DNA of 64,000 nt. Source: Phorcus lineatus. Taxonomy: Eukaryota > Mollusca > Gastropoda > Trochida > Trochidae. The stretch spans positions 11,786,001 to 11,850,000 of the forward strand of contig OV121092.1 in NCBI GenBank assembly GCA_921293015.1, written 5' to 3'. Position numbers and translations under genes: made by a program. This document shows, one piece after another, positions 1-64,000 of the stretch; the stretch's first letter is position 1, and each line of letters starts with the position of its first letter. The notes under the pieces are model-generated. The model did no database searches, was not told the DNA's origin, and was given only the letters and a program-made list of their open reading frames with translations.

Positions 1-135
1 CGATAATTCAGGAATGCTCTGATTCAAGATCTGTAGTTTCGGTACAAACTTAGTGCTGAGATAGTCATAAGTACCATGCATTGATACAACATTGGCCTAC
101 AACTATCTTAGAGCTGAGAGAGCTTTGAAAATCTA

Positions 136-540
136 GGCCGCGGAGGAATATAAAAAATTCTGTGGCAGATTTAAGTCAATTCTGCACCCAATTTTACCAA
201 ATTCTGCATAAGATTCTGCAACTTAAAACACTACAAAAGAAGCCTAAAATGACATAATGCATCATTTTCTACACAATTCTTACACTTCTTTTAGAGCTGG
301 GTGATATTGAATTGCTGTCAAAGGATAAACTTGTGAATGTAACATCTTGAGTTGTGAAAAATGTACTCTGTAACCAGTATTTTAGTTTCTTTTTGTGTAA
401 CCATACATAATTTTTCCATGTATTTGTTTTTAAAAAAAAAAAAGTTCAACTTACAAAATGAGTAAATTCTGCGGCAGAAAATTATGAATTCCGCAGACAT
501 TCTGCATTAAAATAACTTTTCCGCGGATCGTACCATTTTC
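136..540. repeat. Possible short inverted-repeat element rich in CTGCGGCAGA-like words
   Basis: Words such as TTCTGTGGCAGA, TTCTGCGGCAGAA and ATTCCGCAGACATTCTGC recur. The stretch starts near CCGCGGAGG and ends near CCGCGGATC, giving a weak inverted CCGCGGA border. It could be a decayed non-autonomous DNA element. No target duplication was found. Confidence 0.3.
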
Positions 541-1152
541 TGCATTGGAAGCCTATTTCCGTGATTTTATGTGCAACCATTTATGTGCAGAATCCAGGAG
601 GGACTGAAGTACTGTGGACATGTTATCAAGTTTTCTGTGATTCTATGTTCTGTATTTATATAACAAAATGTTTAAGTCCATGTTTCGTTTTTTTAGCGGA
701 CCAAATCACCTGGTTACCAAGTGATCTTCTTCGGCGATTGGCTGGGTCAAAGGTCACTCCTCCCATGAGTCAGTGGACCATGCAGGCGTCTGCCAAACTC
801 TGATTGGACCATCTAGTTGTTATTACGCCACATGTGCTTCCCAAATTACAGAATCATACATGGACTATTATAAAATGTGACAACTATGTGATGTTTACAA
901 AAGTAAAAATATTTTGATGATAAACTTTGTGATCATATTGTTACAGACAAAATCATAATTACCTAAAAAAGATATATTTCATTGACTTGTGAATAAGATA
1001 AGGCCAAATGTGATTTGTATTTGTAATACTGTTGGAACTTGGAATATGAAAGCAATGCATAATTACATATCTATCAAAATGGATATTTCATGATTACTTG
1101 ACCTGAGGTTTGATCGAATAGAATGATAAGTGTAGGAAAAACATGACCCGCA

Positions 1153-1224
1153 GGCATTATTGAAAGTATGCCCAAAGACCAGGGAAAATGCCAACGGGCC
1201 GGAGGCATACTTTTCAATAATGCC
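1153..1224. repeat. Perfect-looking hairpin (about 20-bp arms)
   Basis: The arm at 1153..1172 (GGCATTATTGAAAGTATGCC) pairs with the arm at 1204..1224, which differs by one extra T. The loop is about 31 nt. It is possibly the terminal part of a small DNA element whose other part is the tandem array at 1327..1444. Confidence 0.6.
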
Positions 1225-1326
1225 CAACTCATAAAATGACAGAAACAGCATTAAACAAATTTTGTACTATAATATTAAGTGGTGGACACTGTAATCAAAA
1301 GTCATCATGCTGCAATGGGAAACTTT

Positions 1327-1444
1327 TAAGATAATTGCCCCATACAGAGGGCATTACTAAGATAATTGCCCGGGGCAGAGGGCATTCTCAACATAATTGC
1401 CCGAGATAGAGGGATATTATTAAGATAATTGCCCAGGGTAGCGT
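1327..1444. repeat. Tandem repeat, about 31 bp x 4, imperfect
   Basis: The unit begins TAAGATAATTGCCC and contains AGAGGGCATT. The two half-words are near inverse complements, so each unit boundary can fold as a small hairpin. The same GGGCATTA word is used in the hairpin at 1153..1224. Confidence 0.65.
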
Positions 1445-3762
1445 GATTGAATCAGATTTGAGGGAAAATACGTAACGTAGTGTCCCGCGAGAACTGTGGA
1501 GTCACGTCACTGGAGGTTAATAAGTCAAGTTAATACGATAATACTATCTAACTGTCACCTAGAGAATTACTGATTTTTATTATAGTTAGTTATTTCTCAG
1601 TTCCATTCCAAACCGATGCTTCTGTACCGCAATACATATCCAACCGAAGCTAAAGTGTACTATTTAAGCCCTAAAAAACACTTCAATTAATAATAGCCTA
1701 AGCTGATAAAAGATAATGGTTGAGGGCCAATAAGGAATGATAAATGACTATATGATTTATGATATTTTGTAACCCAGGATAGCATCCATTTGAGAAATGA
1801 TTTCTTTTTGAGAGGGAACTGATACAGGAAGTTCCTACAGTTAAAGATTTATTGAAAGATTGTCATTAAACAGAGTGTGTTGTTAATCATTAATACAAAT
1901 TTTTACCATATGAATGTTTTGTTACAATTTTATTTTTGATTTTAATATGATTGAGTGAATGCGAAGATATCTTCTTGTGAATTATGTATGATTTTATGTG
2001 AATGTATATCAAATATTTGTACATTTTGCATTTTTTTACAAAATTGTTGAATTTTGTGTAATTATGAAATGAATAAAAAAACCATTTAACAATAATGGTT
2101 TTGAGCTTTTGATTATTCTTGTGCTTCTTCACTTGCTGGTATAAAGTTTTCTTTGGTCACTATCCTCTACAGAATATCCCTTCATTCAAAGTTGCCTGAT
2201 TTGAGTCTTGTTTGAAAAGTTAATATAGCTAATTTAAACCAGCTATTTCATAGGATAAAGTAGATTGGAGTGAAGTAAGAGTTGCAAGACAAGCATTCGT
2301 TTTTTTTCAAATCACTAATTGCCAAGGCCATTGGTAACTTGCTTTTATGGGTCTTTAATGAGTAGTTTCAAAGGGTTGCTGAATGTTGGTGCTTGGCATC
2401 AGACCCAAACTGTGGGGAGGCAGGGGATCCTCAGGGAATTGAAGAGCCTTTAGGCGTATAAAACACATATTGCTTGTTAAGTATTCACAACTAGCGTCGT
2501 AACAGAAAAACAAGGTACAACAGAGGCAGGCAAGGGGACCGGAACCGGAATGTGTCTACAAAGTTTATAAAGGGTAATTGAGCCAGGAAACCAGTTAAAT
2601 CATTTCCGGTCTCCTTGCAGACCCAACATTGTCATACCTTGTTTAAATGTAGCTATATATGCTCACATGACACTATATTCAGAGTCTGGCGCGTGTTTGT
2701 TAGACATGTTTTCTCCTTCTTGCTATGTCTTCCCAACTTGTGGAAGGGAGGGGATCATCTGGTCTGACAGCTGACAGAATTCTCTCTGAGGCACAGATTT
2801 AGGCTCTAGATATTAGACAGATGCATAATTGCAGCTTTTGCCTATATCTTTAAAATATATATAATTCTAGAAAACAAAAGGAAGAATGCGTTATGAAGTT
2901 TATTGTATGTTAATGTATGCCATGACATTATATTGTGCATTCACCCAATGAAAGCAGTTCATTCATAACTTTGTGAAAAAGGAATTGCCAATTTGAAAAC
3001 TGTAGATTTAAATATGAAATAACACATATTCAATTTGTAAACAAGAATGCAACATAAAGTTCAAACATGATTTTTTATGACAACAAAAAAAAAAATCCTT
3101 TTCTACAAAAAGTTTTGTATTTTATTTATCATGATATTGTATTTCTGTAATTTGTGACAGAAAAAGTATAACACAATGCATATAAATCTAACATGGGTCA
3201 AAGATAGCAATATCGAACTTCATTAAATGATGGGTACTCAATCAACCAGATATTCATTCAATGTAAAGCAAAAATAATTGTTGTAACAGTAAATAACGTG
3301 CTTCACCAGAAGTATTGCATGCTTGCTCATCCAAATGTCCGTAATGACAACAATTTATCTCGAAAAAATATTGCATAAAAGTACACAAGTGTTAAGTCGA
3401 TGATCAGTATTGCATGCACAATCGGCGTGGGGCCTCAGATAACTTTTTCTTAAACTGATTTCATTCCTTTCATCAAAGGTCATTTTTATACAAAGAAAGT
3501 CTTGGTATAACTGCTCTGCAAACGCTATACTGTAGATCTTCAAAAGGCTGTGGCAGTCCGACATAAGGGACAAATGAGCTTTCCAACATCCATCAGCGGT
3601 ATCTACAACTCTGTTTGTAACCGATTCCATTCAGAAACATTGTAATTGTATGTTATTTAAGTACAAGTGTCAACATATATGTACAGTAAGTACACAATAA
3701 AGTTTCAGCTTGGCCCTATAATGAAGGCTACTGAACCCCTAGGTAAAACCTCTCACAGATAC

Positions 3763-3816
3763 TGTACAGCACATCATCACTGTACAGCACATCATCACTG
3801 TACAGCACATCATCAC
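3763..3816. repeat. Tandem repeat, 18 bp x 3, identical copies
   Basis: The unit TGTACAGCACATCATCAC is repeated three times without a difference, in the presumed TRRAP 3' UTR or flank. Identical copies point to recent slippage. Confidence 0.9.
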
Positions 3817-4097
3817 ACAGGTGATTAATCCTCGCAATACAATCTCTTACAATCACTCTGTGATACATGTCATTCAATGGTATACAAAATAATGTTCTAG
3901 AAAATGATGTTCTGAAATGATGAACTTAGCCTTTGGTCTGCTTTATGAATACGATCTGCCTTTACTTTCTCTACAGAAGAGCTGGCAGAGAGCACCTTCA
4001 TCTTGGATCATATAATGCATCCTACACTTAACTGGCTTTACAGACCATGCCTTATTATCACTGATGATTGCTAATGATCTTCCGCCACATAAACCCG

Positions 4098-4350
4098 GCA
4101 ACCACAAGTGCCAGGCTGGGTCCATGGTTCATACGATCTATCTGCCACTCAAATGGCTGTAAATAAGATTCCTAATTATCACTGATGATTGTTGATGATC
4201 TTCTGCCACGTGAAGCCTACAACCACAAGTGCCAGGCTGGGTCCATGGTTCATACGATCTATCTGCCACTCAAATGGCTGTAAATACGATTACTAATGAT
4301 TATCCCACCACATGAAGCCTACAACCACGGATGCCAGGCTGGGTCCATGC
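4098..4350 (-). repeat. Tandem copies of the last TRRAP codons plus 3' UTR
   Basis: The word CCAGGCTGGGTCCATG (end of the coding region, complement) occurs at 4334, 4232 and 4111, giving spacings of 102 and 121 bp. The first is the true C-terminus MDPAWHPWL-stop. The second again reads MDPAWHLWL-stop. The third reads MDPAWHLWL and runs on. Flanking UTR sequence (for example AATCATCAGTGATAA) is shared by the copies. Confidence 0.9.
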
Positions 4351-7300
4351 GACACAGGTTATCATGACTGTTGGCTGCAGCTACCAATGTGCTCACTCTA
4401 CTTTCAGCTCCGTCAAACGTGGCCAAATCTGAAAGGCAGAAAAACAAAATTTTGTTAAAACTTGGAGGCAAGTTAACATGACAGTGGCAGTATTGACAGA
4501 TGATACTTTGATCCGGATTTAATACGGTTTAAAACATCAGCTCATGGTCTGTCAGTACCCAAATAATAGCTGGGGGCCATTCTCAAATCATTCCCCTTAT
4601 CAACAAGCTGTCCTCCCTGATAAATGAAGACTGAAAGTTCTGACACAACCTTATAAGCTTAATTGTCAATCCAAACTCTGATCATTCCTCCAATCAGTAT
4701 ATATATATAAATAAAGGTTGAAGAATCCAAATTATTTCATGGTACATGAACCTCGACAAGACAATAGGAAGAATTCTGTTCCGTGAATGTGTAGATATAT
4801 TATAACTTAAGTGTATTTTGTAATTTTTATGTGTACAAAAACAATGAAGCTGGTATTTTTTCTGTTAGTTCCAACAAATCATGATCTGGTTTGATATTGA
4901 TATTTCGAAACCTTTTCTCACTTAGTTAACTAAGAATATACAGTTCAAACAACACAAAGCACTCAAATACTCAAAAAATATTTCTATGAAATGAATAGGT
5001 GTACAATTTGCAACATCTGTGTACAATCATTTTAAGACTATCATGTGTACGAAATACTCCAAAAGAGTACAAGTAGGCAGCCCTACATAGGGATCGTACA
5101 AAATCATATTCATACTTACTCTGTAGACGTGTCATGATGGCGTTGACTGCTTTGGTTACCATGGAGATGAGTTGTTCTCCCTCCATATCGACTGGCTCGG
5201 CGCTGGGGTTTGTCTCTTCATGCTTCTAAATGGACAGAGATCAACAGAATATGAAGTTAGGGTGCTTGCAATGAAGGATTTAAAGGTGTGTGTACCATCC
5301 AAACCAATAGATAACCAAGTGGAGAAGTTGCAGCAAAGTTTTGCAATGAAATATGGATAGGTTTGTTGAGATTGTTATTTTTTGTTCAAAAAATATGTGC
5401 ACTTAATTGTTCTCTAACCGAAGTAGCTTTAGAAGCTGAAATAAGTCAACCCGCCTGCATCAAATAAATTCGAACAAACCTGCAGAGGTTTCAGATTCTT
5501 TGAAGAGGATCCTCCTTGGGGTACTATTGCATAAAATCTGCTTATTTTTGCTATATGACAGGTTGTGACTATTTTTAGAATAAAAAATATACAAAAACCA
5601 CATTAAAAACGTGTTTCTCATATATTACCACCCTAACAGGGCCCCAAACCCTATCGGTTGCCATAGCACCAAGGGCCGTAACTCTATTCTCACCACTTAT
5701 CAATCTAGCATGCCAGACAGAATAAGGGGAGGTGGGTGGCCCTACCCCAAGGAGGATCCTCTTCAAAGAATCTGAAACCTCTGCAGGTTTGTTCGATTCT
5801 TTTTCAGAAGGGATCCTCCTTGGGGTACTATTGCATAAAAACAGACTCCCAGAGATCAATATCCTGGAAGTGGTATTCTGTCTGCAACATAAAACATACA
5901 AGGAAGAAACCAAGAAACACTCACCACATCACGTGACTTGCCACGCCTTAGCCCTTGAGAGCACAGTGAGGACCTGGGAATCTACTGATTAAGGCTAAAA
6001 GACGCCCAGATACAGACTTTTAAGCCAAATACCCGCCCCCCCCCCCCCCCCCTTTCTTTTAAAAGAAGGGACTAGGGACATTCTTGCAATCTTAGGAATT
6101 CAACCGAAAGCAGAAGCACCCACCGGGTGTCTTCCGCCAGGGCCCAAAATGCAGTGTTGTTAATATTAGTACGTTAGTACCACAACCAACATGATCAACG
6201 TAACCCTGAAAAGCACATTCAGCTAGAGGGTGTACGACTCTGCCCACTGGAGAGAACCACCTTGCCAAACCGAGCACGCTCACTTGAGTGCTTGTCTAGC
6301 TGGTAATGTCTGATGAACGTGCTAGGCCGGCTCCAGACAGCTGCGGAGCAGATCTCTTCAATGGGCAGGGCCGCAGTGTACGCCTTAGAGGTCGCCACCG
6401 CCCTGACCGAATGAGCCTTCAAACCTTCAGGAGGCTGTAACCCCTTGTGGATGTAGCCCAGACAAATTGCAGAAACGATCAATCTGGAGATGGTCTGTTT
6501 CGTGGCTGCGAGGCCGGCTTTATTCCCGCCATAGCAGCAGAACAATTGCTTATCCTTACGGATTTCCTTCGTTCTTTTTAGATAATGTTTGAGGGTGCGA
6601 CGCACATCAAGGATGTGGGGCTGCGCCGACCTCACCCCTGACGCTGCCGGCTGAAGCATTGCCGGTAGCTCAATAGGGGCCGACACATGGAATGAATGAT
6701 CCACCTTCGGACGGTACGAGTCAGGCAGTCTGATGCTGACTCTGTCCTTATGAAAGACAGTCAGCTCGGGATCCGAGGACATTGCGTGAATATCCCCTAC
6801 CCGCCTGCCTGACGTAACCGCCACCAAGAAAGCCGTCTTCCATGTGAGCAACTGCAGTGAAACTGTACTAAGGTCCCTAAAGGACGGACCTGACAGCCAA
6901 TCAAGCACTTTTGCTAGTTCCCAAGTAGGGCTGATCCTCCGCACCGGCGGCCGGATCCTGTCCACACCTGCTAAGAAACGCTGGACCATCGGATGACTAC
7001 CCAACAGGGCTCCATCCACTGGTATGTGGAATGCGGCAATGGCCGTCGAGTACCCCCTGACCGTCGAGGCGGCTAAGCCATCGTCCAGTCGGGACTGTAA
7101 AAACTCGAGTACCGGCACTAAACCCGCAGAAAAGGGATCGAGTAGCCCTCTATTGCCACACCAGCGCGCATAGCAGGCCCATCTATCCTCGTATTGAACG
7201 TTCGTTGAATCCCTCCTCGAAAGCCAGTATTGTGTCTGCAACTCGTGCAGGAATACCGCTCTCCTGGAGGCGATTCCGGACAGAGGCCAAGCCACCCACT

Positions 7301-10300
7301 GAATCCTGGGATTCGGGTGTGGTGCCCCCTCCTGAGCCAGCAGATCTGGCAGACACGGTAACAGCAAAGGAGGCTGTACCAGATATCTGAGAACCGACAG
7401 AAACCAGCTCTGGGCCGTCCACAGCGGTGTCATGAGGACCAACAGCTGTGGAGGCTGCCTGCCCAACTGCAACAGAACCCTGGGAATCAGGGGCGTAGGC
7501 GGAAAAGCCCACAGCACCCTGCCGGTCCAGTCTACTGCGAAGGCGTCTGAAGCCAGAGCATTTGGGTCTGGTATCCTTGAACAGAACACCGGTGTCTGAT
7601 TCGTCACCCCGGACGCAAACAGATCCACCTGGAACGACCCGTACAACTGGGAGATAAGCCCGAATGTCTCCCGATGGAGCATCCATTCGTACGGTGCCAA
7701 GATGCGCCGGGACAAGGCGTCCGCTCGGACATTGTCCACTCCCGGAAGGTACACTGGCATCACCCGTATGTTGTACTGATCGCACCAGAGCAGGAACTGC
7801 CACGCCTCCTGGAGGAGAGCAGGTGACACCGTTCCCCCCTGTTTCGCAATATACGTCATGGCAGTCTGGTTGTCCATCTCTAGACGTACTGCCCGACCCT
7901 GAGTCAGGTGCAGGAAGCGACTGAAAACCTTCCTCACCGCCCTCAGTTCCAGCACATTGATGTGCATCCTGGACTTGTCCAGGGACCACAGGCCCGAAGC
8001 TGAGTGGTCCCCCAGGACTCCCCCCCAACCTGAGAGGGAAGCGTCCGTCTGAACTGACACCGTCGGCAACGGGGCCTCCAGAGGCAGACCCCTCGACAGG
8101 TTGTCCTCTTTCAGCCACCATTCCAGATGAGTGGTAAGCCACTCCGGAATGGGCACCGATCGCTCCAGACTCTCGGCGTGAGACCACAATCCTGCCAACG
8201 CCTGTTGGACTGGTCTCATCCTCAGCCGAGCCCTCCAGACCACATCCACAGTCGCCGCCATATTCCCCAGCAAACGGAGCCAAGTCCGCGCGGAGTGGTC
8301 TGGTGACTGCAGGAAGTGCTGTGTGGTCTGAATCACCTTGCCCACACGGTCCGGAGCCAACGACACCGTGGCCCGAGCCGTGTCGAACCGAGCCCCCAAG
8401 AACACTAGGTCCTGCGTGGGGGCCAAGTCTGACTTCTTCAGGTTTATTATCCAACCCAGTCTGACAAGAATCTTCAAAATGTCCTGGGTGGCTTCCTGAT
8501 TCAGCGCCCTGGTCAGAGCCCTGATCAACCAGTCGTCCAGGTATGGGTGACAACACCTGCCCTGCGACCTTGCGACTTGCGCTGGAATCAGCATCAGCTT
8601 GGTGAACACCATTGGCGCAGTGGAGATGCCGAAGGGGAGCACACGAAACTGATAGCACACCCCGTCGAAAGCAAACCTGAGGTATTGCTTGAACTGGGGG
8701 TGCATTGGGACATGGAGGTACGCATCCTTGAGGTCGATTGACGACAGCCAATCCCCCGCCTCTACCGACGCTATCACTGACCTCAGAGTCTCCATCTTGA
8801 ACGATGGTACCTCCAGCATTTTGTTCAGATACTTCAGATTCAAAATGGGCCTGTAACCTCCGTCCTTCTTGGTCACCAGGAAGTAAGTCGAGTAATACCC
8901 GTTCTCTTCCTGGCCCAATGGAACAACCTCTATAGCCGCTTTGTCGAGCAGTGCTGCGACCTCGGCACGGAGGACTTCTGCCTTCTCCGGGGAGGATGGC
9001 ACCGGGGTGCGCCTCACTCCGGTAAAAGAAGGTGGCCCAAGCTTCCAAAGAGGCAAATGCCCTTCCCTGAGTGTGGACAGGACCCAGGGGTTGGACGTGA
9101 CTCTCTCCCATTCCGACAGGAAGTTGGACAGTCTGCCCCCCACTGGGAGCTCTGGACAGAGACACTGAATCCCTGCTACCGGCGGCGCTCCGGCCCCCTG
9201 GCAGGTCTCCATCTCTGGACAAGGGCATCGGATCCCTGCTACCGGCGGCACTCCGGCCCCCTGGCAGGTCTCCCGCTCTAGCAGGCGAGGGATTAGTAGC
9301 CCTGGTTGGAGCCCCCTTTCCCCCGAAAAGGCTGCTGGCCCTTAGGCTGCTTGCCCTTCCTGCTCTTGCCCTTCTTCCCTGGATTACCTCCCTTGCCAGA
9401 GCCCTGGTAGAGAGAAGACTCCCACCATTGCTTGACTTTGGCCGGCGGACCACTCGGGATATTCTCCAAGGGGGACTTTCGCTTCCCGGCAGGACCCGAG
9501 CCGCCTTTGGCGGCTTTGGCCCTCTCTAGCCGTTCGGCAAAGTCCTTGATGACTGTCGCCGATCCCGGGAACAGGGCTTGACCCAGTTCATAGGGGAGGG
9601 CGAGCAGTGCATTCTGAGTCGGCTGTGGGAGTGATGAGCAACTCAACCACAGCCTCCGCAGCCCCATCACTGCGGTCATCACCTGGCTCGACGCGCTCCT
9701 AATAGAGTCGCGAGCCAGGTAACTCGACACCTCGGCCAATTGCCTTTGGAGCAGAACCTGTTCGGTCTGCTCCTTCCCCTTCGCCTCAACCATACTCTGA
9801 GCCTGCAAGGAGGCCAGGTATGCCGAGTGAACCGAGACCCGCAACTGTTGCGCCGCATTCCGATAGGTCTCCTCGAAGGAGCGGAACGCGCGCTTCAGAA
9901 GCTGGTCCTGGTACTTAAAGGGGGGCACCCGCCGGCCCGGAAGCCCAATGGCGTCCGGGTTGACCGAGGATAACACATCTTCGTCAACCACCGGCACATC
10001 CAGAAACCCCACCTCCCCTATCGGGTACCTCCTGTTGAGTTCGGGGAGATCGAACCGTGTACGGGTACCCGACAGGAGAGGCGTGATCGCATCAGTGCGT
10101 AGGCTGTCGACTATGCGGAGCCGCGTCTGTGCGACCTTGCGCTTGGCAAAGGCCCCACCAGGTAGACGGAACTCAGCCTCATCCGACTCCTTCTCTTGAA
10201 CGACCACCTGAGGGAAGGCTACCGCGAACTTGTCGCGGACCCCCCTCAAGGCTTCGGAAATTGGGCGGTCGGAAGGATCCAATTCCGCACCCCCACCGAC

Positions 10301-13300
10301 CTCCATCTCCTCCTCCGAGCCATCCCCCGTCACCTCCGAGTCCTGCACGGACGAGGTTTCTGAGGAATGGCTTGGAGGAGCAAACGAAGGTAGCAAGGGG
10401 ATCCGGAACCGAGACCCGCCGGCCTCCGGTCGTTCCCGAGAAGGACCCGGAAGAGCTGGTCCAGACGCGGACCCGGACGCAGCAGCGCCCGGGTCCTGGC
10501 TCTTGGGGTTGCCGGTTCCCCCCGACCTCTCGACGGTCTCGAGATCATTCGGGGGGTCCCGTGTTATGGTGCTGGTAGGGGTCCGGCTAGGTCCGGCCCT
10601 CAGCTCCGGCCAGCTCAAGGCATCACCCGGGCCCCTGCCCAGGTTATCCCCAGCCCCGGTACCGGCCCCGGTCCCGAAGGACCCGGTCGGTCTGGCATCC
10701 GGACCCGCCGGGGGAACTGACGCCCGAATCTCCTTGCGGAGCTCCGACATCAGATCCCCCATCAGGCCCTTCATTTGCCCCTTAATTAGAGAGTTAATTG
10801 TGTCAAGTGTAGGGGTGATTGGGAGGGCCCTAGCGGAAAACAGCCGGGTGCCCACCTCCGAGTCCGAGCTCTCTTCAGAGGGGATCGGAGGGGACACGAC
10901 TGCCTTCTTCTTACCACCCTTAGCTTTAGATGGGGGGGGTCACTCCCTGCAGACTCTCGCCTGCCTCCAGCATCCCTTTGTAGAAAATGGTGTCTGCCTG
11001 CCTCCTCTTACGGGTCTTATTGCAAAAGGCCTTGCAAACAGCACAGTCCGAGTCGTCGTGCCCTTGCGTCACTAGACACGGAAGGCAGCTAGGGTGTCCA
11101 TCTGTTTGTGGGATGGACGACCCACAGTCAACGCACTTCTTGAACGGCTGTAAGCCAAACAGAAAGATAGTTGACAACTACCAAAGGGAGGGGGTGGGGG
11201 AGTGCATATGTAAATCTAAGTAAATATATAATCCTAAGATATATAGATACTAAAAGATAAACGGCCGCGGCATAAATAGTGAAAAGCAACTCATAAAGCA
11301 AGCACTACAACCACAGCCTGAAATAAAAAGAGCATGTAAACAACATGGCTTGCCCCTCGAAAAAACGAAAGTTTTCATCAAGTTAACAACCAGGTGAAAA
11401 CGATCGCCATCGACGTAAAGAGATGCTTATTAATACATAATAAGAATAACATCAAGTGCCAAACATTAGCTGATTCCATACGAAAGATATCTATTTTCCA
11501 CCTAGTCGGGAAAAACAATCTCCGAGAATCCGCCATGTTTGTCTCTTTTCCCGCGCACGCACGAAGCACGTGGTTCGAAATGCTTGGGAAAAGCCTAAGT
11601 CACAACGCGATGGAATGCGAAAAAATGCGAACCTATTCTAAACTACGTTTAGCAATAAAGGTTACCATACATTTGTTTCTTTCTCCATGTCTCTTTTTCT
11701 TAGATACTTCCGTGAAAAACTTAGCAAAACTTCTGAAGTCGAAAACCACGTCCTCTCTCTTCAATGACAGATTGATAAGTGGTGAGAATAGAGTTACGGC
11801 CCTTGGTGCTATGGCAACCGATAGGGTTTGGGGCCCTGTTAGGGTGGTAATATATGAGAAACACGTTTTTAATGTGGTTTTTGTATATTTTTTATTCTAA
11901 AAATAGTCACAACCTGTCATATAGCAAAAATAAGCAGATTTTATGCAATAGTACCCCAAGGAGGATCCCTTCTGAAAAAGAATCATGAGGCCAATCACTA
12001 AATGCATGTATGTGGAAGTAGAGATACAGGGGGGTCTCAGATTTGCACAGAGCGAATTGCGAAATTAAATTGCTACTAAGTCTGTTTGAAAGGGATGAAT
12101 TATAATGACAGAAACAATTAAAATCTTAACCTTTTTGTGCCAGGTGATATACTCGTCTCTCAGAATGGCTCGGAGGAAGCTATGGAGTTTATACTGCGGC
12201 TGTACAAAGCAGCGAGCTGCCGCCACCATCGAAGCAGTCAGAGGACCATTCACTCCCGTCATGGTCAGGAACTCCGCTATATTCGGCGTCAGTCGGAAAG
12301 GTACAGGTCGATTTGCGTCAAGCTCACCTAATAAATGGGAGAAAGAAAACATATATTTTCAATTCATCTTCATTAGATACCCCTTGATGCTAATGAATCC
12401 CTAATCAATAGATATATTGCACATTTGGAATTGATTTAATGAAATATGTTCTTATGACTGACACCATTATAGATATTTGACAACTGAAAAGGCAAATTTA
12501 AGTTTATTTTGAAAATTCTGTAAAACCTATTCTTACCAACATATTCCTAATTCCACTCGAATTTGATTGAATATAAACACTTTAGCCATTGAATAAATCA
12601 TACACAACGACTTATCATCACTTGGTAACAAAGACCACATCCAAAAATGTGAAACTCCCTTAGAAGAAGAACAGCATGATTTTCTGGATAACAACTTCAT
12701 AATTGTTAAAAATTGCGACATTTCAGGGTGTATACTTACTCCACAAGTTTGGTTGTGGGGAATCCTTTAAGAAAAATTATGTATGTGCAGAAAAACTCTG
12801 AGACATAGAAAAGCTAAAGATGTCAAAGCTAACCTGTCTGATCGTCGATGTCGAACTTGAAGTAGGAGATGTTGAGATACCCGCAGTCCTGGTGGAGGTA
12901 CATCATGTCGGGGTTCATCCGGGACAGGTGCAGGATAAACTCAGCAAAACCCATAAGTGCCAGCTGGATTGTCAACTGGAGAGAGAAAATAACACAAGTT
13001 CATTTTGAGGTCAGAGAGGATTATGAAGAAAATGTGTGTAAGCTTGACAATAATTTTAGATAAAGAGGGAAAATAGCAAATCCATTACATTACACGTTTT
13101 ACAGGATTGTACACCATCACCCATCTATTCAGGTAAATATCTTATAGTTCAAACATGATTTCACTTATTTACTGAAGGCAAAGTTCTGAGTTGATCACTT
13201 TTTCTCTCAAGTCCACACTGTAGTTGTTAGCTAGGCTATTGTGATTGCCAGATTAAGGTTACATGATTCCACATTATGATATAATGGAATAGATCTTAAC

Positions 13301-14224
13301 ACTGTTGAAGTAGAAAGAGCAAACCCTCTTTAATGGAAAATTATAATATTATAATAATCCGGGATTGGTGATCAGCTAAGACATGTCAATCAAGATTAAG
13401 AATCGCCATCAAAGTTGACAAGAATCACTTCTCACTGTTTTCCTGAAGGTCCAGTAGTCAGTAGCATTAAGGAAGGTGTGGAGCGCCCACTCCTTGAGGA
13501 GTCCGCGAGGCACCATGTTGGTCTGCACCTCCTTCAGGATGTCTCGCAGAACCTGGTGGCTCGCCTGGGATCCTCTCGCCTGCACTGTCGCTAGTCGCTC
13601 GTAGTACCGGGCTATTGGGGAGTCATGCTCAATACCTCGCTTGCTGCACCGCTGTAATTAATACAACCAAATATTGTGAAGTCAAGATGTAAGTAAGGGG
13701 TAAAGGTTATTATTTTACAACATGAATGATTGTGTGGACAAAAATGGCAGGGGCCTTGACATTACAGTTTGTTCGTACAAGTCTATTTTTTTCAGCCTTG
13801 CAATGTTTTCACCATCCATGGAGAAAATCAAAAACATTTCAAAGTTAACGGTCATTTCATATACAAACTTCTTATGGATCCTCAAAGTGAAATCATAACA
13901 GCTAAAAAAATAAATAATCTACAATCTGCTAATTAGAGTTCAAGGTAGGACAATAAACTCTACTTGAAAACAAGCCATCAGATAGACGGAGCACCATACC
14001 TGTTTGTAGATATCCAGGAGGCTGACAGAGGCAGGGTTGTCTTCCACCAGCCTCATCTGGGGCGACACGGCCACCACCCGTGGCACGGTGAAGTAGAGGA
14101 GGCGCCGACATGTCTCCTTCTGCTTGGTGAGGAAGTGGTTCAACATGCGCAGTAGCTGTAGTACTCGCTCCTCTCGCCGCGACTCGGTCAGACATGCGTC
14201 GTTTACAACCAGGTAGGGATAGAT
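4319..14224 (-). CDS. TRRAP: TRRAP exons, pseudokinase and FATC C-terminus (6 exons)
   Basis: Exons, 5' to 3': 14000..14224, 13436..13651, 12834..12975, 12131..12327, 5120..5225, 4319..4428 (stop 4319..4321). The kinase-like part reads IYPYLVVNDACLTESRREER, PRVVAVSPQMRLVEDNPASV, RCSKRGIEHDSPIARYYERL, LTIQLALMGFAEFILHLSRM and ANRPVPFRLTPNIAEFLTMT. The DLRQD, GDRH and DFG motifs of active PIKKs are absent: ESRREER stands where DLRQD belongs and FKFDIDD stands near the DFG place. This is the known TRRAP condition. The FATC end is LVAAANSHDNLCRMDPAWHP plus WL. The intron before the last two exons is 6.9 kb and carries the larger DIRS element. Confidence 0.96.
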
Positions 14225-17200
14225 CTGGCAGAGGAACAGAGATGACTGATATCATTTTGTGTATAAACAGTGACTCTCAGCGCACGGATGAGTGTTTTTA
14301 ACAATATCACAACACAAGTATATTTTTGTTTCTAAAAAACATATAGGAATGAGACATAAGTCCATGACATTGTTGTCTTCTACCAGATAACAATTTAAGA
14401 ATCAGTTAACCTTTTTTCTAAAAGTACAACATGAATTAAATTGGAAAATGAATTATCACATATCGCCACATGATTTTTCAAAGCATCAAGATTTGAACAA
14501 AAATATTTACAATGCAGAAAAGAATTGCTTACCTTTCCATTATGTCCTCTAATGTAGAGTCGCCTGGCTGCAGTGTTGTGTTTCTGTACGATCTCCACCC
14601 GCGGCATGAACCTCGCGATCCTCACATAGTAGTGACTGTGCTGTTGGTACAAACAGTTGAATGTTGGTCAACATTTCATAACGATAAAGGATGCACAACA
14701 CTGTTGTTCAAGTTTCTTTGAAACTCAGGGTTTTGACATGGATTTACGGTTGATATGAAAAGACTCCAAAGGTAGTCAGCATTTTATCAACAGCTTATAG
14801 ACTAATCATCTAAATACTTCAATTGGCCTCATCTGAAACTAACCTGCAATTGGCAGGGGTTATAAACAAGTACCTTGGGCAAGAGAAACTCGCCGGGCAG
14901 CTCCACCTCGGCCGTGTTGACGGAGAAGTTACTGAGGAATCTACACTTCTCCTCTATCAGGAACGATCTGCAATATCAATTAATTATCATACTCATTTGT
15001 ATACTTATTATGTTGCTATATATCTATTTACTCAATCCTCCTCAAGGCCTAATCTACATGTAAAACCTTTCTCTTAAAGCACCCCGCTTAACCTGACACT
15101 TGAGTACACATACACACTTGATGCTTTGTAGCAAATTGAGCATGAATGTAGAGGTAGAGATATAAGTATGCATTGATTGTATATTCAGGGTATTGTAAGC
15201 AGGGATGTGAGGGTTGGGGAGGGGACTTGAGGCTTAAATATGTGTTGTAATCTCAGTTTGGCATTGACTTAACGTTGATTTTGATGCCAAATAATGTCAA
15301 GCTTGTAAAATGTGTCTACACACTGTATGTATTCATATCAAATAGAAGCCAAAATACACCCAAGGAACTACATTGTTAAATATAATAAGGTTTTAACGTG
15401 CAAAATGGACCTACACAGGAGTGGACGACCCTCTGTAGTTCACATGATTTCTAAAACAGTTACAAACAAGTCAGGATACACAAATCAATTCAAAAGTGTA
15501 AACGTACTTGGGTAAGAGTTTGGTTTTAGCTTCCAGGATCTTGATCCACTTCTTGAGCTTGTTGATCAGATTGTGTAGCTTTGTAGATCCTGGCACACTG
15601 AAAATAAATATAAATGTTTCTTCTCTATTCCTCATTTCTGTTAGTTAATTAGGAGATAAATAATTATAATTAGGGTATTTATATAGCGCACATATCCACA
15701 CCGAATGCATGCTCAAGGCGCTCCCTGCATTATTACCCTAGTCTAACCTAAGCTGCCGGTTACAACGCTTAAAGGTCACCTCCATCACAATCTACACCAG
15801 GTACCCAATTAGTACTGCTGGGTGAACAGAGGCACATTTTGAATAAAGTCTCTTGCCTAAGGAGACACCACAAGTTTCTCAACTCGTGCCTCAGTGTGGA
15901 GCAGGGAATAACCCTTGAACTCTCAGTTAATACAGCAATCATTGGGTAACCCACCCATCCGACGAGCCACGCCAGATGATGCTTAACTTCACTGATAGCG
16001 GTCAACTGAGCTACGCAGAGGACCACGTGCCACCACTTAAGATAATCCTAGTGTGCTTGAAATCAGAAGAATGTATATACTGGATTGATAGCTAGGGAAT
16101 TTTAAATTGAAACCGAATGCGCCTTGTGATTCGGACAAATCAACTAATTAGAATTGAGTATCCAAGAAATTTCATGGAAGAATATGCGATCACCTACTGT
16201 GTAAATTGTGTAAAAAGATAAGGGGAAATTGATTGAAATGTTTATCTTTGACTACTGAGATAATCATTGGCAGATCATTTTGAGTTTAGCGACCTTTTAA
16301 CTGCTAGAGACTGCTCAAGACATTTACTTAGAAATCAGCTCAATGTAAATAGTCAGTTGATTGAACATAAAGGCATTGTCAGGTTTTCTTGTTTTTCCCT
16401 CTAAAAGTTCTAGCCTGTTGAAATTATCATGTTCATGCACATCAGACAAATTAAAATAATAAAGGAAATAGTCCTTGATGGGCCAGATGGTAATAACATT
16501 TCCTACTCACCTGAAGTCGAAATCTGTTGTGAACTGACTCTTCATCTTCTGGAAGACGGGGTCCTGGGCGGTGGCTTGTGCTCTTCTGGCGAGAGACTCG
16601 GAGGCGGCGCTGGAGAACGTGGAGGACACGCTGGATACATTCTCGATACCCACACCAAAAGTACTCACCAACTTCTTCACAAAGTTCAGTGTGTGTGGTG
16701 TTATGGTGGCATCGGCAACTGTGATACAAAGTTAAACCATATCATTACAGATTCCATCCAGAGTTCTTAAACGTGCGCTTATGAATGTGAATCGGTCGTA
16801 AATATTTAGAGGTGATTATCAGCGAAATAATCACTCCAAAATTTTGGTAACCAATCAGAAAGCAGTATTTTCATTCTAGTTTTCGTGTCATGTTAGAATA
16901 AAGATTTGATTTGACCACCAACTACTAACCTGCCATCCTGTGTTCAAAGGCCACAGCATAACACTTGGCAAGGCCCTGTCTCAGTTGTCTCAACACCTCT
17001 TCGTACCAGTTCTCTCGGAACCACACCATCTGGAATGCAAGAATGTATTATCATTTGAAATTATGCGAAATATCGATCACTATCTTTTTATCAAACTAGC
17101 TCTGATAAAATTCATTGTGATAAACATGCCAAGCAACAATTCAACGCCATTCATCATCTTTAATGCTTTGTCAAAAATCAGGTTGTCGAGAGCTCCTGAT

Positions 17201-20200
17201 GCAAGCGTCCATAAAAACTTTTCCACATTACCATAAAAAAATTATATTGCCGTTGATCAAAAGGCTAACTACATATCTCTGCACACATACCTGATCAACA
17301 ATGCCCTCCAAAGAAGAGAGAATGGTAGGGTGTAGCTCACGCTGCATGTGCATGATACGACTACACCGCCACATTGGGGCTGGAGCTTTGATTGGTCCAG
17401 CTGTGTCCGACTGACTAGCACTGGCCGACCGACTGGATTGAGATGAACCAGAGCTGCCACCTTCTGGAAAATAAAAACTAAATGTAATTTCTGTTGACAT
17501 TTTCTTATTGTGAGAGAAATAGAAAGTTATTTCTTTTTCTGATGAAGGCTTTGTCAGCGAGTAAATAATACTGAGTGGCCAGTTAGCAGCAATCACAACT
17601 TGATTACTTTGAGAAAAAGAAATTTTTAGTATTACTGCTTGGTTAAAAAATTATATCCAACTAATCTTTTTTAAAACTTTAAACACATTGTAAAGTTAAA
17701 ACAGTTAAGTTTATCAAATCATGTAATTTTAAAAAGAGTTTTGCTGTAAGCAGCTCTATTTGATATTCAATCCAGTCTACTGTACGTTGATGTCAATACT
17801 AACCTGAGCTGCCTGTGTTTGCTGTGGGCTCAGGAGTGGGCGGGGCAGTGGGCGGGGCAGGACTGGCTGCCTGAGTAGTGCTGGAGCCACGCCCCCCTAG
17901 AGCTGAGACATCACCGCTACTCTTATCTACAAATGAGAAACAAGCTTATCAATCAGGCGAAATCACCTAACTAGTTCGTAGATTATTCATGCACCATACC
18001 TGAAATTGAGCTTAACTTTTCTAATTGATATAATTTCTAGAGCCTGAATATCACCATTGCTCTGGTTCACAAATGATTTTAGACATTAACAAAAGATTTC
18101 ATCTCATATTTATTACTACTTTTACTATGATTACTCACATCGTTCCCTCTGCTCTATCTTGAGAGTGAGGTAGAGAGTTCTGATGGGGAAGTACACAGCC
18201 TGGGGGTACATGCGGCCCACCTGACTCAACAGGTTCATGATCAGTCGACCCTCGTTACGCACCAGGCACGTCAGAAGCTGCGGGATCCTGCACATGAGAG
18301 ATGAGGTTATGGATATACATCTTAACCCATGCAGGTACCAAATTGTGCCTCTTGGTAAAAAAAACATATATTTGAATACTTAAGGCACGTTGAATAAGGT
18401 CTCTTTCCCAAGGTGACCCTACAAATGTTGTCAAAACAGAGTATAAAATCTTCGAACCATTGAAAAAGCATACCAATATATTTTCTTAAGAACACAATGT
18501 GATGAAATTAAATTCTGCTGTCAATTGCATTTCACACAGTGAAAACTTCCCCCAATATACTCACCAAGGCAGCCACTGTATAGGAGGGACGCCCACACAA
18601 TATTTGTCCACTGCTGTAGCAAGTGTAAGCTTCTCATCGTCATGGGTTAACAACCAGAGCACCTTTGCCAGGTACTTGCGGGACTTGCCCTCGTTCTGAT
18701 GTCGACACGCGTGCAGGTAACACGTGATGGCAAACTCCCCGTGCTGAATATTTCTGCACCAGTAAACATTAACACAGAACTATACAAGAGGACGAGAGCC
18801 CACATAAAAATTTTTTAAAAATGTCAGTTATAAACAGAAGTTTATAATCATTTGACAGCACCAAACTATGAATCATACATTTTAAAAAATATCCCTTTTA
18901 CTTGTGGGTCTCTGAATATATTAATGTGCAACCAAGAGTTCCATCCATGATGATTTGCTTCACACCAGTGGATGTAAACACATAGCTTTATAGAGTCGCA
19001 TGTAAACCTTAAAATATTGTGAGATTAACAGCAGTCTCCCATGTTACGATGTCAAACAGTCAATTAAATAGTTACTGCATAATGGTGTACATATTATACA
19101 GAGGAAAGGAGAATAAAAGTTCCAAACAACTTTCTATCTACATGATAACTAACATTATCTATATATGATAACTAACATTGACCCTCTTAAAGCATATTAA
19201 AGATTCTATATATAATGTCAAGATACCCTAACTGAACATTGATCTATTTTCAACTTAGATTCCACCAGTGAGTGTAACTTACTTATCGCGAGTGAAGACA
19301 GTCTCGAGGTAGTCTCCCCACAGAGCCCAGGCCTTGACAAGCGTATCATGCATCTGAACGGCAGCCGAAAACGACTTGTTGGCCTCGTCAGATCTATTGA
19401 TCTGAGCCAGGAACATGCCTTTCAGTGCATAGAACTCTGCCGTCATCTCCTTGGTGAAGTACTTCAGGTTGGTGGACTCAATCACCTCGAGACCCTGGAC
19501 ATAGGAAATACTCCTACATTAGTGACTAGAATTGTGTATATTTCTCTATTTGAACACATTGAAACAATGATCTTCACATGACAAAGGCTCACGTGTTTGT
19601 TTACATAATCATTGCTGCTTTGATGAACTATGTAAAATCATTTGTTTGAACACATGTCCATAAAAACAACTATCTTCATGCTATTTATATTGACTCATAT
19701 TCCATTTGTATAAAATATCGGTGAACATTGGAAGATAATTTAGCAACAAACACTTTCTAGGTAAATCAAAGATATTTACAAGTTTTTGTCATTTAAAATC
19801 TTATAGTTCAGATTTGAACAAAAAAACAAATCCGCACTAAAAACATTTTTGAGGAGCTATATTCTTTTACTAAACCCTTTTCAAAGATCCTACTCTTACC
19901 TCGGTCAGCTCATTCTTGCCCATGACACCGGACATCTGCAGGTAGCACTTGACTTGTTGTCTGATCTTCTGGAAGCAGTCGACTATCGGCACGCTGGGAA
20001 TGGTGTGTATGCGACTGAGGGAATCAAGTGACACCCCAGTCAGGTTGTGTTTCCGGGCTATCTTGCCGAAGTGGATAATGGCTTGAGCTGACGCGTGCAC
20101 ACCCAGCATAGAGTGATTGTTTGCCTGGAGTCATTGATTAATTATCATAAACTTGAAAAACAACACAGGATTGGGAAATTAACCTTTAAAGTAAAATAAA

Positions 20201-23200
20201 ATAATCTCTTGTGTTGAGTCATAGTCATGAATATAAAATGGTAATTATTCTGGAATCGAAAAAAAACTTTTAATTACTTCTTTATATGTTATTAATATAT
20301 ATATATATATATATATATACATAAATGCCTCTCAAAAATATCATAGATTCATAAATGTTACAGTTTATGAATAACAACCCTAGTATAATTCTTAGTATAA
20401 GAAACAGCAAGGTGGTGTTGTTTTATGGCACATACCATATTCGACTTAATAACCGCCCACTCCCCTATAAGCGCCCACCCACCACGTTTTCGACTGAACA
20501 ATATGCGTCCTGATTTAGCGCCCACCTCTCAACATCGCTTACCTTGAAGAAGGTGTTTCAGTCTTGAAATAAGTCTTTTACTTCCAGTAAGTGAAGAATA
20601 CAGGGGATTTTTAGACCCCCAGCCACCATCAAAATGATAAAAGTTAAAAAAACCATATTTCAAAGACATGTGTATTGTGAGAAAACACTTTCAAGACTAA
20701 ACTTGAGGAAAATTTTTATCGTTTTAATTAGCACCCCCTTTTACCAATTTTTTAAGCACCCCGGGCACTTATCACGTCGAATACGGTATTAAAAAAGATA
20801 TCTATTTTAGTGTGTTGTAGAAATGGGAATATAAATCTGCTCACGGGGTCTGTGGTTGTGTGTGTGTCGTAGTGACTGACAATGAACTGGTAGTGGTGTT
20901 GTCTCCAAGTGAAGATGTCGCTCCAGTGCGACAGGTCGTCAGAGATCATCGGCAGTCGATTCCTGGAATTACATAGGAATATTCTCTGTGAAAATGGTCC
21001 ACTTAACAAAATAAAAAAGTAAGTTTTTCTTCTTACGATAATAATCAAGAAGAACTTCAAAGATGACAGTTTGTCTATTATCCCTTATACAAAAAGATAA
21101 ACTTTTCATCTGTCCAAATATACAGTGCAAAATTGTATATGACAGGTTGACTAAAAACAAAATGGAATAATCATGAATCAACAAGGTAGAGATAATAAGG
21201 CCCTTGTTTACCCAGCAAACAGTGTACTTCACTGGTATTGGACAAACTTTAACCAAGCAGAATCCTGACAAATCAAAATGTATGTTTTGACGTACCTCCA
21301 AGTCTTGACGATGGCCTTCATGTCATGAACCGAGGAACTGCGAGTGATGTTGCCGGGCTGCAGTCCCTGGTTAATCTGAGCAGCTTCTTGAAGTTCCATG
21401 ATCTGCTGGGCAGCCTGTAGCAGAGTAGGATGAGATTAAAGAAACTTTGAAAAACAACAGAGTTGGCAGAATTTACCAGGTAAGTTGCTATATACAAATT
21501 ATTATATTAAAAAGATCTTACAAGTGATAAGGTAAACCATAAGCAATGGAGTTTTCTTATAAACCATGACTTAGCGCTATGAGCATTCACCAAGTGAATG
21601 GAGTTAAGCGCATTATAAATGCACTTATTATTATTATTACTGTCAAGACAGACATGACTAGCTCTCTTGCTTGTTCTAACCAATAAACTGGAATAAATGG
21701 TCAACAAAGAAATTATTACACTTGAAAGTGTGTCTTTTGATGTAATATCTGTTGATGTGTAAAGGGATCTACTTATACACAGATCTGTAGTTATATGTCC
21801 TTACTCTAAAGGTTTAAAAATTCTGAATCAATGTACAGACCTGCAGGAGAGGTACGTGTATGTGGGAGACGATGGTGGGGAGTCGTCTCCACTCCTTGAT
21901 AGCCAGGTTACTGGCAACCTCCACCAGGCGCTCGATCTGTAATGACACAACACTTTTTACTCAGAAACTACTCTGGGACATTTTAGAAACAGGGCAATTT
22001 AATAGAATTTCTTGGTGAACTGTTGGGGAATTGAAAGTCTTGGGGAACTGTTCTCACCTTCTGAGCTGAGTGTCCCTTTAAATATTGAAGAGTAGGATAT
22101 TTTTACCAAAGTTCAGAACAGGGTTTGGGTCAAGTACATTTCAATGTACTCAAGTACAAGTACTTTTGAATTTACTAAATACAAGTACACATTTTTTCAG
22201 TTTTCAGGCAAGTACAACAACATTTTGAAAGCACTTGAGTACAAGTACGAGTACTTTTTTACTCATTAAAGAATTCAAGAAAAAAATCTTATACAATGAA
22301 AACTTTTATATATTGACCCACATTCATACATAATAAGAGGTTCATCAAGTAAATTGAAAATTGTACGTAAATACAAAAGTACTAAGTACATTTGTACTTG
22401 ACACCAACCCTGGTTCCAATTGACCAAAATGATCCCAAATCCACCAAAAAAACAACACTCTTAAAACCTGTATCTGTATCAGCTGAAAGCTGCCCAAAGT
22501 CTACTTTAAAAGACCAATTCACTTGCCCCACGTTGAAAGTCTACAATACCCATGTTCTTGATAATATTGCAGAAAGTTACATACCATGACCATATTGAGA
22601 TGGTGATCGTCCGGGTGACAGATGGCAATGTATCCTCGATACAGGTTCACTCTCCAGGCCAGCTCTTTGGGGCAACTCATCTCTACCTGTGTACATACAC
22701 ATTAAATTAAACGTTAATCACATCACAGATTTTTCGGTCCATACAATTTAAATTCAGACCCCTGCTATCACACACATTAGTATAAGGATATTGTTGGTTT
22801 TATCCTTCTATACATACCCAATCTCTATGTATCTAGTTACTTATCATACCATCTATATGCACAATCTTTTTTATCTAGACACTGATGACGCCTTACCTGA
22901 GCCAGCGAGTCCTTCATCAGAGTCCAGTTGGGGACCCTCCATGCACTCTCCAGCACCAGGTAGGGGTTGGTGTTGCCCTTCGAGTTGGCGTAGTCTAGTA
23001 GCAGGTCCCACTGATTCAACTCCTTTGAACATCTGAAGGGAATATTTGAATTAAAAATCATTCAATAAGCACTAGCTATAAAGATACTCGAATGTAATGC
23101 TATTCTGGCATTGGCAAAGTTCAGAAGCAATGATTGCTTATAAGGTTAAAGGTGTTCAAACCAACCCCCTTCTTTCCTATCCTATAGATAAATTGGGCAT

Positions 23201-26200
23201 AGGCATTGTAATTCCCAAAGCTGGAATGTAGGATGCTTCAAGGTGCCCCTCCCTTCCTTCCTTGTAAAGGAAGTGCTCAGTATAACCATATTTCTACCAC
23301 CATGAACATTATTAGGAAGAAACCCCTGGTTCCTTTTAGAAATAAACATTTAGGCAATGATATTTAAGTCTCAGATGGATAGCTGAACTGATCATTTGGT
23401 ACAAGAAGGGCTAAACTAGAGTGTAAAATTCTTGATTTTGATATGGCTGTAAATGAACAAGGAAATTGTTAACCCAAATATTTTATATTTATATCAGAAC
23501 ATACCGGATCCAATGATCTTCCCACAATCGATATTCCGGTAGGACAGTCGGCGACGCATTTGCAGAGTTGTGATCTTGTCTTGCTTTTGTTAGTGCCTGT
23601 TGATACAAATATATACATATATAAGCTTTAGATAAACTATATAAACCTGATGAAAATGATAGAAAGCAAATTTTTTTTCTCACTATCAGGTTAAAAAGGT
23701 ATGAGATTGGTTCTTAAGAGAAAATATAGGTAGTCATAGACTAGATTTCTCTGCTTACCCCTTCAAAGGCATTCTGTGCCTGTTCGAAGAAGCCGTGCTG
23801 CTCGTAAGCGATGGCGGTTGTTGTCTCGGTGTACTTGGCTCTCTTAGCCCACAGCCCCGCCCACATGTCTTCCTCCTTCAGCAGCGAGTACAGGTCACAC
23901 AGGGCGTCAAGTGTCTCCTAAAGGAAAATATATAAGGATATGTGAAAATTCGAACAAACCTGCAGAGGTTTCTGATTCTTTGAAGGGGATCCTCCTTGGG
24001 GTACTACTGCATAAAATCTGTATATTTTTGCTACATGACAGGTTGTGACTATTTTTTCAATAAAAAATATACAAAAAAACACTCAAAACTTGTTTTTGTA
24101 CTTTCCACCACCCTAACAGGGCCCCTTCCCTGGCGATAACTAGTCCGCCAGGGCCGGTAACTCCATTAGTAAACCACTTATCAATCTAGCATAACCAGAC
24201 AGAATAAGGGGAGGTGGGTGGCCTTACCCCAAGGAGGATCCCCTTCAAAGAATCAGAAACCACTGCAGGTTTGTTCGATTCTTTTTCAGGAAGGGATCCT
24301 CCTTGGGGTACTACTGCATAAAAAGAGACTCCCAGAGACAATTTCATGGTAGTGGTCTTCTGTCTGCAGCTCAACTAACCCCTATACAAGGGAAAAAGCG
24401 TAAATTACACTTACCAGATCTCATGGGTAAATCCGCCGCCGGGACTACCTCCAGGCACTGACCCTGGGACCTACTCATACTGGCTAAAACAAGCCTGCTT
24501 ACGACATTTAGCCAAAAACGCCCCCCCCCCCCCCTCCCTCCCCCCCCCCCTCCTCTTTTTGAAAGAAGGTACTAGGGGACTTCTTTAAAACAATCATTAT
24601 CCCTGCAGACAACACCCTTTGGGTGTCTGCCGCTAGGGCCCATAATGTGCATTTCACTGTTAGAAGTTAGTGCGTTAGTACAACCACCACCGTAAAAACA
24701 TCACCCGAAAGCCCGCTCAGCTAGAGGGTGCACGACTCTGCCCACTGGAAAGAACCGACTTGCCAAACCGAGCACGCTCACTCGAGTGCTTGTCTAACTG
24801 GTAATGTCTTACGAACGTGCTAGGCCGGCTCCAAATGGCGGCGGAGCAGATCTCTTCAATGGGCAGAGCCGCCGCATAAGCCTTCGATGTTGCCACCGCT
24901 CTAACCGAATGGGCTTTCAATCCCTCTGGGGGCTGCAGTCCCTTGTGGACGTACCCCAGATAAATAGCCGATACAATCCATCTCGAGATGGTCTGCTTTG
25001 AGGCCGGTAGGCCGGACTTATTCCCACCGTAGCAACAGAACAGCTGTTTATCCTTACGGATTTCCTTAGTTCTTTTAATGTATAACTTGAGGGTGCGACG
25101 CACATCTAAGATGTGGGGTTGCGCCGACCTCACCCCTGAGACTGCTGGCTGCATCATTGCTGGCAGCTCTATCGGGGCCGAGACATGGAAGGAATGATCA
25201 ACCTTTGGCCGGTATGAGTCTGGCAGTCTAATGCTGACTCTGTCTCTGTGAAAGACAGTCAGCTCGGGATCCGAAGACATCGCGTGGATGTCTCCTACCC
25301 GCCTGCCCGACGTGACCGCCACTAAAAAGGCCGCCTTCCACGTCAACAACTGCAAGGAAACAGCACTAGGGTCCCTGAACGCCGGCCCTGACAGCCAGTC
25401 CAGGACATGTGCTAACTCCCAAGTAGGACTAACTCGCCGAATAGGCGGTCTAATCCTGTCCACACCTGCTAGGAAGCGCTGGACCATCGGATGACCCGCA
25501 AAGAGGGCGCCATCCACAGGTACATGAAATGCCGAAATAGCGGTAGAGTACCCCCTAACCGTAGAGGCCGCTAAACCTGCATCCAGCCGGGACTGAAGAA
25601 ACTCCAATACCGGCACTAGGCCCGCAAAAAAGGGATCAAGAATCCCTCGATCACTCCGGACGCAAACAGATCCACCTGGAACGACCCGTACAACTGGGAG
25701 ATAAGCCCGAATATCTCCCGGTGGAGCATCCATTCGTGCGGTGCCAGGATGCGCCGGGCAAGGCGTCCGCTCGGACGTTGTCCACTCCCGGAAGGTACAC
25801 CGGTATCACCCGAATGTTGAACCGGTCGCACCAGAGAAGGAACTGCCACACCTCCTGGAGGAGAGCTGGAGACACCGTTCCCCCCTGCTTTGCGATATAA
25901 GTCATGGCAGTCTGGTTGTCCATCTCCAGACGCACCACCCGACCTCTTACCAAGTAGAGGAGTTGGTCGAAGACCTTCCTCACCGCCCTCAGTTCCAGCA
26001 CATTGATGTGCTCTTTGGACTCGTCCGGAGACCACAGGCCCTAGTGGCAGACATCCGCCCCCCCACCTCCGAATCTGAGCTTTCCTCAGATGGGATCGGG
26101 GGGGAACGCACTGTCTTTTTGCCTTTACCCTTACCACCTGACTTAGACGGGGGGGGTCAGTCCTCTCAGCTCCTGCCCCGCCTCCAACATCCCCTTGTAG

Positions 26201-29200
26201 AATATTGTATCAGCCTGCCTCTTCTTCTTTGTCTTGGCGCAGAACCCGTTACAAAGAGAGCAGTCGCTGTCCACATGACCCCTGGTCACCAGACACGGCA
26301 AACAGGCCTCATGGCCGTCCGCCTGGGGGATATTGACCCCGCAATCAACGCATTTCTTGAATGACTGTAAGCCAAACATAAAAGAAACAGTTGAAAGAAC
26401 TAAAGGGGAAGTGCAAGTGTAATCTAAGTTAATATATAAATGTATATATAAAACTATAGAGAACATGACGGCCGCGATATAATAGTGAGAAGCATCAAAA
26501 GCAAGCACTACAATCACAGCCTGAAACAAAAAAAGCATGTACACAACATGGCTTGCCCACCGATTAACGGAAGTTTTCATCAAGTTAAAAACCAGGTGAA
26601 AACAATCGCCATCGACGTAAAGATGCTTATTAATACATAATAATAATAATAACATCAAGTGCCAAACAACGACTGATTCCAAACGAAAGATATCTATTTT
26701 CCACCTAGTCGGGAAAAACAATCTTCATGAATCCGCCATGTTTGTCTTTTTTCCCGCGCAAAGACGAAGCACATGGCCCGAACTGCTTGGGAAAAGCCTA
26801 AGTCACAACGCGATGGAATGCGATAATGCGAACCTATTCTAAACTACGTTTAGCAATAAAGGTTACCATACATTTGAATCTTTTTCCATTGTCCTTATTT
26901 CTTAGAGAAACTTAGCAACTTTGTGAAGGTTAGAGAACACGTCTTTCCTCTTCAATGACAGATTGATAAGTGGTTTACTAATGGAGTTACCGGCCCTGGC
27001 GGACTAGTTATCGCCAGGGAAGGGGCCCTGTTAGGGTGGTGGAAAGTACAAAAACAAGTTTTGAGTGTTTTTTTGTATATTTTTTATTGAAAAAATAGTC
27101 ACAACCTGTCATGTAGCAAAAATATACAGATTTTATGCAGTAGTACCCCTAGGAGGATCCCTTCCTGAAAAAGAATCACTTGTTCATTAATTTCCTGTGA
27201 GAAGATTGAATGAAATAAAGATAGTAATGAATTCTGCACATCAACAGTTCTGTGCACATAACACAACACAAACATCCCGTACCTGGTGGGGAGAGGTGAC
27301 AGGTTCGAACTCGTATTCACTGCCGCTCCTGTTCTTTGCTGGCGCGGCCGGACTGTTCTCGAAGGCCATCTGTTCCAGTAGAAGACACACTCGATGCCAG
27401 AGGTTGTGAGTTCGGCCAAGGTACTGTAGGGCAAAAAGATCAATAGATTAAAACAGTGCCTTTTAGGACTGGAAATCCAATATTAGAATTACCTCACTAT
27501 TTCTTTCTTACTATTTGTAATTCTAGAACTAATCTGAGGAGCCACCTTGAGAACACATGGTCTGATGGGGACGGCCGGGACACACAACGAGAGACCCTCC
27601 AGGAAGCAATGCACAGCGCTCGGCTGACAGTCCTTCTGGATCACGTGACTCCCACTGCACAGGAACGGCACGAGCTCCGCAGACAGCAACTGGAACAAAT
27701 ATGACAACTTGCATACAACAAAAACTGTTCTGATCCAAAGGATATTTGGAGAAGATTTTCTGAATGACCTCTGTATTATCAACATGTACAATGATTCGGG
27801 TTAATGCTTGATCAAAAGTAGTAGTAGTAATAATAATAATAATAACATTTTTATTGTTAACACACATGGTTACTCTAAAGATCATTGATCTTCTCTCACC
27901 TGCTGCTGTTTCTCTGAGAGGATCTTCCAGATACGGGGGAAGAGGTCGAGCCAGGACATGTGGGCGAGGTCCGTATTGCTGTGGGAGAGCTGGGACAGCG
28001 CCTGGAGGTACTGCACTGTCTGTGGACAACATCACAGATATATATATACTGACCATTATTACTTGCCCCTACAAGATACTTCTTGTTAATGTTTGATTTA
28101 AACATTTTTATTTTAAAAATGGAACTGGACGTCCTTTCACAAAGCCCTAAGGTGATCGTAAGTCTCTAAGGTTACCTTAGTGTAACGTTAAAGAATGGGA
28201 ATTAACGTTAACCTTAGTAAAGGTTGTTTTGTGAAAGGAGACTCTGGATTGGTTAACAAGGAAACCTTTATATGAATAGTTCTTCAGGTTAATATTTATA
28301 CAACATTTTTTCCATTTTCCTTACACAATGTAATTATTCAATATAATCTTATTCTGTAATCAGAATCAGATTGTCTTCTCACCTTCACCTCCCGACAGCT
28401 CTCAAGGAACTTCCCCTCTCTCTGCAGCAGGGTCTGCAGACTCTGTTTGGGGTCCTGAAGGTCTCGCTTTGGGGCGTCCTTACTCAGCGCTTCGTCCGAC
28501 GACACTCCCGACAGCTCCATGTCAATATCCTCCTGCACATGTATTGGACAATTTAGCCATGATAAAATCTGGGCCTTTAGAATCATTTATCATATATAGA
28601 AATAATCATCTGTCTACAACAAAGATGTAAGAATCATGACATTAAACATTTGAATGAGCAAAAAAAATTGAAAACAAACGACCCGATATGTTCTGTTTCA
28701 GATTGAAAACAAAAGGCTTGATATGTTCTGTTCCAGTTTGAACATGAAAACACAGGTATGAAAAAGTTGAAAGGAGACAGCCTTGGGGGAAAAAAACTGC
28801 CCAACAATTGCATAACATGAAAAGAAACAATTCACATAGACTCTTGTCTTAATTAACTCAATTATGTCCATTGAGGAAGTCAGAAAATACATGAGAGGTA
28901 GCGTTGACGTCTATAGTATACAAACAAAAAACATTTTCCCACAAGACTTACCTCCTCTTTATTAGAATCAACAGATTCCACGTCCATTGGTTCCTCCTTC
29001 ATCTTGGAGACGATGGCGAAGGTGGCGCGGTCGTGACTGTCGGCGAGGTTGACCACAGAGCAAGCTGAGGGGAGAAGACTCATAGGAGAGGAGCTGTTGA
29101 TGGTCATCCCGTTCACTGCCACCGAGAGTAGCAGCTGGAGAGAAATACAGAGATATATCACTGGCGTAAAATAGAATGGTCATCATAAAGGATAAGTCGA

Positions 29201-32200
29201 CTGACACAAAACTACAGATGATCAGGCAACACTACAATGAAGAGCAGTAGATAAATACTTCCCTGAGTGATTTGTTATCAGACGGACTTCCCAGGTTTAC
29301 TTGTGATTTATCATCAAATAAAAGGTAACTTGGATGAAGAAGACAGAACTACCCACCTCGATACACTGTTTGATCCAGAAGTGAGCCCCCATGGCCTCCC
29401 AGTTCTGAGAGCAGGTGATGTACAACAGTCGGTCGAAGATCCTCCGTGGGATACTGTTCTCAAACACCTGCAGGTAACACAACCATGTCACTACATTCTA
29501 TTGCTCATATTGTGAAAAATAAGAAGAGATATCTCTTGCATGGCATGTATCCCTTTTGCCTTAAGTAAAAGTTCCTGAATTTAGCTCTCAAAGAGGTCAT
29601 CATATAATTGTCGAGATGTCAAGGCAAGGCATTTCTGGATGTTTCCATTTAGTTTAAATAGAATAGGCTTGGTAATAAAGAAACACACAGCTCACATCCT
29701 CCCACAGACGGTTTGATTTTAAAAAACATGTAGTCAACGAGTGAGGACCACATTTCAAGAGGAGGGTGGTTTGGACATAAAGGCAGAGATTGCCATAAAC
29801 TGAGCAGAGTTATGAAGACATACCTCTACAAATTTCTGTCTGATAGGAGCCTGATTACATCTAAGCCCAGCGAGGAAAGCAGGCTCCAGCTTGGAGGTGA
29901 GTTCGCTCCCCTGGAGACTGTCGTCCCGGTATATGTAGTTGACAAGGTCAAGGAACTGAGCGTTGAGTTCCTGGTCATCTGGGAATCTCTTCTCTACGTT
30001 GTGCATCAGCTTCATCAACAGGATGGCCTTCTCTCGGATAATCGGGGACTGATTGATGGCGATTGCGGTCTGAATCAGAGCAAAATTAATGATTGATGAT
30101 GACGTCACCGGATAAAAATTTAGATTAATGAGCACTTAGAGAAATATTTATGAAAATTTTTTCTCCTTTAAAAAATATTTTAAGTTTCAGATCTTCGCTT
30201 GTCTTTGAGTCCAAAAGCATTTATGAGCATGAGATTGTCTGTATTTGAGAAAATTCTTTTGTGAATAACAACTGCAGAGTTTGAGAACCCAATCAATGGA
30301 GGGGTGAGCCCCAGATCATGGTTGGGATCATCTGAGAATTGTTATGCTGAATGTCCAGGAAATCAAAATAAAAATTCTATCATTGCCTCACCTTAATCTT
30401 CACCCAGTCCTCCACCATCTTGGTAATTGCTTTCATGACCTTGTTGTCGGGTGTCTTCTCGATGAGTCCGACGAGAATCTGACCAATGAAACTCTTCCTC
30501 ATCTCCAGGCTCATCACACCGACACGGTTCTTCACCAGATCAAGGCTGACAATCAGCAGCTCGCTGGCTACACCGGGGCTTGCCTCTGGGGTCGTGGGGG
30601 TCAGATGTTCTCGGGCCATCTTGTGGAGCACCTTCATGAAGGTGGTGATGAGGCGGTCGATGTAGCACTGGTTGTGCATGCAGGCGGCCTTCAGGATCAT
30701 AAGCGTGCTGAACAGCTGGGACGGGGACCCGTTCGTCACTCTGGAAGTGATTGTACAGGTTATGATCCAACATGTATGATATCAAATGGATGTTTTTATA
30801 TTGCAGCCAGTATCATCACAAGACTCCAATATCAGCCTTGGGTTAAAGCTTTGAGGCTGATACTAGTGTTTGTGGACTGGAATGTGATGTGAAAGCCCTC
30901 AAATCACACTACTATTTTCATTAGGATTATGGTTAAGTCAAGATTTGATATGTATTTTTGTACTTGATGGCAGACTAATATAGATTATCCACTGACTGAA
31001 AGAGGGCGTTTAGTCTGTCGAACAAGCAATATTTCTGTATTTATTAGCAAGTATATAATTAACATTCTGCAGCATCCAGAAGAAAGCAATCAGTAACCAA
31101 CTGTCTGATAAGTATGATACTGTGGTGCATTCTGGCAACTAGTTTCGACTTTTTGCTTTTTGTTTTACAAAATTCAACCTCAAGTTTTTTATGATTGCAT
31201 AAGACCAAATGTATGATTAAAGCACCTCAACTCTTACTTTTCATAGTTAGTGAGTCCCTCGTAGACAACCTTGCTGACACAGGCGTAGAGACACTCTAGT
31301 TCCTCGTACTTCGAGGCCACATTTGAGGTGACAGGTTCTGTTGGGAAGTGGCTCATGAGTCTAGACAGGAGACTGTGAACTGCTCGGATTACCTTCGTGT
31401 TTGGACACGTCATGCATGCAGCTATTCCACGTTGAAGAGGTTTGAAACTGGCCAGGATTGTGTCCTTTTTCTGAAATGTTGATAAGAAGTTATCTTCATG
31501 GTTCTAAATGATTTTTTGGGGGATTGGCAATTTTCAAAATACAAGATTTTGAATTTACCTTTGAGAGAATCAACAAAGATTTATTTGTAAAATGTCCATT
31601 GGACATTGAACATTAACATAATTGTTTCAAATATATCTTATATAAGATGATTTTAAACCAAAATGTGTTGGCAAACAACATGGCAGCAACCAAAATCAAA
31701 ATTGGGATAATTCTGTAACTTCATTCCTAAAGAATGTATCAAGGGGAGATCACTGACCAGTATGGTCAGGAGAAATGTCAGGAGCTCGAGGGCGGTGCAG
31801 ATGTTGGCAAAGTTGGGCTGATGGTTCTCAACGGTTGTCAGCAGTTTGTCGAACCACGCAAGTTTGAGTTCTGCATTGAGCCACACGTCGGGACGAAGGA
31901 CATGCTTGAGTAGACCTACACACTTCCGGGAGAGCACCTCACCTGGTGAGCCGATAGATGCAGACGCTTCGTTTACCTGTAGAATGAAGAGTAGGACTTA
32001 TTATCATAAAACAAAACTTTCAAAGGTGGATGTAAAAACCGATACAAGCTTATCCAAAAGAAAGAAATAAGTAATGAGAAACACAATTTCTTTAACATTC
32101 TAATGGACAATGATATCTATATACACACTCTAAATGGAAATGTTATCAAATGATGAACATATATTCCTGAATAGCAATAGCAATAGCAACAAAGTCACAT

Positions 32201-35200
32201 TGAAATTTCATTCATGAATGTTTAAGTTCTGGTTGGAATGAAGATTACATCACAGCGCTGAATCCTTCTTGGTGACAAAACTATAAAAGATACCTTATAA
32301 ATGCAGAAAGAATCATTTGAGTATACAAAACGTTTTTAGTTCTAGGTAAAAAAACAACAAAATTGGCCAAAAGGATCCACACATGCTTAAAACTCACCGA
32401 TGTCAAGTAAGTATCATTAAACTTCAGTTCATTTTTACTGAAAATGGTAAAAAGCATCACTTTCACGGATAAACATAATTTGACAACCAACCTGACAGGC
32501 TATTCTCAGCAAGAAGTTGACGACGGCATCACAGTACTGCTTCTCTATTGGCTTGTTCACATCACTGTTGCTGCGTGTGCTCTATCAAACAAAAACACTT
32601 ATTACTTCTGTGACACTGTTTAATACATGTAATTTGTTTTCAAACAGTGTGTTACAACATTGTGGGCTGAAGATGATTGTGGCCATATAGAAATTTGATT
32701 TGGTCAAACAATCACCATACTATCTTTTGCCATCTCCAATAGCCTACTCAAAGACTGGGTGCTGTGTCCGAGGCTCGCTGAATGAGGCTGTCTACTGAAC
32801 ACTCAATGTTTTCAACGATTGCATTTTTTTCCGATCTCATACCAAATACTATGTTTTCAAAATGGGAAACAAACTTTGTGTATGAGTCACAACTAGATTT
32901 CAATTTTTTGGTGGACTCTTATCATTTCAAATCATGTCATCAAGCAACTATCTGCTTTCTTCTTTAAAAACCTACAGCCAAAATAATGAGGCCTTAACAA
33001 GTAAGTGACAGTTTTTTTCCCAATGAATTTTTACACAAAAAAGCCAATTGAAGATATGCATTCATGCGATTGAAGAAATATCACATCACAAAACCAAAAT
33101 ATTTTAAATTTATATGGCTTCAAATAAACAGTTCTATTATTAGAAATAAGTCAAGTACAGATTGGGATGCACACAAAAATGAGATACTATAACAAAATAA
33201 GCAATCTGAAAACATAAATTTTTACTCATGCATAAAAAACAACTATATTGCAGAAATGAATCAAATACATCCAGTTCTACAGTTTTCTTTACTTTTATTT
33301 ACCTGAGATTATACCCTGGCAAAGCTGTCTTTCAACTAAAACAGTAGCCAAGAGCTCGTATCTAGCAAGGACGATCTCAGCTTAAGAAGGAGGTTAAAAA
33401 CAAAAGAGTTAATTGCGTACTATAGAGGAGCTAGCGAGAGAGAAAAGAGACAATACTAACAGATTCTTGACTCACTGCGCCCGAGGAATGCCTCGATCGT
33501 TTGTCCGGCTGTTGGGGGGAATCGATCGATGCAGATCTCTTCACCGGTACGTTCTGAGCTAGTGCTTGTGTTTGTGTCACATCTTGGACTGGCGGTTGCT
33601 GAAACAAACAATTGGAATAATGGACACAAATGAAAGACTTTCATTCTCTATCCTGCTAAATCAGCGCAATTAAATCCGCTGATCCAGCTCCTTCCATATA
33701 CCCTGATCTCTTTCGAGCCAAATCCCTCGTACAGCTGGCGTGGCTTGATGTTCTTGGCTGTACTCACCTATTATTGTTTAAGCCAATGAAATGTCGTTAT
33801 CCAAGGAGCTTGAAGCTACTCTTTTGAACTTAACAGAATTTTCCATCCGGGTTTTGCCGCTGTTGCTGGATGCAAGTTGTCTCATTGGCTGGTTAGATTG
33901 CTACTGATACGAGGCTTTGGCCTAAAGGATATCAGGGTATATGGAAGGAGCTTGATCTGCGATACTATTAACCTGATGAAGCAGGAGTTTCGTTTGCATA
34001 CTTTGGAATTCAAATGAGTGAGTGAGTTGGGGTTTAACACCGCTTTCAAGATTATTTCACTTATATCGCGGCTGCTAGTATTATTGCAGGGAGAAAGCCT
34101 GCAGCACCATTGTGGCTATGCATTGCGGTGAAACCTGCGAGCATTGGCTGGAACTAGCGAACCATGGGTGGTACTATGCTGAAACTAAGTGCAGCCTTGC
34201 ACCCAAACCTGACTGCGTGTAGAACTGTTCTCTACTGCAGACAAAGTTGCCGAGCCCCTGGCTGGATTCGAACCACAGACCTCTTGATCCGAAGCCGAAC
34301 GCGCTAACCACTTGAATATTACTGGAACTTCAGGTAAAGGGTTAATACCTCGACAGTGACGGTTGTGTCAGCATCGTCCTTGATCCTCTGCAGCTCCCAC
34401 TTGATGATCACATCGGCCAACTCCACCGCCAGCTTCCTGTGCTCTATGGAGGCCTACGGAAGAGAGAGACAGAACTGCTTTAATATGAAAGAAATACAAA
34501 ACGAGTTCATTGAACCTGTAAGACTTTAGATCTTGACTTTGTGGAGGTCTTTGGACTAACATTTTTTTAAAAAGGTAATTAAGATATTTTAATAGAAACT
34601 ATTGAAGTTGAATATATAGAGACTTGCCTTAATGGTTTTTTTCTTAGCTAGTTCCTTGTGGCATAGGAGCTCAAGAAAACTAAAGCTTCTGAATTAATAG
34701 CATGAAAAAATATTAGTGCCAAATGTAAAAGAAACATAATTTGACGTCTTAAAAAATAATACAGGACTGGCCACAAAGAGATGAAGATTTACCTCTGAAA
34801 TACTCCATTACCCACAAGGTAAAAGTGCCATGTTCACGCTTATGTTTCAGGTCAAAGGCAAAGATCAGACAAACATGTGACAGAGATTTGTTGTCAATAA
34901 AACTGTGTCGATATTGTACTCACGTTAGCAGTAAAGCCAAGCCTCTGTAGGGAGTTGACCATGTGCTGTATGAGATGATGTCGGACCGGGTAGTACACCT
35001 TGTAGTGGCGCACAACCAGCTGACTGCAGTACACACATGGCAGGTGATACATCAATAATTGTAAAATAACTAGTTCAGTGGCAGGAGGGGGGTGTGAGGG
35101 TTGGGTTTTGATTAGTACACCTTGAAGTGACACACAACCAGCTGACTGCAGTACTCACATGGCAGGTGATACATCAATAATTGTAAACTTACTAGACTAG

Positions 35201-38200
35201 TGGGGGGTGGCAGGCTCTGGGTTTGGGTAGTACACCTTGTTGTGATACAAGGAAATAGTGACTACATCAGTGTTGAGGGTTCGAGGATGGAGTTGTTAGG
35301 GATATCACACATTGAAATGATATGGGACTGCATTATCAAAAGGAAAGAATGACTAGCTCAGTGTGAGGGGTGGAGGATGGGGGTGGTTTGGGGCAGTACA
35401 ACTAAGTGGGTGCACACATAGACTTTCATACATCAATACTGACAAAACAAAACCCAGTCCAGAGAATAATGTCAAAAAAGTTACAATAGACATCCCCATC
35501 ATATTGATAGCAGAATACATTTCCACGGAGTATAAACTTAGACCGATCGTAGTAGACAAGACACTGACTGTAGTTGACAGCAGACTCCCAATTAAAACTG
35601 GTAGATGGTATAAAATTGATAGAGAGCATAGATCATGTCATTCATACAAGCTTAAGATAGGGGATGAATTTCCCTTTATGTTAGAGTGTAATCTTTTAAA
35701 TGAATTACGAAATAAATATCTTCCTGTATATCATTGTAAACATTCATCAATTGAAAAATATATTTCATTTATGTCCATCACAAACAAACCAATACTTGTC
35801 AGAACGGCTCTTTATATAAAAAATGGTCTTCGTATGCTAACTTGATATGTATGTTATGTTATATTCATGTATGATTTGTTCACTCTATGTCATCATTTAT
35901 GACTTTTGAGAGTAAATTTGACTTGACTGGACTCACACAGCAAATGCAGATTAATATTGGCAAAACTTACTTCCAGGGAAAATTGTCATTATCACTCAAA
36001 TTGACATTCAGTTTGTGTGCCTACACACACAATGGGACTTTTATTTTATTCCTCGTTATTTAACAGCTGCAAAATAGTTTAAAACAAAAACCTGTTGAAT
36101 TTGAAAAAGGCTAGAATATCAGATTGTATATAATAATAAGTAAGGAAAAATTTAGTGGACATGGAGATTCAAACTAGCTTTCAATTTTATTCAACTGCAA
36201 TTTGAAAGCAAACAAACAAAAACAAGAAGACAAGCCATGTTACAATAGTGCATCAATAACAGCAATATCGACTTGTCAAGTGAAAACAGTGCTCTTTTAT
36301 CTAACTTTATTAACAAATTCTGTAGACATTCTGTTATCACAGAAACAGAGTTTTACATTAGCATTGATATCACAATAGTTTAAGACCAATTTGTTTCAAG
36401 AGAATGATCTTATGAGGGTTTTCTACATTGGTATACATCGATACGGCATCTTATCGATGCCCTCATGTGTGGGAAGTCTTGCTTTGGCAAGAAAAGGCAT
36501 AACTTATCAGACCTTTCAATAAAACAAATTTTGAAAAGTTTAGGACATTCTATCAATATATGCTCTTTATATCAAATATATCTTTTTAAGGTTTGACAAT
36601 TAATGAAAACTAGAGCCATCTTGGTCACAGTTTGCAAAAAAAGCAAGATGGCTGACAGGAAGCCATTAGATCTTTCTTAAATGACAAAAACATTGATTAT
36701 TGTAAAGATTAACACCAGAGAAGAAATGCACTCACAGTATGTGTACGAGCTGGCCCACACTGTGGCCCTCCTCTACGATGATCTTCTTGGTCCAGTGGGT
36801 GAGCATGCCCTGTGGAAGCTAAATAATTAGCAGGGATAATTAAACAATGGGCTCCCTCACTTCGGTCTGTGACACAGAACTCCGTCACTGTGACAACATC
36901 CACATGCAGATCTACATCTACGTCTACATCTACGACTACTACCGTTTAGATACAACATCACATACCACTTCCTCATCAAGATTCTAACCTATCATTTCTA
37001 CATTGCCTTGATAAAAGATTGGAAAGGCACCAGTTGTTCTTACAGTTAAGTTTTACTAATTTATCATATCAGAAACCCAATCTAAAAAAATATAATGCTT
37101 GAAATTTTATCAATACATTGAATATGTTTTTCAAATAATCTCCCAATGGCACGCAATCTAGTAAACTACTAACAAATTTTTTAAAAATACTTTGGCATTA
37201 AATTGCTTTCTCATGTTCTGTCCAAACTTACTAAATACCATGTTAGATGAAAATTTAACTAATGTTTAGTATTCTCTATCAATACGAATTTGAAGTCAAA
37301 GTTCTTACAACTCAGTTCTTAAGCTTCATATTGTAACTTACATCTTTGGTGTAACCCTACACATAATAAAATTGAGAGAATCTTAACTCTATAAGCTATA
37401 TAACATCAACACAACATCTAGAAATCAAAGTCTCCCTGCTACTTACATTTCCATCCTCCATGCGACCAGGCATAGCTGGTGTAAGAATCTCCAGCGCTTG
37501 TCTGACAACACTCCGCGCCTCAACTGCATGGGCCTTTAATAGGCTATGGAACACCTATAAATAAATAATAACTTTTTTAATCAATAAAGATAAGTTTAAA
37601 ATAACATCCTTAACTCAAATATGGCTGCCAAAGAGACAACTGTAATCGTTGTCAATATTGTAGCAGCTTATGATATAACAGAGCTACAGATAACTTTTTG
37701 TCTAATTGAGTAATGTACTCCTTCATAAAATTTTAATTGGGTATTTTCCTTTTCATTTGAGTAACCAAAATATCTGTACTCCTCAAAGTCAGATCAATTG
37801 AGTATTTTACGGATTTTACATTTCTTTATTAGTATATATATATATCAGTAACTGAGTTTACATACTTGACAAAAAAGTTAGGGATATTACATTTTGTAAT
37901 TGATTCTTTATCAAATATAACATTATTCATACTTTCAATTACAAATACATCTGTTTTTACACATGGTTGATATTTTATCACTGTGACAATTATAAATAAT
38001 ACAAATATTCATAAATTCCAGAAATGTAAATATCCCCAACTATTTGTGACCAGTATACATTTTTGGCATCACTCATCACTGCTGTTATTTCACCATGTTT
38101 TTACTTTTTAAAAAGATTGTCATCTTTCTATTAAAGACAAATTACAAGAACTAAAGCAATTATCCCACTTGGACATTTTAATGCAGATAATACAGATCAG

Positions 38201-41200
38201 CTTTTTATGGTGAATCTGAAACTTTTGACAGGCACGAATGCACAAGGATAATTAAGTCACTGGATTCCTGGGTATATCAGTTTCACAACACATTCACTGT
38301 TTCATTCAACATTCTGGTGAAACTCTCCTCAATTTGACAGGTCTTGCTTTAAAGTCAGCTGTTAAACGTGACTTTCTTCTCCTTTTCTTCTTCAACCATA
38401 TCTGCACAGCAGGAGAACAATCAAAGGTTGTCATCTGGGGACCAAGCATCTTTATCTTCAGCAAGGTGTCCAACTTTTCATTTGAAATCGAAGACCTGTA
38501 TTTTGATTTCAGGCGATTTTGTGCGCTAAAGGAACGCTCACATTCTACACTTGTTATTGTCATGCAAAGTCCAATTTTGGCCAATATGCCACAGTTTGGC
38601 AAAAGAGAAGAGTGCACGTTTATCACTGTTCTGCAAACTTGACTGAATTCGTAATTACAATAAGCCCCTTTCATCATTGCTCGTAGCCTAGGCCATTCAT
38701 TCATAAGTTCAGTTCTGTTGAGGATAGGCTGTACAACAGTAACAGTTTCATCATAGCCTTGCTGCATGTCCCCCTCAACTACCTTCACAGACTTCTCACT
38801 ACCATAGAAATCAGCCAAATGGGCTAAGGCATCATCAGATGATGATGTAGCTGCTCTCACCAAATTAGGATCAAATACTTGTGAGAAATCCCTGAGGATT
38901 TGTCTGTCATCTTGCTGAAATCTAGATCTCATGTTTTTGCAAATGTTCTTGATATACTCCTGTCGAAGCCCTTTGAATTCGCTATCCATGGAACTTCTGT
39001 GAGTAAGCTTGTCTTCACCATAGAATGTATCCCCATCTTTCATGGTAATTTTCTCCTTTATGTCTGCAAGTGCTTGTCCATCAGTTTCCTCCATTGACTG
39101 CAGTTTCTCAAGGGTTGAATCAATCAAAGGCTCAAATTCACTCAACAGCAAGTTTTTCTTTTGTAGTTCAGTGCTCAAAATGGCTAGTTCTGTATGTACA
39201 TCTAACATGAACGCCACAGTCAGGAGAACTTTATAGTCACTGAAATATTTGAATAGTCCCTTTGCAGATGGATTCTTCTCTTCTGCAAATTTGGAGAGTG
39301 TTGCTAATACTGAAGAATAGCATTCAAACACAGCCTCAACTGCAGACTTCAAACCAAGCCATCTAATTGAGTGTGCTTCCTTGATTGTCAGTTCAGGTTC
39401 ATCTAAAAGTTTCTGAATCTTTTTCAGTGTAATTGTTCTATTACTTGAGCCATTTATGAAGAAATACAAGCTGTTAAATTTCTCTCTGAATTTAAGCAAG
39501 TAATCCATTTTCTTGATAGCATCTACACATGCTAAATTCAATCTGTGAGCAACACAGTGAGTTTGTACACAGAAAGGAGAATGTTTGGCTTGCATCTGTT
39601 TTCCGACTCCTGTGCGCTTCCCCATCATAACTGCAGCACCATCTGTAGCTAGGGAAGTACACTTATTCAATTCTAGTCCCATTTTTCTGAATTCCGATAC
39701 AACCCCACCGACCACTGTGTGGGCACAGCCATCATCTAGATGTGTGTTACACAAAAAAGATGTGAGTGCTTCACCGTGTTTTATGTATCTAACGCACACA
39801 GACAATCGTTTGTCAACAGTTATGTCTGTGCTTTCATCAAGCATAATAGCAAACACATCTGATTTTTTTATATCAGTAACAACATGTGTAGTCAGTACTT
39901 GTGATATACAGTGTTGAATATCAGATATTGTGTCCCAGCTCAAGTTTCTGTACTTGACATCAAGTCCATTCATTCTTTGGAGATCCAACAAGTCATTTAT
40001 TCGAACTGAGGGAGTTTCACAGTAAGCAGAATAATATACAGTATTAAACAATATTTTCTCATTTTGTGAAATTGAACTAATGTTTTGGTCATCGTCACAT
40101 TCATTTTCAGTACAGTCTACTTCAGCAGTGTTTTTTTCACATGCATGTTTATGTTCAATGCCATCTCTATGGCGAGTTATGCTCGACATTTGAATGTTAT
40201 TTGTACCCTCGTGGGACCACACATTTGTGAGCTGAAGGGATACTTGATATTTTCTACATATGTTACAGTTCATAACCATCTGCCCTTGTTTATCGCAAAA
40301 TTCAAGCCATGGGAACTTGTTTTTCCATTCAGTCATCGTCTTTTTTGAGACCCTTTCTCCGGTATGCCGTCTTTTCTGGTAATTATGGTGGACATTTTCT
40401 AAAATGTTATTGATGATACTGGTTGCTATTTGTTTTGATTCTTTGCCTTTATTTTCAATGTATGAAAATAATGTGTTTGTTTGTGGTTTGGAAACAGTAG
40501 TCTTCCTCCCTCGTTGCTGTGAGGACGCCATATTTCAACAAATACGTAAAGGCCAAGTTCGAGTGGTAACAATAGTCTCAATATTGGGAGTACTGCAGTT
40601 TAGTTATAATTATCACCAACCCTTACGCTAGACAAACTAACCCTAAGAGATTGTCGTGAAGGATCAAGCGTTAAATATGATAGTCTACAGATATCTTAGG
40701 GCCAAAGAATACAGTGTAACTTAAATCCAAGGGATAATTAGCATGAATAATAACGCAGTCAACTGTAGGTAAAAATAGTCATACTATTTTCACCACTCGA
40801 ACTTGGCCTTAGTCACATGGTAATAAACTCCTAACTGTGCCGTTAATCAAGTCATGTTTGCTGTATAGGCATCACTTTCGCGTAACTGACACTGCCTGAG
40901 AGTAAGACGTTTTAATGTTGACGATTGCTGTTCTAAAAATAGATGAGAGGATGATATCGGCTCTGAAAATTTCGGGCAATAAATAACAAGTACGCAAGTT
41001 TGGACTCTTAATTGCTTTGTGTACGCATGATGATGGGAGTTGTTTGAGTTTTTGAAAAATTGTTAGCGTACTTGTACGCAATAAACTTCAAATGAATTGG
41101 GTTTTCACAAAATTATTTGCGTAAATTACGCAAGTACGCAGCTTATCTGTAGCTCTGTATAAGCTTGAAAATCTTAAGAAGAACTTGAGATGAAGTTTCA

Positions 41201-44200
41201 TGCTAAGAAAACATTAGAAAAGCAAGTCATCCCACTAACCTGTAAGACAATTCTTTTGTGTATGGCAAACTTTGCGATGATGTGTGCTAGAAGGAGATGT
41301 CCATGGTACTTGGTGGCTGGATCCACACAGTTCTTGGACAACAGACACGGCCACGCAAACGTCATCAGGCGCCGCAACTTGTTCCCCTGTTTTCTATATT
41401 GTTAAAACAAAATTTGTTCATTACTTGATATTCATGGAAAATTATTGTAATCAAGAGACTTTCATTGTAAGAAAAGATTAAAAGTTGAATTACATTTGTA
41501 CTTGATTTAAGATACATGTGTATACATTAGGGATGAGAAGAAATTATAAAGTTCGTACATAGAGCAGGGATTGGGAAAGGCAGGGGCCATGGGCCATTTT
41601 GCACATTGGATGAAAAAATTGCCCATTCAAATCAGAAATTTTACCATTGCTGCTATGGGGAATGGCCTTTTTAGAATTCTGGAAATGACTCAAAGCCCTA
41701 AATATGGCCCATTGTCAAGGGTGTCTTTCCCAATCCCTGATAGAGAAATATGTTCTTTCTGTAAGCACACATCTTTCTTCTCAATGATTTGTTCTCGGAC
41801 TCATAGGTCATAGGTCAGTATATATGGAGGAAGGAAACTTGATCTCACTTGTTTGCCGCATCATGTATATGAGGTGAGGCTTGCTCCACCAGTAGAGAAG
41901 AAAACTGAAGGAGCAGGATGCGGACAGCATCCGATGTCCCAAACGGATTCTCTGGATCAATGATGCGGGTGATGAAGATGCTGATGACATTGTCTTCATT
42001 ATCCTGGTCAGGGGCCGGGTGTCCTCCAATCAGAAGGTCCCCCTCGCCCCGCTCAAACGACACTTGGAAGCATGGGATCAGCACATGCTGCAGAATCTGG
42101 GAGGGGCAAAATAAACAGGTACAGACAGGTAATCAAAGGTAGATATGGATAACTTTGACTTATGTACAAGTAGATGATGATAAGATCAAGTTTGGATGCA
42201 CCTTATTAAAAGAGAGTTCTCTAGACCAAGGAGTAGATTGTGGGACAGAATCTGCAGGATTGACATGATATTTTGATAGAACATAACATTGTCGTAAAAG
42301 CTCTTTCTTGATTTGAAGTAGATCAAACATATATCTTCAAAATAAAACCTAGATGATGTTGAAATAGTTAGAATACATATACATTATTGTTATGAATTAA
42401 GGTGAGAATCTATTTTATATTTTACGATGATGAAAAGCACGCACCTTTGCTTTGAGTTCCTGAGGCCAGTTCTGATCATGGAACACGTCCACAAACTTGA
42501 AGAAGGCTTTCCTCTTCCACTCAACACCGTACGTCTGCAGGAGAGAATGTTTTTATCTAACTGAATGATGATTCATGTAAATCAATTGATCATATTCAAG
42601 CTGAAAAAAATTCTGCGAGGAACTACTGAAAAACCTAAAAAATAACAAAAAATTGTGCTACTCCTGACAGTGTGATCCCAAATATAACAATGTTAAATGT
42701 TTCCTGGATAACAATTTGTTATTTTGAAATCACTATGTTTAGGTGTAAATAGTTCCTCCTTTTTCAGATGTGGGATTATGGTAACGAAAAGGGATACGAT
42801 AGCAAAAAAAATGTAAACAATAGTGGGAAAATCTAGTTGGAGAGATTTTCATTATAAAGAATGTTATCCAGAAAATTTAAAACGCTGTTCTTATGCAGTT
42901 ACTTCTCAAACCCTCCAAAGATGTAGATTTGACAGAAATTTGCTACTCACTGTGGCCATGGTATCGTCTAGGAACTCCTTCACAAACTGGAATTGTGGAA
43001 TGTATCGATGGGTGAAGCAGCGTAGGATGTGGAACAGAAGATCGATCTCTGTTGTGTGGTTCCTAGAAGTAGACACAGAAACAATCATGTTATTATCCAA
43101 TTCTGATTAGAGTTCACTTGTAGATCTAACTAAGCGATGAAGGAAAGGATTGTTGAGCCGTTGTTGCAAATCAAGGTATGGCAATTGGATTAAAAATTAT
43201 CCTTACAAAAAACAATCAAAGAGATTTTACAGCAGAAATATTTGCAGATTTTAATTGCCTATCACAATTTGAATAATTCTATGTGGTTATATATAATGTA
43301 GAAGAATGGAAGATAAAAACATATATTAAGAGGTTAAAATTGATCCTCATTTTGATTCTCTGAATTTTGATGAAAATTGTTAAACGCTTTCTCCCCTACA
43401 GGTCTCTATGCAGGCCCTAACAGGCTCATTATCTTTTTTTGTCTTGTTTTTTAGGGGTGAAAGTGTAAAACTATAAAGACAAGTCGATTACCTGAAGAAG
43501 TTAAGAAGACATCGCACCAGCAGGGCGGGTTCCTTCCAGTGTACGAAGTCCAAAGAGTCCTGTGAGGAGGAGAGATTAAGAGAAAAAGAGATTAGTCAAC
43601 TTAGCAGTAACACCTACATCCTAGATTTTAAGGTCAGATATGAAACATGCTAAATTAATAAAAAGAAATGTTACATATACATATTGTACATTGGTCTGTG
43701 GCCTCTATACTGAATAGATATCCTCTTTTTCTCCATGTAAACCTCTCTTAGACATAGAGGCACATATCCAAAATACCATTTCAGATTAATTCTTTTGCCA
43801 AATCTTTGACTGCACCTACCACTTTTCTGTGCCTCTCCTGAAAACTATCAGACACCCAAATCTTCAACAACTGTGTTACCTGAAAAGTCAAAAGGTATGA
43901 AGGCTTATAATTTAAACATAGCAACACAAAATTGATTAACCTAAGTGTTAACATTGTCGAGCACATAACACATGATTATTTTGACATGAAAGGGCTGAAT
44001 AAGGGTGAAAGTGGCCATCATAAAAAACAGTGTTTAGGCAGTCTATCAAACTTGTTCCTAGCAAAACAATATAGGTAAACTTAAGCAGTAGCATTATTGA
44101 GAATAAAATATTGCATAAATAATGCACTATGAATGCGCACTATGAAGGTAGTGTATCATGAAGAGAGTTTGAGCAGCAATTCATAATTTCTTATTGGCAA

Positions 44201-47200
44201 CAACACTGGTGAACTCATTAGGCCTTCAGTAAGAAGTTACAAGAACTAAGGCTCATTATTGCTTTGTTAAGAAAAGACAAAACGAGGATGGAAATGTCAA
44301 TTACAAAGAGAACTGACCACTTGCGTGTGTTTGGGGAGCCACTCCTCATCAAACTGGACCAGTACGCTGATGAGTCTGATAGCCTGGTACTGTAACTCCG
44401 ACTTGGTGGTGGCCGCGGACGTCAGGGGCGACGCGCTCTGCGTCTGAAATAGAGAAGGATAATAAACCATGGGTGATTTCGAGCTTTCAAATGTTCATGT
44501 TTTTTCGCAAGGTTGTAATATTGCAGCTCATGGTCTGAATGATAAGGTCGGCTTAACTGAAAATAAAGCTTGAGTGTATGAGAGTTACTGGGCTTGGAGT
44601 AAAGAATTGACAACAAACCTTTACTGATCTTGAGTTTTCAGCACAACACTTTACACTTAAAAGAAAACTTTTTTGTTCAGTTAATAGTTTTCTTAAAAAT
44701 TATGTCTGTACATTTAGTTAAAAACCTACCATACTGACATGCCTATGCGATGAACTTAAAAAGTAATCAGCCAATAACATACTTTGGTAAAAAAAATTAC
44801 CCATTGAAACGAAAAGATTTCAAGTTACAGGTTTTAATATGGACCTTTCATACACTCAATAGCAAAAAATGCGATTTATCAAAACTCAGACCCTGAAATG
44901 TTTACAAGGAAATCTAAAGACACATTTATATGTATTCCCGTCTACAAGTACCCCATTTTCATACCTGGATCTGTCCAAAAGCCATGTTGACAAGTCTCAT
45001 AGGGTTCAATTGAAGCACGTCTCGGAATGGCTGTCCGTCTTTCTGCTTCAGTAAATACTGAAATACAAACAGGTCAAAATGTTACATTTGATCTGTTGAC
45101 ACGCACATGAGGTCAGGGAAACCTTAGTTTATACTGAACAGGATCAAGACAAAGCAGTGCAGTGTGTCTCAAATAGCTGACGGTGAGAAAGTACTGAAAT
45201 TCAACATGTCAACATGTGATATCATTGAACAAAATAGACGAGTACTGTCTTAACTTATTCAAAAGCTACATGTGTCAGTGGCCATAGCGCTAAGGCAACT
45301 TAGATAAATACTGCACCATTTGCTGTACTAAACCAGCATCTGTTGTTTGCTTGTAGTTCCCTCATTGGTAATTAGTAATCGCATCCAGAAGATTCCTGAT
45401 TACACTATCAAGTCCTGGTGCAGTGTGCTGAAGAGCTGGCACAGGAGAGTGACAAAATGTAGTAAGATTTAAATTGACAGTGATTGAGAGTGGATCTATT
45501 GATACATTATGGAGAAAGTAAGGTCACCTAACTCAATTTCCCTTATACACTACAGCATTATCAATAATTAGTACTTGGCAACATCTAGTTATTGGAGTGG
45601 TCCTATTGATGCTTTGTGGAGAAAGTTGGGTCACCTACCTCCAGATAGCGGGTACACTGCTGGTCTTTGAGGGCGTTGTCCGTGAGGAAGAGGTCGATGG
45701 TTTGGGTCGGATACCTCAGCAGGAACTTCATCAATGGTTCTCTGAACGGACTCCCGGCCTGGAGATGGAATGTTAAATTCATATGACCTCTCGGGGTAAC
45801 TGCTGCTTCAGTTCAATGGGCAATGTTTGGATTTTTTTAACAGTATCAAATAAATGTGACCAACGGACATGACTCATGGTTAAATTCAATAAGCAATGTT
45901 TAAATTCATTTACGCTTTTATATAATGCGACTTGTGTGTACAATTAATGATTTGGTTCAATTGTTCTTAATTAATTTACACTATCAGGCTAATGTAACCC
46001 ATGGACACAACTACAACCATTTTAAAGTCATTAACACTAACAGATGAGTATCTGTATACAAAACAACAGGACCAGTAAATGAATTTTTGTCATATACTTG
46101 CATCACAAATGTTATTGTTGAACATTGAGTTTTGTTTGATTTTCATGTGAAATTCAAAAGAAGACAGTCTATGTAACATTCCCTTCTTTGATCCTTGATC
46201 TGATAATTATGGAAGAATCATACCTCAATAAGAAGCGCCCTCTCTCCCCGTAGAACAAGGAAAGACAACTGCTCCAGCATGTTCTTGCTGGCGGCCGGGA
46301 TGAGGTGGAAGAGGTTCACTATAGCAGCACATGTCTTCAGGTCCTGGTGGGAGATTAAACAATGAATTTGTTTAATGACAAACAAATAATTGCTTCAATC
46401 ACATAATAGTTTTTATCCAACGCATGGACTCATGATGCTATATGTAAATACACACTAGGGGCAAAACATGACCACAATGTTATGTGATTTTTCCTAAAGC
46501 CTGGCCAATACATGGGAGAAGTTGTTGACTTGAATACACTTAACTCCTGGTAGTTGTGAGTTGATCTATCTGATGCACCTACCTGTCCAGTGGAAGGTTT
46601 CTGGCCACTCTTCTGAGCCACAGCAATCACCTCTAGCAGCTTCTTCAGGTGTGCCTGCAACATGCAACAATAACCAGGCTCGTACAAGTCAGACCTTTTG
46701 GAAAGGTTATCCATACTATTAGTACATTATAACAAATCCAAAGAGCAATAATGTCTACATGTCGTCTTTCCTTTCCTTGGAACAATCAATAGTTTCTTAA
46801 ATTGGTTGTGATTTTTTTCAAGGATTGGATATTTTTACAGGGTTGCACTTTCACAAAAGGTATTTTCAACCGTACATGTTTTTTCACTCATTCACTTACA
46901 TAAAAAATTATTTTCTAAGATAAAATGACTCACATAGAGTTGTTCACAGAGCTTCTCATTGAAGACGTTGGGGAAGAGTTGGATGAGACTGGCTAGACGC
47001 TGGATCACATTCAAAGTGAGGCTCCGGAAGTCGCCCAGCATGAGCAACAGCGGTCTGATAGCCGTGTGAACTGTGTCAGTCTCAATTGTGCAGCCACCAA
47101 TAAACTGGAAGAATTACAACAAAAACACATATATACATATACATAGACCAACTTAACTTACATAAAATAGAGACATAAAATCTATGTGGACTGTGACAGT

Positions 47201-50200
47201 GTTAACTATGCAGTCAGCAACAATTAACATCAGCGACAGTTTATAATCATGTACTATGCATGCCTTAAGAAGTCGATTTGCTGTTTTACAATGTCTAGTT
47301 GACTGACCCTTTATATTGGAAAGGATTATATGGCAGAAAAAAAATTTGTTTGAACAATTTAAGAACTTGTTGAGGAATGCAAGATAAAATGATTAATGAG
47401 CACATGTCATTGAAAATGTCATATACTTTGAAACAAAAAGTAATACACGACACAGTCGCACCTTCTTCATACAGCCGTGTGCGGCCTCCTGCAGTTCACT
47501 GTTGGTGCTGTTAAGAGCCTTGTACAGGATTTGGAATATCTTCTCTCGTCGACTCGGGATGTAGTGACACGCTGCTAGCGCACCTGTCAGAGAGAGAATA
47601 TTTAAGAGAAAGTGTTAACCTTCTTTTAAATGTTTACCCGGTACACTAAACAATAAAACAAGCATTAAAAAAACATGAAAGTTTGATGTGACACTGTTTA
47701 TTGGATTCACACTATATGCAAAAGTTATTATTGTATTTTTAGGGTCTTGCTCTGATTGCAGTTTAATCACATTGACTGTTTCATGTTGAAAATATGATAA
47801 CATCTATAAAACTTACGAAGAGCACTTTTCTTCAGAGGAACCAGGTTGGTGACGTTTTTGTAGCACGGCAGTTTGAGGAGAATTGTGTCGTCTGCCTCAC
47901 AAAGACTTTGTAGCTGATAAAAAAGAGAATGAACATGTTATTTCTAAACCAAAAAAATTTATAGAACAAATTGTTGACATTTTTGTCCACCAACAATAGA
48001 CTCTGTAACTAAAGTTTTTTTGTTTGTTAACAAAGTTGTCAATTTTACATAACAAATTTTTTAAAACTTGAGTAACTGTTGAGTGCTGATTTGGCAATAT
48101 TTAGCCGTTAAAGGCATCACAAACTTGAATTCAAGTCTCGAAACAAGAAGAATTTTTCAAACAGACTCTGCAGCCGTTCATGAAAAATTAAACTGTTTTT
48201 TTTACCAACCATGAATTACTTGTCAAAATACTTCATTGTACAGTGCTAACGGTTGCCTGACTCAAAATAGTAAAGCCTTTGAATTCAAATTACAAACAAA
48301 ATTTCAGAAGTCATCAACTTATCAAATCAAGTATGGAGACTGACCTCACTGAAGAAGACATTGTGTTCCTGTATGTTGATGTCCATGGTGAAGAGTCTCG
48401 GCTCAAGCGTCGTACAGAATGTGTTTCCTTCCTGCAGTTCATACAAAACTTATCACTACAAAGTTGGTTTAATTACATAATAGGAGCAATCACACTGTTT
48501 CCTATTAGCTCCCTACAGTGATATTTTAGAAAGTGACAAAATTAAATTGTTTCCTTTGAGAATAATATATGTGCCCTGTCAACTGGCCGGAGAGAATGGT
48601 TAGTCAGTAATGATGCAGCAGCCAGGGTGAGCAGAAAAAATGTGTATGGAGAATGCATTCAAATATTTTGCAGGATAGTTTGTAACAATTAAAATACTTT
48701 AGTAGCCAAAACATTTTGACAGCATAGCAGTGAGGTCATTACACATTCACATTAACAGAAAAAGAAAGTTCAGGAGAGAAAAATGAAATAGCCATGGCAG
48801 ATATCTAGATATTTCCTCCCTATCAGTAAGATAATGGGAAACAGTCAATGTATTAATCAAATCTAATAATCGCAGTCACTGAAGTTATCACTAGCAGACA
48901 TGTCTTCTCACCATAAGTCCAATCTGAGCGTTGAGTGGCTGATGACGGAGCAGATGTTTCTTGGGCGGGATCATGTCTTGTAGAACCTCTCTGTGCGGCT
49001 CCATGATGTCCGTGATACTCCGTCCAGTTGTCTTCGCCAGACATCCCAGAGAGTGCATAGCCTGAAATAAAGATACAGTTAAATGGAGAAAATCCTTTTA
49101 TTGGAGACCTTTGCCAGAATTATAAGATTACCATGTCATAAAATGGACTTGAGGGGGTGTATAGATTAAACTGATAGGGGATCACGTGGTCATTGGAACA
49201 CCCATTGTCTCTTCTTCAGATGATAATAACTTTTAACCTATTGGACATAAATTTTAAAATAATAAAAATTTTCTAGCAGTAAGATATAAGAGAAATGGTA
49301 CACTCACCTGATCACGAACTAGAGTGTTTGGGGATGTGACCTGACGGACAAGTTCGTGTGTGACTTCATGGAAAGATTTCTTCTGAGCCGCAATAAGATC
49401 ATCAGTCTTCTGCTCTGGCTCTACGTCCTTGGCGCACAAGATCAGCATCTTCTCCAGGTTGGTTTTAGCCAGGTCTACTGCCCCGGAGGATACCTTTCAG
49501 ACAAAAAGGAGATTGGTAACATGATTTGGCATTTTTCAGCAACAACATTAAAGTTCTGATTAATATAACCAGCATGAACCACAAGCACTTTCAAGTGGAG
49601 CACAGTGGTCAAGTGGTAGACAAGGGTTTGAATAACCCAAGATTATTACATTGGCTATACACTGTGATGCAAAGCATTTCATTCATTCAGTCTGCCAAGA
49701 TGTAATTATGAATTGACTTGCAAAGCACTAATAGCTGAATCAAAGTCCATAATAATAATAGCCATCATTGTCATAAATGGTTACCTCCACTGTCAGGTCC
49801 ATGATCACATAGAGCATCGTCACTAACGAGAAGATTACATTTATACCACATTGACACTGGGTATCATTGTGAAATTGTCATGAAGCAGTTACCTCCCCTG
49901 TGAGGTCCATCATCACGAAGAGCAGAGCCTTGAGGAAGAGAAACTGGTGCTCCAACACCCACTTGAGAGACATCGAGTCAGACAGGAACTTGATCGCCAG
50001 ACATCTGCACAAATAATTGGTAAAACAGCTATGTCAGTGAAGTCATTTTCATCATTTACAGAACGAAAGATGTTGACGACTGTTAAGTTTAAATTTGAAA
50101 GAAAAGCCTGTAAATCACAGATTGTGAATAATGAATATAGAAAGATGCAAAACATTTTCAGTGAGGCAATTTTCAGCATTCTAAGAAATTGATTGATAAT

Positions 50201-53200
50201 TGCAAAGTAAATATCACAATTAGACCATGGCACATCCAGGTTTATTATTCCATTCGAATAATCAGAACAAAATACTCCAAAATTTGTTAACATCTTTATT
50301 TCTAAGAAAGCAGATTACAACTATCATGCAAAAATCTGTGGCTGAATTTTTTTTTTCTCTTATTCATTGAAAGTGATTAGCAATTGCAGACATAAAATGT
50401 ATTATATCTTAATTCTTATGAATAGTCATAATAGAAGTTGCTGTTAATATGAAGGTTAGAATACGCAGATACTGACCCTCCGTACTTGGCGTACCAGGCT
50501 CGATCATAACACAGAGAACACATCCGATCCACCAGGTACTCAAACAGGGGCAGCTGACATGCCTGTAATATAACATTGAAGAGACCATTGTCTAAATACA
50601 AAGTCACCAATGTGTTGTGATCTGTACGACTTATGAATATAAAGCCCTTATGATCCTAACGCTTAACTCAATCAATTCTGTAACATTTCCATTTCTGATG
50701 GTTGATAGCTTAGGGGTGAAAAAGACAAGCTATTCCAATAAAAATGTCAAGGAGCTAATTTGCTTTAAATGCTAGAACCAAAGATATCTAAAGATGAGAC
50801 AGTCTCCTACCCAGTGTATACAAACAACAAAATAGTCCAACAAACAAATCTTTCAGGCAAGTCTCAGAATGGCTATGCCTGATTCGTTTAAGCGGCGTAT
50901 ATCCAGGACATGGAACCCGTGTACACCGGGTCAGTAACTGGCTCAAGTTGAATCAAGTATGTTTGCGTAAACACAGGAAGCAGTCATCATACCTCAGACT
51001 AGTTTCAAAATACGTTTCATCTATATGATATAAATATTTTTCAAACATTTTGAAATGAGACTTTAAATGTCACTATCAAGTTATGGATGGTTGTTAATAA
51101 TTATACATATTGCCAATTAAATCATTTTGAGTTGTTATTTTAAAAAAATAATGATGACTATAAAATAGTTGTGGAATAGTCGCAACGAAAATATTTATAT
51201 TTGAGATTATATGCCGGGTTCGCCTGTCATTCATTTCAAACCGGCGAATCTGGTGTGCTCCAGAGGCATATGCCGGTTGCCAATAAAGTGACTCGCCGCT
51301 TTCCTCATTTCCGGCGACATACTCCAGATAGTTCGCCAAGTTACCAATCAGGCATAGCCTAATTCAATATCAAAACTACATGAACATGAAAGTGCTAAAG
51401 CACAAATGAAAAAAATCTGTCAAAGAGAACGCCAGCATCTAAACAAATTTCTTAATGAACGTACGCGTTCCTTGCCGCCCAGTATAGTGGTGGCAGTCTC
51501 CAAGATGAGCACTAGCGCGAGGTTTCCTGGTTTACACAACTCCTTCTCCTCGTGGCCCATGATGACGGCGAGTGCGTCGATCAGGATCTGTGTATCCATC
51601 CCTTGTAGCTTGTTCTGTTTGTCACCAACCGGGAAGGGACCACACTGCTGGGAGATAGCGATCATCGTGTAGTGCCGCACCATTGACGCCATGAAAGGAA
51701 GAGCAGTCTGACGAAGCTCCTTGATTGCAGCGGCAACTGTAATAGATTTCAGAATTTCGAAATATATTTACTAACTTTCCTCTCTTCTTGAGGAAAATGT
51801 AATACGGTCTGTGTATGTGAATATGATGGGAAAGGAAAGCCCATCTGACCCTGACACAATGTTAGGCAATATCAGACAGTTCTTATGTAAGAGAAAGAAA
51901 TGAGCTCCAAACAACAACTCACCAAACATTCCAGTGAGGGCCTGCTCGTGCACCTTCCTGGAGTGGGAGTCCGGGTTCTTATACAGAGGACCTGCTGTTG
52001 TCACTATCTCCTTCTCCATGAAACTTAAGGCAAATTTCAGGGCTTAATCATATTCATCATTTATTTATTAGATTCAAAGTTTAGAGATTGAATTATATTC
52101 AGAAATTATTTGGCAACTATTGCAACTTTAAATAAATGACACTCAAAATAAACATGGCATTTGGTATACTCGATTAAGTAACCTCTAAATTTTCATTTTC
52201 AACTGCTCCTACCTGGAGTGAGTAAACAGGTGTGAGAGAGTCTGTTTGCCCTACCTGGAGTGAGTAAACAGGTGTGCGAGAGTCTGTTTGTCCTACCTGG
52301 AGTGAGTAAACAGGTGTGTGAGAGTCTGTATGCCCTTACTGGAGTGAGTAAACAGGTGTGTGAGAGTCTGTTTGTCCTACCTGGAGTGAGTAAACAGGTG
52401 TGTGAGAGTCTGTTTGTCCTACCTGGAGTGAGTAAACAGGTGTGTGAGAGTCTGTTTGTCCTACCTGGAGTGAGTAAACAGGTGTGTGAAAGTCTGTATG
52501 CCCTTACTGGAGTGAGTAAACAGGTGTGTGAGAGTCTGTTTGTCCTACCTGGAGTGAGTAAACAGGTGTGTGAGAGTCTGTTTGTCCTACCTGGAGTGAG
52601 TAAACAGGTGTGTGAGAGTCTGTTTGTCCTACCTGGAGTGAGTAAACAGGTGTGTGAAAGTCTGTTTGTCCTACCTGGAGTGAGTAAACAGGTGTGTGAA
52701 AGTCTGTTTGTCCTACCTGGAGTGAGTAAACAGGTGTGTGAGAGTCTGTTTGTCCTACCTGGAGTGAGTAAACAGGTGTGTGAAAGTCTGTTTGTCCTAC
52801 CTGGAGTGAGTGAACAGGTGTGTGAGAGTCTGTTTGTCCTACCTGGAGTGAGTAAACAGGTGTGTGAGAGTCTGTTTGTCGTCCTCCAAATTCATAACAG
52901 ACACAAGAAAGCATTTGATGAGGTCCCAGGCCTGCCTTCGACTAAACGCGTCAGTAGAGCTGCTCTTCAGGGCCGTCAGCGCAGTGTCGATAGCCTGAGG
53001 GCACATTTACATTGTGATATCACAAATTGTGGAACATATATTTCTCTAGAATGAACATATTTCAATCTACCAACATGTTGATAAGGTATTCAGGATTTTA
53101 AAATTCTATTGAGAGTATTCAATTTCTTTACAGATTCTTGTGGTAAGTATTATGTAAACTTAATCTGATCAAGACAAGAAGAAAGATTTATCAACATTAT

Positions 53201-56200
53201 GATCAACAGACAAAATGTTAATGCCTCCGTATCTTACACAAGCAACCAGAATTGGAATTTTCATATTTTAGTTCAAACACATATTTTTTTATAAAAAGAG
53301 CAAAATATGAAAGTACTTCATGTGCATACTACTAGAGAAAGGATTTTGAAGACGTGAAGTCAACAGTGAAACAAAGAAGCACTGTTACCTTCTCGACAGG
53401 CAGCATGATGGGCACTTTTGTGTCCTGGAAGTGGATGGTGATGCACGGACCGACCGTCTCCTTGTCGTTGTACTGCAGCTGGAGATTGTCATGGAAATGA
53501 TTTATCATTTTATCAAAATTTCATGCAATACAGTGAACTGGGGATTTACTCTTTTACACTGAATCTATTTGGCCTTTTGAGGCACAGCATGATAATTTTA
53601 TCTTGTTCATTCATATATAGCTATGCCATGTAAGCTTTTGTGTAATTTACAATTTATTCCTTTATTCATTTAGAGACATATAAATGTTTTCCTTGGCTAT
53701 ACTTTAATACCTCAGAGATGTGGTCTGGGAGGGAGAAGTACCCATATGCAAAGGCTCACACATCTATCATTATCTTCGCTACTCATTATACTTATCTGAG
53801 GATAAATCATCTTACCCTCTGGGGCTCTCTAAGCATCTTCCTGTTTCCTCCTCCGAACTTGCCGAGCACTCTGAACGCGACGTGTGCGATGTTGTCCTGG
53901 GGGTTCCGCAGGGTTCTCCACAGAGCCTGTGTAGAAACCATCATCATGACAAACCATTACTTTTAACAATACCATTTAACACAAAAACTTATAAATGTAA
54001 AGGGAATTTCACATTCATAATAGCCACTTACCAAAGACAGGTTGTCAATTTATTTGAAGTCAAGGAAGTCATGACACATAGAATTGCACATTATCTATTT
54101 ACATAATCTGTTATTCACATTTCATTATAAAAACTTTTGATTTCTTAGCCACAATATTGATTTCCTTAAATTTTCTTTCTAAAAAATCTGCCACAGACAG
54201 CTCTTGCCAAACTATGACAGCTCAAAACCTTTTCACCCAAGGAAACCATTAACAACTACGTTTTGAATCTAATTTCTGGCTTGTGGGGGTGAGAGGGTTA
54301 ACAATGATAAGCAGGGGATTATGAGTGATTATTCCGTCTGGTACCATACCATAACAAAGTTACCATCCTACATGGGATATATATACTTTCTATCTGTAAC
54401 CAGTCACCAGACATATGATAAACCATAGTTATATAACATTGATTTACAATCATCGCACTGGACCATGAGCAATGGTTCCAAATATCACTTGCTTCCAGTG
54501 CCCTTTATTTTCTTAACCCTCTGAATGCTGAGATAGGTGAAAGTGTAATGTGGCTAGCAGTAATGTAAGTGAAGAAGGAGATTTAAAATACGGGTGCCTG
54601 TATAAACGTTCATCTGTTGCTAGTCGACAACCTTTGGACAGTTTATTCTCATAGTTTCTAATGTGCTGCCCATGTTCAAGGTCACCCACCTGCATGAGTT
54701 CAGCGCGGACTGGCTGGATATGGTCATACAGGAAGTCAGGCTGCAGATTGTCCACACACAACTCCAGAGTTCTCAAGCCCTGGTAGGCACAGAAGGAATT
54801 AAATGAGTGTCAATTTCATAAAAGGTGATATGAGTAATAACATCCTGGTAAAGAGTTGAAAATGAGGGAGAAGGGACAACAAACTTTGGTGCCAAAAAAA
54901 TATATTTATGTAGACTCAAATCTATATGAACGCTGTTCAAAAGGGTATGGGCAGGTTAAGATTTGTTTCATGACCTTGATCAAAAGACATTTGATTTACA
55001 GAATCAAATGACATCAGTTTTGTATTCTAGAAGTTGACAATACAGAAATGACAAACATCTATAGATAATCAACTGATTTTTTGTGTACAACAATTATATT
55101 TGCAATAACTCTTCACAACTTTCTAGTACGCATAAACTTTAGTGAAAATTGATGATCATCCATAAAGTTCAGGCATTTCCAAGTGATTCACATGTTCCTT
55201 AATAAACCATTAGTGTTGAAGAAATTGAGGCAAGTGCTCTATAACTCCTCCATCCCAGTAAAACTTACACAATGGAATAGGTTATGAATTTGACACCAAA
55301 CATAACCACCTTCTGTCCATTTTCTTGGAAACAAAATCATCAAAACAACCATCACATGAGATGAGCATACCTGACTGACGAGGGTCTGTGAGCCGTTGAG
55401 CGCGGACACGAGGGGGTCCATGAGCATGGGGAGGTAGGGCAGGAGGGAGCTGAGTCTCACTGGCACCGTCAGACACAGCTCCACGAACAGATCCTTCATG
55501 TGCTGCCGGTGTAGACCGCTCTGGAGACCGTTCAGACCTGGAATCGGAGAGATGGATTTCCTTGTTACAAACTTCATTAATGTGATGAAATGGATCCTTT
55601 GGTCATAGCCAAAACTTCTACATTTTCCGTCTATGAAGCTGTTTTTGTAAACAATGACAGAAAGATATGTTGTGAACAACATACATACAACATTTATAAA
55701 TAGACATAAAAACCAGTTACCTTGCAGGAGGTTGGGCAGCAAGGGAAGGAACTCTTGGTAGAGCAGATCGTGACTGCCACCACCGATCGATCTGAAGAGC
55801 GCTCTCAGTAACAGGAAGTAGTTGTACGGTTCCTTCGCACTCATTGCCAGTTCCATAGACTGGTTGACAATGGTGTGGAGGTGTGGCTGGAATGAGAAAT
55901 ATGGGTTGAGTTATAAAAGTATAAGAGCAACGGATAACAAGTTGTTCTTAGTTTACAATTAAATCACCTAAAATCACAGAAACACTAGATTATTTGTAGT
56001 GACAATACTAGCAGTACTGAAAACTGTCAGCAGAAACCAAAACTAAATTCACCTGGCCAAAGAGTCATAATAACAATTCAGAAGTGTCACCTATATCTAC
56101 CTGGACAACTGTTATTGGAGGTTCACTGCCGCAGAGCTAAAACTACAAGTGATGAGTAGTGCAATTGTTGAGCTAAATTCAGACAATATTCCAACTATCT

Positions 56201-59200
56201 AATATTTGGCTGCCAAGATCTATATTTTCTAATCTCTCTTAGCGCTTAAACAGTCATAAGTCAATGTCAATGTATGGTAGTTTTGACTATCTGAGCACTA
56301 AGAGCTTAGAAAATATAGGTCCTGGTGAATAAATATTCATTATCAATTATAAGAAAGTGAACAATACCTTCAACATCTGTTCATTTTCTGCAGCAAAGAG
56401 TGACACAGATCCGAACACCAGCTTGAAGAGCTTCAGGTACAGGTTAGATCGCTCCATGTTTGCTGTAAACAACAGTGTAGGTCATAAGGATCTCAAAATT
56501 ATAATAACTTAATTGTGTATTATCAATCACATATAGCTATTATAAAAGCTTAATCTTATGTAAGTACAACAGTTGAGTAAAAAAAACCAAGCATGTCAAA
56601 ATCAAGGGGAGCCATTTTTCTGATAACAAATGAAAGATGTCATGGGTAACCTTAGATATTATGGTCATTTACTGCGGTAATTGTCAGTGTAACAATATGG
56701 AACTTATCTTGATGGGTTCAAAGAAATGTTATGTAACATAGTTTCAAGAATTCATAAATAAGGTTTTGTTGAAACGCCTCATTTAAATGTAAGGTGAAAT
56801 CATGAGTTTGCATTACTTACACCCCATCTCGTCAAGTCTTGCCAGCAGATATTCCACAAGGATGGTCGCAAAAGTTGCAGATGTTTGGAGGTTGGCAAGG
56901 AAAGAATTGGCAACAATCTGAAAATTTATCAAACATCAGGTGACTACAGCTCAATCATCTCAATATTGAGCAAGTAAATGTTGACACTTAACTTTTAAAT
57001 GACCATATATGGAATAATATCTTCTTATCAAAGAATAAAATCAGGGATTGTCACTGGCTGAAAAAAGTCTGATTAGTTTATTCCAAGATCACAGCTTAAG
57101 ACAGGAATATACAAGGACTCCATAACTAGGAGATGGCTTTGACAGTGAGGCAATCTTTAACCTTAAAGCAATATTATTTCAAACCCCTAAATTCACTGCT
57201 ATGTAATATCAGTTTGTCAATCTTCTTCAAATGAGCTTGCATGCAGTCTTTAGCCTCTGAGCAATATCCTCTTTTATCAACTGACAGAGAGTGAGATACT
57301 CTATGCTATCAGTGAAATTAACCCTCTTTCTAGCTTCAGTGGCGATAAATTTCAAAAAGGTCAATTTCAATATAAAACACACATAAAGCCATATCATAAA
57401 AAGACTACAAGTCCTTCCTGACACATACCATGTTTATCACATCTCATGAAGTGGAAAAGTTAATATTTAAGTTGTGGCTACTTTTCTAGCTCACTTTATG
57501 ACATAAACATGGCTTTTGTAAAGGAAAGACAGATACGCTTTATATTACCTGTACTAAACTACTTATTCAAATGAGCTTATAAATACTAACCTGTAGTGCG
57601 TAGTTGTTGTGAATCCTTTCAACCATATACTGAAAATACAACATTTAATGCATACTGATAAACCTAAAGAGTTGATGTAGCAACTTAACAAAGAAAAAGA
57701 CTAAATATTTGAAAAACGTTTTCTAAAGATACATACATATTTCTATAAGAACAATATCAAGCTCAACTGCTAAAAAGATGGGTGGATTTCGCCTCAACAA
57801 TAGATGCAAATCTTAGCAATAAATGTTTTTTTAAATATCAAATCTTTTTGGATGCACCCACTAGTACCCATTCAGAGCTGGATGGGCTGGGACATAAAGT
57901 TTTCTCACAGTATACTGTACATCTATCAACCCTTGAGGCATTGTTCAATAAATTTTCCACCTACAATTGCTGATGAACTTCAGCGTCTTGTAATTCTGGT
58001 TACAAATCAAGGAAATTCTTGGACAGGCTGGTAATCTTTTCAAACCACATGGAATTATTTCAGTGAAACCTAATACTTATTTTGTTCGCTGGCTTGGTGT
58101 AAAGGCTAGTTGCATGAAATATAGCTGGATGTTGAAATCAATGTTTATATGTCATTGTTGAATCAAAATGTGTCTACTTGATTTGAACTCACCTCAATGA
58201 CGGAAGAAAATATTTCTTTGAATGTAATTGGACTCATCATAGTAAACTGAAATAAAGATAAGTAAGTAAGTACCCTTTTCATACAACATATGTTTATGAC
58301 ACAATGTCCCAATATAACACTATCTTATCATGATCATGAATAATCATTTTTATTTATACACTTTCCAACAAGCTCCATGCCAAGGCAGCAATTTAAATGC
58401 CATGTTAAAAATGAAAACGTCATGGTATTGACAAGATGGTCAAATCATAATGAAAAAAAAGGTTTTTGCCTGAATATCCCTGGACATTCCTAAAACAATT
58501 ACTAATCACCAGTTAAAATCCAACAAGGAGTGAGTATTAACAAGTGATAAATCTTACGACTCCAGCAAAGTGTTCCAAAACTTCCTTCTCCTCCTTCGTA
58601 CGCACAGTCTGGACACTGAGAAGATGAGAAACAAGGTTCAAGTAAAAATACTTTTTGTAGGAGATAAGATATTATAAATCTCCTTGAATGTTAATTACCC
58701 TGTGGTGAGGCACGTCACTATAGACTACCTAGGACCCTTTGTTCTGACTCTCATCCCCGACTATCATGCAGGGTTTCCCCTATTGGAATTCCTGGGGTCG
58801 ATTTAGTTTTTTTGAAGATTATACTAGTAATAGTGAAAGACGAGTGAGAGCTCTGTTGACAAGGCCTTAGCTAAGCTAAGATTTTCTTTAGCAATTAATA
58901 CAAAGCCATGCAATGGCCTTTTAATTGAATTGTTACATAGCCACGAAAAACAAAATCTTACACTGCGGGTCTGATAATGGCCTGTCCAGTGGAGGTCACG
59001 TTGACAGTGTAGATGTCAAGCGCCTCCAGTGCATACTTGACGAGACGGACGTACACCAGCGTCTCCTTCGACTGGAACTGTTTGTTCTGGAGTAGGCTCG
59101 CATCCGCTGCAGAAAGGGATATATTGTTCATTATTTCAAGAATGTAAAAATTCTGTCTCCAAAAATGTTTTACATTTGTTTTGTTTATTATATTTGAATT

Positions 59201-62200
59201 TTTTCACGTCTTTGTTGATATACAATGTAAGATATACCCAACTGTGTGGAAAATGTAAACAAACTTTCTACTCCTTTTAGACTTGACAGTGAGAAATGTC
59301 TTTATTAATAAAGAAATGTTGACTTTTATTGCAACTAATTGTCAGAAAAGATTGTACATTGTAGCCGAAAAAACACCATCAAGTCATTCAGTATTCAACT
59401 GCAAGAAAGGACCCCCAAGTAGCAATTAATATTCTAGCTACTTATACTAGAAATAATCTTAAACATCAAAATGATGCATATCCAATCATCCCCAATCTCC
59501 TTGCAAGAAAGGACCCCCACTTATATGTGATATTCATATTCTAGCTACATATCCTCAAAATGATCTTCAATATCAAAGTGAATCATCTTCTACCATTTCC
59601 AATCTCCTCGCAAGAAAGGAAACTCATTTATATATAATACTCATATTCTAGCTACATATCCTCAAAATGATCTTCAACATCAAAATAATGCATATCCTTC
59701 CATTCCCAATCCCTTGCAAGTAGGGCACCCATTCATTAATTTATATTCTTGCTACATGAATTTAACCATCAAAATGATTTCAAATCCTACCATTCCCGAT
59801 GGCCTTGCAAGAAAGAACTCCCCACGTGATGGTCTTCACCCCACAGACCAGGGTCTTCACCAGGCTGCGACAGTCGGCTACGGAATACACGTTGTACTGG
59901 CTTGGAGTAACTCCAAATCGGTTCTGCGTCTGTCAAACAAGCAGTAGGAAATATGCTAAATCTTTCAATTAGGGAAAACCTATTTGCAACTTTAACTATG
60001 ATTCACTCAAAGAGTTTCTGTCCTAATGTCCTTCCTTTCATTATATGTGAAGTGTGTGAATGAGCGAGAGAGTGGGCTGTTCTGGGGTTTTTTGCATCCA
60101 TAAAAACAACTCAGAAATATCTTTACTTCTTACAGCATTTAGGCTTGTGCTACCCTGGGCATGATTCCCGATTTCTGAAATAAAAATTCAATTACAAAAA
60201 AATAAATTAAGAAACATTAGATCTGAGTGACTAAGAGAAGATATTTAGCTTTACAAATTCTGTTTTAAGTAAATAATAAATAATAATAATAAAATAAATA
60301 ACCACCTTATGACATGAATAGTTTCTATATCACAAGAAATTATAACAAGACTAAATGACTGCAAGAAATGACGCACATAGTATTCTTTGCTTCCACAAAT
60401 CAGCTGTATCTGCCCCAATGACAAGTTTGGGAGTCATTTAAGCCTGCTTTTGTCACGACTTTGTTCCAAACACTACGAAACATATACAGACCTTATTTGA
60501 TTCTTCCTTCTCTTTGGTAGACTCTGCGAGACTAGCTGCAAACGTCTTGTTCTCTTCCTTGGGAGTTTCAGGCGGCGCCGGCTTCACTTCTATAGTTGCC
60601 TTGGTGTCACTCGGCTTTACGTCTGCAGACAGCCCGGAACTTGATGAAGGTGTTGTGCTCTGTTGTTGCTTGCTGGTAAAGAGACAAAGATATTGTCACC
60701 AATTCTACCAAATGCAAATTTCTTAATTTTCCATATTTTCATCATATCTAACTGGTATGAGTGATAAAACGATTATCCCAGAACTATTTACCTCAAAGGT
60801 AACTCATATTAATTATACTTCAGGAAAAACTCAATCTTGCTTTCTAGGCCTCTACACAAATGCCCTTTTGGCATATATATTGTTGTACTACTCTTATTTA
60901 GCCAATACACTTAGCCCGCCATGTTGTTTGTCAACCAATCGCACAAAGTTCCCTTGGGTAAAGAGCATCATAACTCTATGGACTGTGGATGCAAAAAAAT
61001 TCAAACAATCCTTATTTTAAAACTTACTCATGGTATTGACTCCATAAAATTGCATGTAAAAATCAAGATGGAGGGACATTGTTTTTCATTAAAATGAAAT
61101 GGACTTGAACCACATGTGTCACAGAGCGTGGCATCTCCCCACAAACACTCACCACTTCTGCAGGATCAATGGAAGCTGGATGACAGCGATGGTCTTGAAC
61201 TTGAGAACAAACACCTCCAGCATCCGCATCAAGAGTTCTCTCCCCTTGAATCAGTATAAGCTCAAATGAATGTTTGATTAAAAAATATTTTATTCAATGA
61301 AGAAAGGGAGTTGAAACAAGCTATCGATTATGCGTATTTATTGCAAATAAACTCTCAATAAAAAGAGGGGGCGAGATATATCAATTTCTATCAACATCAA
61401 CCCCCAGTTCCAACATTGAAATTTTCTAATAATAAAAAAACCACTCCTTTACAAATGAATGGCAGGAATTAGGAAAATGTATCACCATATGGGTCATTAC
61501 AAAACTCACCTTGTCCATGGCAATGTTAAGATTTTCTAACCACAGTTGATGTAAGTCATTACGACAATGACTTTTTTACAGCCATAAAATATTTCCTTAA
61601 CAAACTTACATTGCCATTTTCTTGCTCACTCTTCTGCCTGATGCACTCGACGAGGTTGAGGAGGAGTTTACAGGACATTGTCTGGATGCTGCTGGGGAGA
61701 GACTCGTCGTGCACGTTCTTCGAGAACAGGTTCACCGCCAGAGACAGGTCGTTGAGGGGAAGTGCTGACCTTACGTGGTGGACTAGATCAGCCAGCGTGC
61801 TGTATGCTAGTGGTCTGATCATAGAAAGTGAGTGAGTTATTGTTTTACGCTGCTTGGGCAATATTTCAGCCATTAGCTGCGATATCATAGAAAGAAGGGA
61901 GAAACTTAGTCATGAGAACTTCCTTTCTTATCTCACTATTACCAAAATCAAAATATTTTAGACATTTAAAAATACTTAGGTATAGGCTAGATAGGATAAG
62001 ATTAGAAGGATGTGCACCAGAAACCAAACACATGTGATCAGTACAACAATAATAAGAAAATCTGACGTATCCAGGTACATTAGTAGCTTCTTCTCTTCGT
62101 GTTCGTCCTCACAAAGCTAGACCTTCTAGAAGAATATGATCTCCAAACACAATCTTATCAAATGTAATCTCCTCAGTTAAGGTAAGTATTAAAAATTTAG

Positions 62201-64000
62201 ATGCAAGTTGAGTGGCAACAAACTTCATAGGTTGGCTTATCTCAGATGGCAGACCACACTGCACGCTCGAGGGTTGAAGTTAAGCTTGTTAATGCAGAAG
62301 TCAATCTTGACTATTGCATTTCTGAAATAAATGGTCGAAAAAAATTCCAGCTAGCCAAATAAATTCAGCAAGACTATGAAATCTAAAATCTTTACTTATC
62401 CTAAGTAACAACATTCTCTAGCCCAGCTTCCATTTCACAAGTCATGAGCTATCAGATTGTTGATGCATTATATCAATTCCACAGAAGCACCAACCTGAGA
62501 GATTCATGAGTGGTCCAGCCCGACCCGATGAGTGTGTTCTCGTCAAACAGCTTGTCTATACACGGCACGAACTCTGCACAAGGAAACGATTGTTGGAATT
62601 GTTATATATATCATAGCATAATGATTAAATGGGAAATTAATCAACTCCTAAATTGAACCAAATGATCAAAATGACATTTAATGATTGAACCATACAAACA
62701 ACATACAGTAGAAATCTATAAACTCAAAGTTGAAATTGAGGTCATAGTGATTATTCTTAACTTGAAGTTCAGCTTTGGGGATCTCAAAACTTTTATGGAG
62801 GGTTTGGGGGTCGTGAAGGAATAGCCATTTTTAAAGTAACAAAAGAAGACACCCACTGTTTCTGAGATCAGTGGAGAGGATATGTCTGGCTGCTATGAGA
62901 AGTTCTTTCCGCAGATGCGCCACTTCCTGCGGGCACAGTGTTAGCAATCCCAGAAGGCCTTGCACCATCTGCTGTGAGTGGTTGTTCACCTGGCCCTGAA
63001 ACAAAGTGTGTAACAGAATTTGTGATATCTACATACACATGTATATGTGACGACATTCAAACATGCATACTAACAGCAACTTGTTTTGGTTCAACGTTCA
63101 GCCGCCATTTTTTATGCTACGTCATCAACTCTGTTCACTTGTTAAGGTTGTGAGGAAAACTTATATTTCTAAATGTAATGATTATAGAGCATGATAAAGA
63201 ACATCACATATGAAACACTTAACCATTTTATACATCAGTTACCAATTTGGATTGTAAAAATCATAAGCAAGTTGGATAACATATCTTTCAACTTAGATAA
63301 AAATTGAAAATGAATCAGAATATTAAATTAATGATTATGTCTATGTACCTGGTATATTCTGATGATGTACGCCAGAAAGGAGAGAGTTTTTATCTGGGCA
63401 GCGATGAAGTCAACAAATACTTCTTTGTTGAATGATGGACTTGATCTGAAAGAAAAAGAAAGCATTTAAACTCATGTCAGTTTACATTACGCAAACTTCT
63501 TATTTTGATATTTGGAGACCTTGTGCTTTCACTGTTAACAGTATCCTAGTTGAAAGAATAAATCAACTTTAATCAATGATAGTTACACAGTTGAAATGAT
63601 TTATCCTAATTGTGCAGTGTGAATAGTGTTATACTAATCAAAAAGTCACACATCCAAGGGAGGTAATCAGCTTCACGGGATTGCACTTGATGCAGTGGAG
63701 AATTATTTGAAAAAAATACCTAAAACCTTCAATGAAACCCAAATTCCATTGCAGGGCATAACACTTGCCAACCTCAAACACTGGTTAAGGTTAGCCTTAC
63801 TGCAATCCAAGACTGTTATGTTCCAGCTCTTCAACATTCTGCACCGGAACGTCATAGTCTACTACTTATTACCTTTGAGCACACTTACTCAAAATTAACT
63901 TTTTTGCAAAGCAGAAAGGTTGCAATTAACCAGAGATTAAGATAGGCACGCTTGATGGATTGCAGGAGAAACTCGAGGAAGCCAATAATTGTGTTCACCT
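4319..64000 (-). CDS. TRRAP: TRRAP (transformation/transcription domain-associated protein), 5' end outside window
   Basis: Very large scaffold protein of the PIKK family that lacks kinase activity. In animals it is the activator-binding subunit of the nuclear SAGA and TIP60/NuA4 histone acetyltransferase complexes. I compared translated exons with the human protein from memory. Matches run without a gap from an exon reading FNKEVFVDFIAAQIK to the terminal MDPAWHPWL and stop. In all, 81 coding exons (80 plus a 21-nt microexon) were placed with AG/GT borders, and their phases add up to exactly 3,616 codons including the stop, after one split codon at the 5' edge. Human TRRAP is about 3,830-3,860 residues, so about 270 N-terminal residues lie to the right of the window. 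Exon coordinates are in the block entries. Introns hold two DIRS elements, a hAT transposon, SINEs and MITE-like repeats. Family and orientation are certain; a few exon ends could shift by a few bases. Confidence 0.97.
5470..5706. repeat. DIRS element 1, left inverted terminal repeat
   Basis: About 215 bp reads as the inverse complement of 11769..11984. It shares words such as GGATCCTCCTTGGGGTACTA and ACAGGTTGTGACTATTTTTA. The outermost tip (GAACAAACCTGCAGAGG) is unique to this end. Confidence 0.9.
5743..5840. repeat. DIRS element 1, internal complementary region
   Basis: The first half is the inverse complement of the left tip and the second half that of the right tip. The centre CAGGTTTGTTCGATTCTTTT marks where the two ends would meet in a circle. 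This is the hallmark of DIRS-type replication. Confidence 0.88.
6219..9251 (-). mobile_element. DIRS element 1: reverse transcriptase / RNase H / tyrosine recombinase frame
   Basis: A 1,010-codon open frame. The N-terminal third is a reverse transcriptase (SSIDLKDAYLHVPMH, LPFGISTAP, HPYLDDWLI). The middle is RNase H-like (VQTDASLSGWGG, LELRAVRKVF, DNVRADALSRR). The C-terminal third is a tyrosine recombinase-like domain (VAVTSGRRVGDIHAM, KAHSVRAVATSKAY). It is part of the retroelement fossil at 5470..11984. Confidence 0.9.
9293..10897 (-). mobile_element. DIRS element 1: gag-like frame
   Basis: A 534-codon open frame with a Pro/Gly/Ser-rich first half, a helical middle (ELGQALFPGSATVIKDFAER) and a basic Gly/Lys-rich tail (KGGNPGKKGKSRKGKQPKG). 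This is the usual make-up of a DIRS gag-like protein. The preceding small Cys-rich frame (10926..11177, CVDCGSSIPQTDGHPSC) resembles the zinc-ribbon segment often found at the start of such proteins. Confidence 0.75.
11769..11984. repeat. DIRS element 1, right inverted terminal repeat
   Basis: Inverse complement of the left repeat. It ends in CCTTCTGAAAAAGAATC at the junction with host intron DNA. No target-site duplication is apparent, as expected for tyrosine-recombinase integration. Confidence 0.9.
14533..17926 (-). CDS. TRRAP: TRRAP exons, end of FAT and entry to the kinase-like domain (7 exons)
   Basis: Exons, 5' to 3': 17804..17926, 17291..17463, 16930..17029, 16511..16718, 15508..15597, 14874..14967, 14533..14640. 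The first exon and the start of the second code a long low-complexity linker (APPTAPPTPEPTANTGSS, then a Ser-rich run) that human TRRAP lacks or has only in short form. It sits between KIEQRER and APMWRCSRIMHMQRELHPT. Later landmarks are MVWFRENWYEEVLRQLRQG, TPHTLNFVKKLVSTFGVG, SAASESLARRAQATAQDP, LHNLINKLKKWIKILEAKTK, IEEKCRFLSNFS, RIARFMPRVEIVQKHNTAAR and RLYIRGHNGK, the last being where the kinase-like fold begins. Confidence 0.95.
15672..16030 (-). mobile_element. SINE with tRNA-like box A and 5S rRNA-like head
   Basis: Read on the minus strand, the head has GTAGCTCAGTTGAC (like a tRNA box A). It is followed by AAGTTAAGCATC, then GGCGTGGCTCG and GGATGGGTGG, which parallel box A, the intermediate element and box C of 5S rRNA. 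The 3' end carries GAGCGCCTTGAGCA and GCGCTATATAAATACCC, a tail type shared by many marine invertebrate SINEs. It lies in the TRRAP intron between exons 16511..16718 and 15508..15597. Pol III transcription is an inference. Confidence 0.75.
18139..23596 (-). CDS. TRRAP: TRRAP exons, FAT domain (9 exons)
   Basis: Exons, 5' to 3': 23505..23596, 22897..23032, 22585..22686, 21841..21936, 21296..21414, 20845..20962, 19900..20124, 19283..19494, 18565..18753. Exon 18139..18287 follows and is included here. Landmarks are ASPTVLPEYRLWEDHWIR, NPYLVLESAWRVPNWTLMKD, MSCPKELAWRVNLYRGYIAI, EWRRLPTIVSHIHVPLLQ, DDLSHWSDIFTWRQHHYQFI, MLGVHASAQAIIHFGKIARK, IHTIPSVPIVDCFQKIRQQV, STNLKYFTKEMTAEFYALKG, MFLAQINRSDEANKSFSAAV, YLHACRHQNEGKSRKYLAKV and LISQ-like LLSQVGRMYPQAVYFPIRTL. 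Exon 22585..22686 has two GT donors six bases apart. The shorter form (from 22591) matches human length better, while the longer has the better donor. Confidence 0.95.
20293..20320. repeat. (TA)n microsatellite
   Basis: A run of alternating T and A of about 28 bp in a TRRAP intron. Confidence 0.9.
20433..20788. mobile_element. MITE-like element with TACC(A/G)TATTCGAC ends
   Basis: The left end reads TACCATATTCGACTTAATAA. The right end complement reads TACCGTATTCGACGTGATAA, followed on both sides by a C-rich GCCC word. The 356-bp interior has no coding potential. Such ends are typical of a non-autonomous DNA transposon; I cannot name the superfamily. The target duplication is unclear. Confidence 0.7.
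21550..21641 (+). mobile_element. SINE 3' fragment
   Basis: AGCGCTATGAGCATTC, then TTAAGCGCATTATAAATGCA and a (TTA)n tail. This is the 3' tail type of the SINE at 15672..16030 (GCGCTATATAAAT) in a different subfamily. The head is absent, so the copy is 5'-truncated. Confidence 0.65.
22119..22412. mobile_element. hAT-type MITE, 294 bp
   Basis: The ends read CAGGGTTTGGGTCAAGTACA and, as complement, CAGGGTTGGTGTCAAGTACA. Flanks GTTCAGAA and GTTCCAAT could be a decayed 8-bp target duplication (five of eight bases agree). The interior is packed with AAGTAC/GTACTT words, probable subterminal transposase-binding repeats. No coding capacity. Confidence 0.8.
23759..28019 (-). CDS. TRRAP: TRRAP exons, start of the FAT domain (4 exons), intron holds the second DIRS copy
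   Basis: Exons, 5' to 3': 27900..28019, 27546..27689, 27283..27423, 23759..23917. Landmarks are DLFPRIWKILSEKQQQ, ELVPFLCSGSHVIQKDCQPS, VHCFLEGLSLCVPAVPIRPC, LGRTHNLWHRVCLLLEQMAF, LCDLYSLLKEEDMWAGLWAK and TTAIAYEQHGFFEQAQNAFE. FAT domains of PIKKs are helical TPR-like repeats that wrap the kinase-like domain. The intron between the last two exons is 3.4 kb and is almost entirely the shortened DIRS element 23950..27178. Compared with human, the TTEFYEQE linker is replaced by a Ser/Glu stretch (SGSEYEFEPVTSPHQ). Confidence 0.95.
23950..24187. repeat. DIRS element 2, left inverted terminal repeat
   Basis: Inverse complement of 26960..27178. It shares GGATCCTCCTTGGGGTACTA with element 1 but has a different inner part (CTGGCGATAACTAGTCCGCC). 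Confidence 0.88.
24225..24323. repeat. DIRS element 2, internal complementary region
   Basis: Joins the complements of both tips around CAGGTTTGTTCGATTCTTTT, the same centre as in element 1. The circle-junction plan is therefore kept in both subfamilies. Confidence 0.86.
26960..27178. repeat. DIRS element 2, right inverted terminal repeat
   Basis: The complementary partner of 23950..24187, ending in CCTTCCTGAAAAAGAATC at the host junction. Confidence 0.88.
28133..28238. mobile_element. Short MITE-like element, 106 bp
   Basis: The ends are CCTTTCACAAA and its complement TTTGTGAAAGG. Inside are several CTAAGGT/ACCTTAG palindromic words, so the whole sequence can fold on itself. Non-coding. 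Confidence 0.65.
28383..32581 (-). CDS. TRRAP: TRRAP exons, solenoid leading into the FAT domain (7 exons)
   Basis: Exons, 5' to 3': 32492..32581, 31758..31976, 31238..31470, 30392..30740, 29824..30069, 29357..29467, 28952..29134. The neighbouring exon 28383..28532 follows and is included here. Landmarks are DAVVNFLLRIACQ, SPGEVLSRKCVGLLKHVL, SFKPLQRGIAACMTC, AVHSLLSRLMSHFPTEP, PSQLFSTLMILKAACMHNQ, MSLEMRKSFIGQILVGLIEK, LNAQFLDLVNYIYRDDSLQG, LYITCSQNWEAMGAHFWIKQ and VVNLADSHDRATFAIVSKMK. The 349-nt exon is the longest in the gene. The acidic stretch EEPMDVESVDSNKEE is a poorly conserved linker, as in human. Confidence 0.95.
33315..33335 (-). CDS. TRRAP: TRRAP 21-nt microexon (LKDSFAR)
   Basis: Flanked by an acceptor CTACTGTTTTAG and a donor CCAGG/GTATAA. 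It is phase 0 on both sides between exons 33476..33598 and 32492..32581. Including it gives SGALKDSFARS where human TRRAP has TGAISAVFGRS. The exon is supported by homology and phase, not by transcript data, and because it is a whole number of codons it could be skipped without a frame change. Confidence 0.75.
33315..35023 (-). CDS. TRRAP: TRRAP exons, central linker region (4 exons including a 21-nt microexon)
   Basis: Exons, 5' to 3': 34924..35023, 34349..34453, 33476..33598, microexon 33315..33335. Landmarks are HYKVYYPVRHHLIQHMVNSL, QRLGFTAN, RKLAVELADVIIKWELQRIK and VKRSASIDSPQQPDKRSR. The last of these is a basic, Ser-rich segment at the place where human TRRAP has IKRGLSVDS, and it looks like a nuclear-localisation-type linker. 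The microexon adds LKDSFAR so that the joined protein reads SGALKDSFARS. The human text at this point is TGAISAVFGRS. The acceptor side of the first exon has tandem copies at 35112..35403. Confidence 0.9.
33676..33962. mobile_element. MITE-like element with about 45-bp inverted ends
   Basis: Left GATCCAGCTCCTTCCATATA and right-complement GATCAAGCTCCTTCCATATA continue in parallel (CCCTGAT, then GCCAAA) for about 45 bp. The 285-bp interior is non-coding. The exact borders and target duplication are uncertain. Confidence 0.75.
34015..34311 (-). mobile_element. tRNA-derived SINE, apparently full length
   Basis: On the minus strand the head reads GTGGTTAGCGCGTTCGGCTT (box A region), then GGTTCGAATCC (box B). 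About 170 bp of body follows, and then a tail AAAGCGGTGTTAAACC with (ACTC)n. The box A to box B spacing is tRNA-like. The tail is of the type I associate with mollusc SINEs. It lies in the TRRAP intron 5' of exon 33476..33598. Confidence 0.85.
35112..35403 (-). repeat. Tandem copies of the acceptor side of TRRAP exon 34924..35023
   Basis: TAGTACACCTTG plus CACAACCAGCTGACTGCAGT, which in the exon is the splice acceptor with the first codons, recurs at 35112..35155. More decayed copies begin near 35226 and 35393, with a period of about 115-122 bp. Intron sequence CATGGCAGGTGATACATCAA is copied too. The second copy keeps a CTGCAG acceptor but reaches a stop after about ten codons. Confidence 0.85.
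35540..35930 (+). mobile_element. LINE 3' end fragment (non-LTR retrotransposon, 5'-truncated)
   Basis: The translation contains VVDSRLPIKTGRWYKI, then REHRSCHSY, GDEFPFMLECNLLNELRNKY. This resembles the C-terminal tail behind the reverse transcriptase of animal LINEs of the CR1/jockey type (ETGRW, C..C, DE.HF..EC, LR.KY). It is followed by an untranslated tail ending AAATTTGACTTGACTGG, a common LINE 3' end. Cys residues of the knuckle are partly lost, so it is a dead fragment. It is opposite in orientation to TRRAP. Confidence 0.65.
36736..42096 (-). CDS. TRRAP: TRRAP exons, central solenoid (4 exons), intron split by the hAT insertion
   Basis: Exons, 5' to 3': 41849..42096, 41240..41393, 37447..37554, 36736..36809. 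Landmarks are DNVISIFITRIIDPENPFG, LLVEQASPHIHDAANK, LRRLMTFAWPCLLSK, GHLLLAHIIAKFAIHKRIVL, FHSLLKAHAVEARSVVRQAL, PAMPGRMEDGN and TKKIIVEEGHSVGQLVHIL. Between the second and third exon lies a 3.7-kb intron filled mainly by the hAT element at 37679..41157. Phases across that intron are both zero, so a normal splice removes the element. Confidence 0.95.
36905..36946. repeat. Simple repeat, CTACAT/CTACGT type
   Basis: Hexamer-like words TCTACATCTACGTCTACATC followed by TACGACTACTACC, next to TRRAP exon 36736..36809. Confidence 0.75.
38306..40531 (-). CDS. hAT-family transposase (ZNF862-like), intact 741 codons
   Basis: Residues about 65-130 form a zinc-finger-like segment (C89, C92 in NCNICRK, later SITRHRDGIEHKHA). 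The RNase H-like core shows a first acidic motif FAIMLDESTDITVDKRLSV, then SLATDGAAVMMGKRTG and QTHCVAHRLNLACVDA, then a SIRWLG motif. The C-terminal hAT dimerisation segment has SVECERSFSAQNRLKSKYRS and ISNEKLDTLLKI. The start at 40531 gives MASSQQRGRK; no upstream in-frame Met is evident. Proteins of this kind are annotated as zinc finger protein 862-like in many animals, some of them domesticated. Here the surrounding inverted ends and target duplication show a transposon gene. Single exon, no stops. Confidence 0.92.
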   Translation of the reverse strand: MASSQQRGRKTTVSKPQTNTLFSYIENKGKESKQIATSIINNILENVHHNYQKRRHTGERVSKKTMTEWKNKFPWLEFCDKQGQMVMNCNICRKYQVSLQLTNVWSHEGTNNIQMSSITRHRDGIEHKHACEKNTAEVDCTENECDDDQNISSISQNEKILFNTVYYSAYCETPSVRINDLLDLQRMNGLDVKYRNLSWDTISDIQHCISQVLTTHVVTDIKKSDVFAIMLDESTDITVDKRLSVCVRYIKHGEALTSFLCNTHLDDGCAHTVVGGVVSEFRKMGLELNKCTSLATDGAAVMMGKRTGVGKQMQAKHSPFCVQTHCVAHRLNLACVDAIKKMDYLLKFREKFNSLYFFINGSSNRTITLKKIQKLLDEPELTIKEAHSIRWLGLKSAVEAVFECYSSVLATLSKFAEEKNPSAKGLFKYFSDYKVLLTVAFMLDVHTELAILSTELQKKNLLLSEFEPLIDSTLEKLQSMEETDGQALADIKEKITMKDGDTFYGEDKLTHRSSMDSEFKGLRQEYIKNICKNMRSRFQQDDRQILRDFSQVFDPNLVRAATSSSDDALAHLADFYGSEKSVKVVEGDMQQGYDETVTVVQPILNRTELMNEWPRLRAMMKGAYCNYEFSQVCRTVINVHSSLLPNCGILAKIGLCMTITSVECERSFSAQNRLKSKYRSSISNEKLDTLLKIKMLGPQMTTFDCSPAVQIWLKKKRRRKSRLTADFKARPVKLRRVSPEC
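40549..40810. repeat. Inverted repeat in the hAT upstream region
   Basis: A 19-bp word AAGGCCAAGTTCGAGTGGT (40549..40567) has its exact complement at 40792..40810. Weaker pairing continues inward (AACAATAGT with GAAAATAGT). The right-hand end of the transposase frame is only 17 bp away, so the structure spans the likely promoter and 5' UTR. It could be a nested small element or a regulatory palindrome. Confidence 0.75.
41565..41739. mobile_element. hAT-type MITE, 175 bp, with 6-bp target duplication
   Basis: The ends CAGGGATTGGGAAAG and CTTTCCCAATCCCTG are flanked by the perfect direct repeat ATAGAG (41559..41564 and 41740..41745). The interior contains GGGCCATTTTGCACATT and its decayed complement. 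Non-coding. It lies between TRRAP exons 41849..42096 and 41240..41393. Confidence 0.85.
42445..46654 (-). CDS. TRRAP: TRRAP exons, central solenoid (9 exons)
   Basis: Exons, 5' to 3': 46583..46654, 46224..46343, 45639..45758, 44965..45057, 44318..44443, 43820..43879, 43492..43559, 42951..43062, 42445..42534. Landmarks are AHLKKLLEVIAVAQKSGQK, IVNLFHLIPAASKNMLEQL, AGSPFREPLMKFLLRYPTQT, KDGQPFRDVLQLNPMRLVN, IRLISVLVQFDEEWLPKH, IWVSDSFQERHRKV, HWKEPALLVRCLLNFF and FFKFVDVFHDQNWPQELKA. The human GGAQTAVRPGS linker is shortened to TQSASPLTSAATTKSE. The donor side of exon 45639..45758 has a decayed duplicate in the next intron (45487..45560). Confidence 0.94.
45487..45560 (-). repeat. Decayed copy of the donor side of TRRAP exon 45639..45758
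   Basis: GAGTGG-TCTATTGAT then TGGAGAAAGT..GGTCACCTA is shared with 45595..45660, where it is intron plus the GTAGGTGACC donor and the last exon codons. In the copy the donor reads GTTAGGTGACC and the coding part has drifted. Confidence 0.7.
46934..49493 (-). CDS. TRRAP: TRRAP exons, HEAT region (6 exons)
   Basis: Exons, 5' to 3': 49308..49493, 48912..49061, 48345..48431, 47817..47913, 47462..47583, 46934..47104. Landmarks are SFHEVTHELVRQVTSPN, DIMEPHREVLQDMIPPKKH, LLRHQPLNAQIGLM, EGNTFCTTLEPRLFTMDIN, LCEADDTILLKLPCYKN, YKALNSTNSELQEAAHGCMK and FIGGCTIETDTVHTAIRPLL. Compared with human, LLRHQPANAQIGLM and PPKKHLL are matched almost residue for residue. Lengths agree with the human protein, so no exon appears to be missing here. 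Confidence 0.95.
49784..49826 (-). repeat. Decayed copy of the donor side of TRRAP exon 49893..50004
   Basis: On the minus strand it reads MLYVIMDLTVE followed by GTAACC. The true exon ends LLFVMMDLTGE followed by GTAACTGC. The copy lies about 105 bp into the intron and has kept its donor. Confidence 0.75.
49893..52994 (-). CDS. TRRAP: TRRAP exons, HEAT region (5 exons) including the one feeding the 42-bp donor array
   Basis: Exons, 5' to 3': 52843..52994, 51923..52023, 51465..51736, 50477..50562, 49893..50004. Landmarks are FSRRQAWDLIKCFLVSVMNL, KVHEQALTGMFG, MVRHYTMIAISQQCGPFPVG, LIDALAVIMGHEEKELCK, ACQLPLFEYLVDRMCSLCY and FLKALLFVMMDLTGE. The human insert after QQCGPF is missing, replaced by a short PVGDKQNKLQ stretch. 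The first exon ends THS plus AG of a split codon, at the first of 16 repeated donors. Only that donor keeps the frame, because in most units a TAG codon directly follows. Confidence 0.95.
50871..51359. mobile_element. MITE-like element, 489 bp
   Basis: GGCTATGCCTGATT at the left matches the complement of AATCAGGCATAGCC at the right. A weaker parallel continues inward for about 40 bp (GGCG.A.TATC). The interior carries several CCGGCG/CGCCGG words, unlike the AT-rich intron around it. The 82-codon frame inside (51094..51339) has no family resemblance. Confidence 0.6.
52207..52884 (-). repeat. Minisatellite, 42 bp x 16, made of a TRRAP exon end plus splice donor
   Basis: The unit on the minus strand reads GACAAACAGACTCTC then ACACACCTGTTTACTCACTC and CAGGTAG. 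It starts inside exon 52843..52994: the unit nearest the exon encodes DKQTLSHLFTHS and its donor ends the exon. Fifteen more units follow in the intron, nearly all with a CAG/GTAGG donor. Two units (junctions near 52335 and 52503) have AGTAAGGGC instead and are four units apart, which suggests a later four-unit amplification. As 42 is divisible by three, repetitive open frames appear on both strands by chance. Confidence 0.95.
53389..55886 (-). CDS. TRRAP: TRRAP exons, HEAT region (5 exons)
   Basis: Exons, 5' to 3': 55721..55886, 55371..55537, 54690..54779, 53816..53926, 53389..53478. This is one of the most conserved stretches of the protein. Landmarks are KEPYNYFLLLRALFRSIGGG, HMKDLFVELCLTVPVRLSS, YLPMLMDPLVSALNGSQTL, TLELCVDNLQPDFLYDHIQP, ALWRTLRNPQDNIAHVAFR, VLGKFGGGNRKMLREPQR and CITIHFQDTKVPIMLPVEK. 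Identity with the human protein here is close to complete, which makes gene identification secure. Confidence 0.96.
56368..59929 (-). CDS. TRRAP: TRRAP exons, HEAT region (7 exons)
   Basis: Exons, 5' to 3': 59791..59929, 58962..59106, 58558..58615, 58193..58246, 57591..57629, 56821..56917, 56368..56462. Landmarks are DCRSLVKTLVCGVKTITWG, LVKYALEALDIYTVN, VRTKEEKEVLEHFAGV, FTMMSPITFKEIF, YMVERIHNNYALQ, IVANSFLANLQTSATFATIL and LYLKLFKLVFGSVSLFAAEN. The exons of 58, 54 and 39 nt are unusually small. The donor end of the first exon has been tandemly copied into its intron (see 59400..59830). Confidence 0.93.
59400..59830 (-). repeat. Tandem copies of the donor side of TRRAP exon 59791..59929
   Basis: The exon end reads TTCTTTCTTGCAAGGCCATC then GGGAATG/GTAGG. 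Words TTGCAAG(G) plus ATTGGGAATG recur at about 59700..59733, 59596..59630 and 59487..59522, and a partial one lies at 59400..59420. Spacing is about 105 bp, each copy with the same intron sequence behind it (CATTTTGATGTTGAAGATC, GTAGCTAGAATAT). One intron copy keeps a GT at the donor place; others have lost it. Confidence 0.88.
60154..60174 (-). other. Candidate 21-nt microexon (KSGIMPR), unsupported by homology
   Basis: A good acceptor (TTTTTATTTCAG) and a CCAGG/GTAGC donor enclose 21 nt. The flanking TRRAP exons 60492..60672 and 59791..59929 are phase 0 there, so it could be included without a frame change. Human TRRAP has no counterpart that I recall. Speculative. Confidence 0.25.
60492..63445 (-). 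CDS. TRRAP: TRRAP exons, N-terminal HEAT region (6 exons)
   Basis: Exons, 5' to 3': 63349..63445, 62857..62995, 62495..62573, 61610..61814, 61153..61244, 60492..60672. They encode the conserved N-terminal solenoid. Landmarks are AAQIKTLSFLAYIIRIYQ, AHLRKELLIAARHIL, IDKLFDENTLIGSG, PLAYSTLADLVHHVR, SLPSSIQTMSCKLLLNLVE and LLMRMLEVFVLKF. The last exon codes a Ser/Pro/Lys-rich, poorly conserved linker (ADVKPSDTKATIEVKPAPP). Human TRRAP has its proline-rich insert at the same place, so the spacer is probably disordered. All junction phases agree. Confidence 0.93.
61827..61886 (+). mobile_element. SINE tail fragment next to a TRRAP splice acceptor
   Basis: AGTGAGTGAGTTATTGTTTT then ACGCTGCTTGGGCAATATTT resembles a repeat family common in gastropods (GTGAGTGAGTTTAGTTTTACG). 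On the minus strand its CACTCACTTTCT makes up the pyrimidine tract of the acceptor at exon 61610..61814, whose AG lies 11 bp further on. Confidence 0.6.
63950..64000 (-). CDS. TRRAP: Possible TRRAP exon at the window edge (partial)
   Basis: Just 5' of the first certain exon, the minus strand reads VSPAIHQA in a frame that ends on a GT donor with two spare bases. That is exactly the phase the next exon (63349..63445) needs. The human protein has VSAQARQH at this place, so the match is plausible but short. Another frame here is also open (NTIIGFLEF), and joining that one would create a stop. The exon start lies outside the window. Tentative. Confidence 0.35.

Follow-up and report, generated by a model that had tools for sequence, protein, structure and literature searches.

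In the trochid snail Phorcus lineatus, one exon of the TRRAP gene ends in a minisatellite of 16 head-to-tail units, every one of which carries a GT splice donor, and arrays of this type are not peculiar to TRRAP but form a recurring class in this genome. The positions given below without a contig prefix refer to the window, that is, the whole 64,000-nucleotide stretch that was analysed (contig OV121092.1, positions 11,786,001 to 11,850,000, assembly GCA_921293015.1). We consider it probable that the TRRAP array is an exon-end minisatellite that was born at the exon/intron boundary, that donor 1 is used while the other donors are mostly tolerated decoys, and that the array belongs to a roughly neutral, recurring class. 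The anatomy of the array, its reading frame, the single genomic match of a TRRAP exon and the recurrence of the pattern in other genes are direct results, while use of donor 1, NMD, near-neutrality and the mechanism of growth are inferred from them.

The gene was identified from its hand-joined neighbouring exons, which match the Tra1 HEAT ring (Pfam Tra1_ring PF20206, 4.7e-34) and human TRRAP (7e-69). The exon that bears the array (52843..52994, minus strand; AIDTALTALKSSSTDAFSRRQAWDLIKCFLVSVMNLEDDKQTLTHLFTHS) is 152 nt long, its last 38 nt are the exonic share of the repeat unit, and it ends in phase 2 (..CAC TCC AG|T TTC ATG..); the downstream exon lies at 51923..52023 on the same strand (FMEKEIVTTAGPLYKNPDSHSRKVHEQALTGMF). 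Joining the two at donor 1 gives a protein (HS|S FMEKE) that aligns with human HPNFTEK gap-free at the junction (a single residue is gapped some ten positions later), in agreement with the sequence-only reading, in which the first donor yields the normal TRRAP protein. Donor 1 is an ordinary donor, scoring 9.37 bits with a vertebrate matrix and ranking seventh among 20 TRRAP donors listed by eye. A search of the genome with the peptide of one neighbouring TRRAP exon returned a single match, so a second copy of that exon was not seen.

Other open reading frames are present in the window. In a TRRAP intron, long frames occupy 6219..10939 (minus strand), with ends near 5575..5928 and 11340..11900; one frame has a reverse transcriptase domain and another a LAP2alpha match, and the outer frames have a common peptide on opposite strands, presumably as in DIRS-type elements. 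A second stretch, at 24717..26364 (minus), resembles the C-terminal part of the 6–9 kb frame, and no Pfam match was obtained for 24720..25805. An unbroken frame of 742 amino acids at 38306..40534 (minus) has hAT dimerisation, DUF4371 and zinc-finger domains and represents a transposase-like gene within a TRRAP intron. A tRNA search of the window found none.

Tandem Repeats Finder places the TRRAP array at 52207..52880 (period 42, 16.0 copies, 95% matches, score 1236), and cutting it unit by unit gives 16 head-to-tail 42-bp units from 52880 to 52209 on the minus strand, each with 0–3 base differences from the consensus. A minisatellite-sized repeat (42 bp x 16) hence covers the 3' end of the exon, and both results bear out the claim that this exon end was amplified together with its donor. 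It had also been stated that the unit is repeated 16 times into the intron; the number of units stands, but only 15 copies (units 2–16, 52209..52838, minus) are intronic, unit 1 (52839..52880, minus) being exonic except for its terminal GTAG. Unit 1 consists of 38 exonic nt followed by GTAG, is identical to the array consensus and contains donor 1, presumably the donor in use, whose GT starts at 52842. All 16 units contain a GT donor: CAG|GTAGGA occurs 13 times, CAG|GTAGGG once (unit 15) and CCA|GTAAGG twice, in units 9 (52502..52507, minus; 6.79 bits with the same matrix) and 13 (52334..52339, minus), which lie four units apart and in which the donor has moved one base upstream. AG|GT is found at 14 of the 16 unit junctions, the other two having the AG/TAAG variant, and the donors are identical from -3 to +6 in 13 of the 16 units. 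Units 9/10 and 13/14 have a variant in common, which suggests that a block was duplicated in one four-unit step, and private changes are present in the last two units, 15 and 16. The unit 16 donor (52207..52212, minus) is followed by unique intron sequence, presumed to be the ancestral junction context; this unique remainder of the intron (52024..52206, minus) ends in TTGCCTTAAG, and the length of the intron is 819 nt when counted from donor 1 but 189 nt when counted from donor 16. Two TRRAP units searched against the 957.8-Mb genome gave at least eight matches at E<=0.001, all of them within the TRRAP array. A 272-codon open frame runs antisense to the array at 52236..53054 (plus strand) and is a by-product of the 42-bp period.

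The consequences of splicing at a later donor follow from the phase of the exon. Since a phase-2 exon followed by a GTAR donor reads G|TAR, use of any of donors 2–16 in the TRRAP frame places a TAG codon directly behind AG|G, just past junction 1. The prediction that later donors bring a premature stop is thereby upheld, and its scope, given as most of them, has to be widened to all 15. The TAG as a special feature of TRRAP was rejected: in a comparison of TRRAP with 16 other arrays described below (17 in all, frames read by eye), a first-codon stop occurs in 5/5 phase-2 exons and 0/12 others, and an immediate stop is thus absent from 12 of the 17 arrays compared. Use of the next donor would cause a frameshift in 13 of the 17 arrays, an in-frame stop in three (TRRAP, L082 and L088) and the addition of a stop-free in-frame unit in a single array (L097), so that use of later donors would mostly be harmful and donor 1 must win. 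By simple arithmetic, equal use of the 16 TRRAP donors would leave 6% productive transcripts, and a productive share of one half requires the use of each decoy to stay below 7% of that of donor 1. TRRAP is an essential gene, and each decoy is therefore probably used far less than donor 1.

Similar arrays were searched for throughout the genome as three donors in a row, with the reversed motif as control. For CAGGTAAGT the search gave 95 matches against 24 at a spacing of 15–45 bp and at least 124 against 17 at 46–76 bp, the latter among arrays listed up to C19; CAGGTGAGT gave 62 against 4 and CAGGTRRG 1333 against 541. AAG-form arrays were at most slightly above control (AAGGTAAGT, 71 against 89 and 120 against 89; AAGGTGAGT, 68 against 48), and single CAGGTAAGT sites numbered 8437 against 7384. 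A claim of enrichment from the raw match counts was dropped, because a few long arrays inflate them; after grouping by hand, 13 distinct CAGGTAAGT arrays at 15–45 bp spacing stand against six for the reversed motif. The upstream flanks of 37 arrays (30 CAG|GTRAGT and seven AAG arrays) were read, followed by those of three further donor arrays. From this set were left out three of the 13 CAGGTAAGT arrays of 15–45 bp spacing (C9:56.35, C12:35.67 and C16:49.28 Mb) and two low-complexity AAGGTAAGT arrays; from the CAGGTRRG list, only three arrays were read beyond the 13 CAGGTAAGT arrays.

Judged by eye, 16 of the 30 CAG|GTRAGT arrays have their start at what appears to be the end of a coding exon and extend into the intron (L047, L060, L079, L082, L084, L085, L087, L088, L092, L093, L094, L096, L097, L098, L100 and L101), comprising 8/18 of the CAGGTAAGT and 8/12 of the CAGGTGAGT arrays, while the flanks of three (L089, L099 and L110) allow no exon-end call either way. 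Among the three further donor arrays, L025 (C1:3211451), a locus with 25 CAGGTRRG motifs, resembles an exon-end array and the other two do not. The longest exon-end arrays that were read have 14–46 units, for instance about 46 units of 28 bp in L060 (C1:57758751) and about 15 units of 31 bp in L047 (C1:18761670); others are located at C5:18173970 (L079) and C15:18453407 (L082), and strong CAG|GTAAGT or CAG|GTAAG donors occur in other exon-end arrays. Hence, the view that such an array is unusual does not hold for this genome, in which 16 of 30 other CAG|GTRAGT arrays, and one more, have the appearance of exon-end arrays. Two near-identical exon-end arrays lie about 47 kb apart on opposite strands (L100, C39:43529360; L101, C39:43576255), apparently in a duplicated gene with differing array contents. 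Also, the same 25-bp CAGGTAAGT array is found with the same flank on two chromosomes (L057, C1:43781590; L077, C2:69274838), so that it is probably part of a mobile or duplicated segment.

Protein support for the exons concerned was sought by comparing 15 of 17 exon-end array fragments with Pfam, L060 being too short and L101 omitted as a near-copy. Five of the 15 pass the curated cut-off: L079 (Glyco_transf_22), L084 (Mpv17_PMP22), L085 (Sulfate_transp), L093 (Ams1-like_1st) and L096 (FMO-like). The L085 fragment also matches solved SLC26 chains, and the L093 fragment is an alpha-mannosidase by its Pfam support. The other 10 fragments are below the Pfam cut-off, a coiled coil in L094 falling just under it, and for the arrays without Pfam support exon-end status means a frame and acceptor read by eye. 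The names RMND1-like, kelch-like and PIGB serve only as labels for some of these fragments. A PDB search with the RMND1-like, L098 and L097 fragments gave no confirmation, and the kelch-like fragment of L092 has a weak Pfam match (0.09) and PDB matches that span 9–12 residues only.

To see whether the arrays favour exon ends more strongly than single donor motifs do, we compared them with a background of 19 of 20 picked CAGGTAAGT sites, all within the initial 2.34 Mb of C1, of which one (L125) is clearly at an exon end and one more (L127) possibly so. The comparison of 8/18 CAGGTAAGT arrays with 1–2/19 sites gives a Fisher p of 0.008 or 0.03, and restriction to the 16 arrays with a clear flank (8/16) gives 0.005 or 0.02. 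These values hint at a clustering of donor arrays at exon ends, on the basis of small numbers, calls by eye, a background from one 2.3-Mb stretch and a set that includes the near-copies L057 and L077. Such an excess of CAGGTAAGT arrays at exon ends is not predicted by plain neutrality. None of the seven AAG arrays was placed at an exon end (against 16/30 CAG arrays, p=0.012), and in four of the seven the array filled the piece that was read; the contrast between CAG and AAG forms was dropped, as p rises to 0.09 once only the rows with a clear flank are kept on both sides.

The closest precedent is the minisatellite of human IFI6 (6-16), where, as in TRRAP, the end of an exon is covered by tandem units that supply several donors; its repeat unit is 12 bp. 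The original account of this minisatellite and its several donor sites is reportedly that of Turri et al. (1995, NAR 23:1854). According to PMC4526556, two downstream repeat units of IFI6 act as donors, giving rise to three mRNAs. However, the near donors of IFI6 are reported to be used alternatively and to produce protein isoforms, whereas the 42-bp, phase-2 unit of TRRAP would lead to an immediate stop. Introns derived from AGGT tandem duplications (the Rogers model; examples are ATP2A1, the fission yeast genes SPOG_01682 and SOCG_00815 and a potato RdRp) resemble the TRRAP array in that AG|GT copies set donor and acceptor motifs in register (PMC4974935). Those duplications form a new intron within an exon, while in TRRAP the copies of an existing junction extend into an intron that was already there. 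Recursive splice sites, as presented in PMC8605326, share motifs with TRRAP, namely AG|GT preceded by a stretch rich in pyrimidines and by a branch-like motif; in contrast, the TRRAP intron is short and has many candidate sites in tandem. An intronic tandem repeat that may shift the isoform balance is also found in ABCA7, but it acts via exon skipping, and the abstract of PMC5954066 mentions no donors at an exon end. PMC2809761 deals with NMD as a safeguard behind weak new introns. A literature search, with most subscription papers outside its scope, brought up no paper describing exon-end donor arrays, whether in TRRAP or as a class across a genome.

We hypothesize that the TRRAP array arose by tandem duplication of a 42-bp block straddling the boundary, with 38 nt from the end of the exon and the remainder from the start of the intron, and that it subsequently grew into the intron by slippage or unequal exchange. 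Splicing would occur from the exon-adjacent donor 1, so that the exon stays single copy and the remaining 15 donors are decoys in an intron that is removed; rare use of a decoy would produce transcripts with an immediate TAG, which NMD would clear, leaving the array roughly neutral. With 13 of 16 donors identical at -3..+6, a preference for donor 1 would have to stem from context, such as exon definition, enhancers or the order of synthesis. RNA folding as a means of hiding the donors was rejected, since the array RNA folds less stably than 20/20 shuffles (z=+3.1) and structure does not conceal the decoys. Work in several laboratories reportedly points to a frequent preference for the intron-proximal member of a set of equal donors, and such a bias would work against donor 1. 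The array has also been proposed to be a tunable brake, in which a set share of splicing at later donors generates NMD targets and array length sets TRRAP output. All 15 later donors indeed lead to an immediate in-frame TAG, the productive share would follow 1/(1+15u), where u is the relative use per decoy (57% at u=0.05), and the ABCA7 VNTR in humans shows length-dependent effects on splicing and expression (PMC5954066). The stop is, however, a by-product of phase 2 and GTAR that 12 of 17 arrays lack, and signs of regulation or conservation are not visible in the sequence, making the brake unlikely.

Alternatively, the array could be self-correcting by recursive splicing, the unit end (..CTCACACACCTGTTTACTCACTCCAG|GTAGG) resembling a 3' splice site beside a 5' splice site. 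If a wrong donor k were used, a further splice joining donor 1 to the CAG copy before exon 2 could repair the error, so that every path would give the same mRNA. Each unit provides AG|GT, CAG, a YTNAY match 22 nt upstream and a pyrimidine content of 76% at -20..-4 (against 65% for the acceptor of the intron itself, which ends in TTAAG), and non-adjacent units are at least 84 nt apart, a spacing that permits resplicing; adjacent units, however, are only 42 nt apart, which is under the usual intron size. PMC4974935 reports introns that run across AGGT-bearing tandem copies in two fission yeast genes, and PMC8605326 describes a CAG|GT ratchet point in flies, but known ratchet points occupy long introns and the TRRAP intron has 819 nt. 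We therefore regard both the recursive use of the units and the mending of wrong splices as improbable. The more general idea that any splice choice among AG|GT-phased units gives the same mRNA, so that exon-end arrays gather non-randomly and dozens of donors self-correct and are effectively invisible to selection, is doubtful. Tandem arrays are prone to assembly errors, which could mean a wrong copy number or a false array; yet the units carry distinct variants in a consistent order, the genome is assembled in 74 contigs with long chromosomes, unique sequence flanks the array on both sides and many similar arrays exist elsewhere, and an artefact is thus very unlikely. Regular use of later donors, with translation of the array within TRRAP, has next to no chance of being correct: the array is open in two other frames, but TAG directly follows junction 1 in the TRRAP frame and human TRRAP has no insertion at this junction, and translation in that frame was rejected unless the stop is recoded.

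The observation of the TRRAP array is confirmed, while a special status of TRRAP and a function as a brake are not established, and the recurrence across genes is a more interesting result than the TRRAP array alone. How a choice is made among identical 5' splice sites is an old question that has usually been studied with artificial duplicates. The arrays described here provide identical donors in natural series (16 in TRRAP, about 46 units at C1:57.76 Mb) that end conserved exons and of which only the first donor gives the right protein. If donor 1 always wins, exon context or the order of synthesis overrides site strength; if it does not always win, such genes pay a standing price in NMD whose size depends on repeat length. 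Exon-end arrays also suggest one way in which the output of genes could be changed by minisatellites, and they may offer a natural test of how cells select the correct splice site.
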